39,284 nt of DNA, from positions 1 through 39,284 of the forward strand of contig JALHNY010000004.1 of assembly GCA_022843285.1 (NCBI GenBank). Reading direction: 5' to 3'. The notes beneath the pieces were generated by a model. It was not told the DNA's origin and searched no databases. It saw only the letters and a program-made list of their open reading frames with translations. The DNA is from Minisyncoccota bacterium. Its GTDB lineage: Bacteria; Patescibacteriota; Minisyncoccia; UBA6257; 2-01-FULL-56-20. The position numbers were made by a program, and so were the translations under genes. Positions 1-39,284 of this stretch are shown piece after piece. Within the stretch, counting starts at the first letter, position 1, and every line of letters begins with the position of its first letter.

Positions 1-90
1 CGCGCCCTTCTCCACCATGTCCTGCAGTCCCCGCACCTGGCCCTCGATGATCTTGAGCCTGCGGAGCATCTTCTGGTTTGTCGCTTGCAT
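1..90 (-). CDS. csoR: CsoR/FrmR-family metal-sensing repressor (N-terminal part, runs off the window)
   Basis: The first 30 codons of a minus-strand gene are present; the rest lies before base 1. The peptide carries the family hallmark LKIIEGQVRGLQ followed by DMVEKG, the first helix of the CsoR/FrmR (DUF156) four-helix fold. Members are cytosolic repressors that release DNA on binding Cu(I), Ni(II) or formaldehyde. The ATG at 88-90 is supported by a -10-like AGAATA (minus strand TATTCT) only 6 nt upstream and by a copper-type G/C-tract operator between -35 and -10. The metal-ligating Cys/His residues lie outside the window, so copper specificity is inferred from the operator alone. Confidence 0.85.
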   Translation of the reverse strand, partial: MQATNQKMLRRLKIIEGQVRGLQDMVEKGA

Positions 91-96
91 GCACCC

Positions 97-125
97 AGAA
101 TATACCCCCTGGGGGTATAGGTCAA
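97..125 (-). promoter_or_regulatory. csoR promoter with embedded CsoR operator
   Basis: On the minus strand, -35 TTGACC (120-125) and -10 TATTCT (97-102) are 17 bp apart. The interval 101-119 is the palindrome TATACCCCCTGGGGGTATA, with perfect 9-bp arms around one central base. This matches the known CsoR operator form of A/T flanks around facing C and G tracts. Bound repressor would cover the whole spacer. The -10 ends 6 nt before the ATG, so the mRNA should start at or next to the start codon. Confidence 0.8.
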
Positions 126-321
126 CGACGCCAAAAGAGGCCACCCCGCCGGGCAGTTTGGCGACTCACCTGCTTGTAGCCCTCGTGGGACGGAATTGGA
201 ACCAATTGGTAGTGGAGCTGTATCAGTGGAATAAGTTCGGGACTGAAACCACTACGCAAGAAGAAGCCTTAATAAATGCGTGAATGAATCTCTGCCTCCC
301 TACTCCTTTGTGGGAATGGAA

Positions 322-1032
322 CTATCCAGCAAGCCGCATCCTTTTTAGAAATTCATATAAAGGCCCCGCAACCAGACCCCAGGTGAACCCCCACACCATT
401 TCTGTCACAGGGATGCCCCAGAGTCGCACATCAAGTGCAGTTCCGTAGATGATCCAGCCTTGCTTGAATATCTCCTCGGTATTCGATGCAAGATTGAATA
501 TGAGAAAATAACTCAAGAACATAACCAGCATGACACCTATCCCGCTCCCAACGGCGTCACCGAGTAGGTCTCTCCGTTGAGCCAAAATAAGGAGGGCCAC
601 GACTACAAAACCAAGGGATGAGGCGTAGATGGAATTCAGGCCGATGCTCAGCAGTAAGAACATGGCCGTAACTCCTAAGCCCGCAACTACAAGCGGACGG
701 ATGTGGTACGGCATTGCAGGCCCCGTCTTTGTCAGGTGTTTTCTCAAAAGGACTTCATAGATGACACTTCCTATCCCACCTATTGCGAAGGCGAAAAGTA
801 CGTCCTCAATCATCAGCGGAAAAGTGCCAAGGTGAATCGGTAAGATACTTTCAGGGAGCCAATAGTCTCTAAAATAGAGTAGTTCACTGAGAGGGCCGAG
901 AGGCACAAGCAGGATACTCATGAGGAGCTGCTCTCGACGCGTTTCACTTCCCCAGATGAAGAGAAGAAGCCATACCAATAGGAAGGGCAACGTGAGGAAG
1001 AGATAACCAAACTGGAACGGCACGAAAAACAT
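322..1032 (-). CDS. multi-pass membrane protein, lycopene-cyclase-domain-like
   Basis: A 236-aa, strongly hydrophobic protein with about seven predicted membrane segments. Helix 3 contains FPLMIEDVLFAF, which resembles the P(I/L)EE.LFF signature of the CarR/CrtY-type lycopene cyclase domain; the preceding SELLYFRDYW resembles the W-D-x-x-F region of that family. If correct, it would act on carotenoid or related isoprenoid end groups in the membrane. The similarity is by eye only, and a generic membrane protein remains possible. The ATG at 1030-1032 follows TAGAAT (1041-1046, minus) by 8 nt. Base composition is A/T-richer than the neighbouring tsaD. Confidence 0.5.
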   Translation of the reverse strand: MFFVPFQFGYLFLTLPFLLVWLLLFIWGSETRREQLLMSILLVPLGPLSELLYFRDYWLPESILPIHLGTFPLMIEDVLFAFAIGGIGSVIYEVLLRKHLTKTGPAMPYHIRPLVVAGLGVTAMFLLLSIGLNSIYASSLGFVVVALLILAQRRDLLGDAVGSGIGVMLVMFLSYFLIFNLASNTEEIFKQGWIIYGTALDVRLWGIPVTEMVWGFTWGLVAGPLYEFLKRMRLAG

Positions 1033-1068
1033 ACCTCAATATTCTATCAACCCTTCTTGCTTTGCTTG

Positions 1069-1142
1069 TAGCCCCAACGGGATTCGAACCCGTGTTTTCG
1101 CCGTGAAAGGGCGACGTCCTGACCGGGCTAGACGATAGGGCC
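1069..1142 (-). tRNA. tRNA-Glu (anticodon TTC)
   Basis: A cloverleaf of 74 nt can be drawn. The acceptor arms 1136-1142 and 1070-1076 pair over 7 bp, with two G-U pairs. The anticodon stem TCGCC/GGCGA encloses CTTTCAC, giving anticodon TTC. The T arm is ACGGG/CCCGT around TTCGAAT. The 3' CCA is not encoded: CAA follows the discriminator A. Confidence 0.93.
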
Positions 1143-1209
1143 GTGTAGCGCACGGACAGTATTGCAAGGAGCGCGCAATCTGCAACTCCTTTATATAAGG
1201 AGCAACCCG

Positions 1210-2262
1210 GTGCATACTCCCCTCGTGATCAGAAACGTACTAGCCGTAGAGACCAGCTGCGACGAGACGGGAATCGCCCTGGTGGAGCAGACCGGAACGG
1301 CCGAGGCGCCGAGGTTCGTCGTGCACCGCAACGCGCTCGTCTCGCAGATTGCCGCGCACCGCGAGTTCGGCGGCGTCGTGCCGAGCATCGCCAAGCGCGA
1401 GCACATCCGCGCGCTCCCCCTCCTGCTCGATGAGGTTACCGGAGGAGAGCCCGCCTTCTGGGAGAGGGTGGACGCCATCGCGGTCACCGTGTGCCCCGGC
1501 CTCGAGCCCGCGCTCTGGACCGGCATCACCTTCGCGCAGGAGCTCGCCGAGAGGCACGGCAAGCCGCTGCTGGGCACGCACCACATGCAGGGGCACCTGT
1601 ACAGCACGCTGCTCGAACTCGAGCCGGGAGCAAAAGCCCCGAGCGAGACGCTCACCTTCCCCGCCATCGCGCTCATCGTGTCCGGCGGGCACACCATGCT
1701 CCTCGAGATGGAGTCGCTGCACTCGTGGAAGAAGCTCGGCGAGACGCGCGACGATGCGGTCGGCGAGGCGTACGACAAGGTCGCGCGACTCCTCGACCTC
1801 CCGTACCCGGGTGGACCGGAGATTCAGAAGCTCGCGGAGAGCGGCGACCCGCGCGCCATTGCACTCCCCCGCCCCATGGCGCACGAGAAGAACTACGACT
1901 TCAGCTTCTCGGGTCTCAAGACCGCGGTGCTGTACCACCTGCGCGACAACCCGGGTGCAAACCGGGCTGACGTCGCGGCATCTTTCCAGGAGGCGGCCAT
2001 CTCGGTGCTCGAGACGAAGCTCTTCCGCGCCGCGGACGAGTGCGGCGCGGCGAGCGTGCTGCTCGCCGGCGGCGTGGCCGCGAACTCGGCGCTGCGCTCC
2101 CGGCTCGCACGTGGATCGGCAGAGCGGAGCCTCGCGTTCGCCATGCCGCCGATGCCGTACAACACGGACAACGCCGCCATGATCGGCGCGGCGGCGCACA
2201 TGGCGCTGCTGCGCGGCGCGGATCCCCTGCCCCTCGAGGCGCGCGGGAGGGTCCCGATGTAG
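1210..2262 (+). CDS. tsaD: tRNA N6-threonylcarbamoyladenosine transferase TsaD
   Basis: TsaD transfers the threonylcarbamoyl group from threonylcarbamoyl-AMP to A37 of ANN-decoding tRNAs, working with TsaB and TsaE in the cytosol. Seen here: the ETSCDETG N-terminus, the metal-binding H-x3-H at about residues 125-129 (HHMQGH), the ASKHA phosphate loop VSGGHT, SFSGLKT and the adenosine motif LAGGVAANS. Starts considered were TTG 1162, GTG 1210 and GTG 1225. GTG 1210 is preferred because AAGGAG (1197-1202) lies 7 nt upstream; it gives 350 aa, normal for the family. An intrinsic terminator follows immediately. Confidence 0.95.
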   Translation: MHTPLVIRNVLAVETSCDETGIALVEQTGTAEAPRFVVHRNALVSQIAAHREFGGVVPSIAKREHIRALPLLLDEVTGGEPAFWERVDAIAVTVCPGLEPALWTGITFAQELAERHGKPLLGTHHMQGHLYSTLLELEPGAKAPSETLTFPAIALIVSGGHTMLLEMESLHSWKKLGETRDDAVGEAYDKVARLLDLPYPGGPEIQKLAESGDPRAIALPRPMAHEKNYDFSFSGLKTAVLYHLRDNPGANRADVAASFQEAAISVLETKLFRAADECGAASVLLAGGVAANSALRSRLARGSAERSLAFAMPPMPYNTDNAAMIGAAAHMALLRGADPLPLEARGRVPM

Positions 2263-2265
2263 CAA

Positions 2266-2296
2266 GTGCCACCCAATGGGTGGCACTGCCTTTTTT
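2266..2296 (+). terminator. Rho-independent terminator of tsaD
   Basis: GTGCCACCC (2266-2274), loop AAT and GGGTGGCAC (2278-2286) form a perfect 9-bp stem, followed by TGCC and six T residues (2291-2296). Confidence 0.92.
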
Positions 2297-2301
2297 GTGA
2301 C

Positions 2302-2610
2302 CTAGTCTGGGGACAGGGGCGAGAACGGCTGCCTGCGCATGACGCGCAGCCGCTGCTCTCTCTGCTTCATTATCTGCTCCCAGGCTGCCGGCACGAGCTT
2401 GCTGACGAAGTCGTCCTCGATGGTCAGCCCGCCGTGCTGCGTGAGCAGCCCGTTGAACAGCTCGGTGCAGTCGCGCACCGCCTGCGCCGCCACCTCGTCC
2501 GGGGGGCTGGCACCAAACTCCTCTCCCGCGAGCAACGTGACGTGCTCGAGGTTCAGACACAACACAGACGTAATGGCGAGGTTCAGTATCGCCGTTTCTC
2601 TTTCCTGCAT
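2302..2610 (-). CDS. hypothetical small acidic protein
   Basis: Probably 102 aa, starting MQERETAILNLAITS. The ATG at 2608-2610 is preferred over an in-frame start at 2664 because AGAGAGGT lies about 6 nt upstream and the extra N-terminus is non-polar and uncharacteristic. The protein is soluble, without membrane segments or recognisable motifs; the C-terminus is basic. It is convergent with tsaD and divergent from valS. Family unknown. Confidence 0.6.
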   Translation of the reverse strand: MQERETAILNLAITSVLCLNLEHVTLLAGEEFGASPPDEVAAQAVRDCTELFNGLLTQHGGLTIEDDFVSKLVPAAWEQIMKQREQRLRVMRRQPFSPLSPD

Positions 2611-2716
2611 AACGTACCTCTCTTTTGAAATTAGGATAGCAAAGCTGTCCATATAACAGCACATTTACAGAAATATGCAAGGTCTCCGTTCCTGGCGGGT
2701 CTCGCACCAACCCACG

Positions 2717-2722
2717 TATACT
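2717..2722 (+). promoter_or_regulatory. -10 element of valS, predicted leaderless
   Basis: TATACT (5 of 6 consensus positions) ends 8 nt before the valS ATG. No convincing -35 is seen at 17 bp, and there is no Shine-Dalgarno sequence in the interval. Confidence 0.55.
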
Positions 2723-2730
2723 TCTCCCCA

Positions 2731-4896
2731 ATGGAACCCCGGTTCGACCACGCGAGCGAGGAACCCAAGCTCTACCAGGCGTGGGAAGATTCCGGCTGCT
2801 TCACCCCGGAGCGCAACATCGCCATGGGTCTCTCGAGCAAGGAGAGCCGCACGTTCTCCATGGTTCTCCCCCCGCCGAACGTGACCGGCACGCTGCACCT
2901 CGGGCACGCCTCCATGCTCGCCATTGAGGACATCCTCGCGCGGTACCACCGCATGCGCGGGGATCGCACCCTCTGGATTCCGGGCACGGACCACGCGGCA
3001 ATCGCAACCCAGGAGAAGGTGGAGAAGGAGCTGCAGAAGGAAACCGGGCAGAGCCGCCACGACCTCGGGCGCGAGGTGTTCCTCGAGCGCGTCGAGAAGT
3101 TCGCACAGGAGAGCCACGACACGATCGCCTCGCAGGTGCGCCGCATGGGCGCGTCCGTGGACTGGACCCGCGAGGCGTACACCCTGGACGCCAAGCGCAA
3201 CGCCGCGGTGGTGGAGATGTTCACGCGCATGCACCGGGACGGCCTCATCTACCGCGGCAGCCGCATCGTGAACTGGGACCCGAAGCTGCAGACCACCGTG
3301 AGCGACGAGGAGGTGGACTGGAGAGAGGAGAAGGCGCCCCTGTACTACTTCCAGTACGGCCCCTTCGAGATTGCCACCGCGCGCCCCGAGACCAAGTTCG
3401 GCGACAAGTACGTGGTGGTGCACCCCGACGATCCCCGCTACGCGCAGTACCAGCACGGGCAGACCTTCGACCTCGAGTGGATCAACGGCCCGGTGACCGC
3501 GACGCTCATCAAGGACGACGTCATCGACATGGAGTTCGGCACGGGCGCCATGACCATCACGCCGTGGCACGACGCCACGGACTTCGAGATTGCGGAGCGG
3601 CACCACCTGGACAAGGAGCAGGTCATCGACGAGTTCGGCAAGATGCTCCCCATTGCCGGCGAGTTCGAGGGCATGAAGATCGCGGCAGCTCGCGAGGCCG
3701 TGGTGAAGCGCCTCCGCAAGAAGGGCCTCGTCACCCGCACGGACGAGGACTACGTGCACCGAACCGCCATCAACAGCAGGGGCGGCGGCAAGATTGAGCC
3801 GCAGATTAAGGAGCAGTGGTTCGTCGCCGTGCACGAGCCGTTCAAGCTCATGCGCAGCTCCATAGACGGCATCCCCGCCGGCACCGAGACCACCCTCGCC
3901 GCGCTCATGAAGCACGTGGTGGAGAGCAAGCTCGTGACCATCACGCCGGAGCGCTTCGAGAAAACCTACTTCCACTGGATCAACAACCTCCGGGACTGGT
4001 GCATCAGCCGCCAGATTTGGTACGGGCACCGCATTCCCGCCTGGTACCGCGGGAGCGAGACGCACGTCGGCTCGGAACCCGAGGGAGACGGCTGGATCCA
4101 AGACCCGGACACGCTCGACACGTGGTTCTCGTCCGGCATGTGGACCTTCTCCACGCTCGGCTGGCCCGAGGACACGGAGGACCTGCGCGCGTACCACCCC
4201 ACGTCCGTCCTCGAGACCGGGTACGACATCCTCTTCTTCTGGGTGGCGCGCATGATCCTCATGAGCACGTACGCGCTCGGCGAGGTCCCCTTCCGCAACG
4301 TCTACCTGCACGGGCTCGTGCTAGATGCCAAGGGGCAGAAGATGAGCAAGTCCAAGAACAACGGCATCGACCCGGTGGAGATGATCGAGAAGTACGGTGC
4401 GGACGCCGTGCGCATGTCACTCATTGCCGGGGTTGGCCCCGGCGGCGACATGCGCATCTCGGAGGACAAGATTCGCGGGTACCGCAACTTCACCACGAAG
4501 CTCTGGAACCTGGGGCGGTTCGTGCACGCCGCAAAGCCCGAAGGTTTCGAGTCTGCCGAGGTCTCCCTCACCGAGGCAGACCAGGCGACCGTTGCCGAGG
4601 CTCACCAGGCGAAGGCTGACGTGGCTCGCCACATCGAGCGCTTCGAGCTGCACCTCGCGGCGGAGCGCGCGTACCAGTACGCGTGGCACACCTTCGCGGA
4701 CAAGGTCGTGGAAGAGGCCAAGCCCAGGCTGCGCGGCGAGGACGCTGCGGAAGCTGCAGCCGCGTACGCGGTGCTCGAGGAGATCCTCGAGACCTGCATG
4801 GCGATGCTGCACCCGTTCATGCCGTACGTGACCGAAGCCGTGCACCAGAACGTCCGCGACGGCGGCTGGCTCGCGGTCAGGCGCTGGGACCACTGA
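2731..4896 (+). CDS. valS: valyl-tRNA synthetase, short form
   Basis: A class I aminoacyl-tRNA synthetase that charges tRNA-Val and edits misactivated threonine. Seen: the HIGH-type motif in PPPNVTGTLHLGHA (about residues 47-60), editing-domain elements ATARPET and GTGAMTITPWHD, KMSKS at about 537-541, and an anticodon-binding helical region ending VTEAVHQNVRDGGW. At 721 aa it is well below the usual 860-950 aa: the protein stops just after the anticodon-binding domain and lacks the C-terminal coiled-coil arm. The start is fixed by the -10 TATACT 8 nt upstream. The stop overlaps the next ATG (TGATG), so prsW is probably translationally coupled. Confidence 0.96.
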   Translation: MEPRFDHASEEPKLYQAWEDSGCFTPERNIAMGLSSKESRTFSMVLPPPNVTGTLHLGHASMLAIEDILARYHRMRGDRTLWIPGTDHAAIATQEKVEKELQKETGQSRHDLGREVFLERVEKFAQESHDTIASQVRRMGASVDWTREAYTLDAKRNAAVVEMFTRMHRDGLIYRGSRIVNWDPKLQTTVSDEEVDWREEKAPLYYFQYGPFEIATARPETKFGDKYVVVHPDDPRYAQYQHGQTFDLEWINGPVTATLIKDDVIDMEFGTGAMTITPWHDATDFEIAERHHLDKEQVIDEFGKMLPIAGEFEGMKIAAAREAVVKRLRKKGLVTRTDEDYVHRTAINSRGGGKIEPQIKEQWFVAVHEPFKLMRSSIDGIPAGTETTLAALMKHVVESKLVTITPERFEKTYFHWINNLRDWCISRQIWYGHRIPAWYRGSETHVGSEPEGDGWIQDPDTLDTWFSSGMWTFSTLGWPEDTEDLRAYHPTSVLETGYDILFFWVARMILMSTYALGEVPFRNVYLHGLVLDAKGQKMSKSKNNGIDPVEMIEKYGADAVRMSLIAGVGPGGDMRISEDKIRGYRNFTTKLWNLGRFVHAAKPEGFESAEVSLTEADQATVAEAHQAKADVARHIERFELHLAAERAYQYAWHTFADKVVEEAKPRLRGEDAAEAAAAYAVLEEILETCMAMLHPFMPYVTEAVHQNVRDGGWLAVRRWDH

Positions 4897-5591
4897 TGCT
4901 AGTTCTCTCCCTGCTCATCGGGCTCCTGCCGGGACTCACCTGGCTGTGGTTCTACCGCCACGAGGACGCGACCCCCGAGCCGGCCTCTGCCGTCATCCGC
5001 ACGTTCATTGCCGGAGCCGCCGCGGCGTTCGCCGCGCTGGGCGTGCAGCTGGTCATGCGCGGGCAGGTCTACGGGGACAACGTCGGCCTCAACGCGAGCA
5101 ACTACGCGTACGCCTTCGCGTTCGTCGAGGAGCTCATGAAGTTCGTCGCCGCCTACGTCGCCGTCCGCTTCACGAAAGCCTTCGACGAGCCGGTGGACGC
5201 CATCCTGTACCCCATCATCGCGGCGCTGGGCTTCGCGAGCGTGGAGAACATCGCCGTGGCGTACACCATGATCGCGGGCGGCTCCATTGGCGGAGCGTTC
5301 GAGGTCATCACCCTGCGCTTCGTGGGCGCCACGCTCGTGCACAGCGTAGCCTCGGGCACCCTCGGGTACTTCTGGGGGCGCTACCTGCTCCGCGCGAAGC
5401 GCGGGTACGGTGCCGCAATCGGCCTCCTCGCAGCTACCGCGTTGCACGGCACGTTCAACATTCTTATACTTTCATTCGGTAACACCACTTACACCTTCGC
5501 GTTTCTCACCGGCGCCATCCTCCTAGTCCTGTTCGACTTCAGAGAGCTGCGCAGCGAAGAGGAGGCAATCACCAAGCCACGCGCTACCTAA
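4896..5591 (+). CDS. prsW: PrsW-family intramembrane metalloprotease
   Basis: A 231-aa polytopic membrane protein. The PrsW signatures are present: EELMK (Glu78-Glu79, in a membrane helix), FDEPVDAI and ALGFASVEN (about 110-118), followed by two further helices with conserved His positions. In Bacillus, PrsW cleaves an anti-sigma factor within the membrane; the substrate here is unknown. The start ATG 4896 overlaps the valS stop, so this is the second gene of valS-prsW-hsp20. A longer upstream in-frame reading inside valS is rejected as out of register with a real gene. Confidence 0.85.
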   Translation: MLVLSLLIGLLPGLTWLWFYRHEDATPEPASAVIRTFIAGAAAAFAALGVQLVMRGQVYGDNVGLNASNYAYAFAFVEELMKFVAAYVAVRFTKAFDEPVDAILYPIIAALGFASVENIAVAYTMIAGGSIGGAFEVITLRFVGATLVHSVASGTLGYFWGRYLLRAKRGYGAAIGLLAATALHGTFNILILSFGNTTYTFAFLTGAILLVLFDFRELRSEEEAITKPRAT

Positions 5592-5595
5592 CACA

Positions 5596-6120
5596 GTGTC
5601 AGACACCCCCCACCGCTACACCCTCGGAGAGTCCGGCTACCCGGACGATCCCCACTTCCGCGAGCCCTCCTTCTTCGCGGAGCTCGCCCGCGCGAGCGCA
5701 GCTGCACCCGTAGCGAGCATTCCGGTGGCGCGCGTCGAGGAACCCGAGGAGGTGGATGAGGAAGGAGAGGCCGATGACGGCCCGGACGGGCAGCTCGCCA
5801 TCGACGTCTACCAGACCCCGACGGACATCATCATCCGCGCGCCCATCGCCGGCGTCGCCAAGCCCGAGGACATCGAGATCCACATCGCCCACGACGTGGT
5901 GACCATCCGGGGCGAGCGCAAGCCGGACACGAAGGTGGCCCAGAACGACTACCTGTACCAGGAGTGCTACTGGGGCAAGTTCTCCCGGAGCGTGGTCCTC
6001 CCCCAGGAGGTGGACGCCGAGGCGGCGGTTGCAAATTTCTCGCGCAACGGTATTCTCTCCCTACGACTGCCCAAGCTCGTGCGCGAGCGGGCGCGCAAGA
6101 TTTCTGTACGGTTCAGTTAA
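5596..6120 (+). CDS. Hsp20/alpha-crystallin small heat-shock protein
   Basis: A 174-aa ATP-independent holdase chaperone. An acidic, variable N-terminal arm (to about residue 65) is followed by an alpha-crystallin domain starting at QLAIDVYQTPTDIIIRAPI and ending with the conserved NGILSLRLPK (about 151-160); the C-terminus has KISVRF. The start is GTG 5596, only 4 nt after the prsW stop, so it is co-transcribed with prsW. The pairing of a membrane protease with a chaperone suggests a proteostasis role for the operon. Confidence 0.9.
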   Translation: MSDTPHRYTLGESGYPDDPHFREPSFFAELARASAAAPVASIPVARVEEPEEVDEEGEADDGPDGQLAIDVYQTPTDIIIRAPIAGVAKPEDIEIHIAHDVVTIRGERKPDTKVAQNDYLYQECYWGKFSRSVVLPQEVDAEAAVANFSRNGILSLRLPKLVRERARKISVRFS

Positions 6121-6163
6121 ATCAGGCGCGTTTCAGGGCTCTCACCCCCTAACTACTACTCCT

Positions 6164-6349
6164 ATGCGCCAGTGCATGCTCTGCCTCAAAGGCTCAATCA
6201 TCCGCGGTAAGCGGCGCCTCCTGCGCGGCCACTACAACCCGGTGTCCCAGGCCCGCAAGTACCCGAACCTCCAGAAGACCTCCTTCGCGGGGATGAAACT
6301 GACGGCTTGCACCAAGTGCATCCGCACCATCGCAAAAGCGGGCCGCTAG
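6164..6349 (+). CDS. rpmB: 50S ribosomal protein L28
   Basis: 61 aa, matching the short bacterial L28. An N-terminal CMLCLKG pair of cysteines (equivalent to the zinc-knuckle position of Cys-containing L28) is followed by the basic YPNLQKTSF and a C-terminal LTACTKCIRTIAKAGR, adding a second CxxC. L28 binds 23S rRNA near the E site. The start ATG at 6164 is chosen from the family N-terminus MRQCMLC; the longer in-frame extension runs into hsp20. tRNA-Pro follows 16 nt downstream. Confidence 0.92.
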   Translation: MRQCMLCLKGSIIRGKRRLLRGHYNPVSQARKYPNLQKTSFAGMKLTACTKCIRTIAKAGR

Positions 6350-6365
6350 GCCCCCTTTTGCAAAA

Positions 6366-6436
6366 CGGGCTGTAGTATACCGGTAGTACACATGGCTGGG
6401 GGTCATGTAGACCGGGTTCGATCCCCGGCAGCCCGA
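6366..6436 (+). tRNA. tRNA-Pro (anticodon GGG)
   Basis: A 71-nt cloverleaf: acceptor CGGGCTG (6366-6372) with CAGCCCG (6429-6435), anticodon stem CATGG/TCATG around CTGGGGG (anticodon GGG), T arm CCGGG/CCCGG. The discriminator is A and the CCA end is not encoded. Confidence 0.93.
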
Positions 6437-6460
6437 CACTGATTTGGTTTGGGTTTACCA

Positions 6461-6607
6461 AAAAGGAGGGGCCACCGTACGGTGGCCCCTCCTTTGCCTC
6501 GCAGAGATTACCCGGCAGAGCGCCAGGTGGGTGAACGCAGCGTACGACCCACGGGTCGGAGCGATTTGTTCTCCCCTTCAATAAGAAGTCGGAAATCTCT
6601 GCGAGGC
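6461..6607 (-). ncRNA. candidate structured small RNA of unknown family
   Basis: No protein gene fits 6437-6642. On the minus strand, a 14-bp perfect terminal stem (6594-6607 with 6496-6509, GCCTCGCAGAGATT type) encloses 84 nt with several internal helices, including CGACC/GGTCG with loop CGTG and CTTC/GAAG with loop TTATT. Six nt before the 5' arm is TAGTTT (6614-6619 on the plus strand as AAACTA), with TGGACA 18 bp further upstream. The strong T5-type terminator 6462-6495 follows the 3' arm. Promoter, compact fold and terminator together suggest a ~147-nt RNA gene. I could not match it to SRP RNA, 5S, tmRNA or RNase P; a 6S-like RNA is conceivable. Confidence 0.5.
6462..6495. terminator. 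bidirectional terminator, perfect 34-bp palindrome
   Basis: The arms 6462-6478 and 6479-6495 are exact reverse complements (17 bp each). Read on the minus strand the stem is followed by TTTTT (complement of 6460-6464); on the plus strand only by TTT. It can end rpmB/tRNA-Pro transcription (+) and, more efficiently, the candidate RNA at 6496-6607 (-). Confidence 0.88.
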
Positions 6608-6629
6608 TTTCTCAAACTACCACGCGTGC

Positions 6630-6635
6630 TAGAAT
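6630..6635 (+). promoter_or_regulatory. -10 element of the PEGA-protein gene, predicted leaderless
   Basis: TAGAAT ends 7 nt before ATG 6643. It lies between the -35 and -10 of the divergent minus-strand RNA promoter, so the two promoters overlap and may exclude each other. Confidence 0.6.
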
Positions 6636-6642
6636 CGTGTCC

Positions 6643-7953
6643 ATGCAGCTGCGCACCCGCCGGATTCTTTTCTGGTCTCTCATTCCCTGCTTCGTCATCG
6701 GTGGCACGGGCATGGTCCTGTACTCCCAGGGGTACCGCGTGGACGTCTCGGCCCAGGAGGTCACCAAGGTGGGTGCCCTCTACGTCCGGGGGTACCCGCG
6801 CGACGCGACGATCACCCTCGACGACCAGCGCCTCGACACGGGGTCGTGGTGGCCGCTCCAGAGCGGAACGCTCATCGGGAGCCTCGTGCCGGGCACGTAC
6901 CGCCTCCACGCCGAAGCCCCCGGGTACGAGACCTGGGACGCGGACGTCGTCATCAGGGCGACGCTCGTCACGGAGCGCAAGTCGCTCACCCTCTTCCCCT
7001 CGGAGGCTACGCCGTCTGAGGAGGCAGGCGCCGACGTCACGGGCATCGATGCGCCCGACTCCCTCTCCGAGGTTGTCCTGACCGCCCCTGACACCGCCTA
7101 CGCCGAAGGCGGCTCCGTCTTCGGCAAGTACGTCGGCACCTCCCGCGGCCGGATCATCACGATCAGCAGCGAGGTGCGCCGCGGCGTGCGGACGCCCATA
7201 CTCAGGAGCCAGGTTCCCGGCAGCGCCTCGGCCACCACCGTCGCAGCCCCGGGCACGCTCATCGGGCTCCAGGAGGACACGGTGCTCATTCAGGAGAAGC
7301 AGACCCTCGTCGCCGGCTACGATGCCACCACCGCTGCGCGAACCGTGGTGGCATCTTCCACGGACGGCTCCAAGATTGCGCACGTTGTCCGCACGGGCTC
7401 CTACGACGTCTGGGCTGAGGGCGAGGACGGCGACGTGCTCGCCGTACGTGGCCGGGGCAGCCAGCAGGCTCCCCGCCTCACCACGCTCCCCGCAGAGATC
7501 GTCTCCATCCAGGCATCCGGCTCAGAGCTGGGCATCCTGGATGCCAGCGGCAGCCTCTGGCTCGTGGCTCCCCAAAGTGGCGCCACGCGCGAGGTGGGAC
7601 ACCGCGCGGGCTGGGCAACTTGGAACCCGGACGGCTCGTCCGTGCTCGCCCACATCGACGGCAACCTCGAGGTCATCCCCCTCAAGGAGGGCATCGTGCA
7701 CGGCGTCCTGGATGGCGTGTTCACCGGCGAGCCCTCCCAGCTTGGCAAGGTGCGCTGGTACCCGGACGACGAGCACTTCTTCATCGAGATTGGAGAGGAT
7801 CTCCTGTTCGTGGACATCGTGAACGGCCAGGCGAGCGAGCAGCACGTGTACCGAATGCCGCTCCCCAAGGCGTGGGCGTTCGATGCTAGCGAGAGAATCC
7901 TCTGGGTGCTCGACGCGGACCAGCAGGTCTCCTCGTACGAGTTCCCAGACTAG
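6643..7953 (+). CDS. membrane-anchored PEGA-domain protein with propeller-like C-terminus
   Basis: 436 aa. An N-terminal membrane anchor (about residues 9-28) is followed by a PEGA-type beta domain (about 45-110: YVRGYPRDATITLDD, then LVPGTYRLHAEAPGYETWDADV) and a long beta-rich region with repeated short strands (ASSTDGSKIAHVV, WATWNPDGSSVLAHI, VRWYPDDEHFFIEI), which looks like a WD40/TolB-like propeller. It is probably extracytoplasmic and surface-associated. The upstream GTG 6637 is rejected because it lies 1 nt from the -10; ATG 6643 is 7 nt from it. A bidirectional terminator follows. Confidence 0.8.
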   Translation: MQLRTRRILFWSLIPCFVIGGTGMVLYSQGYRVDVSAQEVTKVGALYVRGYPRDATITLDDQRLDTGSWWPLQSGTLIGSLVPGTYRLHAEAPGYETWDADVVIRATLVTERKSLTLFPSEATPSEEAGADVTGIDAPDSLSEVVLTAPDTAYAEGGSVFGKYVGTSRGRIITISSEVRRGVRTPILRSQVPGSASATTVAAPGTLIGLQEDTVLIQEKQTLVAGYDATTAARTVVASSTDGSKIAHVVRTGSYDVWAEGEDGDVLAVRGRGSQQAPRLTTLPAEIVSIQASGSELGILDASGSLWLVAPQSGATREVGHRAGWATWNPDGSSVLAHIDGNLEVIPLKEGIVHGVLDGVFTGEPSQLGKVRWYPDDEHFFIEIGEDLLFVDIVNGQASEQHVYRMPLPKAWAFDASERILWVLDADQQVSSYEFPD

Positions 7954-7991
7954 AAAGAAGCCCCGGGATCTGATGACCTCGGGGCTTCTTT
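7954..7991. terminator. bidirectional terminator between convergent genes
   Basis: AAAGAAGCCCCG (7954-7965) and CGGGGCTTCTTT (7980-7991) form a 12-bp stem with a 14-nt loop. The A and T ends give a short U-tract in both directions, serving the PEGA-protein gene (+) and the ribosomal operon (-). Confidence 0.88.
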
Positions 7992-8013
7992 CGCGCCAAT
8001 CTCCTTGGGGCAC

Positions 8014-8442
8014 TTAACGCGCTTCCCTGCCCCGCGTCAACAGCCACGCTCCGGCTACCAGGACGCCTCCCACGAGGTCGTTGAAGAGATCCAGCAGGGT
8101 GTCCCAGCGCGCGTTGAAAGGCGCGAACCCGAAAGCCCCGGGAACGTCTCCCAGCGGCACTCCCCCGGAGAGTATGAGATACGTGTCCCCAACGGCCTCC
8201 CAGAGCTCCCAGAGGACGCCCACGAGCGCCACAGCGCCGATTACCCCGCACACCTTGAGCCACGCCGGCAGGGTGCGGACGGGAGCCAGGCGCTCCCCGA
8301 AGGCGAGCGCAGCCCACGCCACCCAGATGCCTCCCCCGACGTGCATCGGGATGTCCACCCACGGGTGCAGGATGTACGCGCCCGTGAGGTTCAGCGCTAC
8401 GTGCAGAATGGAAAAACCCACCGAGTATGCTGCGAGCAGCAC
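8014..8442 (-). CDS. four-to-five-helix membrane protein of unknown function at the end of the ribosomal operon
   Basis: About 142 aa. Helices are interrupted by conserved-looking polar motifs: HPWVDIPMHVGGG, LWELWEAVGD and WDTLLDLFNDLVGG. The D-T-x-x-D-x-x-x-D-x-x-G pattern recalls YjdF/DUF2238 or VanZ-like membrane proteins, but the match is by eye. Two starts are possible. ATG 8484 overlaps rpsI by 16 nt. GTG 8442 avoids the overlap and has AAAAGGAG 9 nt upstream, so I chose GTG. It is the last gene before the terminator at 7954-7991. Confidence 0.65.
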   Translation of the reverse strand: MLLAAYSVGFSILHVALNLTGAYILHPWVDIPMHVGGGIWVAWAALAFGERLAPVRTLPAWLKVCGVIGAVALVGVLWELWEAVGDTYLILSGGVPLGDVPGAFGFAPFNARWDTLLDLFNDLVGGVLVAGAWLLTRGREAR

Positions 8443-8468
8443 CGGTGGGTTCTCCTTTTGCGCTGCGC

Positions 8469-8870
8469 CTAGCGCTTGCTCCACTGCGGAGACTTGCGAG
8501 CCTTCTTGAGGCCGTACTTCTTGCGCTCCACGGCGCGAGAGTCGCGGGTCAGGAAGCCGAGGCTGCGCATCTGCCCCTTGTAGCCCTCCTCCTGGGAGAC
8601 GATGGCGCGGGCGAGGCCGTGGCGGATTGCCTCTGCCTGGCCGTTGATGCCACCGCCGACCACCTTTGCCGAGACCGACATGGACTCGATGCCGAGCTTG
8701 CGCATCGGGGCGGTGACGTAGTCGCGGAGGCGAGAGATCGAGAAGTACTCGTCGAGCTTCTTGCCGTTGACGGTGACGTCACCCTTGCCCGCGGAGATGC
8801 GGACGCGTGCGACGGACTCCTTGCGGCGACCGATGCCCTCTACGTACCTGGTTGCTGCTGCTTTAGTCAT
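8469..8870 (-). CDS. rpsI: 30S ribosomal protein S9
   Basis: 133 aa, the normal length. It shows GIGRRKESVARVRI, NGKKLDEYF, the glycine-rich VVGGGINGQAEAIRHGLARA and the C-terminal tail KKYGLKKARKSPQWSKR, which in S9 reaches the P-site tRNA anticodon. The start overlaps the rplM stop by 8 nt, the usual rplM-rpsI coupling. Confidence 0.97.
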   Translation of the reverse strand: MTKAAATRYVEGIGRRKESVARVRISAGKGDVTVNGKKLDEYFSISRLRDYVTAPMRKLGIESMSVSAKVVGGGINGQAEAIRHGLARAIVSQEEGYKGQMRSLGFLTRDSRAVERKKYGLKKARKSPQWSKR

Positions 8871-9210
8871 TGTTCGTGAATACGATGCGGTTCATGCGAC
8901 GTGCGTTGAGGAAGTTTTTGGGGAGCATGCGGCGGATGGCCTCGCGGACGACCTTCTCGGGGCTGCGCGCGAACTGCTCCGCGTAGGTGCGCTCCTTGAG
9001 GTGGCCCATGTAGCCGGTGTGGCGGTAGTAGACCTTCGTCGTCTCCTTGCTGCCGCCGACCTCAACCTTGTCCGCGTTCTCGATGATCACGCGATCCTCG
9101 GTGACGCGGTTCGGCTGGAAGTCGGGCTTGTGCTTGCCCTGGAGAATGATCGCAGCCTCCGTCGCGAGACGGCCGAGGCGCTTTCCTTTGGCATCAATCT
9201 TGTAGTCCAT
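8863..9210 (-). CDS. rplM: 50S ribosomal protein L13
   Basis: 115 aa, shorter than the ~142 aa of E. coli: the N-terminal extension is missing and the protein starts directly at DYKIDAKGKRLGRLATEAAI. Family motifs YYRHTGYMGHLKERT and AIRRMLPKN are present. L13 is an early-assembly 23S rRNA binder. It is two nt downstream of rplQ, so co-transcribed; rpsI overlaps its end. Confidence 0.96.
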   Translation of the reverse strand: MDYKIDAKGKRLGRLATEAAIILQGKHKPDFQPNRVTEDRVIIENADKVEVGGSKETTKVYYRHTGYMGHLKERTYAEQFARSPEKVVREAIRRMLPKNFLNARRMNRIVFTNND

Positions 9211-9212
9211 GG

Positions 9213-9566
9213 TTATACGAATTCGATGATTGCACGGGGTGCGCCGTCACGCTTCCTGGCTCCCATGAGCTTCTGGATGCGGAGGTACCCGCCCGGGCGA
9301 CCCTCGTAGCGGGGTGCGATGTCTTCGACGAGGCGGCGCGCCGTCTCGGCGTTTGCGAGGCGCGAGATCACGATGCGACGGCTCGCCAGGTCTCCCCTGC
9401 GGGCAATGGTCACGAGGCGCTCCACCATGGGGCGGATGGCCTTGGCGCGGGTCTCGGTGGTCTCAATCCTGCCAGCCCTGATGAGGTTGCTCGCCAAGCC
9501 ACGGAAGAAAGCCACGCGCTGACCTTTCAGGCGGTGGAACTTTCGGCCGACTCGACGATGCTGCAT
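9213..9566 (-). CDS. rplQ: 50S ribosomal protein L17
   Basis: 117 aa. It shows the L17 N-terminus MQHRRVGRKFHRLKGQR, the region RIETTETRAKAIRPMVERLVT, and RYEGRPGGYLRIQKL towards the end. L17 lines the exit tunnel area of the 50S subunit. It lies 11 nt downstream of rpoA, the standard alpha-operon order. Confidence 0.97.
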   Translation of the reverse strand: MQHRRVGRKFHRLKGQRVAFFRGLASNLIRAGRIETTETRAKAIRPMVERLVTIARRGDLASRRIVISRLANAETARRLVEDIAPRYEGRPGGYLRIQKLMGARKRDGAPRAIIEFV

Positions 9567-9577
9567 GGGGGTAGAGG

Positions 9578-10282
9578 TTACTCGGAGATTTCAGATTTGG
9601 CTAGGATCTTCTCGAAGTGGTCGCGGAGCACGGCTGCGGCGTGCACGACCGCTGCGGACGGGGTCACGGTGCCGTCGGTGACGACGTCCAGGAGGACGCG
9701 GTTGAAGTCCGTGCGCTTTCCGACGCGCATGTCCTCCACCGTGACGTTCACGGAGACGACCGGGGTGAAAATCGCGTCGATGCCGATGGCGCCAATCGGG
9801 AGCTTCTCCATCTGGCGAGCCTCGGACGGGACGTAGCCCATGCCGCGCTCAACGGTGATTTCCACCGTGAGGTCCGCAGACTTCGTGGTGAGGGTGCCGA
9901 GCACCATGTCGGGGTTCGCGAGCTCGACCTGACTGTTGAGCTTGATGTCCTTGCCGGTGACCTCACCCTCCCCCTTCTTGTGGAGCGTGATTACCTGCGG
10001 CTCGTCGCCGTGGACGCTGAAGCGAAGCTTCTTGAAGTTGAGCGAGAACTCGACGAGGTCTTCCTTGAGACCCGGCAGCGTTGAGAACTCGTGGGTGGCG
10101 TTTTTTACCTTGATCTGCGTGACGGCGGAGCCGGGCAGCGAGGTGAGCAGCACGCGGCGGAGCGCGGTGCCAATGGTGAGGCCGTACCCTGCCTCGAGGC
10201 CCTCGATGGCAAAGCTGCCCTCGGCGCCCTTCTCTGAGAGGGTCTTGAGCGTGACGTGATCGCTGATGTGTGAGATGTCCAT
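9578..10282 (-). CDS. rpoA: RNA polymerase alpha subunit lacking the C-terminal domain
   Basis: 234 aa. The N-terminal assembly domain is complete: the dimerisation/beta-binding region with EGLEAGYGLTIGTALRRVLL and the second subdomain with AVGPSEARQMEKLPIGAI-like sequence (here YVPSEARQMEKLPIGAI). The protein ends at VLRDHFEKILAKSEISE, where E. coli alphaNTD ends (~235). No linker or helix-hairpin-helix CTD follows: rplQ starts 11 nt later and no frameshifted remnant is visible in that gap. The CTD normally contacts UP elements and activators, so promoter regulation must do without it. Confidence 0.95.
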   Translation of the reverse strand: MDISHISDHVTLKTLSEKGAEGSFAIEGLEAGYGLTIGTALRRVLLTSLPGSAVTQIKVKNATHEFSTLPGLKEDLVEFSLNFKKLRFSVHGDEPQVITLHKKGEGEVTGKDIKLNSQVELANPDMVLGTLTTKSADLTVEITVERGMGYVPSEARQMEKLPIGAIGIDAIFTPVVSVNVTVEDMRVGKRTDFNRVLLDVVTDGTVTPSAAVVHAAAVLRDHFEKILAKSEISE

Positions 10283-10299
10283 GGTGGTAATAAAAGATG

Positions 10300-10917
10300 C
10301 TACTTGGAGAATGACTCGACGAGGAGCGGAATCTGGAACGGGACTTCCACGTCGCGCGGAAGGCTCGTGACCTGCGCAGAAAGTGTAGCAGGGTTCAGCT
10401 GCAGCCAGTACGGGGTCTCGTACTTCTCCAGGTTCTGCTTGATCTCGCGGAACGGCGCGCGGTCCTTCGAGGTCGGGTAGACGCTGATGACGTCACCCAC
10501 CTTCACCTGGAAGCCGACGGAGCGGGTGCGCTTGCCGTTCACCGCGATGTGGCCGTCGAGGACGAGCTTGTGCGAGACGGAGCGGCCCGGCGCGAAACCG
10601 GCGCGAAACACGACGTTATCCAGGCGGCGCTCGAGGAGCTCCACGACGGCGCGGCTCACGTCACCGGTCGCCTTGGAGGCTGCGCGGATGATGACGCGGA
10701 GGTTCTGCTCGCTGATGCGGTAGCTGAGCTTCACCTTCTGCTTCTCCATGAGCTGGAGGCCGTAGTCCGAGACGTTGCGGCGGCGGCGGCTGTTTCCGTG
10801 CTGGCCGGGCTTGGTCGGGCGGCGGTGCAGGGCGGACTTGGGTCCCACGGAGCGCTCAGCCTTGAGCTGGAGCGACTCGCCGAGGGCGCGTTCCTTCTTT
10901 TGCTTGGGTCCCATCAT
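10300..10917 (-). CDS. rpsD: 30S ribosomal protein S4
   Basis: 205 aa. It contains RRPTKPGQHGNSRRRRNVSDYGLQLMEKQKV, and an S4 RNA-binding domain with RRLDNVVFRAGFAPGRSVSHKLVLDGHIAVNGKR. The N-terminal zinc cysteines of C+ S4 proteins are absent (C- form). S4 is a primary 16S binder that nucleates 30S assembly. Two adjacent ATGs (10917 and 10914) are possible starts; neither has a clear Shine-Dalgarno sequence. Confidence 0.96.
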   Translation of the reverse strand: MMGPKQKKERALGESLQLKAERSVGPKSALHRRPTKPGQHGNSRRRRNVSDYGLQLMEKQKVKLSYRISEQNLRVIIRAASKATGDVSRAVVELLERRLDNVVFRAGFAPGRSVSHKLVLDGHIAVNGKRTRSVGFQVKVGDVISVYPTSKDRAPFREIKQNLEKYETPYWLQLNPATLSAQVTSLPRDVEVPFQIPLLVESFSK

Positions 10918-10957
10918 GAGTGCAGTGGAGAGTAACAGGTGAAATGTGGCGCCACAA

Positions 10958-11386
10958 CTACACGCGGCGAACCTTTTTGGCCTTCGGGCCGTTGTGCGGA
11001 ACCGGGGTCACGTCCTTGAATCCGATGACGTTGAAGCCCTGGGCCACGAAGGAGCGGAGCGCGGAATCACGTCCCCCGCCCACACCCTTCACGAAGATCT
11101 CGAGGTCCGTGATCTTCTTCTGCTTGAGCTTCTCGGTGAGGGTCGCGACCACCTTGGAGGAGGCGAACGGGGTCGCCTTCTTGGGGCCATTGAAACCCAT
11201 GGAGCCGGCGGTCGCCCAGGCAATCACGCCGCCCTTGAGGTCAGTCACGGTCACGACGGTGTTGTTGTAGGAGGCGTTCACGTAGACACGCGCGGCGCCA
11301 CCCTTCTTCGGGGCGCGCTGAACCTGGGCTGCCTGTGCCTCCTCGACGCCCTCGTCTACCACGGTGGTGTTCTTCTCTTCAGTCAT
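10958..11386 (-). CDS. rpsK: 30S ribosomal protein S11
   Basis: 142 aa. An acidic N-terminal extension of about 30 residues precedes the conserved core: VYVNASYNNTVVTVTDLKGGVIAWATAGSMGFNG, then SSKVVATLTEKLKQKKI and the VKGVGGGRDSALRSF loop near the platform. The C-terminus NGPKAKKVRRV lacks the usual CRPPKRRRV cysteine. The ATG overlaps the rpsM stop by one base. Confidence 0.96.
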   Translation of the reverse strand: MTEEKNTTVVDEGVEEAQAAQVQRAPKKGGAARVYVNASYNNTVVTVTDLKGGVIAWATAGSMGFNGPKKATPFASSKVVATLTEKLKQKKITDLEIFVKGVGGGRDSALRSFVAQGFNVIGFKDVTPVPHNGPKAKKVRRV

Positions 11387-11766
11387 TACTTGAGTGCTAC
11401 TTTGCGCTTACCGGATCCGGCGGTCTTCCTGACGTTGCCACGGACGGTGCGCGAGTTGGTCTTCGTGCGCTGTCCGCGGGTCGGGAGGCGGCGGCTGTGG
11501 CGGCTGCCACGGTGCGTGCCGAGATCCTTGAGGCGCTGAATGTTGGAGCGGACGTACTGGCGGAGCTCACCCTCGACGCGCACGGACTCGAGGCTGTTCT
11601 GAATCTTCGTGATGTCGTCCGTGGAAAGCTCACGCGCGCGCTTCTTCGGGTCAATCTTCGTGCTCTCGACGATGCGTGCGGCCGTTACCGGGCCGATGCC
11701 GTACACGTAAGTGAGCGCGATGGTCACGCGCTTTTCATCCGGGATGTTGACTCCGAGGAGACGCAT
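11386..11766 (-). CDS. rpsM: 30S ribosomal protein S13
   Basis: 126 aa. The start MRLLGVNIPDEKRVTIALTYVYGIG is typical, followed by the helix-two-turn-helix region and the basic tail HRGSRHSRRLPTRGQRTKTNSRTVRG that reaches the P site. It sits between rpmJ and rpsK in the standard order. Confidence 0.97.
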   Translation of the reverse strand: MRLLGVNIPDEKRVTIALTYVYGIGPVTAARIVESTKIDPKKRARELSTDDITKIQNSLESVRVEGELRQYVRSNIQRLKDLGTHRGSRHSRRLPTRGQRTKTNSRTVRGNVRKTAGSGKRKVALK

Positions 11767-11791
11767 TGGTGTGTGAGGTGTTTAGAGTGGG

Positions 11792-11908
11792 TTAGCCCTG
11801 ACGCTGCTTGTGCTTCGGGTTCTTCTTGCAGATGACAAAAAGCTTGCCACTGCGCTTAACCACCTGGCAGGCATTGCAAATCTTCTTGATGGAACTACGT
11901 ACCTTCAT
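11792..11908 (-). CDS. rpmJ: 50S ribosomal protein L36
   Basis: A 38-aa gene found by reading the gap between infA and rpsM. The sequence starts [19 protein letters not shown] and ends [11 protein letters not shown]. The zinc ligands of the C+ form are present: Cys-x2-Cys, a third Cys and a His in PKH. L36 binds domain VI of 23S rRNA. Confidence 0.96.
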
Positions 11909-11921
11909 TGGTGTGTGGTGG

Positions 11922-12131
11922 TTATAGTCGCCGGACGATGCGTCCGAGCTTGCGGTCTGGTGCCAGCTCAACCGTCACCCTGTCCCCGGCGAGGACGCGG
12001 ATGCGGTTTATTTTCATTCTGCCGGCAATGTGCCCGATCACGGGGTGGGGTAACCCCGAGACCTCAATCCGAAACTTTAGGCCTGGCAGAGCTTCCCTGA
12101 CGATGCCTTCTACGGAGAGGGGCGAGGTCAT
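11922..12131 (-). CDS. infA: translation initiation factor IF-1
   Basis: 69 aa, a single S1-type OB fold. It has the family pattern [17 protein letters not shown], then [23 protein letters not shown] and the final GRIVRR. IF-1 occupies the A site of the 30S subunit during initiation. It is the first gene of the alpha-type operon and has its own sigma70-like promoter with a short leader; no Shine-Dalgarno sequence is evident. Confidence 0.95.
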
Positions 12132-12169
12132 GCGGTTTTGGCTCTGTTCATAAGGCGTAAGCGGGTTGG

Positions 12170-12198
12170 AATATACGATGCCCCAGGAAATACGTCAA
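12170..12198 (-). promoter_or_regulatory. promoter of the infA-rpmJ-rpsM-rpsK-rpsD-rpoA-rplQ operon
   Basis: On the minus strand, TTGACG (12193-12198) and TATATT (12170-12175) are exactly 17 bp apart. Transcription should begin near 12163, giving a leader of about 30 nt before infA. Unlike most first genes here it is not leaderless. The preceding envelope operon ends at 12206 without a visible terminator, so read-through is possible. Confidence 0.75.
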
Positions 12199-12205
12199 CA
12201 GATAC

Positions 12206-13903
12206 CTAGCGAATCTCGACCCCCACGTCACCCGCCTCCGCCGGGAGCTTGAACCGCCAGAACGGGCGGACGCTCACGGAGGCCTCTTTTACTGCAGATT
12301 GGTTCTTCAGCCACGTGGCCACGTCCCCCCGGCTCTTGCCCGCGGACTCAGCCCGGAGGCTCTCCTCGGTGATCTGGCCGACGATCACGGCCTTCGCGGT
12401 CACGGTGAAGGTCATGCGGCCGTCCGCGAACTGCGGCGCCACGTCGGCGTAACCAATCTCGATGCTGCGGAACGTCGTGGGGTAGCTGATGCCCGCTTGG
12501 GTGGCCGCCTGCTGCAGGAGCAGCTCCTTGAGGTCTTCCTCCCTGAACGCGAGCGCGGTGACGTTAGCCTGGCCCACCACGTTGAAGTTCCCCTGCTCGT
12601 CCACGTCCTTGTTCACGGTGAGCTGGGTGGGTTCCACGGTGACCGCGCCGTCGATGACGGTGAGGCCCGGCGCCTGTGCGATGACCTTCACGCGGTGGCT
12701 GGATGCGAGCATCTCGGTAATCTTGGTCCGCGCGCCCTCCTCGTCCGCGGAGGTCACCACGCGCTCGGACGGCGGGACGGAAGGCTCGGCGGCGGCTGAC
12801 TCCTCCTTGGGCTTCGAGAGCGTCGCGTAGAAGAGCGACTCCTTGTCCGTGCCGGCGAGCCCCGGAACGGTGAGGCGCTCCCCGTCGCTCGCACCACTGA
12901 GCACCGCGGCACTCTCCGGCGTCACCTCGACGGTCGCGGAGCCCGGGGTCAGCTTGTCGCCGTCCCTCTTCGCCGCGGGAATGGCCACGGCGCTCGCCGC
13001 GCGGAAGATGCCGCTCTTCCCCTGGAAACGCGTGCGCACGACGAACGTCTCGGCGCTGAGGCTCTCGTTGTACACCGTGACGCGCGGCTTGGAAGCAGCC
13101 GGCGCCTCCCCCGCACCGGGGGCTCCGGTGGCGGCGAAGGACTGGGCGATGCTCCGATTCTGCTCCGGGAAGAGCTGGCCGGGGATGGACATCGTGCCCA
13201 CCGTGGACGTCGTCACGGACGTCGCCGCCGTGACGGTCGCCGTGTACTCCCACGGCGTCTCGGCGAGCGTCACCGAGACGCTGCCGCCGCGGAAGAACCC
13301 CTCCCCCACGCCGACGACCAGAGCCACCGCGACGAGCGCGGTCACGGCGAGGCGCACCTTGGAGACGCGGCGCCCGCCCTTCCTGGGCTGGTCCTCCGTG
13401 AGCGCGGGGCGGGAGCCCGCGTCCCCGTGCTCACCCGCGGGCTCTCCGCTACCCTCGCGGGCTGCGGGCTTTGCCTCAACGGAGGGGCGCGACGAGACCG
13501 GGGTCGGGAGCGGGTGCTGGTGCATCTCGTACTGCTCCGGACTCACCTTCACCGGGGTGTCGTGGGCTCCCTTCTCCGCGTGCACGGGGACGCGCGGGTG
13601 CTGCACGTCATTTTTCACGATGCCATCCAGGGAGAGGTGGCGCCGGTCCGCGCGGAAGAACGGGTGCACGGTCTCCAGGTGCGCGGCGTGCGCCAGGGAG
13701 AGCAGCTCCTCGTCCACCGATTCGATGGCAACGGCAATACCGCGCTCCGCGGCAGCCTCGCCAATTTTCGCGAGGCCCTCGCGATCTGCGAGCGACGACC
13801 CGCGGGGCGCGACGACGGTCAGCGCGCTCTCGCGCGACGCTTCCAGTGCTTCCAGAACTCGGTCCGGACCGTCGTCGCGCGTGAGAATAAGTTTTTTCGC
13901 CAT
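12206..13903 (-). CDS. membrane-anchored baseplate-J-like protein
   Basis: About 565 aa from ATG 13901-13903. The N-terminus (about 1-80, KKLILTRDDGPDRVLEAL onward) looks like a small Rossmann-type domain. It is followed by a Pro-rich linker and one membrane helix near residues 180-200 (LAVTALVAVALVVGVGEGFF). The extracytoplasmic beta-rich part includes PRVTVYNESLSAETFVVRTRF and GIFRAASAVAIPA, reminiscent of proteins annotated as baseplate J/gp47-like in Patescibacteria. Function unknown; an envelope or cell-surface role is inferred from the operon. It lies 14 nt after the FtsA-like gene. In-frame sequence upstream of 13903 overlaps that gene and is not used. Confidence 0.65.
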   Translation of the reverse strand: MAKKLILTRDDGPDRVLEALEASRESALTVVAPRGSSLADREGLAKIGEAAAERGIAVAIESVDEELLSLAHAAHLETVHPFFRADRRHLSLDGIVKNDVQHPRVPVHAEKGAHDTPVKVSPEQYEMHQHPLPTPVSSRPSVEAKPAAREGSGEPAGEHGDAGSRPALTEDQPRKGGRRVSKVRLAVTALVAVALVVGVGEGFFRGGSVSVTLAETPWEYTATVTAATSVTTSTVGTMSIPGQLFPEQNRSIAQSFAATGAPGAGEAPAASKPRVTVYNESLSAETFVVRTRFQGKSGIFRAASAVAIPAAKRDGDKLTPGSATVEVTPESAAVLSGASDGERLTVPGLAGTDKESLFYATLSKPKEESAAAEPSVPPSERVVTSADEEGARTKITEMLASSHRVKVIAQAPGLTVIDGAVTVEPTQLTVNKDVDEQGNFNVVGQANVTALAFREEDLKELLLQQAATQAGISYPTTFRSIEIGYADVAPQFADGRMTFTVTAKAVIVGQITEESLRAESAGKSRGDVATWLKNQSAVKEASVSVRPFWRFKLPAEAGDVGVEIR

Positions 13904-13917
13904 GTGTGTTGGGTGTA

Positions 13918-15060
13918 CTAGATAGCCCCAGCAGTGCCCAGCCATGCGATGCGCTGGCGGAGCCACGCGTTGAGCTTGCTGTAGCGCTCACTATAGTAGA
14001 ATTCGGAAAACGCTGCCAGGACGAGCGCGTCGGCATCGGCGCTCTCGAGCGCCAGCCCGGTGGATCGGAGCGGCTCGTGCGGCTTCACGCGGACGAGCTC
14101 AATCGCCCCCCTGCCAGAGGACGGCGGGAGGTGCGCGTCGGTCACGGTGGCAATGGAGTCGCGCACCTTCAGGCTCGCGAGCTCTCGGTCCAGCGCGCGG
14201 CGCGGCTCCGCCACGACGCCCTCAATAGCCGCAGCCACCTCACCGTACGCAGCACCGGCTGCGTACCCCGCGAGGACGTCGTCGGCTGCCTCAGCCGATA
14301 GCGCCCAGCGCACCTCGAGCTCGCGCGTCACGTCAGCCGGAGACCACCCGAGCGGCATGCGCGTCACCTCGCGCATCGGGGCGCCCTCCGGCGGTGCCAC
14401 GATGAGCACGGACGGGCTCCCCTGGGCGACGAGCAGCTTGTCCGCCACCGGGTCGTGGCCGGCAACCAGCGCCCACGCCGGATCGGCGAAGAACGGCGCC
14501 GGCGCGGCTTCGCGCCCGCGCTCGAAGGTGTCCCGGGAGACGAAGCGCACGGTGACGTCGATGTCCACGCGCCCGCCCACGAGCTCGTGTGGGTTGAGCA
14601 CCTCGCTCCCCTCCACGCGCACGGAGTCCACGCGGAAGGACACGAGCACGGCATCGATGGGATCCACGCCGAGCTTCTCGGCGATGCGCGCGCGGTGCTC
14701 AGCCCAGAGCGTCACCTGCAGCTTCTTGAGCGCCTCCTGGAACTCTCCCGCGTGCACGCGCGTGTCCGGGCGCGGGCGCTCCAGCGTGATGCTCGTCGCG
14801 AGCGTCACCGCATCGAGGGGCGGCGTGGCGATGACCACGGGTGGCAGGTACGGCACCGCCGCGGGGTGCGGCGCGGCGAGGTCAGCCCACGGCACGCCGA
14901 ACACCTGGCTCGAGATGGCGACGTGGTGCGCGTCGCGCACGTGATCGATGAAGTACGCGTCCGCTGTGGCACCGCCCGGCACGAGCACGAGCGCGCGATC
15001 ACGCTTCCCCGCAGATCCGGGACGGGCGTGACGCGCGAGCGCGGCTAGCGTGCGGAGCAT
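13918..15060 (-). CDS. FtsA/PilM-like (actin-fold) protein, divergent
   Basis: 380 aa, soluble, Ala/Arg-rich. The middle has an SHS2-like stretch (DAVLVSFRVDSVRVEGSEV, then GGRVDIDVTVRFVSRD). Further on, TRMPLGWSPADVTRELEVRW followed by ALSAEAADDVLAGYA recalls the FtsA/PilM segment in which a Gly-rich phosphate loop is followed by a helix with E-x-A-E-x-x-K. Canonical ATP-binding motifs (DxG..) are not obvious, so ATP binding may be lost. It lies 4 nt after mraY and 14 nt before the membrane-anchored partner, suggesting a division or envelope-assembly role. Assignment is tentative. Confidence 0.45.
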   Translation of the reverse strand: MLRTLAALARHARPGSAGKRDRALVLVPGGATADAYFIDHVRDAHHVAISSQVFGVPWADLAAPHPAAVPYLPPVVIATPPLDAVTLATSITLERPRPDTRVHAGEFQEALKKLQVTLWAEHRARIAEKLGVDPIDAVLVSFRVDSVRVEGSEVLNPHELVGGRVDIDVTVRFVSRDTFERGREAAPAPFFADPAWALVAGHDPVADKLLVAQGSPSVLIVAPPEGAPMREVTRMPLGWSPADVTRELEVRWALSAEAADDVLAGYAAGAAYGEVAAAIEGVVAEPRRALDRELASLKVRDSIATVTDAHLPPSSGRGAIELVRVKPHEPLRSTGLALESADADALVLAAFSEFYYSERYSKLNAWLRQRIAWLGTAGAI

Positions 15061-15064
15061 GGAA

Positions 15065-16108
15065 TCAGAAGAAGCGCGCGAGGAAGTACAGCAGCAGGCC
15101 GAGCGCCGAAGCCATGGCCGCGATGATCCAGAAGCGCATCGTCACCTGGCTCTCGGGCCAGCCGAGCGCCTCGAAGTGGTGGTGAATCGGGGCAGAGCGG
15201 AACACCTTCCGCTTGAACACCTTCTTCGAGAAGACCTGGATGATGACGGACAGCGACTCTATCACGAGGATGGCCGCAAAGAACGGGAGGAAGAGCGCCG
15301 TGTTCGTGAGCATCGCGATGGTGCCGATGGTGATGCCGAGCGCCATGGACCCCGTGTCCCCCATGAAGAAACGCGCGGGGTGGATGTTGTACCAGAGGAA
15401 CGCGAGCAGCGCCCCGATGACCGCGCCGCCGAAGACGGCGAGGTCGTAGCGGCCGATCGCGAAGGCCACGGCGGTCAGCGCCAGGAACGCGAAGAGCGAG
15501 ACGCCGCCGAGCAGGCCATCCAGGCCGTCCGTCTCGTTGGCCGAGAACGCGGACGCGATGAGAATGAACATGAAGACCGGCACGTACCACACGCCAATCT
15601 CGAAGCTGCCGTAGAACGGCACCTGGATGACGTCGAACCCGAGGCGGACGTAGAACCACCACGCGCCGAGCGCCGCGAGCGCCGTGTATATGACGATCTT
15701 GTGCTTCACCGTCAGCCCCCCGCCCTTGGCGCCACCCTTCTTGCGCGCGTTGAACCAGTCATCGAGGAAGCCGAGCGTGCCCGCGAGCACGAGCGCCGCG
15801 AGCGGCAGGTACGTCTCGGCGCGGCTCACGAAGCTGAGGCGCTCGAAGAACCCGCCGAGCGCCGCGCCGAGCCCCCAGAGCACGAGCGCGATTGCCGTGA
15901 CCGTTCCCCAGATGATGAAGCCGCCGCCGTTGAGCGTGCCCGCCTTCTTCTGGTGCAGCTGCGAGAAGACCGGCGTCTCCTCCGTGGTGCGGATGCTCTT
16001 GCCGAAGCCCCAGCTCTCGAGCACGCGGAGCCAGATGGGCGTGACCACCAGCGCCCCGACGAACGCGAGGGCGGTGAGCGCAATGATTCTTATTCCTTCT
16101 TCAATCAC
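15065..16108 (-). CDS. mraY: phospho-N-acetylmuramoyl-pentapeptide transferase
   Basis: 347 aa, about ten membrane helices. MraY transfers phospho-MurNAc-pentapeptide from UDP to undecaprenyl phosphate, making lipid I. Catalytic and substrate motifs are present: LGFLDDW (Asp116-Asp117), NETDGLDGL (191-199), FFMGDTGS (Asp251) and the histidine loop APIHHHFE (306-313). The usual PTMGG near the N-terminus is replaced by GTLNGGGF. The ATG overlaps the carboxypeptidase stop by 4 nt, indicating coupled translation. Confidence 0.97.
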   Translation of the reverse strand: MIEEGIRIIALTALAFVGALVVTPIWLRVLESWGFGKSIRTTEETPVFSQLHQKKAGTLNGGGFIIWGTVTAIALVLWGLGAALGGFFERLSFVSRAETYLPLAALVLAGTLGFLDDWFNARKKGGAKGGGLTVKHKIVIYTALAALGAWWFYVRLGFDVIQVPFYGSFEIGVWYVPVFMFILIASAFSANETDGLDGLLGGVSLFAFLALTAVAFAIGRYDLAVFGGAVIGALLAFLWYNIHPARFFMGDTGSMALGITIGTIAMLTNTALFLPFFAAILVIESLSVIIQVFSKKVFKRKVFRSAPIHHHFEALGWPESQVTMRFWIIAAMASALGLLLYFLARFF

Positions 16109-17037
16109 TGGTTTGGTGTACTGAGTGTCGCGCGGAGCCCCCGCGTGTCAGCGAATCGCTGCTCACTGCCGAGTACCACGAACGCCACGTCACGCCCGCC
16201 GATTCGGAACAGCGAGAGCAGGTTTCCCCGCGCTTCGTCCGTGTACCCGGTCTTTCCTCCCAGAAATCCTGGGTCCCGGATGAGCTGGTGCGTTGCGTAC
16301 GCAGTATACGGCATCGTGCTGCTCGCCGCACTCACGCTCACGGATCCTCGCATCGTGGCGGCGAAGACCTCCGGGTGCGCCTGGCGGACTTTCGCGGCGA
16401 GCACCGCCACCTCGCGCGCCGTGCTCTGGTTTCCCGCCGAGAGTCCCGAGGGGTCCTGGAAGATCGTCTTGGTCAGCCCCCACTCCACCGCCCTCGCGTT
16501 CATCGCGGCGATGAACTCCTCGCGGCCGACGTGCGCGGCGAGGCTCTCAGCTGCCTCGTTGCTCGACGAGACGAGCATCACGTCGAGCACGTCGCGCATG
16601 GCGAACGTCGCGCCGACCGGAATGCCCGGAGAGGACGGGTTGCCGCCCGGCACGGGCACGATCACGACGGGGGCATCAACCGGGATGCGCTCGAGCGCGA
16701 CGCTCGCCGTCATGATTTTCGTGATGCTCGCGAGGGGCCAGCGCACCTGGCTCTCGCGGCTCGCCATGATCTCCCCCGTCGCGAGGTCCTCCACGACGTA
16801 CGCGCGCGCGAGAATCGGCGCGGGCTTCACCTCCGCCGGCGCAGAGGATGAGGCTGTAGTGGTCGCCGGCTCGAGCGGCGCGCCGTCCGGCTGCACCGGC
16901 GGGGACTGCACCTCCGGTGGCTGCTGCGCCCCGGGTTCTCCCCCGCTGCGCGACACCACGGTGACGGTGCCCGCCACCGCGACTGACGCGATGACCGCGG
17001 CGAACGCGCCAAAGAGCGCCGCCTGGCGGTGCGTCAT
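16105..17037 (-). CDS. D-alanyl-D-alanine carboxypeptidase (peptidase S11, PBP5/6-like)
   Basis: 310 aa. A signal-anchor helix (about 7-28) is followed by a Pro-rich linker to residue 75 and a serine D,D-peptidase domain. All three active-site motifs are intact: Ser104-x-x-Lys107 (ASITK), Ser158-Ser-Asn160 (SSSNEAA) and Lys262-Thr-Gly (GGKTGYT). It trims pentapeptide stems of peptidoglycan outside the membrane. It overlaps scpB by 4 nt upstream and mraY by 4 nt downstream. The C-terminal amphipathic anchor of PBP5 is missing, so the N-terminal helix is the only anchor. Confidence 0.93.
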   Translation of the reverse strand: MTHRQAALFGAFAAVIASVAVAGTVTVVSRSGGEPGAQQPPEVQSPPVQPDGAPLEPATTTASSSAPAEVKPAPILARAYVVEDLATGEIMASRESQVRWPLASITKIMTASVALERIPVDAPVVIVPVPGGNPSSPGIPVGATFAMRDVLDVMLVSSSNEAAESLAAHVGREEFIAAMNARAVEWGLTKTIFQDPSGLSAGNQSTAREVAVLAAKVRQAHPEVFAATMRGSVSVSAASSTMPYTAYATHQLIRDPGFLGGKTGYTDEARGNLLSLFRIGGRDVAFVVLGSEQRFADTRGLRATLSTPNQ

Positions 17038-17603
17038 TGCCCCTGCTTCTCCCCGGACGCGTCGCGCGCCGCGAGGCTGCGGGTCAGGAGGGCGCCGAGC
17101 TCGTCAAAGTCGGGCAGAGCCTCACGGTCCGTGATGCCCATGTCGCGCAGGAACTCGGCGGTGACCTGGTACCGGTGCTCACCCTTCCCCTCGCGCGTGC
17201 GCTCCACCATGCCGCGCACCATGAGCGTCCGCAGCGACACTGCGGAGCTGACGCCGCGCACGTGGTCAATCTTAGCTCGCGAGATGGGGCCGAAGTACGC
17301 GACGAGCGCGAGCGTCTCTAAGGAAGCGGGGCCGAGGTCCTGGGACAGCTCGCCACGCAGCAGCTCCGCAATCTGGTCCGCAAAGCGCGGGTGCGTGACG
17401 AGCTGCGCGGAGGCGCCGTGGCGCAGGAGGGCGAGCCCGCGGGACTCGTCCGCGTCGAGGCTGCTCTCGAGCGCGGCGAGCGCAGCTTCCACCTCCCCGA
17501 CGCTCGCGCCGGTGAGCGCGGCGAGCCGGTCGGAGACCAGGGGCTCCCCGTGGGCGAAGAGGATCGCCTCGATGGCGCCCTGGAGGTTACGTGGTGCTGC
17601 CAT
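17034..17603 (-). CDS. scpB: segregation and condensation protein B
   Basis: 189 aa with tandem winged-helix features. The family signature SLETLALVAYFGPISRAKIDHVRGVSS is present, followed by LRTLMVRGMVERT. ScpB dimerises and, with ScpA, regulates the SMC ATPase during chromosome compaction. The start overlaps scpA by 17 nt; the stop overlaps the carboxypeptidase start by 4 nt (ATGA). Confidence 0.93.
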   Translation of the reverse strand: MAAPRNLQGAIEAILFAHGEPLVSDRLAALTGASVGEVEAALAALESSLDADESRGLALLRHGASAQLVTHPRFADQIAELLRGELSQDLGPASLETLALVAYFGPISRAKIDHVRGVSSAVSLRTLMVRGMVERTREGKGEHRYQVTAEFLRDMGITDREALPDFDELGALLTRSLAARDASGEKQGQ

Positions 17604-18333
17604 GTTCCAGGACTATATCCGAGAAGGGTTCCTCCTGCACGAGCGAGACGCGCTGGTCTCGCGCCAGGTGCAGGGCCGCCAGGAACATCACGATGGAGTC
17701 CGCGCGCGAGATGCCGCTCGTGAGCTCGGAGAACTTTGCCGACCCGGCGGAGGCGAGGCGGTGCACGACGTCCGAGATGGCCTTCTGCAGCGAGATGACT
17801 TTGTGCCTCACCTCGGCCACCTCCTTCGCGACGAGCGTCGCCAGCTGCAGCACGCGGGAGGCAGCCTCGTGGAGCGCGCCGACCTCGAGGCCCGGCGGCG
17901 GCGCGAACACCGCGCGGTCCGTGCCGGCGCGCACGCCCTTGAGGTACGGGCGGCTCACGAGGGGCTGTCGCTTCAGGTACGCGCGGCGAAACGCCAGGAG
18001 CGCGGGCTTCACGGCCTGGTACGTGCGCAGCTGCTCGGCGAGGAGCTCAGGGTCCTCGACGTCGACGGTTGCCTCCTCGTCACTCGGCAGGAGGGCGCGC
18101 GACTTGAGCAGCAGGAGGCGCGTGGCGACCGACAGGAAGTCGGCGATGGTCTGCACGAGTGAGACCGGGCGCGGCTCCGGCACGCGCGTGAGCTCCCCCA
18201 CGTACCGCATGAAGTCTCCGGTGACCGCGGTGAGGTTAACTTCGTTGAGCTCCAGCTTCTTGCGCTCCACGAGCTCGAGGAGCGCGTCGAGCGGACCCGA
18301 GAAACCGGCGAGCTCTACCTCGTACCTCTTCAC
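17587..18333 (-). CDS. scpA: segregation and condensation protein A (kleisin)
   Basis: About 248 aa. The kleisin N-terminus reads VELAGFSGPLDALLELVERKKLEL, followed by VNLTAVTGDFMRYV, and the C-terminal winged helix includes SADSIVMFLAALHL-like sequence (SRADSIVMFLAALHLA). ScpA bridges the heads of SMC. GTG 18331-18333 is preferred over the GTG at 18348 because it overlaps the upstream stop as GTGA, giving the start MKRYEVELAGF typical of the family. Confidence 0.93.
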   Translation of the reverse strand: MKRYEVELAGFSGPLDALLELVERKKLELNEVNLTAVTGDFMRYVGELTRVPEPRPVSLVQTIADFLSVATRLLLLKSRALLPSDEEATVDVEDPELLAEQLRTYQAVKPALLAFRRAYLKRQPLVSRPYLKGVRAGTDRAVFAPPPGLEVGALHEAASRVLQLATLVAKEVAEVRHKVISLQKAISDVVHRLASAGSAKFSELTSGISRADSIVMFLAALHLARDQRVSLVQEEPFSDIVLEHGSTT

Positions 18334-19718
18334 GGGACCTGCAGCCACTGCGCAGCCGCGGCGAGGGACGCCTCGGGGTCAGAGGCGCCGGCAATGGAGA
18401 TGGCAACCTGGCGCTTGCCGCCCGCGGTCTCGATGGTCACGACCGCAACGGCGGGGAGGCCGCTCCCCTTCGCGGGTGCCGCGCCGCCGACGAAGCCCGG
18501 GAGCGCGAGGAGGTTCTCGCTGTGCTTGAGGTCACCCCAAATCGGCGGGTCGTACGCCAGGTTGCCGCGGCTGTTGCGCGAGAGGTCCAGGACGAAGACG
18601 CGGTTCTCCGCGAGGTAGCGCGCCAGGAGCGCGACGTCCGCGGGCGTCGTGCGGTTCTCCGGGCTCGAGGCGTCCACGTTCACGATCTTCGTGTTCGCCA
18701 TCCCGATCGAGCGCGCCTTCGCGTTCATGTACCGCACGAACGTCTCCTCTCCCCGGAACGAGGCGATGGTGCGCGCCGCCTCGACGTCTCCCTCGGACAG
18801 GAGCAGGCGCAGGAGGTCCAGCACGCTCACGCGCGAGATGGGCGCGAGGCGCGCGGACCCTTCCGCCGGCCCCACGGACAGGTTGCTCTCCACGTTCACG
18901 TAATCCACGGCGGTGAGGGCGGTGAGCATGTTCAGGGCCGGGCCGAACGACGTCTCCGCGTCCGCGTTCCTCGAGCGGACGTGCGTGCCGCTCGTCACGT
19001 CCGCGATGACGAAGTCTCCCTCGAGCAGCGGGTCTCCCGCGAAGTCGGGCAGCGGCTCCACCTCGACTGGCTCCTTGTACACGAGGACCGGCATGCCCAC
19101 CTCAGCCGCATCGTACACCTGCTTGGCGTACTGGTCCTCCATGCGGATGCAGCCCCCGGAGTACGACGTGGAGACCGGCGTGCCGTCCGGGTAGTACGGC
19201 CAGCCGTGGATGAAGTAGTTACCCTGGAACACGAGGCTCCACGGCTGGTACACGTGGCCGAAGGACGAGAAGTGGTTCTCCTTCTTGAGCGAGACGCTGT
19301 ACACCCCGACCGGCGTCTCCCACCAGGAGCCCACCTTTCCCTTTCCCTTGATGGGGAGGTCGAGCGCCACCTCGCCGCCGCGGTACACCTTGATGTTCAT
19401 GTCCGTCAGGTTCGCCTCGATGAAGTCCTTCTTCTCGGCAACCAGGCGATCCCGCGTGTACAGCACGTGCGACGCGGAGACGGCCGTGGTGGACGAGCTC
19501 ACCGCAGACTCCGTGATCTTGGGGTCGGGGCGCAGGATGGGCGCGTCGTCTTTGCGCTCCGCCACGGCCTCTCCCGCCACGAGGTCCGTCCACGTGTCGC
19601 GCAGCGCGCTCGCCCAGTTCGGCCAGAGCGCCGTGGCGAGCAGCGTCAGCCCCCCGATGACCAAGATGGCGAGCCCAAGGTAGATTGGGAGAGACGGGGA
19701 GGTGAGGAGTCGCTTCAC
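18330..19718 (-). CDS. L,D-transpeptidase (YkuD) fused to a catalytically dead D,D-carboxypeptidase-like domain
   Basis: About 462 aa from GTG 19718. A membrane anchor (about 8-32) is followed by a YkuD domain with the intact HG...SxGCxRM motif (His171 in FIHGWPYY, Cys190 in SYSGGCIRM). YkuD enzymes make 3-3 peptidoglycan cross-links. From about residue 235 the protein aligns with the S11 carboxypeptidase encoded three genes downstream (MNAKARSIGMANT, VLDLLRLLL, GFVGG). All three active-site motifs are lost: SITK becomes P-A-L-N (260-263), SSN becomes GDV (310-312), KTG becomes AAP (413-415). The domain probably binds peptide stems rather than cleaving them. First gene of the envelope operon. 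Longer in-frame starts up to 19784 cannot be excluded. Confidence 0.85.
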   Translation of the reverse strand: MKRLLTSPSLPIYLGLAILVIGGLTLLATALWPNWASALRDTWTDLVAGEAVAERKDDAPILRPDPKITESAVSSSTTAVSASHVLYTRDRLVAEKKDFIEANLTDMNIKVYRGGEVALDLPIKGKGKVGSWWETPVGVYSVSLKKENHFSSFGHVYQPWSLVFQGNYFIHGWPYYPDGTPVSTSYSGGCIRMEDQYAKQVYDAAEVGMPVLVYKEPVEVEPLPDFAGDPLLEGDFVIADVTSGTHVRSRNADAETSFGPALNMLTALTAVDYVNVESNLSVGPAEGSARLAPISRVSVLDLLRLLLSEGDVEAARTIASFRGEETFVRYMNAKARSIGMANTKIVNVDASSPENRTTPADVALLARYLAENRVFVLDLSRNSRGNLAYDPPIWGDLKHSENLLALPGFVGGAAPAKGSGLPAVAVVTIETAGGKRQVAISIAGASDPEASLAAAAQWLQVP

Positions 19719-19769
19719 AATGTGCACATTATGCACTGAGTCTCCCGGGGGTTCTACCTTTGCGCTGCA

Positions 19770-19798
19770 TTGACGCGCGTCCAAAAACTACGTACAAG
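19770..19798 (+). promoter_or_regulatory. promoter of the 106-aa hypothetical gene
   Basis: TTGACG (19770-19775) and TACAAG (19793-19798) are 17 bp apart. The expected transcript has a leader of about 40 nt containing GGAGGTGG just before the ATG, so this is a conventional leadered gene. Confidence 0.55.
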
Positions 19799-19845
19799 AG
19801 TAACCAGATGTAACGTCTAAAAATTCATACGAATGGAGGTGGTTT

Positions 19846-20166
19846 ATGGCCACTAACCCCAAAGGCTTCATGCTCAACGTGCAAACGGAGAGCGGCAGGA
19901 GCTACGTCATAATGTCGGAACCGAAGGAGCCCGGGGCATTCCGGGTCCTTATATTCAACGTCGAGGGAACGCTCTGCGAGAACGTCCCGAAGGCACGGAT
20001 CGAGGTCAGCGGGAAGGAGAAGGGCGCGCCGTACCTGCGGTGCGAACCTGAGCTGCGGGAGCTCGCGGAGGGTCTAGCCCTGCGCGTCGTCTCCCTGGTG
20101 CCCAGCGCGGGCAAGACCCAGAACTGGAAATCTACCCCGATAATCGAGGTCGAGCGGTTCGAGTAA
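19846..20166 (+). CDS. hypothetical small soluble protein
   Basis: 106 aa starting MATNPKGFMLNVQTESG. It appears all-beta or alpha/beta, with alternating charged residues and no membrane segment or cysteine cluster. A strong Shine-Dalgarno GGAGGTGG lies 5 nt before ATG 19846, and an intrinsic terminator follows, so it is a monocistronic gene. No family recognised. Confidence 0.75.
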   Translation: MATNPKGFMLNVQTESGRSYVIMSEPKEPGAFRVLIFNVEGTLCENVPKARIEVSGKEKGAPYLRCEPELRELAEGLALRVVSLVPSAGKTQNWKSTPIIEVERFE

Positions 20167-20173
20167 CAAAAGG

Positions 20174-20204
20174 AGGGCCAGCTGCGTGCAGCTGGCCCTT
20201 TCTC
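20174..20204 (+). terminator. intrinsic terminator
   Basis: AGGGCCAGCTGC (20174-20185), loop GT, GCAGCTGGCCCT (20188-20199), followed by TTCTC. The 12-bp arms are perfectly complementary. Confidence 0.85.
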
Positions 20205-20241
20205 ATTGGCGAATCCCCCGCCTGGCTCCATAATGCGGCTG

Positions 20242-21351
20242 ATGGCATCCCTGTACCGCACGCACCGCCCGAAGACGCTCGCCAACCTCATCGGGCAGGA
20301 CCAGGTCGCCGCGACGCTCCGCAACGCCGCCGCCTCCGGCCGCATAGGGCACGCGTACCTCTTCTCCGGCCCCCGCGGCACGGGCAAGACCACCACAGCC
20401 CGCATCCTCGCCAAGCTCCTCGTCTGCAGGAAGCGCGAGGAGGACGCGAAGTTCGCCGCGGAGGGTGAGGCCTGCAACGACTGCGACCGCTGCGTCGCCG
20501 TGGATTCCGGCGCACTGCTCGACGTCGTCGAGATTGACGCGGCGAGCAACCGAGGCATCGACGAGATCCGCGAGCTGCGCGAGCGCATCCGCGCGGTGCC
20601 CACGCAGGGGCCGAAGAAGGTGTACATCATCGACGAGGCGCACATGCTCACGACCCCGGCGTGGAACGCGCTCCTCAAGACGCTCGAGGAGCCGCCCGCG
20701 CACGGCGTGATCATCCTGGCCACCACCGATGCCGAGAAGCTCCCCGCGACCATAACCTCGCGCACGCAGCGCTTCTCGTTCCGCCGCCCGGGCAAGGCTG
20801 ACCTGGTCGCGAAGCTCGCGGGCATCGCAGAGGCTGAGGGCATCCAGATTGACGAGGACGCCCTCGAGCTCGTTGCGGCAGCCTCGGGCGGGAGCTTCCG
20901 CGACGCGGAGTCCCTCCTCGAGCAGGCGCGCGGCGCCGGGGCGACAATCACGGTCACGCACCTCGAGCAGCTCTTCGGGCGCGTCAGCTCCACGCGCGTG
21001 CACGCGCTCGCCGATGCCATTGCAAAAAACGACGCGGGTGCGGCGCTCACCATCCTCAACGAGAGCGAGGTGGCGGGCGCGAGCATCTCGGACCTCGCCA
21101 AGCAGCTCGTCCACTACCTCCGCCGCGCGACCGCCATCACGGCGGACGCGTCCGTTGCCGAGCTGTACCGCGACGCCCTCACCGCTGACGAGCTCGAGAC
21201 GCTGAAGGGCTTCTCCTCTTCCCTGACCCCGGAGCGCGGCATCTACCTGACGCGCACGTTCCTGGAGGCGTACCGCGAGCTGCGCACCTCTCCCCTCGAG
21301 TCCGTGCCGCTCGAAATTGCGATTGTGGAGGCGACGCGCGAACTGAAATGA
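20242..21351 (+). CDS. dnaX: DNA polymerase III subunit gamma/tau, short form
   Basis: 369 aa. The AAA+ clamp-loader ATPase begins SLYRTHRPKTLANLIGQDQV. Walker A is GPRGTGKTT (43-51), Walker B YIIDEAHML, and a zinc module has Cys62, Cys78, Cys81 and Cys84. Sensor-1 and the arginine-finger loop read TTDAEKLPATITSRTQRF; SRT replaces the usual SRC. Only the ATPase and part of the collar domain are present, so this is a gamma-like protein without the tau extension that binds DnaB and polymerase. ATG 20242 is chosen because CATAAT (20229-20234) ends 7 nt upstream. Confidence 0.95.
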   Translation: MASLYRTHRPKTLANLIGQDQVAATLRNAAASGRIGHAYLFSGPRGTGKTTTARILAKLLVCRKREEDAKFAAEGEACNDCDRCVAVDSGALLDVVEIDAASNRGIDEIRELRERIRAVPTQGPKKVYIIDEAHMLTTPAWNALLKTLEEPPAHGVIILATTDAEKLPATITSRTQRFSFRRPGKADLVAKLAGIAEAEGIQIDEDALELVAAASGGSFRDAESLLEQARGAGATITVTHLEQLFGRVSSTRVHALADAIAKNDAGAALTILNESEVAGASISDLAKQLVHYLRRATAITADASVAELYRDALTADELETLKGFSSSLTPERGIYLTRTFLEAYRELRTSPLESVPLEIAIVEATRELK

Positions 21352-21375
21352 GCCACCTCAAAATCGAGGTGGCTC
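21350..21375. terminator. hairpin between convergent dnaX and the 123-aa gene
   Basis: GAGCCACCTC (21350-21359) and GAGGTGGCTC (21366-21375) form a perfect 10-bp stem with a 6-nt loop. No good T-run follows on either strand, so termination is likely but weaker. Confidence 0.6.
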
Positions 21376-21395
21376 ACGGTTAAAGATTCGGAACC

Positions 21396-21767
21396 CTATT
21401 GCTGCATTGCTGCGAAGGCTTTGTGAGGATCGCCGTACTGGGCAATCAGGCGCATCCCTTCGGAGTTTGCGTAGTAGTACGGTCGGATGTGTGGGAGCAG
21501 TCTCTTCCAGATGAAGTGCCAGCCCGTGAAGTGAGAGAGTACGCAGCCGAGAGCCGTCTTGTACCCGCTCAGGTGAGAACGGATGAGCGGCACGGACTGC
21601 AAACGGTCGAACGTCGGGATCACGCACTTCGTCTTGTCCTTCCGGTGGTGCATCTCGTCGTCGGCAATGAACTGCCCCATCTTCGCGAACACATCCGGCT
21701 CAAGCGCGATTACCCAAGCCGATCCTCCGCTCGGAGTCTTAATGACTCCCAAGTTGTCATATTTCAT
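21396..21767 (-). CDS. hypothetical protein under a palindromic operator
   Basis: 123 aa starting MKYDNLGVIKTPSGG. Rich in aromatic, His and Lys residues; notable stretches are DDEMHHRKDKTKCVIPTFDR and SHFTGWHFIWKRLLPHIRP. No membrane segment or known family recognised. AAGGTG lies about 8 nt before the ATG. The upstream promoter contains a 23-bp inverted repeat and the leader (about 86 nt) can form two hairpins, so expression is probably regulated. Confidence 0.65.
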   Translation of the reverse strand: MKYDNLGVIKTPSGGSAWVIALEPDVFAKMGQFIADDEMHHRKDKTKCVIPTFDRLQSVPLIRSHLSGYKTALGCVLSHFTGWHFIWKRLLPHIRPYYYANSEGMRLIAQYGDPHKAFAAMQQ

Positions 21768-21859
21768 TCTTATTCACCTTTTCAAAGAAGATATGGAGCC
21801 AGCGAACGCGAAACGTTCCCTGGACTCCAGGCTACTGAAAGGCTTATCAAGGAACACTA

Positions 21860-21889
21860 AGTATTAACATAAAATATGTTAATAGTCAA
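21860..21889 (-). promoter_or_regulatory. promoter with a 23-bp inverted-repeat operator
   Basis: The arms TATTAACATA (21862-21871) and TATGTTAATA (21875-21884) are exact inverted repeats around AAA. On the minus strand, -35 TTGACT (21884-21889) is followed after 18 bp by AATACT (21860-21865), so the repeat fills the promoter spacer. This is the position expected for a homodimeric repressor. The regulator is unknown. Confidence 0.65.
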
Positions 21890-21903
21890 TATTACCAGCC
21901 ACC

Positions 21904-22461
21904 CTAGCGCCTGCTCAGGAGGCGATTCGCCACGAGGAACAGGGCGAGTCCGGAGAGCCAAATCGAGACGATGATGCGCAGGTGCTCGATCCACCGCGTG
22001 TCCGCCTGCTGCGTCTGCCTGCCCGCAAAGACGTAGCCCTCAGCAGCGCCGCGGAACCCGGCCACGGCAACGACCTGCCGGGACCCCGAGCTCGTGATGA
22101 TCGTGAGGGTCTTCGGGACGCTCCCCTCGGGCACGAAGAAGCAGTTAGCATCCACGCCGTCCTGCCTGCAGGAGTGCAGGTTCACGGGCATGCCGCGATC
22201 CACCGCGGAGCTTGCCCTCATCCTCCCGAACACGTCCGTGACGGTGATCCAGGTGCCGCCGCTCGTGATCTCTACCGGTTCTGCTGGCAAGACGTGCACG
22301 GGATCGTAGCCCTGGGCCAGGAACTCCGCAGCCTGCTTGGCGAAGATGCGCTGCGGGTACGTGGAGCGGTTCCCCACGAGCAGCACAATGGCGATGGCGG
22401 CAATGCCGGCTGCTGCGGTGATGATCGCGGTGCCGGCGATGAGCCTCCTGGCTTTTGTCAT
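21904..22461 (-). CDS. two-TM membrane protein with an extracytoplasmic domain
   Basis: 185 aa. TM1 is at about 9-29 (AGTAIITAAAGIAAIAIVLLV) and TM2 at about 163-181 (IIVSIWLSGLALFLVANRLL). They flank a soluble domain of ~130 aa carrying two cysteines (SCRQDGVDANCFF) that could form a disulphide. The layout resembles the sensor part of a histidine kinase without the kinase, but no family match is claimed. The gene lies 5 nt after obgE, yet TAGAAT (22468-22473, minus) 6 nt before its ATG suggests its own leaderless promoter. Confidence 0.7.
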   Translation of the reverse strand: MTKARRLIAGTAIITAAAGIAAIAIVLLVGNRSTYPQRIFAKQAAEFLAQGYDPVHVLPAEPVEITSGGTWITVTDVFGRMRASSAVDRGMPVNLHSCRQDGVDANCFFVPEGSVPKTLTIITSSGSRQVVAVAGFRGAAEGYVFAGRQTQQADTRWIEHLRIIVSIWLSGLALFLVANRLLSRR

Positions 22462-22465
22462 GCCC

Positions 22466-23437
22466 CTATTCTACCCCTTTTGCGTCCTGCAGTTTGGACA
22501 GCTCGGCGCGGAGCGCATCGAGGCGCGCGTCGTCGATGATGGACACGGCGACCACCTTGTTCCCGGACTCCTTCTCCAGCTTTTTCACAATTTTGAGGAG
22601 CTCGGACTCCTCAACCTCGTCGGCTTTCGTGACGAGCACCCACTCGGGCTTGGACGCCAGCTCAGCGCTGTACGCGGAGAGCTCGGCGCGGATGGTGCGG
22701 TAGTCGGCGACGGGATCCTCGCTGCTCGCCGCGACGCAGTGGAAAATCATCCTCGTGCGCTCGATGTGGCGGAGGAACTTCACGCCGAGGCCCTTGCCCG
22801 TGCTCGCGCCCTCAATGATGCCGGGGATGTCGGCGAGGACGAGGTCGAAGTGCACGCCCAGGTGCGGCTCGAGGGTCGTGAAGGCGTAGTTGGCCACGCG
22901 GCTCGATGCGCGCGTGATGGCGTTGAGCAGGCTCGACTTGCCGACGTTCGGCAGGCCCGCGAGCCCGATGTCCGCGATGAGCTTCAGCTCGAGGCGCACC
23001 TCCACCTCCTCTCCCGGCTTGCCGTCCTGGAACTGGCGCGGCGCGGTGTTCGTAGAGGAGCGGTACAGGAAGTTTCCCTTGCCGCCGCGCCCGCCGCTCG
23101 CCACCTGCACCCGCTGCCCCACCTCGAGCAGCTCGAGGGACTCGCCACCCGCGACGTGCGCCACCGTGCCGCGCGGCACGGGCAGCACGAGGTCCTCGCC
23201 GGCGTGCCCGTCCCTGAAGCTGGAGCGGCCGTCCCGGCCGTCCCCCGCCTTGAAGGACTTCTGCGCGCGGTACTTGCGCAGCGCGCCGAGATCCGCGACC
23301 GCCTCCAAGAAGACGGAACCGCCGTGGCCGCCGTTGCCCCCGTCCGGGCCGCGGTGGCTCTTCCCGTCGCCAAAGGTGGCGGTGCCAGCACCGCCACGTC
23401 CCGCGAACACCCTGATTGTCACGTCATCCGTGAGCAT
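22466..23437 (-). CDS. obgE: GTPase Obg/CgtA
   Basis: 323 aa. The glycine-rich Obg fold (1-157: GRGGAGTATFGDG, GPDGGNGGHGGSVFLEA) is followed by the GTPase domain with G1 GLPNVGKSS (161-169), G2 YAFTTLEPHLG, G3 DIPGIIEGA and G4 as TKAD in place of NKxD. The C-terminal OCT domain is absent, as in other compact versions. Obg is a 50S-assembly GTPase linked to the stringent response. TAGACT (minus, 23444-23449) ends 6 nt before the ATG. Confidence 0.96.
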   Translation of the reverse strand: MLTDDVTIRVFAGRGGAGTATFGDGKSHRGPDGGNGGHGGSVFLEAVADLGALRKYRAQKSFKAGDGRDGRSSFRDGHAGEDLVLPVPRGTVAHVAGGESLELLEVGQRVQVASGGRGGKGNFLYRSSTNTAPRQFQDGKPGEEVEVRLELKLIADIGLAGLPNVGKSSLLNAITRASSRVANYAFTTLEPHLGVHFDLVLADIPGIIEGASTGKGLGVKFLRHIERTRMIFHCVAASSEDPVADYRTIRAELSAYSAELASKPEWVLVTKADEVEESELLKIVKKLEKESGNKVVAVSIIDDARLDALRAELSKLQDAKGVE

Positions 23438-23465
23438 GCGCGCAGTCTAGCACGGGTTCGCGCAC

Positions 23466-23490
23466 AAAAAAGGACGCCACGCGGGCGTCC
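23466..23490 (-). terminator. intrinsic terminator of the 185-aa gene
   Basis: On the minus strand, GGACGCC (23484-23490) pairs with GGCGTCC (23472-23478) around a 5-nt loop, followed by six T residues (complement of 23466-23471). On the plus strand the hairpin is also followed by CCTTTTCTTTTTT, so it can act both ways. Confidence 0.85.
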
Positions 23491-23515
23491 CCTTTTCTTT
23501 TTTCCGTGACCGCCG

Positions 23516-24073
23516 TCACTCGCCAACCAGAGCCTGGCGCAGTACCGGGTAGTACGGGTTCTCCGTGCGCTCCAGGATTGCGCTGATGCGCTGGCTGAGC
23601 TCGGCGCTCGGCTTCCACCGCTCCGCGAGCACGAGGCAGAACGCCTCGTCGCCCTGCTCGGGCAGCCCGCTGAGCGAGAAGATGTACTCGATGCCGCCAA
23701 TGGGCACCACCACCGCGCCGCCCCACCTTTCTAGCCGCGGAGCGCGGGACTCCCACGAGGTCAGGTGGCGATCCACCAGTTCCTCGCTGTCCATCATGCG
23801 CTCGAGGCGGGCAGCCTTCTCCCACGCGTACGTGTGGTACTTCTCCCGCCGGTCGTAGTTGCCGCCGGCTCCGCCGAGCAAAATGGACACGCTGGGGCGC
23901 AGCATTTCCACTCCCGCGGGCTTCACGCAGAAGTGCGCGCAGCTCCGGTCTGCCCAGTCCGGGTCCATGTCCGTGAAGGCGTTCGCTCCCACCGCAATGG
24001 CATCCGAGAACGTTCTCTCCGCCAACTCAACTAACGTGGATTCCCCACCGGCATCCGTTCCTGCCAGTCCCAT
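23516..24073 (-). CDS. hypothetical protein, weakly HbpS/GlcG-like
   Basis: About 185 aa from ATG 24071-24073, chosen because AGGAAGG lies about 8 nt upstream. The upstream in-frame extension has no ribosome site. It is soluble. The segment HTYAWEKAARLERMM and, later, RWGGAVVVPIGGIEYIF with SLSGLPEQGDEAFCLVLAER recall the HbpS/GlcG fold (K-A-x-x-A helix, then GG-x-P and SG.....D). Residues DRSCAHFC add cysteines. The resemblance is weak and the function should be treated as unknown. Confidence 0.6.
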   Translation of the reverse strand: MGLAGTDAGGESTLVELAERTFSDAIAVGANAFTDMDPDWADRSCAHFCVKPAGVEMLRPSVSILLGGAGGNYDRREKYHTYAWEKAARLERMMDSEELVDRHLTSWESRAPRLERWGGAVVVPIGGIEYIFSLSGLPEQGDEAFCLVLAERWKPSAELSQRISAILERTENPYYPVLRQALVGE

Positions 24074-24148
24074 ACTTTTTACCTTCCTATTAATAGAGAT
24101 GAAATAGCCGTGGGTATGGATACAGCCCCGGGCGGGAAGCGTCAACAA

Positions 24149-24177
24149 AGAGAGACCCGCACGGGGCGGGTCTCTCT
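24149..24177. terminator. strong hairpin, probable terminator of the zinc-ribbon gene
   Basis: AGAGAGACCCGC (24149-24160) and GCGGGTCTCTCT (24166-24177) form a 12-bp perfect stem. On the minus strand it is followed by TTTGTTG; that TTG begins a possible -35 (TTGACG) for the next gene. Confidence 0.75.
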
Positions 24178-24195
24178 CAGATCTAGGCTCGGCTA

Positions 24196-24573
24196 CTAGT
24201 AGCGGTTGCCGTAGTTCGGGCGTGATGCACGCTGCTTGGCGTGGCAGTCGCGGCAGAGAATCGGGCGATCGCCGCTCGGCATGAACGGGAGCTCCTTGAT
24301 CTCAGCGCCGCACTCGCCGCAGGACCAGTCACCCTGCACCATCTGGCGCGGGCCACGGTCACCGCCGAAGCTGCCACGGTCGCGCTGCGGGCGGTTCTGC
24401 ATGTGGCAGTCGCGGCACAGCACGCTGTCCGGATCGCGCGGCTGGAACGGGAGCTCAGTGATCTCCTTTCCGCAGCCCTTGCACGTCCAGTTGCCCTGTA
24501 CCATCTGGCGCGGGCCACGGTCACCGCCGCCGAAAGAACGGCGCGGACCGTTGTTGAAATCTCCGTAAGACAT
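24196..24573 (-). CDS. tandem CxxC-x17-CxxC-type zinc-ribbon protein
   Basis: 125 aa from ATG 24571-24573; in-frame starts up to 24660 exist, but that stretch is A/T-richer and looks like a leader. Two copies of one module, each with RGPRQMVQG, W-x-C-x2-C-G, EI-x-ELPF-x-P and LCRDCH, place two Cys pairs about 18 residues apart. This is the CxxC-x17-CxxC zinc-ribbon pattern common in Patescibacteria. The linkers are Arg/Gly-rich (GPRRSFGGGDRGP), suggesting nucleic-acid binding. The modules are near-identical at DNA level over RGPRQMVQG, so the duplication is recent or kept uniform. Confidence 0.8.
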   Translation of the reverse strand: MSYGDFNNGPRRSFGGGDRGPRQMVQGNWTCKGCGKEITELPFQPRDPDSVLCRDCHMQNRPQRDRGSFGGDRGPRQMVQGDWSCGECGAEIKELPFMPSGDRPILCRDCHAKQRASRPNYGNRY

Positions 24574-24708
24574 GGAGTGTTGCTTGTACGTTTTCTGAAC
24601 GACCTTGTTGTTTGTTTCCGAATTCAGGTCGCCCATGGGAACGGGATGAACCCGATCCACTACGTACTTGAACCGTGCCCAAATTGTGGCACAGACCAGG
24701 GAGGGTGT

Positions 24709-25191
24709 CTAGCTCGCCGTGCAGCGCACCACGTCACCGGAGCCGCTCTCGGCGAACGTGGCAGTGTTTCCCGAGACCGTGACCACGCCACCCTCACCGG
24801 TGAAGGTGCGGGACTCGCCCTGGAAACCCGTGAGGGAGTACCACTCGGCCTCCCCACCCTCGCCGCGCGTGACGCTCATGATCTCCGGATCGATGGCCTC
24901 CAGCGCAAAGCCTGCGCGCTCGCAGGTGTACCTGCTCCCCTGCGCAGCCGGGGCCTGAGCCGCCTTCGCGCACGTGCGCCCTGCCGCGTCCCACGTGCCG
25001 CCGCTCTCCTCGCAGCTGGACTGCGCGCGGTTCGCATCGATGACGAGGCCGGTCACCAGGCCCGCGCCAAACGCGAGCACGAGCGCGAAGAATCCCCCGA
25101 TGAGCAGCACGATGGCGAGAATCACCTTGACGCGGCTGCTGATCCTGGCGAGGAAGCCCTGGCGCGGCGGCTGCGGAACCGTGTGCTTCAT
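24709..25191 (-). CDS. single-TM extracytoplasmic protein
   Basis: 160 aa. A short basic cytoplasmic tail is followed by a TM helix at about 22-48 (VKVILAIVLLIGGFFALVL), then an exported part with CEESGGTWDAAGRTC, a paired-cysteine motif probably forming a disulphide, and a beta-rich C-terminus ending in Cys. TACCAT (minus, 25198-25203) ends 6 nt before the ATG. No function recognised. Confidence 0.7.
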   Translation of the reverse strand: MKHTVPQPPRQGFLARISSRVKVILAIVLLIGGFFALVLAFGAGLVTGLVIDANRAQSSCEESGGTWDAAGRTCAKAAQAPAAQGSRYTCERAGFALEAIDPEIMSVTRGEGGEAEWYSLTGFQGESRTFTGEGGVVTVSGNTATFAESGSGDVVRCTAS

Positions 25192-25303
25192 GCGCCCATG
25201 GTACCACAGGCTTTTGAGGAGATTCTGGACAAGACTCTCTCAGTATGTTCCAATACTTCGGCTCTACTTGATAAGCAAATACTAGAAAGGAGGTACCAGT
25301 CCT

Positions 25304-25855
25304 ATGAGCTGGTCTGAAACGGCGGTGCCCTTCATCGCCCTGATACTTTTGTGCTTTGCGACCTACGGATTTGTGAAACTGCGAAAATTTCTCAAAGTCG
25401 AAGCCCGGAAAGCACAAGAAAGCAACGCGCCCGAACGCGTCGTGCGCGTGGGCATGCGCTCGATGCAGCAGATTGCTGCGGGAAAAGTGCACACGCACAT
25501 TCGCCAACTCGTTCTCAAGAACACCCAGTTGCGCAACCTGGAACCCGAGCGGTTCGACGGAAGCAGGCTGGAGGTTCTGAGGACCGAGGAGACGACGGGC
25601 GAGACGACGCTGACGGTTTTGCTCCTGCGGCACGGGGAACCCAGCACCACGCTGGTGACCGTATCGCTGGACTACACCGCCATCGGCGGCGAGCTGACCG
25701 CATGGTACGGGGCTAACCCGAAACCGTACCGCTACAAACTGGATGAGCGCGACAAGCTCATTCGCCTCTTGGAAAACTACCTTCCCGCGTACGGGTACAC
25801 CGAAGCCGCGCCGCCTCCCCAGAGGCTGGCGCTGGCTGCCGGTGCCACCGCGTAG
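25304..25855 (+). CDS. single-TM protein of unknown function
   Basis: 183 aa. TM helix at about 7-25 (AVPFIALILLCFATYGFV), a basic helix (RKFLKVEARKAQ), then a soluble alpha/beta domain. AAAGGAGGT, a near-perfect Shine-Dalgarno, lies 9 nt before ATG 25304; this contrasts with the leaderless neighbours and suggests high translation. An intrinsic terminator follows at 25885-25917. Confidence 0.75.
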   Translation: MSWSETAVPFIALILLCFATYGFVKLRKFLKVEARKAQESNAPERVVRVGMRSMQQIAAGKVHTHIRQLVLKNTQLRNLEPERFDGSRLEVLRTEETTGETTLTVLLLRHGEPSTTLVTVSLDYTAIGGELTAWYGANPKPYRYKLDERDKLIRLLENYLPAYGYTEAAPPPQRLALAAGATA

Positions 25856-25884
25856 CGTCTCATTTTTCTTCTCCAAAGAAACTC

Positions 25885-25917
25885 TGGACCCGACACCGAT
25901 CGGGTCCACTTTTTTTA
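25885..25917 (+). terminator. intrinsic terminator
   Basis: TGGACCCGA (25885-25893) and TCGGGTCCA (25900-25908) form a 9-bp stem with a 6-nt loop, followed by C and a run of seven or eight T residues. The T-run overlaps the stop region of the convergent gene. Confidence 0.9.
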
Positions 25918-26430
25918 CTTCACCTCGTACTCTTTTCCCGCGGCGTCCACGAGCGGCTTCAGCGTGAGCACCTGCCCGGGCTGCCCGCTGCCGGGCAGGC
26001 ACACGAAGTAGCAGGCGCGGAAGCGGATACCCTCGTTGTTCCAGCCCATGCCGCGCGGATCCACGAGACAGCTCTTGGTCTTCCACACGAGGAGCACGAG
26101 CCCCTCCGCGACCTCCTCCTCGTACCTGCTCTGCTTTCGCTCTATGGCGGCCGCGATGTCGTACGGGGTCGTGAGGTCGATGATGTTGCCGACGCTCCGG
26201 AACTGGCGGCCGAGGATGGACCCTCCCTCGTGCGGGAGCCCGTTGTCCGCGTACGTGACCTGGAAGTCTATGGGCAGCTGCCCCGGCACCCGGGACACGC
26301 CGCGCGTGTCCACGCGCGTCTCCTCGCTGTGGATGACCTGCGTCTCGTAGCTGAAGCCGTGCTGCGCGTTGAATGCGTGCAGGAAGAAGTCCGTGACGAG
26401 CTCCTCCTCGCGCTTCTTGGGCTTAACCAT
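25915..26430 (-). CDS. hypothetical soluble protein
   Basis: 171 aa starting MVKPKKREEELVTDFF. Mixed alpha/beta with IDFQVTYADNG, IDLTTPYDIAAAIERKQSRYEEEVAEGLVLLVWK and RFRACYFVCLPGSG. The D-x-Q-V / E-x-K-x-x layout is faintly nuclease-like (PD-(D/E)xK folds have D...E-x-K in this order) but this is not established. TACAAT (minus, 26439-26444) ends 8 nt before ATG. It is convergent with the preceding gene. Confidence 0.65.
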   Translation of the reverse strand: MVKPKKREEELVTDFFLHAFNAQHGFSYETQVIHSEETRVDTRGVSRVPGQLPIDFQVTYADNGLPHEGGSILGRQFRSVGNIIDLTTPYDIAAAIERKQSRYEEEVAEGLVLLVWKTKSCLVDPRGMGWNNEGIRFRACYFVCLPGSGQPGQVLTLKPLVDAAGKEYEVK

Positions 26431-26449
26431 ACCCGCCCATTGTACCCGC

Positions 26450-26479
26450 TTGCGCTGGCATTTTCCCCGGCGCTACCAT
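26450..26479 (+). promoter_or_regulatory. promoter of a candidate small RNA
   Basis: TTGCGC (26450-26455) and TACCAT (26474-26479) are 18 bp apart on the plus strand, back to back with the minus-strand TACAAT of the 171-aa gene. Confidence 0.4.
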
Positions 26480-26485
26480 GGGGGT

Positions 26486-26640
26486 GGTTCCTTGCTCGCC
26501 TCCTGGCAACGCCGCACCGCTCCGCGCCCGTTCGGGCGCACCCGGGCAACGCGGCTCACGCCGCCAGACATCGTTCTTCTGTTGAAGATAAAGAAAGATT
26601 AATTCAGTTGCGTGCCCCGGTCTCCGGGGCACTTCTTTTG
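26486..26640 (+). ncRNA. candidate structured small RNA, second locus
   Basis: The interval 26431-26641 has no convincing protein gene. On the plus strand, nested stems can be drawn: CTGGC (26503-26507) with GCCAG (26563-26567), GCCGC (26511-26515) with GCGGC (26551-26555), and the apical hairpin GCGCCC-GTTC-GGGCGC (26524-26539). A terminator-like stem GTGCCCCGG/CCGGGGCAC (26612-26632) followed by TTCTTTT closes the unit, and a -35/-10 pair lies just upstream. A 33-codon frame beginning GTG 26484 exists but has an implausible composition. The family is unknown; the stem may instead serve only as a terminator for the LUD gene. Confidence 0.4.
26612..26638 (+). terminator. terminator of candidate RNA, possibly bidirectional
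   Basis: GTGCCCCGG (26612-26620), loop TCT, CCGGGGCAC (26624-26632), then TTCTTTT. On the minus strand the stem follows the LUD gene but lacks a T-run. Confidence 0.7.
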
Positions 26641-26641
26641 C

Positions 26642-27256
26642 TCAGAAACCGTGCGGCTCGTTCACGAGCACCACGTGGACCTGCCTCCCCCACCCCGGGT
26701 GGCGGTCGAAGGAGAGAATCTTCGAGAGCACGGTGCCCGGTGCACCGGTGCTCTTCATGCGCGCGTCCTCGAGGGGCACGACGTGCTCGCGGAGTCGCTT
26801 GAGCGCCTCGGGCATGGTGCCGGCAATCTTGTCCGTGCTCGCGACGAGCACCACGATCTGCGACGTGTACGCGATGTGCGGCAGCTGGCTGCCGGACGCG
26901 GAGGCGATGACGAGGCGCCCGTCATCGGTGATGGCGTGGACGCTACCGAAGTACGCGTCCGAGACCACCGAGTACCGGCGGAGCTCCGCCTGCTTCTCCG
27001 GGTCCTGCTCCGCGAGGACCTCCGCGTGGAGGTTCCGCCACGGGTGCTCGCCACCCTTGAGGTACTCCACGAAGCCGATCTCCTGGAGGGTGGTGGACGT
27101 GCCGTTCATGACGGACGAGCCAGCGGGCACGAGGGTCTTGGCGAGCTCGAGCGCATCGGCGCCGTTTGCCACGACGTGCGCCTCGAAGCCGTTGGCCCTG
27201 AGGGCGGCGGCCACCGCCTCGACGCGCGCGGCGTCGGGAATGGTTTTGTAATCCAT
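26642..27256 (-). CDS. LUD-domain protein (LutC/YkgG family)
   Basis: 204 aa. Conserved stretches of the LUD fold (PF02589) are present: VMNGTSTTLQEIGF, SDAYFGSVHAITDDGRLV and ASASGSQLPHIAYTSQIVVL. LutC works with LutAB in lactate oxidation, but LutA/LutB are not in this window and stand-alone LUD proteins often have unknown roles. It is 10 nt downstream of the 161-aa gene, and TAGACT (minus, 27263-27268) 6 nt before the ATG offers an internal leaderless promoter that overlaps that gene's stop. Confidence 0.88.
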   Translation of the reverse strand: MDYKTIPDAARVEAVAAALRANGFEAHVVANGADALELAKTLVPAGSSVMNGTSTTLQEIGFVEYLKGGEHPWRNLHAEVLAEQDPEKQAELRRYSVVSDAYFGSVHAITDDGRLVIASASGSQLPHIAYTSQIVVLVASTDKIAGTMPEALKRLREHVVPLEDARMKSTGAPGTVLSKILSFDRHPGWGRQVHVVLVNEPHGF

Positions 27257-27265
27257 ATCTTTAGT

Positions 27266-27751
27266 CTAGTTACTGGTTGCTTCCGGATCGCTTTCCGAGA
27301 AGGCGACGATGATGACGCCGGAGTCTACCACCGCGACGGTGGCCGTCACGGGGGTGCGCCCGGTCTCGCCGGTGCTCGTCTCCTCTACAATAGCACCACT
27401 GGCAAGGTAGGACCCGTTCTCCTGCTTCACGACGGAGTCCAGCTCGATGCGGTCCGGGTACGGGCTGGACGTGCGCCGCCCGGGAGCCTCTGCGGGGTTG
27501 TACATCCACCGCTCCACGAGGTCCTCGTGGACGAGCGGCGCGTAGTGCTCCTGGATCGCCTGAGCCGCAACCTCCGGGGCGCCCATGAGCGGCACGAGCT
27601 GGAGGCGCTCCCCGAACTGGCTCACGAGCACGCGCACCTCGTCCGACCGGTTCTCCTCGACGTCGCGCAGGAGCGCGGCCGGATTGAAGAGCTGTACCAG
27701 GGCGAAACCCGCGGCAAAGGCCCCGAGCAGTATGAGAACCGTCCGCTGCAT
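27266..27751 (-). CDS. signal-anchored extracytoplasmic protein, unknown
   Basis: 161 aa. TM/signal anchor at about 4-22 (TVLILLGAFAAGFALVQLF), followed by a soluble domain with a helix (VLVSQFGERLQLV), WMYNPAEAPGRRTSSPYPD and a beta-rich C-terminus. ATG 27749-27751 directly follows the upstream TAG, so translation is coupled to the preceding gene. Function unknown. Confidence 0.72.
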   Translation of the reverse strand: MQRTVLILLGAFAAGFALVQLFNPAALLRDVEENRSDEVRVLVSQFGERLQLVPLMGAPEVAAQAIQEHYAPLVHEDLVERWMYNPAEAPGRRTSSPYPDRIELDSVVKQENGSYLASGAIVEETSTGETGRTPVTATVAVVDSGVIIVAFSESDPEATSN

Positions 27752-28186
27752 CTAGAGCTTCTCCACGCGGCTCACGCCGATGACGCCCACGATGTCGTAC
27801 CTCTGCCAGAAGTCAGCGCTGAGCGCCTCGACGGGCACCACGGTGCCCACCACCATGACGCGGCTCTCGGTGGGCGCGTCATTGAGCTGGTTCGTCGCCG
27901 AGAGGTCCAGGCCGTAGTGCTTGCCGTCATCCGCGCGGAGGCCGAAGGCGCACTCCAGCGTCTGCGGTCCGTCCGCATCCTTGTGCGGGAGGCAGACGTA
28001 GCGCCCCTCAACCGTGACGGGCTTCGGAATGGCAGGGTCGTCGTGGACGGCATCCGGGTTCGGCTGCGGCCTCGTGAGCTGCTCGGTGTAGCTCTTAGTC
28101 GCGAGGTAGCCGGTGACGGCCACCGCGAGGAGGAGGAGCGAGAAGATGAGCTGGTTGCGTGCCTTTACCTTTGCGGGGTTCTTCAT
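27752..28186 (-). CDS. single-TM protein, unknown
   Basis: 144 aa. Basic N-terminus, TM at about 12-28 (LIFSLLLLAVAVTGYLA), then an extracytoplasmic beta-rich domain with GRYVCLPHKDADGPQTLECAFGL, containing two cysteines about 17 residues apart, and VMVVGTVVPVE, which looks like an OB-type strand pattern. It starts 4 nt after the sugar dehydrogenase stop and abuts the next gene. Second gene of that operon; function unknown. Confidence 0.72.
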   Translation of the reverse strand: MKNPAKVKARNQLIFSLLLLAVAVTGYLATKSYTEQLTRPQPNPDAVHDDPAIPKPVTVEGRYVCLPHKDADGPQTLECAFGLRADDGKHYGLDLSATNQLNDAPTESRVMVVGTVVPVEALSADFWQRYDIVGVIGVSRVEKL

Positions 28187-28190
28187 GTGT

Positions 28191-29249
28191 CTAGAGGTCT
28201 ACGGGCGTCAGTATATCATCGCCAGCGGAAGGCGTGCCCCGCCCGTCCCGGTTGCTCGTCCCGATCCAGATTTTTCCCGCCGCTTCGGTGACGACGCGAA
28301 TTCTCCCGTACACGCCCTCCAGGAGCGGCTCGACGTCCGCCACGCGATCTCCTGAGATCGTCGCGCGGTAGAGCGCCCTGCCGCGCAGGCCGCCGAAGTA
28401 CAGTGCCCCGTCTTTGAACAGCAGCGCGGACGGCGCCCAGGTGGTGCGCGCGCCCGAGTGCGCCGCCGGAGCAATCATTCCCTCCCGCGCCTCGTCTCCC
28501 TCGATCTCCGGCCAGCCGTAGTTGCCGCCGGGCACGATGCGGTTGAGCTCATCAAAGCCGCTCAGGACGCCAGACCTGCCGTGCTCCGTTGCCCAGAGCT
28601 GCCCGCGCGCGTCCCAGGCGAGGCCCTGCACGTTGCGGTGCCCGTACGAGTACACCTCGTTCCCGAACGGGTTGTCCTGCGGCGCGCTGCCATCTCTGGC
28701 AATGCGCAAAATTTTCCCCGCGAGCGAGTTCCGGTCTTGCGCGAGGCGTTCCTCTCCGGCGTCGCCGGTTGCAACGTACAGGTACCCGTCCGGACCGAAC
28801 GCGATGCGCCCGCCATTGTGGTTGTCCGCCGCGGGAATGCCGGAGATCACCACGCGAGGCGCGGTGAGCGCGCTACCGTCCAGCGTGTACCGCACGATGC
28901 GGTTCTCCCGCGCGCCGTCCACGGCGGTCGTGAAGTAGAGGTAGACAAAGTCGTTCGACCCGAAGGCGGGATCGAGCGCGAGGCCGAGCAGCCCGCCCTC
29001 TCCCCGCTCGATCGCATCTTGCACCTGCACCTCGGCGTCACCGATGCGCAGCTTTCCGTCTCGCTGCGTGACGAGCCAGCGCCCGTCCGGCAACAGTGCC
29101 GCCTCCCAGGGCACGTACAGGTTCGTGAGCACCGACGCGTCCTGAATCTCTGCCGGGCGCGTCGGTGCCGTGGCGCTCCGAATGAAGGCGTACAAAACGA
29201 GCACGGTGACGACCAGCGCGACGCCTCCGATGAGGAGAGCCTTCTTCAC
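28191..29249 (-). CDS. PQQ-dependent sugar dehydrogenase-like protein (GSDH family), membrane-anchored
   Basis: 352 aa. An N-terminal anchor (about 4-23) leads into a six-bladed propeller of the glucose/sorbosone dehydrogenase family (PF07995). Seen: NLYVPWEAALLPDGRWLVTQRDG, GEGGLLGLALDPAFGSNDFVYLYF, NHNGGRIAFGPDGYLYVATGD, YGHRNVQGLAWD and ATEHGRSG. Homologues oxidise sugars in the periplasm using PQQ; no PQQ biosynthesis gene is seen here, so cofactor supply or activity is uncertain. GTG 29247-29249 is used because TACACT (29256-29261) ends 6 nt upstream. First gene of a four-gene operon ending in the LUD gene. Confidence 0.88.
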   Translation of the reverse strand: MKKALLIGGVALVVTVLVLYAFIRSATAPTRPAEIQDASVLTNLYVPWEAALLPDGRWLVTQRDGKLRIGDAEVQVQDAIERGEGGLLGLALDPAFGSNDFVYLYFTTAVDGARENRIVRYTLDGSALTAPRVVISGIPAADNHNGGRIAFGPDGYLYVATGDAGEERLAQDRNSLAGKILRIARDGSAPQDNPFGNEVYSYGHRNVQGLAWDARGQLWATEHGRSGVLSGFDELNRIVPGGNYGWPEIEGDEAREGMIAPAAHSGARTTWAPSALLFKDGALYFGGLRGRALYRATISGDRVADVEPLLEGVYGRIRVVTEAAGKIWIGTSNRDGRGTPSAGDDILTPVDL

Positions 29250-29270
29250 CCACTAAGTGTACCTAATTGA

Positions 29271-29302
29271 AAAGGCGCCCCACCTCACATGGGACGCCCC
29301 TT
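29271..29302 (-). terminator. terminator of the small zinc-ribbon gene
   Basis: GGCGCCCCA (29274-29282) pairs with TGGGACGCC (29290-29298) with one mismatch. On the minus strand the stem is followed by CCTTTTC. It separates the zinc-ribbon gene from the sugar dehydrogenase promoter. Confidence 0.65.
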
Positions 29303-29337
29303 CGTTTCACGTAGTTTGGACTAACTGTCCGGGAGAG

Positions 29338-29493
29338 TTACTCCGAGACCGCCTGGCCTCCGTTCTCCGCCTCGCTCTCGGGAGCGGGCTGAGCCTCCAC
29401 GGGCTCCATGGGAACGTTGCAAGTCGGGCACATGCCCGGGTTTGCCTCCGCTTCCACCTCGCTCCCGCACTGCGGGCACTTAAACTTCTGCAT
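29338..29493 (-). CDS. 51-aa zinc-ribbon protein
   Basis: Found by reading the gap between lexA and the dehydrogenase. The N-terminus is MQKFKCPQCGSEVEAEANPG followed by MCPTCNVPM: two CxxC knuckles about 15 residues apart, a rubredoxin-like zinc ribbon. The tail is acidic and Pro/Glu-rich. TAGATA (minus, 29501-29506) ends 7 nt before the ATG and a terminator follows, so it is monocistronic. Possible roles are metal binding or protein interaction; none can be assigned. Confidence 0.85.
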   Translation of the reverse strand: MQKFKCPQCGSEVEAEANPGMCPTCNVPMEPVEAQPAPESEAENGGQAVSE

Positions 29494-29561
29494 GGAGTTT
29501 TATCTAAACGGGTTAGTAAGGCGACGTACGACTATTGGCGCGACCTTTACCTTAGCACAGA

Positions 29562-30236
29562 TTACGCGGCTGCCTGCTCGAGCGGCACCACCTGGTAGTC
29601 GTCCTCAGCTTCTACCTTGATGACCTTCACCACTTTCCCGAAAATCTTGAAGTCTTTCTCGAGAATGATAATCGGCTGGTAGCTCTTATCCTTGGACACC
29701 GGGCTCAGCACCACGGCGTTGTCCGCGAACGAGATTTTCTTGATGACCGCGGTGTCCTCGATGATGGCGACCACGAGATCGTTCGGGCTGATGTTCTCGG
29801 TCATCTTCACGAGGACGAAGCTGCCGTCCGGGATGCCGGCGTCCACCATCGACTCACCCGTTGCCCGAATGACGAACAGGTCGCTGCCCTGCCCCTTGAT
29901 GAAACTCGAAGCGACGGTGACGTACTCGTCGAAGGTGCGCTCCGCGATGATGCTCGGGCTGCCGCAGCCTGCGGAGGCGAAGACCGGGAGCGAGATGAAC
30001 TCGTTCTCCGTTCCGGGATCTTCGATCAGCTCGATCCCCCGCTGCGCGTACCGGTTCCTCTTGATGAGTCCTTTCCTCTCGAGCGCCTCGAGGTACTGGG
30101 TGACGGAGCGAATGGACGCCGCCTCAATCTTGCCCGCGATTTCTCCGAGGGTGGGCGCGTGGCCTTCCGCGACTACCTTGTCCTTGATGAATTCGTATAC
30201 CTGCTGCTGCTTCTTGGTGAGCGTACTCTTTCTCAT
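29562..30236 (-). CDS. lexA: LexA repressor
   Basis: 224 aa from ATG 30234-30236. The N-terminal winged helix (about 1-70: LTKKQQQVYEFIKDKV, TLGEIAGKIEAASIRSVTQYLEALERKGLI) is followed by the S24 autoprotease: cleavage site Ala89-Gly90 in FASAGCGS, catalytic Ser129 in TGESMVDAGI and Lys166 in AVIKK. RecA-stimulated self-cleavage would induce the SOS regulon. Two extra in-frame codons upstream (TTG) are not used. Its promoter holds a palindrome, consistent with autorepression. Confidence 0.95.
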   Translation of the reverse strand: MRKSTLTKKQQQVYEFIKDKVVAEGHAPTLGEIAGKIEAASIRSVTQYLEALERKGLIKRNRYAQRGIELIEDPGTENEFISLPVFASAGCGSPSIIAERTFDEYVTVASSFIKGQGSDLFVIRATGESMVDAGIPDGSFVLVKMTENISPNDLVVAIIEDTAVIKKISFADNAVVLSPVSKDKSYQPIIILEKDFKIFGKVVKVIKVEAEDDYQVVPLEQAAA

Positions 30237-30242
30237 ACCCAA

Positions 30243-30270
30243 AGTGTATATACTGTGTACACACAGTCAA
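30243..30270 (-). promoter_or_regulatory. lexA promoter with a candidate SOS box
   Basis: On the minus strand -35 TTGACT (30265-30270) and -10 TACACT (30243-30248) are 16 bp apart, and the -10 ends 6 nt before the ATG. Overlapping the spacer and the -10 is the near-palindrome GTGTATATACTGTGTACAC (30244-30262), with GTGTAYA half-sites facing each other and one mismatch. No second copy of the full motif was seen in this window. Confidence 0.65.
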
Positions 30271-30299
30271 ACTGAGTTATACACACCCTCAAACCTCCC

Positions 30300-30752
30300 C
30301 TACTTTGCAGCGTCCCGGCGGTGCATGAGCCACAGGGCAACCAGCTGGATTGCCACCATACCCCCCACGATGGCCCGGTTCATGGTGAGGATGACCTCAC
30401 CCAGCCAGACGGATCGGACCGCCTCCCGCAGAAACTCGGGGAGAACCGGCAGCACGAAGGCGGCGCAAATGATGCCCATGACGGCCAGGGGTACGAGGTG
30501 GATCATCAGCCGCCGCTTGGAGACCGTGAACCGCAGGAGGTACGCGGTGGCGAACATGGGCAGCAGGACCAGGAGAATCTCCCCGTACCCGCCCGAGGTG
30601 CGAGCGACAGCATCTAGGTCGTGCCCGAAGTAGCGACCCAGCAGCTCCCCCGCCATGAGGCTGAAGAACAGGTGCGAGAAGCTCACGCGGAAGCCAACTC
30701 CCAGGATGAGCGGGAGGGCGAGCGTCAGGTACAGGATGATGTCACCGAGCAT
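30300..30752 (-). CDS. four-helix membrane protein, unknown
   Basis: 150 aa with hydrophobic segments at about 4-20, 58-76, 84-104 and 124-142. The loop between the first two holds HDLDAVARTSGGYGE. No family recognised. TATAAT (minus, 30760-30765), a full -10 consensus, ends 7 nt before the ATG. Confidence 0.72.
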   Translation of the reverse strand: MLGDIILYLTLALPLILGVGFRVSFSHLFFSLMAGELLGRYFGHDLDAVARTSGGYGEILLVLLPMFATAYLLRFTVSKRRLMIHLVPLAVMGIICAAFVLPVLPEFLREAVRSVWLGEVILTMNRAIVGGMVAIQLVALWLMHRRDAAK

Positions 30753-30799
30753 GTGAAGAATTATATGCTAGTTGATAAACCTCATAGCGACACGGGCCT

Positions 30800-31339
30800 T
30801 CAATTGCTCAGGCGCGCCATCACCCTTTCCGAGATCTCTTCCCAGCTCATCTCTTCAGTCACCACAATAGGATTCTCATCCTCTCCGGGCCTCTCGAACT
30901 CGTTTGCGTCTTCAATGAGCCAAGCTGAAGGCACATCGTGGCGCTCCTTGGTCACTTGGTTCTGCGCTTTGCGGCTCAACAAAACCGGCCTGGGAATGTT
31001 GAGGTAAATTAAAACAACTGCGCTCTCCATTTTCTGGCCCAGTTTGCATAGCTCCTCTCGTTGCCTCCGGAAAAGCAGGTTGTCGTCGACAACAACCGAG
31101 TGCCCCAAGCTCAGGTGGATACTGATTCCCTGCACTGCTACAGACCAGAAATGATTCCAAAGTTCAGCATCGTCTTCATCGGGAGTAGAATCGAGCGCCA
31201 AAGAGTCTTTCAAGCTGAAATAAATCATGTCTCGACCGACTACGTGAGCATTGAATGCCTCGCTCAGTTTTTGCGACAGGGACGACTTGCCTGAAAATGC
31301 TTCGCCGCACAGCATGAAAAGCTTGCCCGGTTCATTCAT
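30800..31339 (-). CDS. P-loop kinase-like ATPase (AAA_33/zeta-toxin fold)
   Basis: 179 aa. Walker A is GEAFSGKSS (12-20), then GRDMIYFSL, and a second strand HSVVVDDNLLFRRQREEL that looks like the Walker B/lid region of AAA_33 kinases (the family of polynucleotide-kinase-like and zeta-toxin proteins). VVLIYLNIPRPVLLSRKAQNQ fits a lid helix with Arg/Lys. The substrate cannot be inferred. TATACT (31346-31351) ends 6 nt before the ATG. A/T-richer than the core genes. Confidence 0.75.
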   Translation of the reverse strand: MNEPGKLFMLCGEAFSGKSSLSQKLSEAFNAHVVGRDMIYFSLKDSLALDSTPDEDDAELWNHFWSVAVQGISIHLSLGHSVVVDDNLLFRRQREELCKLGQKMESAVVLIYLNIPRPVLLSRKAQNQVTKERHDVPSAWLIEDANEFERPGEDENPIVVTEEMSWEEISERVMARLSN

Positions 31340-31396
31340 AAGGCCAGTATACCAAGCGACAACAGAGTGGCTGGCGCAGTGGGACGTTATTGGAAC

Positions 31397-32110
31397 CTAC
31401 TTACTCTTTTTGGCTTCCTTGTGAGCAACGATTTTTGTTGCCAACTCGTGATTCATATCAAAAATCTTCTTGGTACAAATTTCGGTTAATTTTGACCTAC
31501 TCATTACCTCTCTCTTCCAGTCGTGACACCAGGCACGGAATTCTGCCTCATTAGTTGCAAGAGGAGTCTTAGGGCGTAGGAAGTGGTCAAAGCTTTGACT
31601 GTAATACAAACGATGAGTTAGAGAATTTCTATCTTCGATCACCTTGCCGAGGGCTTTCTTATCGTCAAATTTCTCGACTACAGCCAGAAGCTTTGCGTCG
31701 ATTACTGAGGGGCTGTTTTTAATAAATTTAATCTTCACGTCGTGGTCATCGAAACCCAATACAAGAACAGCGTTGATAAATTTCAATACTTTCTCACGGA
31801 AGGCATAGGCTCTGAAACAGAAGTTTTCATAGTGATACACAAACTCGGCTACCTGACGAAATCCTTCCGAAGGTACCGGAGTGAATCCGCTTTCTTGTGG
31901 AATCGATTTGATAATGAAAGAACAAATCTGTGCGCTGTATTGCACTTTTTCATTGGCATACCGTAAATCACTCATCAATCTAACAAGCTCATCACGATAT
32001 TCTTTTGTCTTACTTTTTCGTGGAAAGTATCGTGCCGGAATTTCCTGTATGTGTAGTTTTTTACTACCCGAAATTGGCGCCTTCCGTGCTCGCGTTTTCT
32101 TGGTAGCCAT
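31397..32110 (-). CDS. HEPN-like helical protein with R-x4-H motif
   Basis: 237 aa, basic, almost entirely helical, no membrane segment. EDRNSLTHRLYY (Arg161...His166) matches the HEPN RNase motif R-x4-6-H, preceded by helices resembling the Cthe_2314-type HEPN family (FRAYAFREKVLKFINAV). HEPN proteins are often RNases of toxin-antitoxin or defence systems, but many RN-x3-H proteins are non-toxic. TACAAT (minus, 32118-32123) ends 7 nt before ATG. The gene is clearly A/T-rich (24 G/C in 60 at 31741-31800), suggesting acquisition. Confidence 0.6.
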   Translation of the reverse strand: MATKKTRARKAPISGSKKLHIQEIPARYFPRKSKTKEYRDELVRLMSDLRYANEKVQYSAQICSFIIKSIPQESGFTPVPSEGFRQVAEFVYHYENFCFRAYAFREKVLKFINAVLVLGFDDHDVKIKFIKNSPSVIDAKLLAVVEKFDDKKALGKVIEDRNSLTHRLYYSQSFDHFLRPKTPLATNEAEFRAWCHDWKREVMSRSKLTEICTKKIFDMNHELATKIVAHKEAKKSK

Positions 32111-32176
32111 TATTCGGATTGTATCCTAAATCTGCTGGGCTGTCCGAGCCGGGAATTTCTATAAGCCAATCGTACT

Positions 32177-32201
32177 AAGGGCCGTTCGATGAACGGCCCT
32201 T
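32177..32201. terminator. hairpin upstream of the HEPN-like gene, probable terminator
   Basis: AAGGGCCGTTC (32177-32187), loop GAT, GAACGGCCCTT (32191-32201): an 11-bp perfect stem. On the minus strand it lies just after the frameshifted gene. No long T-run follows, so terminator function is likely but not certain. Confidence 0.6.
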
Positions 32202-32236
32202 AAGCGCCTCCGACGCAGTCCGGACGGATAAAATCC

Positions 32237-32489
32237 TTAGTGATTTTCTTCGATTTTGGCATCAGGCTCCCAGGCGCTGAGATACTTATGGAACTCAGCA
32301 ACAGCGTCTTCAAGGCGATCAAATTCAACATTAGGTCTTTCTTGAACCAGTTGCGGCCTGATTATTCATCTTGCAGTCCCAGCAATCGAATACGAACTGA
32401 TTCTCTTTGACAAAGACACTGTAAACGCGATAGCTGCCATCACTTTCCTTGGGAGATTTATATTGCTTGATAGCATCAGAGCGTTCCAT
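32237..32489 (-). pseudogene. small gene broken by a one-base frameshift
   Basis: From ATG 32487-32489 the frame reads MERSDAIKQYKSPKESDGSY then a VFVKENQFVFDCWDCK segment and stops at 32331. Skipping one base near 32350-32365 opens the adjacent frame, which continues LVQERPNVEFDRLEDAVAEF and KYLSAWEPDAKIEENH to TAA at 32237. Both halves look like genuine coding sequence, and the sum is 84 codons. This is either a recent mutation, a sequencing indel or a +1 frameshift. The ATG overlaps the upstream zinc-protein gene by 14 nt. Function unknown. Confidence 0.6.
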
Positions 32490-32844
32490 CTTGATCAGCA
32501 GAATTGCGTTCAGTGTATGACGCACAATCGCAGCCATCAATCTCGCACTCCGAATCAGGCGTATACTTGGGAATGGCTGAGCCGGGCGGAACCAGCGACA
32601 TGCCGCGGCCATGTACTTCGCGCGCATGTCCGCATTCGCAGATTTTCTGCATCCTCTCCATATATGACTCTTCTTTCGAGCCTGATTCGATGATCTTACC
32701 TTCGTTGCCACAGCCGCTTTCTACGCATTGGGAAGAAACCTTTCCATCCCACTTTTGGGAGTCTTCTCCTTCGCGCTTTCTAGCTGCGAAAGGACCAATT
32801 TGCTTCATCTGCTTGCCGCAAGCAGTGCACGTCATCTCGTTCAT
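32476..32844 (-). CDS. cysteine-rich zinc-binding protein, unknown
   Basis: 122 aa from ATG 32842-32844, which overlaps the RdgB-like stop as TAATG. Three Cys clusters are seen: CTACGKQM, CVESGCGNEGK and ICECGHAREVHGRG, plus CEIDGCDC near the end, enough for two zinc sites. CxCGH is typical of short zinc fingers with His as a ligand. It is translationally coupled to the RdgB-like gene. A longer in-frame extension upstream lies inside that gene and is rejected. Confidence 0.7.
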   Translation of the reverse strand: MNEMTCTACGKQMKQIGPFAARKREGEDSQKWDGKVSSQCVESGCGNEGKIIESGSKEESYMERMQKICECGHAREVHGRGMSLVPPGSAIPKYTPDSECEIDGCDCASYTERNSADQDGTL

Positions 32845-33386
32845 TAGCGATTTATGACTAGATGCTTTCTCAGCTTCTCGAACGCGATTCTGCGCATGCT
32901 GACAGTATTCTTCTCCTCCTGCGTGAACTCGGCGAAGGTCTTGTCGTAGCCTTCCGGCTGGAATATCGGATCCCACCCGAAGCCGTTGTCACCGCGCGGT
33001 GGAACAATCGTGCCGCGAAACGAGCCCTCGAAAAATTCCGCCTTGCCGTCTCCGTCCGCGTAGCCGATGACCACCCTTGCCTCACAACCGGTATTAGCGA
33101 AGGCTTCGGCCATCTTCGCCAGCCCTTCGTTGCCGACAGTCTTCATGAACCATTTGATGAGTGGACCCGGGAGACCGTTGAGTCCGTCCAGATAGAGCGA
33201 GGTGTCCTCGACGATGAAGCTGCCCGGCTGCGTTTTCACTGCCTCGGCCAGCTTTGCTTCAATGATCTTTCGAGCATCGATGTCCTGAATCTCTGGCAAA
33301 TCCAGGTCGATCCCCTGAATCTCGCCAAGAATGGCACGGGCCTCTGCGAGCTTGCCTTCGTTACCTGTGACGAAAAGTAGATCCAT
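32844..33386 (-). CDS. RdgB/HAM1-family nucleotide pyrophosphatase
   Basis: 180 aa. The family hydrolyses non-canonical purine NTPs (ITP, XTP) to monophosphates. Seen: [11 protein letters not shown] (substrate loop TGNxxK), [21 protein letters not shown] and [19 protein letters not shown]. The conserved SHR near the C-terminus reads SMR ([11 protein letters not shown]), replacing the base-recognising His. Specificity may therefore differ from canonical RdgB. TACCAT (minus, 33393-33398) ends 6 nt before the ATG. First gene of a three-gene unit. Confidence 0.9.
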
Positions 33387-33452
33387 GGGCCAATGGTATC
33401 AGCCCCGATGAAGCCATGCGAAATCCTGTTCTTGTGCTGAATGGTAAACAAA

Positions 33453-34238
33453 TCAGCCCAACCTCTTTTGATCACGCATCCGTTTGAGATGCTTCGTTAG
33501 CATCTCTACTTCATTGCTCGTTTCAAAGTCTTCCCATTCTAGAACGAAGACCGGCGAGCCTTGCTTGAGCGCAAAAGGTAAAAGGTCTCCCAAATTTGAG
33601 TTGTTGAGCGGGCTCGCGAAGGCTTTGTATCCATTAGGTAAGTTAAGAATCCAATATAGCGACTCATTCAGCTCTGTCGGGTATGGGACTTGGGAATACT
33701 TCAGGGAAGCATCCTTTATTGTTTTTGAACGGAAACGAGTGATGAAAACGCCGAAACTATCTTGAGCTGTCGCTAGATTATTAACGACAATTCGCTTCAA
33801 CATATTCTGATGAGGATTCGCCGAGTCGACATGGCCGTACTCTTCGCGCTGAGAAATACTTGCTCGCCATACGAGAGAGAGGAAGAAATTCTTAAGGACC
33901 TGAGGATCAGCCCCTGGTAGCACGTACACGCTCCCTTCCGGCATTTCCTTGAAAACCTGGAGCGGGGTCTCCAATAAGTATCTCTTTGCTGGACCATCAT
34001 AGAGCCTCCCTATTAGCTCATCGCAAGACTGACAAAGAATCTGGTCATCATAAATGCCAATTCGGCTCCTTCTCGTTCTGCTCTCGGAACCGGAAACGAG
34101 AAGCAAAGGCGCATCGTTATTAACACGCCCATCTGGATATAAAGCCCGATAAGCCCATTCAGGATAAATATGTGCCTTGATAAGCTGGCGCTCTTGGCCG
34201 CATGACTCACAAATACCAGTCACTGACTTGCTACTCAT
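33453..34238 (-). CDS. HNH-like zinc-containing protein
   Basis: 261 aa from ATG 34236-34238 (an in-frame TTG lies 9 nt upstream). The N-terminus has a treble-clef-like arrangement: CESCGQERQLIKAHIYPEW, then about 40 residues later ILCQSCDELIGRLYDG. C-x2-C...H...C-x2-C-D is the pattern of HNH-type proteins; the KAHIYP His would be the metal or catalytic residue. The rest (helical, FFLSLVWRASIS) is unassigned. Nuclease activity is an inference. It follows its partner gene by 9 nt and is A/T-rich. Confidence 0.6.
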   Translation of the reverse strand: MSSKSVTGICESCGQERQLIKAHIYPEWAYRALYPDGRVNNDAPLLLVSGSESRTRRSRIGIYDDQILCQSCDELIGRLYDGPAKRYLLETPLQVFKEMPEGSVYVLPGADPQVLKNFFLSLVWRASISQREEYGHVDSANPHQNMLKRIVVNNLATAQDSFGVFITRFRSKTIKDASLKYSQVPYPTELNESLYWILNLPNGYKAFASPLNNSNLGDLLPFALKQGSPVFVLEWEDFETSNEVEMLTKHLKRMRDQKRLG

Positions 34239-34247
34239 ATTACTCAA

Positions 34248-34808
34248 TCAGAATGCGTTACCAAATTTCGTGAAACCCCTTTGATCCTTAAATTCAATCT
34301 CCCAGATTACCGCTCCCTCAGCAGCCGGCCTGAAGCAGAATGAGCTGATATTCGGTACAGGGTTCTGAATCGGCTGGTCAGCTAAAACTTTGACGAGATT
34401 TCCGACGAATGAAAGCCAGCCTTCTTCGTCCACAAATACATCGTCAGGAAGACCAAGATCTCGCATCAAGGCGATAATCTCATTACGTAGTTCGCGAGCA
34501 TAAATGAATTCAAGATGTTCAGCGGTCATCAATAATTGATGATTTGCCGCGATATCCTGCGGTACTGACTTATCGACTAGCTCCATAATTACTTGAATTG
34601 CCGGCGTAATTTTCGACTTCGCCGTATGCACTGACCAGTCCGCGTAGAACCTGACCGTCTGAAATGCCGAGACTCCCGTCGCCTCATGGTGTCTATCCAG
34701 TATTTTCCTTAGCTCAACGAGGAAATAAACCACTTCCGCTTCGTTCGTAAATTTGAATCCCGGCTGACCAAGAAGCTCTGCGAGCTTACGAGTGATATCG
34801 ATTTGCAT
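34248..34808 (-). CDS. hypothetical helical protein paired with the HNH-like gene
   Basis: About 186 aa. ATG 34806-34808 (MQIDITRKLAELLG) is preferred over the ATG at 34814 because TAGAAT (minus, 34815-34820) is immediately adjacent to the latter but 6 nt from the former. Mostly helical, with a C-terminal beta segment (AVIWEIEFKDQRGF). No motif recognised. As first gene of a two-gene unit with the HNH-like protein, it may be a partner, immunity or recognition subunit; this is inference only. Confidence 0.65.
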   Translation of the reverse strand: MQIDITRKLAELLGQPGFKFTNEAEVVYFLVELRKILDRHHEATGVSAFQTVRFYADWSVHTAKSKITPAIQVIMELVDKSVPQDIAANHQLLMTAEHLEFIYARELRNEIIALMRDLGLPDDVFVDEEGWLSFVGNLVKVLADQPIQNPVPNISSFCFRPAAEGAVIWEIEFKDQRGFTKFGNAF

Positions 34809-34868
34809 GGGCATATTCTACGCCCTACTCCTTAAGCAGTCTGGACGCACGACAACGTGTCCTATATT

Positions 34869-34941
34869 GGCTGCGGGACTAGGACTCGAACCTAGATACT
34901 ACGCTCCAGAGGCGCATGTCCTACCATTAGACGATCCCGCA
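34869..34941 (-). tRNA. tRNA-Gln (anticodon CTG), CCA encoded
   Basis: Acceptor TGCGGGA/TCCCGCA (34935-34941 with 34873-34879), anticodon stem TGCGC/GCGTA around CTCTGGA (anticodon CTG), T arm CTAGG/CCTAG around TTCGAGT. The discriminator G is followed by CCA in the DNA (34869-34871), unlike the Glu and Pro genes of this window. A promoter TTGAAG-17 bp-TACAGT lies upstream, with the -10 about 10 nt before the 5' end. Confidence 0.93.
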
Positions 34942-34994
34942 CGGTGCCGGGGTACTGTACACCGCACCCCGGCCAGCTTCAAGAAATCCGGGAG

Positions 34995-35996
34995 TTACGG
35001 CGTGACGACCCCCGCCACGATGAGCCCTACGAGAATGACACCCGCAATGCCTCCCAGAATGAGGGAGAGCTTCATGAGGGTCGGAGACTTCTCCTCGCCC
35101 GGGTTCATGCCCTTCAGCTCCAGGTAGGTGGCGTACACCACGCCCGCAAAGATCGGGCCGGCGAGGAACTCGTACACCTGGTTCAGGAAATCAGAGACGT
35201 CCTTGCCGAAGATGCCGCCGATGATGCCGAACACGATTGCAGCCGGAAGGAAGAGAATCACGCCGGTGAAGATGAAACGCCACAGCGTCCACCACAGGTG
35301 CGGGCGCACGAGCTGCCCCGCACGGCGGAGCGCCGCCATGCCCTTCCCCTTCTCCGCAATGGCAATCATCGGGAGGACGGCGAACGCCGTGCCCAGCAGG
35401 ATGCCCGGCACCACGAAGCCGATGACGCCGATTACCACGAACACGGTCGCGAGAATCGAGATCCAGATGTAGCTCGGCACGAGCGGCCACGTGGACTTGT
35501 ACGCGGTCCTGATGCGCATGTCAGATTGCTCCTCGCCGCGCACCCAGCGCCAGGCCATGACCTGCGCGAGCGCCATCCAGGTCGAGATGATGAGCATCAC
35601 CGCGCCGATCACCACCGCGCCGGAAATGACCGTCGCGACGAAGCTCGGGCTCGAAATGGCACGCGCGAAGAACTCGGTCGTGTTGCTCACGTTGGTGAAG
35701 AGGCCGGAAGCGAAACCGGCGCCCACGACCCCCGCCCCGCCGATGAGCGCGGTAACCGCCATCGCGCCACCGCCAATCAGCGACACGCCCACGAAGAGCT
35801 TCCAGTGCTCCTTCCACTTGTGAAACGTCTCGACGAGGAGCGGCCAGGTCGGCTTCAGCTCCTCTCCCCTGTACGGGTCCGAGGCGGGAGACTTCTCCTC
35901 CTTCACCTCAACTTTTTCTTCTGTTTGAGTCACCTCTCCGGCGCGGGCTTCCTCACCCGCCACCTCGTCCAGGTGCTCCTTTTGGCTGTCTGTCAT
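34995..35996 (-). CDS. polytopic membrane protein (DUF975/YciC-like layout)
   Basis: 333 aa. An acidic, charged N-terminus of ~50 residues (EEKVEVKEEKSPASDPY) precedes six or so helices: about 67-95, 118-145, 172-202, 226-262, 275-290 and 308-331. GKGMAALRRAGQLVRPHLWW between helices resembles the membrane domain shared by DUF975/YciC-type proteins. Function unknown. TACCAT (minus, 36003-36008) ends 6 nt before the ATG. Located between murF and tRNA-Gln. Confidence 0.75.
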   Translation of the reverse strand: MTDSQKEHLDEVAGEEARAGEVTQTEEKVEVKEEKSPASDPYRGEELKPTWPLLVETFHKWKEHWKLFVGVSLIGGGAMAVTALIGGAGVVGAGFASGLFTNVSNTTEFFARAISSPSFVATVISGAVVIGAVMLIISTWMALAQVMAWRWVRGEEQSDMRIRTAYKSTWPLVPSYIWISILATVFVVIGVIGFVVPGILLGTAFAVLPMIAIAEKGKGMAALRRAGQLVRPHLWWTLWRFIFTGVILFLPAAIVFGIIGGIFGKDVSDFLNQVYEFLAGPIFAGVVYATYLELKGMNPGEEKSPTLMKLSLILGGIAGVILVGLIVAGVVTP

Positions 35997-36014
35997 AGAA
36001 AAATGGTACCAGAA

Positions 36015-37307
36015 TCAGACCGCCTCGGCACGGGCATCATCCCAGCGACTCCCGCGCCTGGCGAGGTGCTCGCTGTCTCCGCGGTCCTCCAGCAGCTCCT
36101 CCGTCACCCGCTCCAGGAAGAGCGTGTTCTGGGACCCCTTGATGAGCACGGCGTCACCAGCTTCGAGGAAACCCTCGAGCTCCGGCATCAGGTCCACCGC
36201 CCTGGCAAACCCGCGAACCTCGACGCCCAAGTCCTCGAGCTCCGGCTTCAGGTACGAGACCATCGCCGGACCCACGAGCACGGCGAGGTCCGCGCTGCCC
36301 GAGACGGCGTGCGCCAGCTTGCGGTGCGCCTCCGGCGCGTGGTCCCCGAGCTCGCGCATGTCACCCAGGATCGCTACCCGGCGGCGCGACCCGGCGACGT
36401 CCTTCAGGAGCGCGAGCGCGTCCGATACCGCAGCCGGCGTCGCGTTGTACGAGGAGTCGATCAGGAGCCTCCCCTCTCTGCCGCGCAGCACCCTGCCGCG
36501 CCCGGCCGGCACGTGCCAGCTCTTCGCGATTGCCATGAGCGCCTCGCGCATCGGCACCCCGGACTGGTGCGCGGCGGCAGCCGCGAGCGTGATGCTCATG
36601 CACGACGCGCGGGAGAGCGTCTGGTGCAGGCGCACCGGGTACGTGACGCCGTGCGTGAAGATGTCGAACTCGGTCGCCTCGGGCGAGACGCGGTAGCGCA
36701 TGAGCTCGTAGTCCACGCCCTCGTGGCTCGCCACCTTCACGGCACGTGCCGAGACGTCCTTCATGCGGTCCGCCACGCGCGGGTCGTCCGTGCAGGCAAT
36801 GGCGATGCCCGTCTGGGGAACCGCGTCGATGAGCTGGAACTCCTCCGCGGCAATTTGGTCCATGACCTCCTCGAGCGTCCCCTCGAAGTACCCCGCGTGC
36901 TCGAGCGCGACGTTGGTGAGCACCGCGACGTCCGGCACGCGGATGCGCAGCAGCCTCGCCATGTCCCCGGGGTGGTCTATGCCGTACTCGGCGACGTACG
37001 CGTCGTACTTCTCCCACCGGGTGAGCACGCGGATGGGCGCGAGCACCATGGCCCGCAGCCAGCCCGCCGCGCCGTACCCGGTCATGGAGATGCCGAGGAT
37101 CGCGAGCGGCACGCCCGTGTCCGAGTTCAGGCCCACGCCGCTTTTGACCCGTCGCGTCGTGGAGAGCGCCGTCACGATGGCGGACGCCGTTGACGTCTTG
37201 CCCGACGATCCGCCCACCGCGATGAACTCCGCCCGGTTCTTGGACAGCTGCGCGCGGGCGAAGCGCGAGAGGTACCAGACGACCGCGTGCTTAATCAGGC
37301 TACGCAC
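36015..37307 (-). CDS. murF: MurF-type Mur ligase, N-terminal domain reduced
   Basis: 430 aa. UDP-MurNAc-tripeptide:D-Ala-D-Ala ligase type. The P-loop GGSSGKTST lies at about 32-40, only ~30 residues from the start, so the usual ~100-residue uridine-binding domain is missing. Further motifs: VAVLTNVALEHAGYFEG (Mg and substrate region) and LLIDSSYNATPAAVSDAL, the MurF signature (normally YNANP). It overlaps the murE stop by 8 nt. An annotation as a generic Mur ligase would also be defensible. Confidence 0.88.
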   Translation of the reverse strand: MRSLIKHAVVWYLSRFARAQLSKNRAEFIAVGGSSGKTSTASAIVTALSTTRRVKSGVGLNSDTGVPLAILGISMTGYGAAGWLRAMVLAPIRVLTRWEKYDAYVAEYGIDHPGDMARLLRIRVPDVAVLTNVALEHAGYFEGTLEEVMDQIAAEEFQLIDAVPQTGIAIACTDDPRVADRMKDVSARAVKVASHEGVDYELMRYRVSPEATEFDIFTHGVTYPVRLHQTLSRASCMSITLAAAAAHQSGVPMREALMAIAKSWHVPAGRGRVLRGREGRLLIDSSYNATPAAVSDALALLKDVAGSRRRVAILGDMRELGDHAPEAHRKLAHAVSGSADLAVLVGPAMVSYLKPELEDLGVEVRGFARAVDLMPELEGFLEAGDAVLIKGSQNTLFLERVTEELLEDRGDSEHLARRGSRWDDARAEAV

Positions 37308-38520
37308 GTGCCAGGCGGGCGGATTCCTCGCGCACGACCTCGCGATCGTCCCAGGGGCGCCTCAGGTCACCTATGACCTGGTACTGCTCGGCGCCCTTGC
37401 CGAGCACCGCGACGATGTCCCCCCGCTCCGCGAGGCGGAGCGCGTGCGCGATCGCCTGGCGGCGATCCAGAATCTTGAAGAGCGTCTGCTCCCAGTGCTT
37501 GCTCGAGATGCCACCCACCAGCTGCGCCGCAATCTCCTCCGGGTCCTCGCCGTAGGGGTCATCGTTGGTGACCACCACCACGTCGCTCCACCGGTCTATG
37601 GACGCGCCCATTGCCGGGCGCACGTGCGGGTCACGCTCGCCGCAGGCTCCGTACACGGTGATGATCCGCCCGCGCTTCTTGAGCGGGGCGACCGCCGCGA
37701 AGAACGCCTCGAGAGACTCGGGCGAGTGCGCGTAGTCCACGATGACGGTCCCCTCGGTGTCCACGGGCACGCGCTCGAAGCGCCCCGGCACGGTGATGTC
37801 CCCCGAGAGGGCGCGCGAGGTCACGGACCACGGCACCTGCAGCTCGTCCGCGAGCGTGGCCGCGGCGTGCGCGTTCTTGAAGTTGTGCTCTCCCGGCAGC
37901 GTCAGGTCGAGCTCGGCGAGCTTGATTGCTATCTCGTCCCCATCCTGGAATATGCGCTCGCGCTTGGCGATGCCGCGCACCACCTCGCAGTTGGGGTCGT
38001 CCCCGTTGATGATGATTGCCTTCAGCAGCGGCGTGATGAGCTTCCGGTGCGTCTCCTGGTACTCCTGGGTCGTGGCGTGGTACTCGAGGTGGTCCGACGC
38101 GAGGTTCGTGATAATCGCGTACCTGAACTGCACGCCCGCGAACCTGTGCTGCGTGATCGCGTGCGAGCTCACCTCCACCACGGCGTACGTGCAGCCCGCC
38201 TTCACGGCGTCCGCGAAGAACTTCTGCACGATGCCCGGTGACGGCGAGGTCATCTTGAAGCGGTTCAGCGTCTCGTCATCGGCGATGCGAACGGCCGCGG
38301 TGGAGAGCAGCGCGACGCGGTGGCCCGCCTGGCGGAGCAGCTCCGCGGCGAGGTACGCCGTGGTGGTCTTCCCCTTGGTGCCCGCCACGGCGATAACCGT
38401 GAGCTTGCGGGCCGGGAAGCCGTTCTTCGCCGCAATGGCCCAGGCGCGGGGCGCGTGCCAGAGCGCGCGAATGACCGGCTCGGGGACGACGTTGCGGATG
38501 GTGCGCTTCAGGGAAGACAT
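37300..38520 (-). CDS. murE: MurE-type Mur ligase, N-terminal domain reduced
   Basis: 406 aa. UDP-MurNAc-L-Ala-D-Glu:diamino acid ligase type. P-loop AGTKGKTTT (46-54), then EVSSHAITQHRFAGVQF and AIITNLASDHLEYHAT, and VDYAHSPESLEAFF in the C-terminal domain. The N-terminal substrate domain is reduced to ~40 residues. The diamino-acid loop, DNPR in meso-DAP enzymes, reads DDPYGEDP, lacking the Arg that holds meso-DAP. A short leader is predicted: TACACT ends 16 nt before the ATG, with AAAAGG in between. Confidence 0.92.
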   Translation of the reverse strand: MSSLKRTIRNVVPEPVIRALWHAPRAWAIAAKNGFPARKLTVIAVAGTKGKTTTAYLAAELLRQAGHRVALLSTAAVRIADDETLNRFKMTSPSPGIVQKFFADAVKAGCTYAVVEVSSHAITQHRFAGVQFRYAIITNLASDHLEYHATTQEYQETHRKLITPLLKAIIINGDDPNCEVVRGIAKRERIFQDGDEIAIKLAELDLTLPGEHNFKNAHAAATLADELQVPWSVTSRALSGDITVPGRFERVPVDTEGTVIVDYAHSPESLEAFFAAVAPLKKRGRIITVYGACGERDPHVRPAMGASIDRWSDVVVVTNDDPYGEDPEEIAAQLVGGISSKHWEQTLFKILDRRQAIAHALRLAERGDIVAVLGKGAEQYQVIGDLRRPWDDREVVREESARLARA

Positions 38521-38570
38521 GCCTTTTGCACGGACTAGTGTACCACCAGGAGAATGAAAACGCTCCCGAA

Positions 38571-39110
38571 TCAGGACTTTTTGTTCAGAGCAATGTACGC
38601 GTCCCGGCCAATAACGGATTCCATGTTCTCGAGACGATCTAGAAACACTTTTCCGTCCAAGTGGTCTACCTCGTGCTGAATGACGCGCGCGAGGAGCCCT
38701 TCCGCGTGGAGCGTGAACTCCTCCCCCTTCTCATCCCAAGCCTTGACCGTCACCTCAGACGGGCGCGGCACCCTCGCGAAGAGGCCTGCGCGTGCGACGC
38801 TGCCGCACCCCTCGTACCCGAGCACAATTTCCTGGGAGCGATCCAAAATCTCTGGATTAATAAAAACTTTCAGTGAGTCTTCCTCATCCGACAGCTTCTC
38901 TCGGTACACGGTCGTCCGAATCTCGCTCACGAAGACGCGCACGCCCTCACCAATCTGCGGCGCCGCCATGCCCACGAGATTGTCTGCGCGCATAGAATCG
39001 ACCAGGTTACCCACCACGGCCAGAACCTCCGGCGCCACGGGATTAATAACAGGCTCGGCTTTCGCGCGAATAACCGGCTCCCCTATCTGGACTGTTGGGC
39101 GTACTGCCAT
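38571..39110 (-). CDS. def: peptide deformylase
   Basis: 179 aa. It removes the N-formyl group from nascent proteins using Fe2+. Three family motifs: GMAAPQIG (47-54, normally G-x-G-x-A-A-x-Q), EGCGS (100-104, with the metal Cys; normally EGCLS) and HEVDH (146-150, two metal His and the catalytic Glu). TAAACT (minus, 39117-39122) ends 6 nt before the ATG. Divergent from the oxidoreductase gene at the right end. Confidence 0.95.
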
Positions 39111-39116
39111 GCTGCC

Positions 39117-39122
39117 AGTTTA
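39117..39122 (-). promoter_or_regulatory. -10 element of def, predicted leaderless
   Basis: On the minus strand, TAAACT ends 6 nt before the def ATG. The plus-strand -10 TAGACT of the next gene lies 32 nt away, so the divergent promoters share a 56-nt intergenic region. Confidence 0.55.
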
Positions 39123-39166
39123 CACCTCCCTGTGCGGAAGCACCCCACCAAGATAGACTGGTACCC

Positions 39167-39284
39167 ATGCAACCCAAGCGCGCCGTCGTCATCGGCGCAG
39201 GATTCGGAGGGCTCGCCACAGCCGCGCTGCTAGCCAAGCGCGGCTTCGACGTCACCGTCCTCGAGATGCACGACCAGCCTGGCG
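39167..39284 (+). CDS. FAD-dependent oxidoreductase, phytoene-desaturase-like (N-terminal part)
   Basis: The first 39 codons are present; the gene runs past the right edge. [20 protein letters not shown] is the dinucleotide-binding beta-alpha-beta fold (GxGxxG), followed by [11 protein letters not shown], in which Glu binds the FAD ribose. The GAGFGGL...[12 protein letters not shown] form is characteristic of CrtI-type phytoene desaturases and related amine oxidases. TAGACT (39154-39159) ends 7 nt before ATG 39167. Assignment beyond FAD-dependent oxidoreductase needs the missing sequence. Confidence 0.75.

Follow-up and report, generated by a model that had tools for sequence, protein, structure and literature searches.

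L,D-transpeptidases (LDTs) need tetrapeptide stems that come from a separate D,D-carboxypeptidase. In E. coli, the LDT YcbB takes tetrapeptide, not pentapeptide, donors and requires the D,D-carboxypeptidase PBP5 (PMC5089857). Here, we describe a gene within a 39,284-nt stretch of DNA from a Minisyncoccota bacterium (the window) that encodes both domain types in one chain, a YkuD LDT followed by a peptidase S11 domain without its catalytic motifs. Each domain is well known; the fusion and its pseudo-forms are without a description that we could find in the open-access literature, where we looked for YkuD-S11 fusions, their pseudo-forms, Patescibacteria LDTs and dead S11 enzymes. Likewise, no NCBIfam model covers both fusion domains above its cut-off. 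An earlier reading of the letters, made without database searches (the sequence-only reading), had also found the architecture unfamiliar, in agreement with this literature search.

The fusion gene occupies 18330..19718 on the reverse strand and encodes 462 aa from a GTG at 19718, with the frame open upstream to a TTG at 19784; the features given next lie on the same strand. The protein starts with a predicted membrane-anchor helix (residues 12-48; 19575..19685), assigned from AlphaFold2 secondary structure and its hydrophobic sequence, followed by the YkuD domain (residues 98-213; 19080..19427), which matches Pfam PF03734 at 1.1e-15 with 58.9 bits against a cut-off of 23.4. Alignment with relatives shows that it keeps the family-invariant His171 (19206..19208) and the nucleophile Cys190 (19149..19151), the latter within S-G-G-C-I-R. 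The LDT is therefore active-looking, and L,D-transpeptidase activity on tetrapeptide is predicted. The C-terminal half (residues 225-462; 18333..19046) matches Peptidase_S11 (PF00768) at 5e-9 with 36.4 bits against a cut-off of 27.6, and alignment with intact relatives shows that SxxK, SxN and KTG/KxG are all absent, their sites now reading P260-A-L-N263 (18930..18941), G310-D-V312 (18783..18791) and A413-A-P415 (18474..18482). Of the conserved S11 positions, this half keeps none of the six catalytic ones but 28 of the 50 others (Fisher p 0.012). The sequence-only reading had seen the same arrangement, with the YkuD His and Cys intact and P-A-L-N, G-D-V and A-A-P in place of the three S11 motifs, and the alignments bear it out.

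We consider it hardly credible that the C-terminal half is unrelated to S11 or that an assembly error or artificial frameshift makes its motifs look lost. Taken on its own, the S11 sequence match is modest (36 bits), but it passes the Pfam cut-off, the alignment to intact fusions is continuous, the predicted fold matches an S11 enzyme at Z 27.9, codon-position GC is uniform and dead relatives occur in independent assemblies. A frameshift or chance frame is ruled out, since each lost motif is flanked by homologous sequence and the two halves hardly differ in third-position GC (S11, 0.95; LDT, 0.96).

The AlphaFold2 model of the fusion has a mean pLDDT of 87, with the S11 half mostly above 90; its input alignment consists mostly of intact relatives, so the prediction is biased toward the shared S11 fold. 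In structure comparison, modelled residues 225-462 match the B. subtilis carboxypeptidase 3mfd with Z 27.9 (2.2 A over 224 residues), E. coli PBP6 with Z 27.8 and PBP5 with Z 26.8-27.0, and an intact relative used as control (L008) matches 3mfd with Z 31.8. In the model, the C-terminal half is thus an S11 fold whose catalytic residues are lost, and superposition on PBP5, which the sequence-only reading had proposed as a check, comes out in favor of that reading.

Downstream of the fusion gene and on the same strand lie scpA (17587..18348), which starts within the 3' end of the fusion gene; scpB (17034..17603), overlapping scpA; a dacA-like gene (16105..17037), overlapping scpB; and a glycosyltransferase family 4 gene (GT4, MraY/WecA-like; 15065..16108), which overlaps dacA and ends the conserved block. 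Since every downstream gene overlaps its predecessor, the block from the fusion to GT4 is probably co-transcribed. The dacA-like product is a stand-alone S11 D,D-carboxypeptidase with SITK, SSN and KTG intact, and is the intact enzyme that had been placed three genes downstream of the fusion. On the other side is the divergent dnaX (20206..21351, forward strand; Pfam and locus comparison), which adjoins the fusion in relatives too. Beyond the MraY-like gene, the window carries an overlapping pair of reverse-strand genes (12206-13966 and 13918-15060) with no significant Pfam match, the second of which has a relative after GT4 in genome G019. A small reverse-strand gene elsewhere in the window (24196-24660) encodes two CxxC...CxxC zinc-ribbon-like repeats (CxxCGKEITELPF, CGECGAEIKELPF).

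The genome of the window has two YkuD genes, both of them LDT-S11 fusions; dacA is its one intact S11 gene, and it has two penicillin-binding transpeptidases as well. Its second fusion, on contig C8 (L039:7981-9324, forward strand), is S11-dead too, with AFGQ, SSD and KVS at the three motifs, and both copies are inactivated derivatives. Upstream of the C8 fusion are a DsbB-like gene, thioredoxin-fold DsbA-like genes and a gene for a small His/Met-rich protein.

Surveying the fusion across genomes, we found proteins spanning both domains in 54 of 244 genomes of the window's order and in 37 of 384 genomes sampled in its class. In the phylum sample (n=380), no full fusion was found outside this class, and there only S11-domain matches passed the threshold. 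In a GTDB-wide genome collection, the window protein alone matched no contig as query and an alignment query yielded the loci; the best 80 belong to MAGs titled Parcubacteria or other Patescibacteria groups, or to untitled bacteria, and include two same-family genomes titled Candidatus Liptonbacteria. The window fusion is 26-43% identical to its relatives across both domains, and the membrane helix, YkuD and S11 regions are alignable throughout. With 60% identity to the LDT of the window copy, G007:C51 seemed to be a close orthologue, but it was rejected as a near copy of the live fusion of G007, cut by a contig end. Some fusions are longer: L094, L098 and L103, at 759-796 aa, combine YkuD, S11 and PGA_cap (PF09587, capsule synthesis protein) in one chain, and L106, L107, L108 and L111 are of similar length.

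Both active sites (S-x-x-K, S-x-N, K-x-G, and the LDT His and Cys) are intact in 98 of 120 distinct fusions. The S11 nucleophile or base is gone in 15, KTG is changed in six (one of them at SxN as well) and the LDT Cys is lost in one, and L100 has altered surroundings of this Cys. The order dnaX, divergent fusion, scpA, scpB, dacA and GT4 is found with an intact fusion in G002, G004, G007, G019, G023, G030 and G113, the adjacent dnaX of G007 being on a second contig of the MAG and the contig of G030 starting at the fusion. Because several same-family genomes and G113 carry an intact fusion at this locus, the window fusion is a positional relative of the bifunctional ones, and its dead condition is derived. 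The sequence-only reading, which took the dead domain as the essence of the architecture, has to be revised here: with all motifs kept in so many fusions, relatives largely retain an active site, which that reading had itself named as an outcome against it, and the dead state arose later and more than once. The survey it called for shows the fusion to occur through the class and bears that reading out in part, in that the closest relatives of the window copy are also dead. Judging from their domains, intact fusions can plausibly make their own tetrapeptide substrate.

Loss of the S11 site has occurred repeatedly. Live/dead label changes number 4 on a 76-row tree, 4 (strict loss) or 7 (partial loss included) on a 120-row tree and 7 on a tree of the LDT half only. 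The window copy clusters with L252, L256 and L259 with a support of 88 in the full-length tree and 85 in the LDT-only tree; all of these are S11-dead, so loss of the window type extends past one genome. The C8 fusion clusters with L253, L245 and L251, all dead, with a full-length support of 100. We considered whether the 8 dead rows around the window all trace to one loss and did not accept it: they fall on one side of a branch in the full-length tree, but its support of 77 is not significant, and the LDT-only tree needs two changes. Elsewhere, four species of one genus (L070, L074, L075 and L076 in G130-G133) all have the S11 nucleophile Ser changed to Ala; their Lys and SSN are retained, and IGG stands in place of KTG.

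Once dead, the S11 half evolves fast. The ratio of S11 to LDT mean identity is 0.59 in dead fusions and 0.777 (sd 0.064) in live ones (Mann-Whitney p 1.5e-9 without correction for relatedness), and where it is the LDT that is degraded the relation is reversed, with ratios of 1.04 and 1.13. With a ratio of 0.50, the lowest of 120, change in the window fusion is concentrated in the dead half, whose end branch is 1.85-2.05. Such rapid evolution favors the main rival to the explanation we prefer below, namely that the S11 half could be done without as soon as DacA or a paralogue supplied its activity, and is now decaying, with no role other than leaving the LDT undisturbed. The fact that two independent paralogues in the window genome are both dead also points this way, as does the finding that the dead genomes checked have an intact S11 gene standing alone (in G053, in a split frame). 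Moreover, in L288 (G564) and L289 (G595) the LDT is followed by a shrunken S11 remnant with only the helical middle (MNxKAxxxGMxNTxF), showing that the whole domain is not needed there.

Other observations speak against simple decay. Eight S11-dead fusions, from two related clades, keep an open, full-length domain and, more broadly, the domain is full-length in 15 of 15 S11-dead fusions (ORFs of 443-563 aa), the exception in length being L139, with 433 aa and a gap at KTG. In the dead sister pair L252/L259, dN of 0.057 and dS of 0.44 in the S11 half indicate purifying selection. The S11 half of the Ser-to-Ala clade, also under purifying selection, has dN of 0.13-0.29, similar to its live sister clade, with dS saturated. 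For the window copy's own S11 half, the collections contain no relative near enough for dN/dS, most pairs being dS-saturated; here, the retention of about half of the structural positions and none of the six catalytic ones argues against decay. A subregion retained in common by all dead domains was sought and rejected as inconsistent, with the window copy best keeping the helical lobe and the C8 clade other parts. We thus regard a decaying relic as possible but doubtful.

If the dead domain is retained for a function, it might still bind pentapeptide or an uncross-linked stem and present it to the LDT, as the sequence-only reading suggested, with possible regulation of the neighboring DacA as its alternative. 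The fold is shared with substrate-binding S11 enzymes, and the Ser-to-Ala clade, which keeps Lys and SSN, could still bind stems. However, such a hand-over of pentapeptide would not help, because characterized LDTs such as YcbB do not use it (PMC5089857). The window domain has also lost all six residues that are invariant in active S11 relatives, including the cleft-lining Asn of SxN and Lys and Gly of KxG, and on these grounds hand-over is disfavored and, to us, highly improbable.

A different possibility arises from genomes with two complementary fusions. In G436, G589, G590, G591 and G592, an LDT-live/S11-dead fusion coexists with an LDT-dead/S11-live paralogue (L139/L102, L252/L294, L256/L275, L257/L271 and L259/L293), the LDT-dead partner having its Cys replaced and its S11 site live with SITK, SxN and KxG. 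No LDT-dead copy was seen in the surveyed fusion-bearing genomes with a live S11. Since G589, G590 and G592 are related, these pairs amount to about three independent cases of reciprocal loss. The dead domain could accordingly serve to bind DacA or the paralogue with the opposite defect in a two-chain complex that restores both activities. Each chain of the reciprocal pairs keeps its dead domain, and the window fusion shares one overlapping block with dacA, both of which fit such docking. The small number of independent cases speaks against it, however, as does the window genome, in which no LDT-dead fusion copy was seen, and we rate docking as quite unlikely. A broader scenario, in which the fused two-step enzyme was repeatedly duplicated and its activities split between paralogues, each with a dead docking module, so that the heteromer is the working unit and DacA fills the partner's part in the window, seems to us unlikely, if somewhat less so.

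The explanation we favor, with a confidence only a little above even, is that the window protein has retained its S11 half as a non-catalytic module and that DacA trims pentapeptides. The ancestor would have been a bifunctional membrane-anchored cell-wall enzyme, whose S11 half cleaved the terminal D-Ala off pentapeptide stems, giving tetrapeptide that its YkuD half then took as the acyl donor when forming an L,D-transpeptide bond. In the window lineage, the S11 half would have lost its nucleophile, base and both substrate-cleft motifs and kept its fold, and may now act non-catalytically as a spacer, an interaction surface or a support for the LDT domain. Pentapeptide trimming would be left to the intact DacA encoded in the same overlapping gene block. 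Stand-alone DacA is also present with intact fusions, so this division of labor is permitted and not demanded by the gene content; for the same reason, an association of dead fusions with the presence of DacA was rejected.

Known systems resemble the window protein in part. With class C PBPs and peptidase S11 (PBP5, PBP6 and 3mfd), its residues 225-462 share the predicted fold (Z 26.8-27.9) and PF00768; unlike them, this half is without SxxK, SxN and KTG and is C-terminal to an LDT. With YkuD LDTs such as E. coli YcbB/LdtD and M. tuberculosis LdtMt5, the protein shares the YkuD domain and the conserved His and Cys, and its LDT has a sequence match to LdtMt5 (4z7a/6d5a), but S-G-G-C replaces the common S-H-G-C and an S11 domain follows. 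In E. coli, the D,D-carboxypeptidase PBP5 feeds the LDT YcbB as a separate protein (PMC5089857), whereas intact fusions carry both domains, and presumably both activities, in one chain, and the window fusion has one of the two fused sites dead. The presence of both domains in one chain in more than 100 Paceibacteria proteins suggests how these reduced genomes may couple the two steps. A dead wall-enzyme-fold domain kept in a cell-wall protein is also described for DipM (PMC10336132), a protein that has an inactive domain of the LytM fold and regulates autolysins in trans, whereas the dead domain of the window protein sits on the LDT itself. Among the fusions, site loss that recurs, is sometimes reciprocal and leaves the dead domain in place amounts to a natural separation-of-function series, and its pairs of live and dead relatives make it directly testable whether dead wall-enzyme domains have a job.
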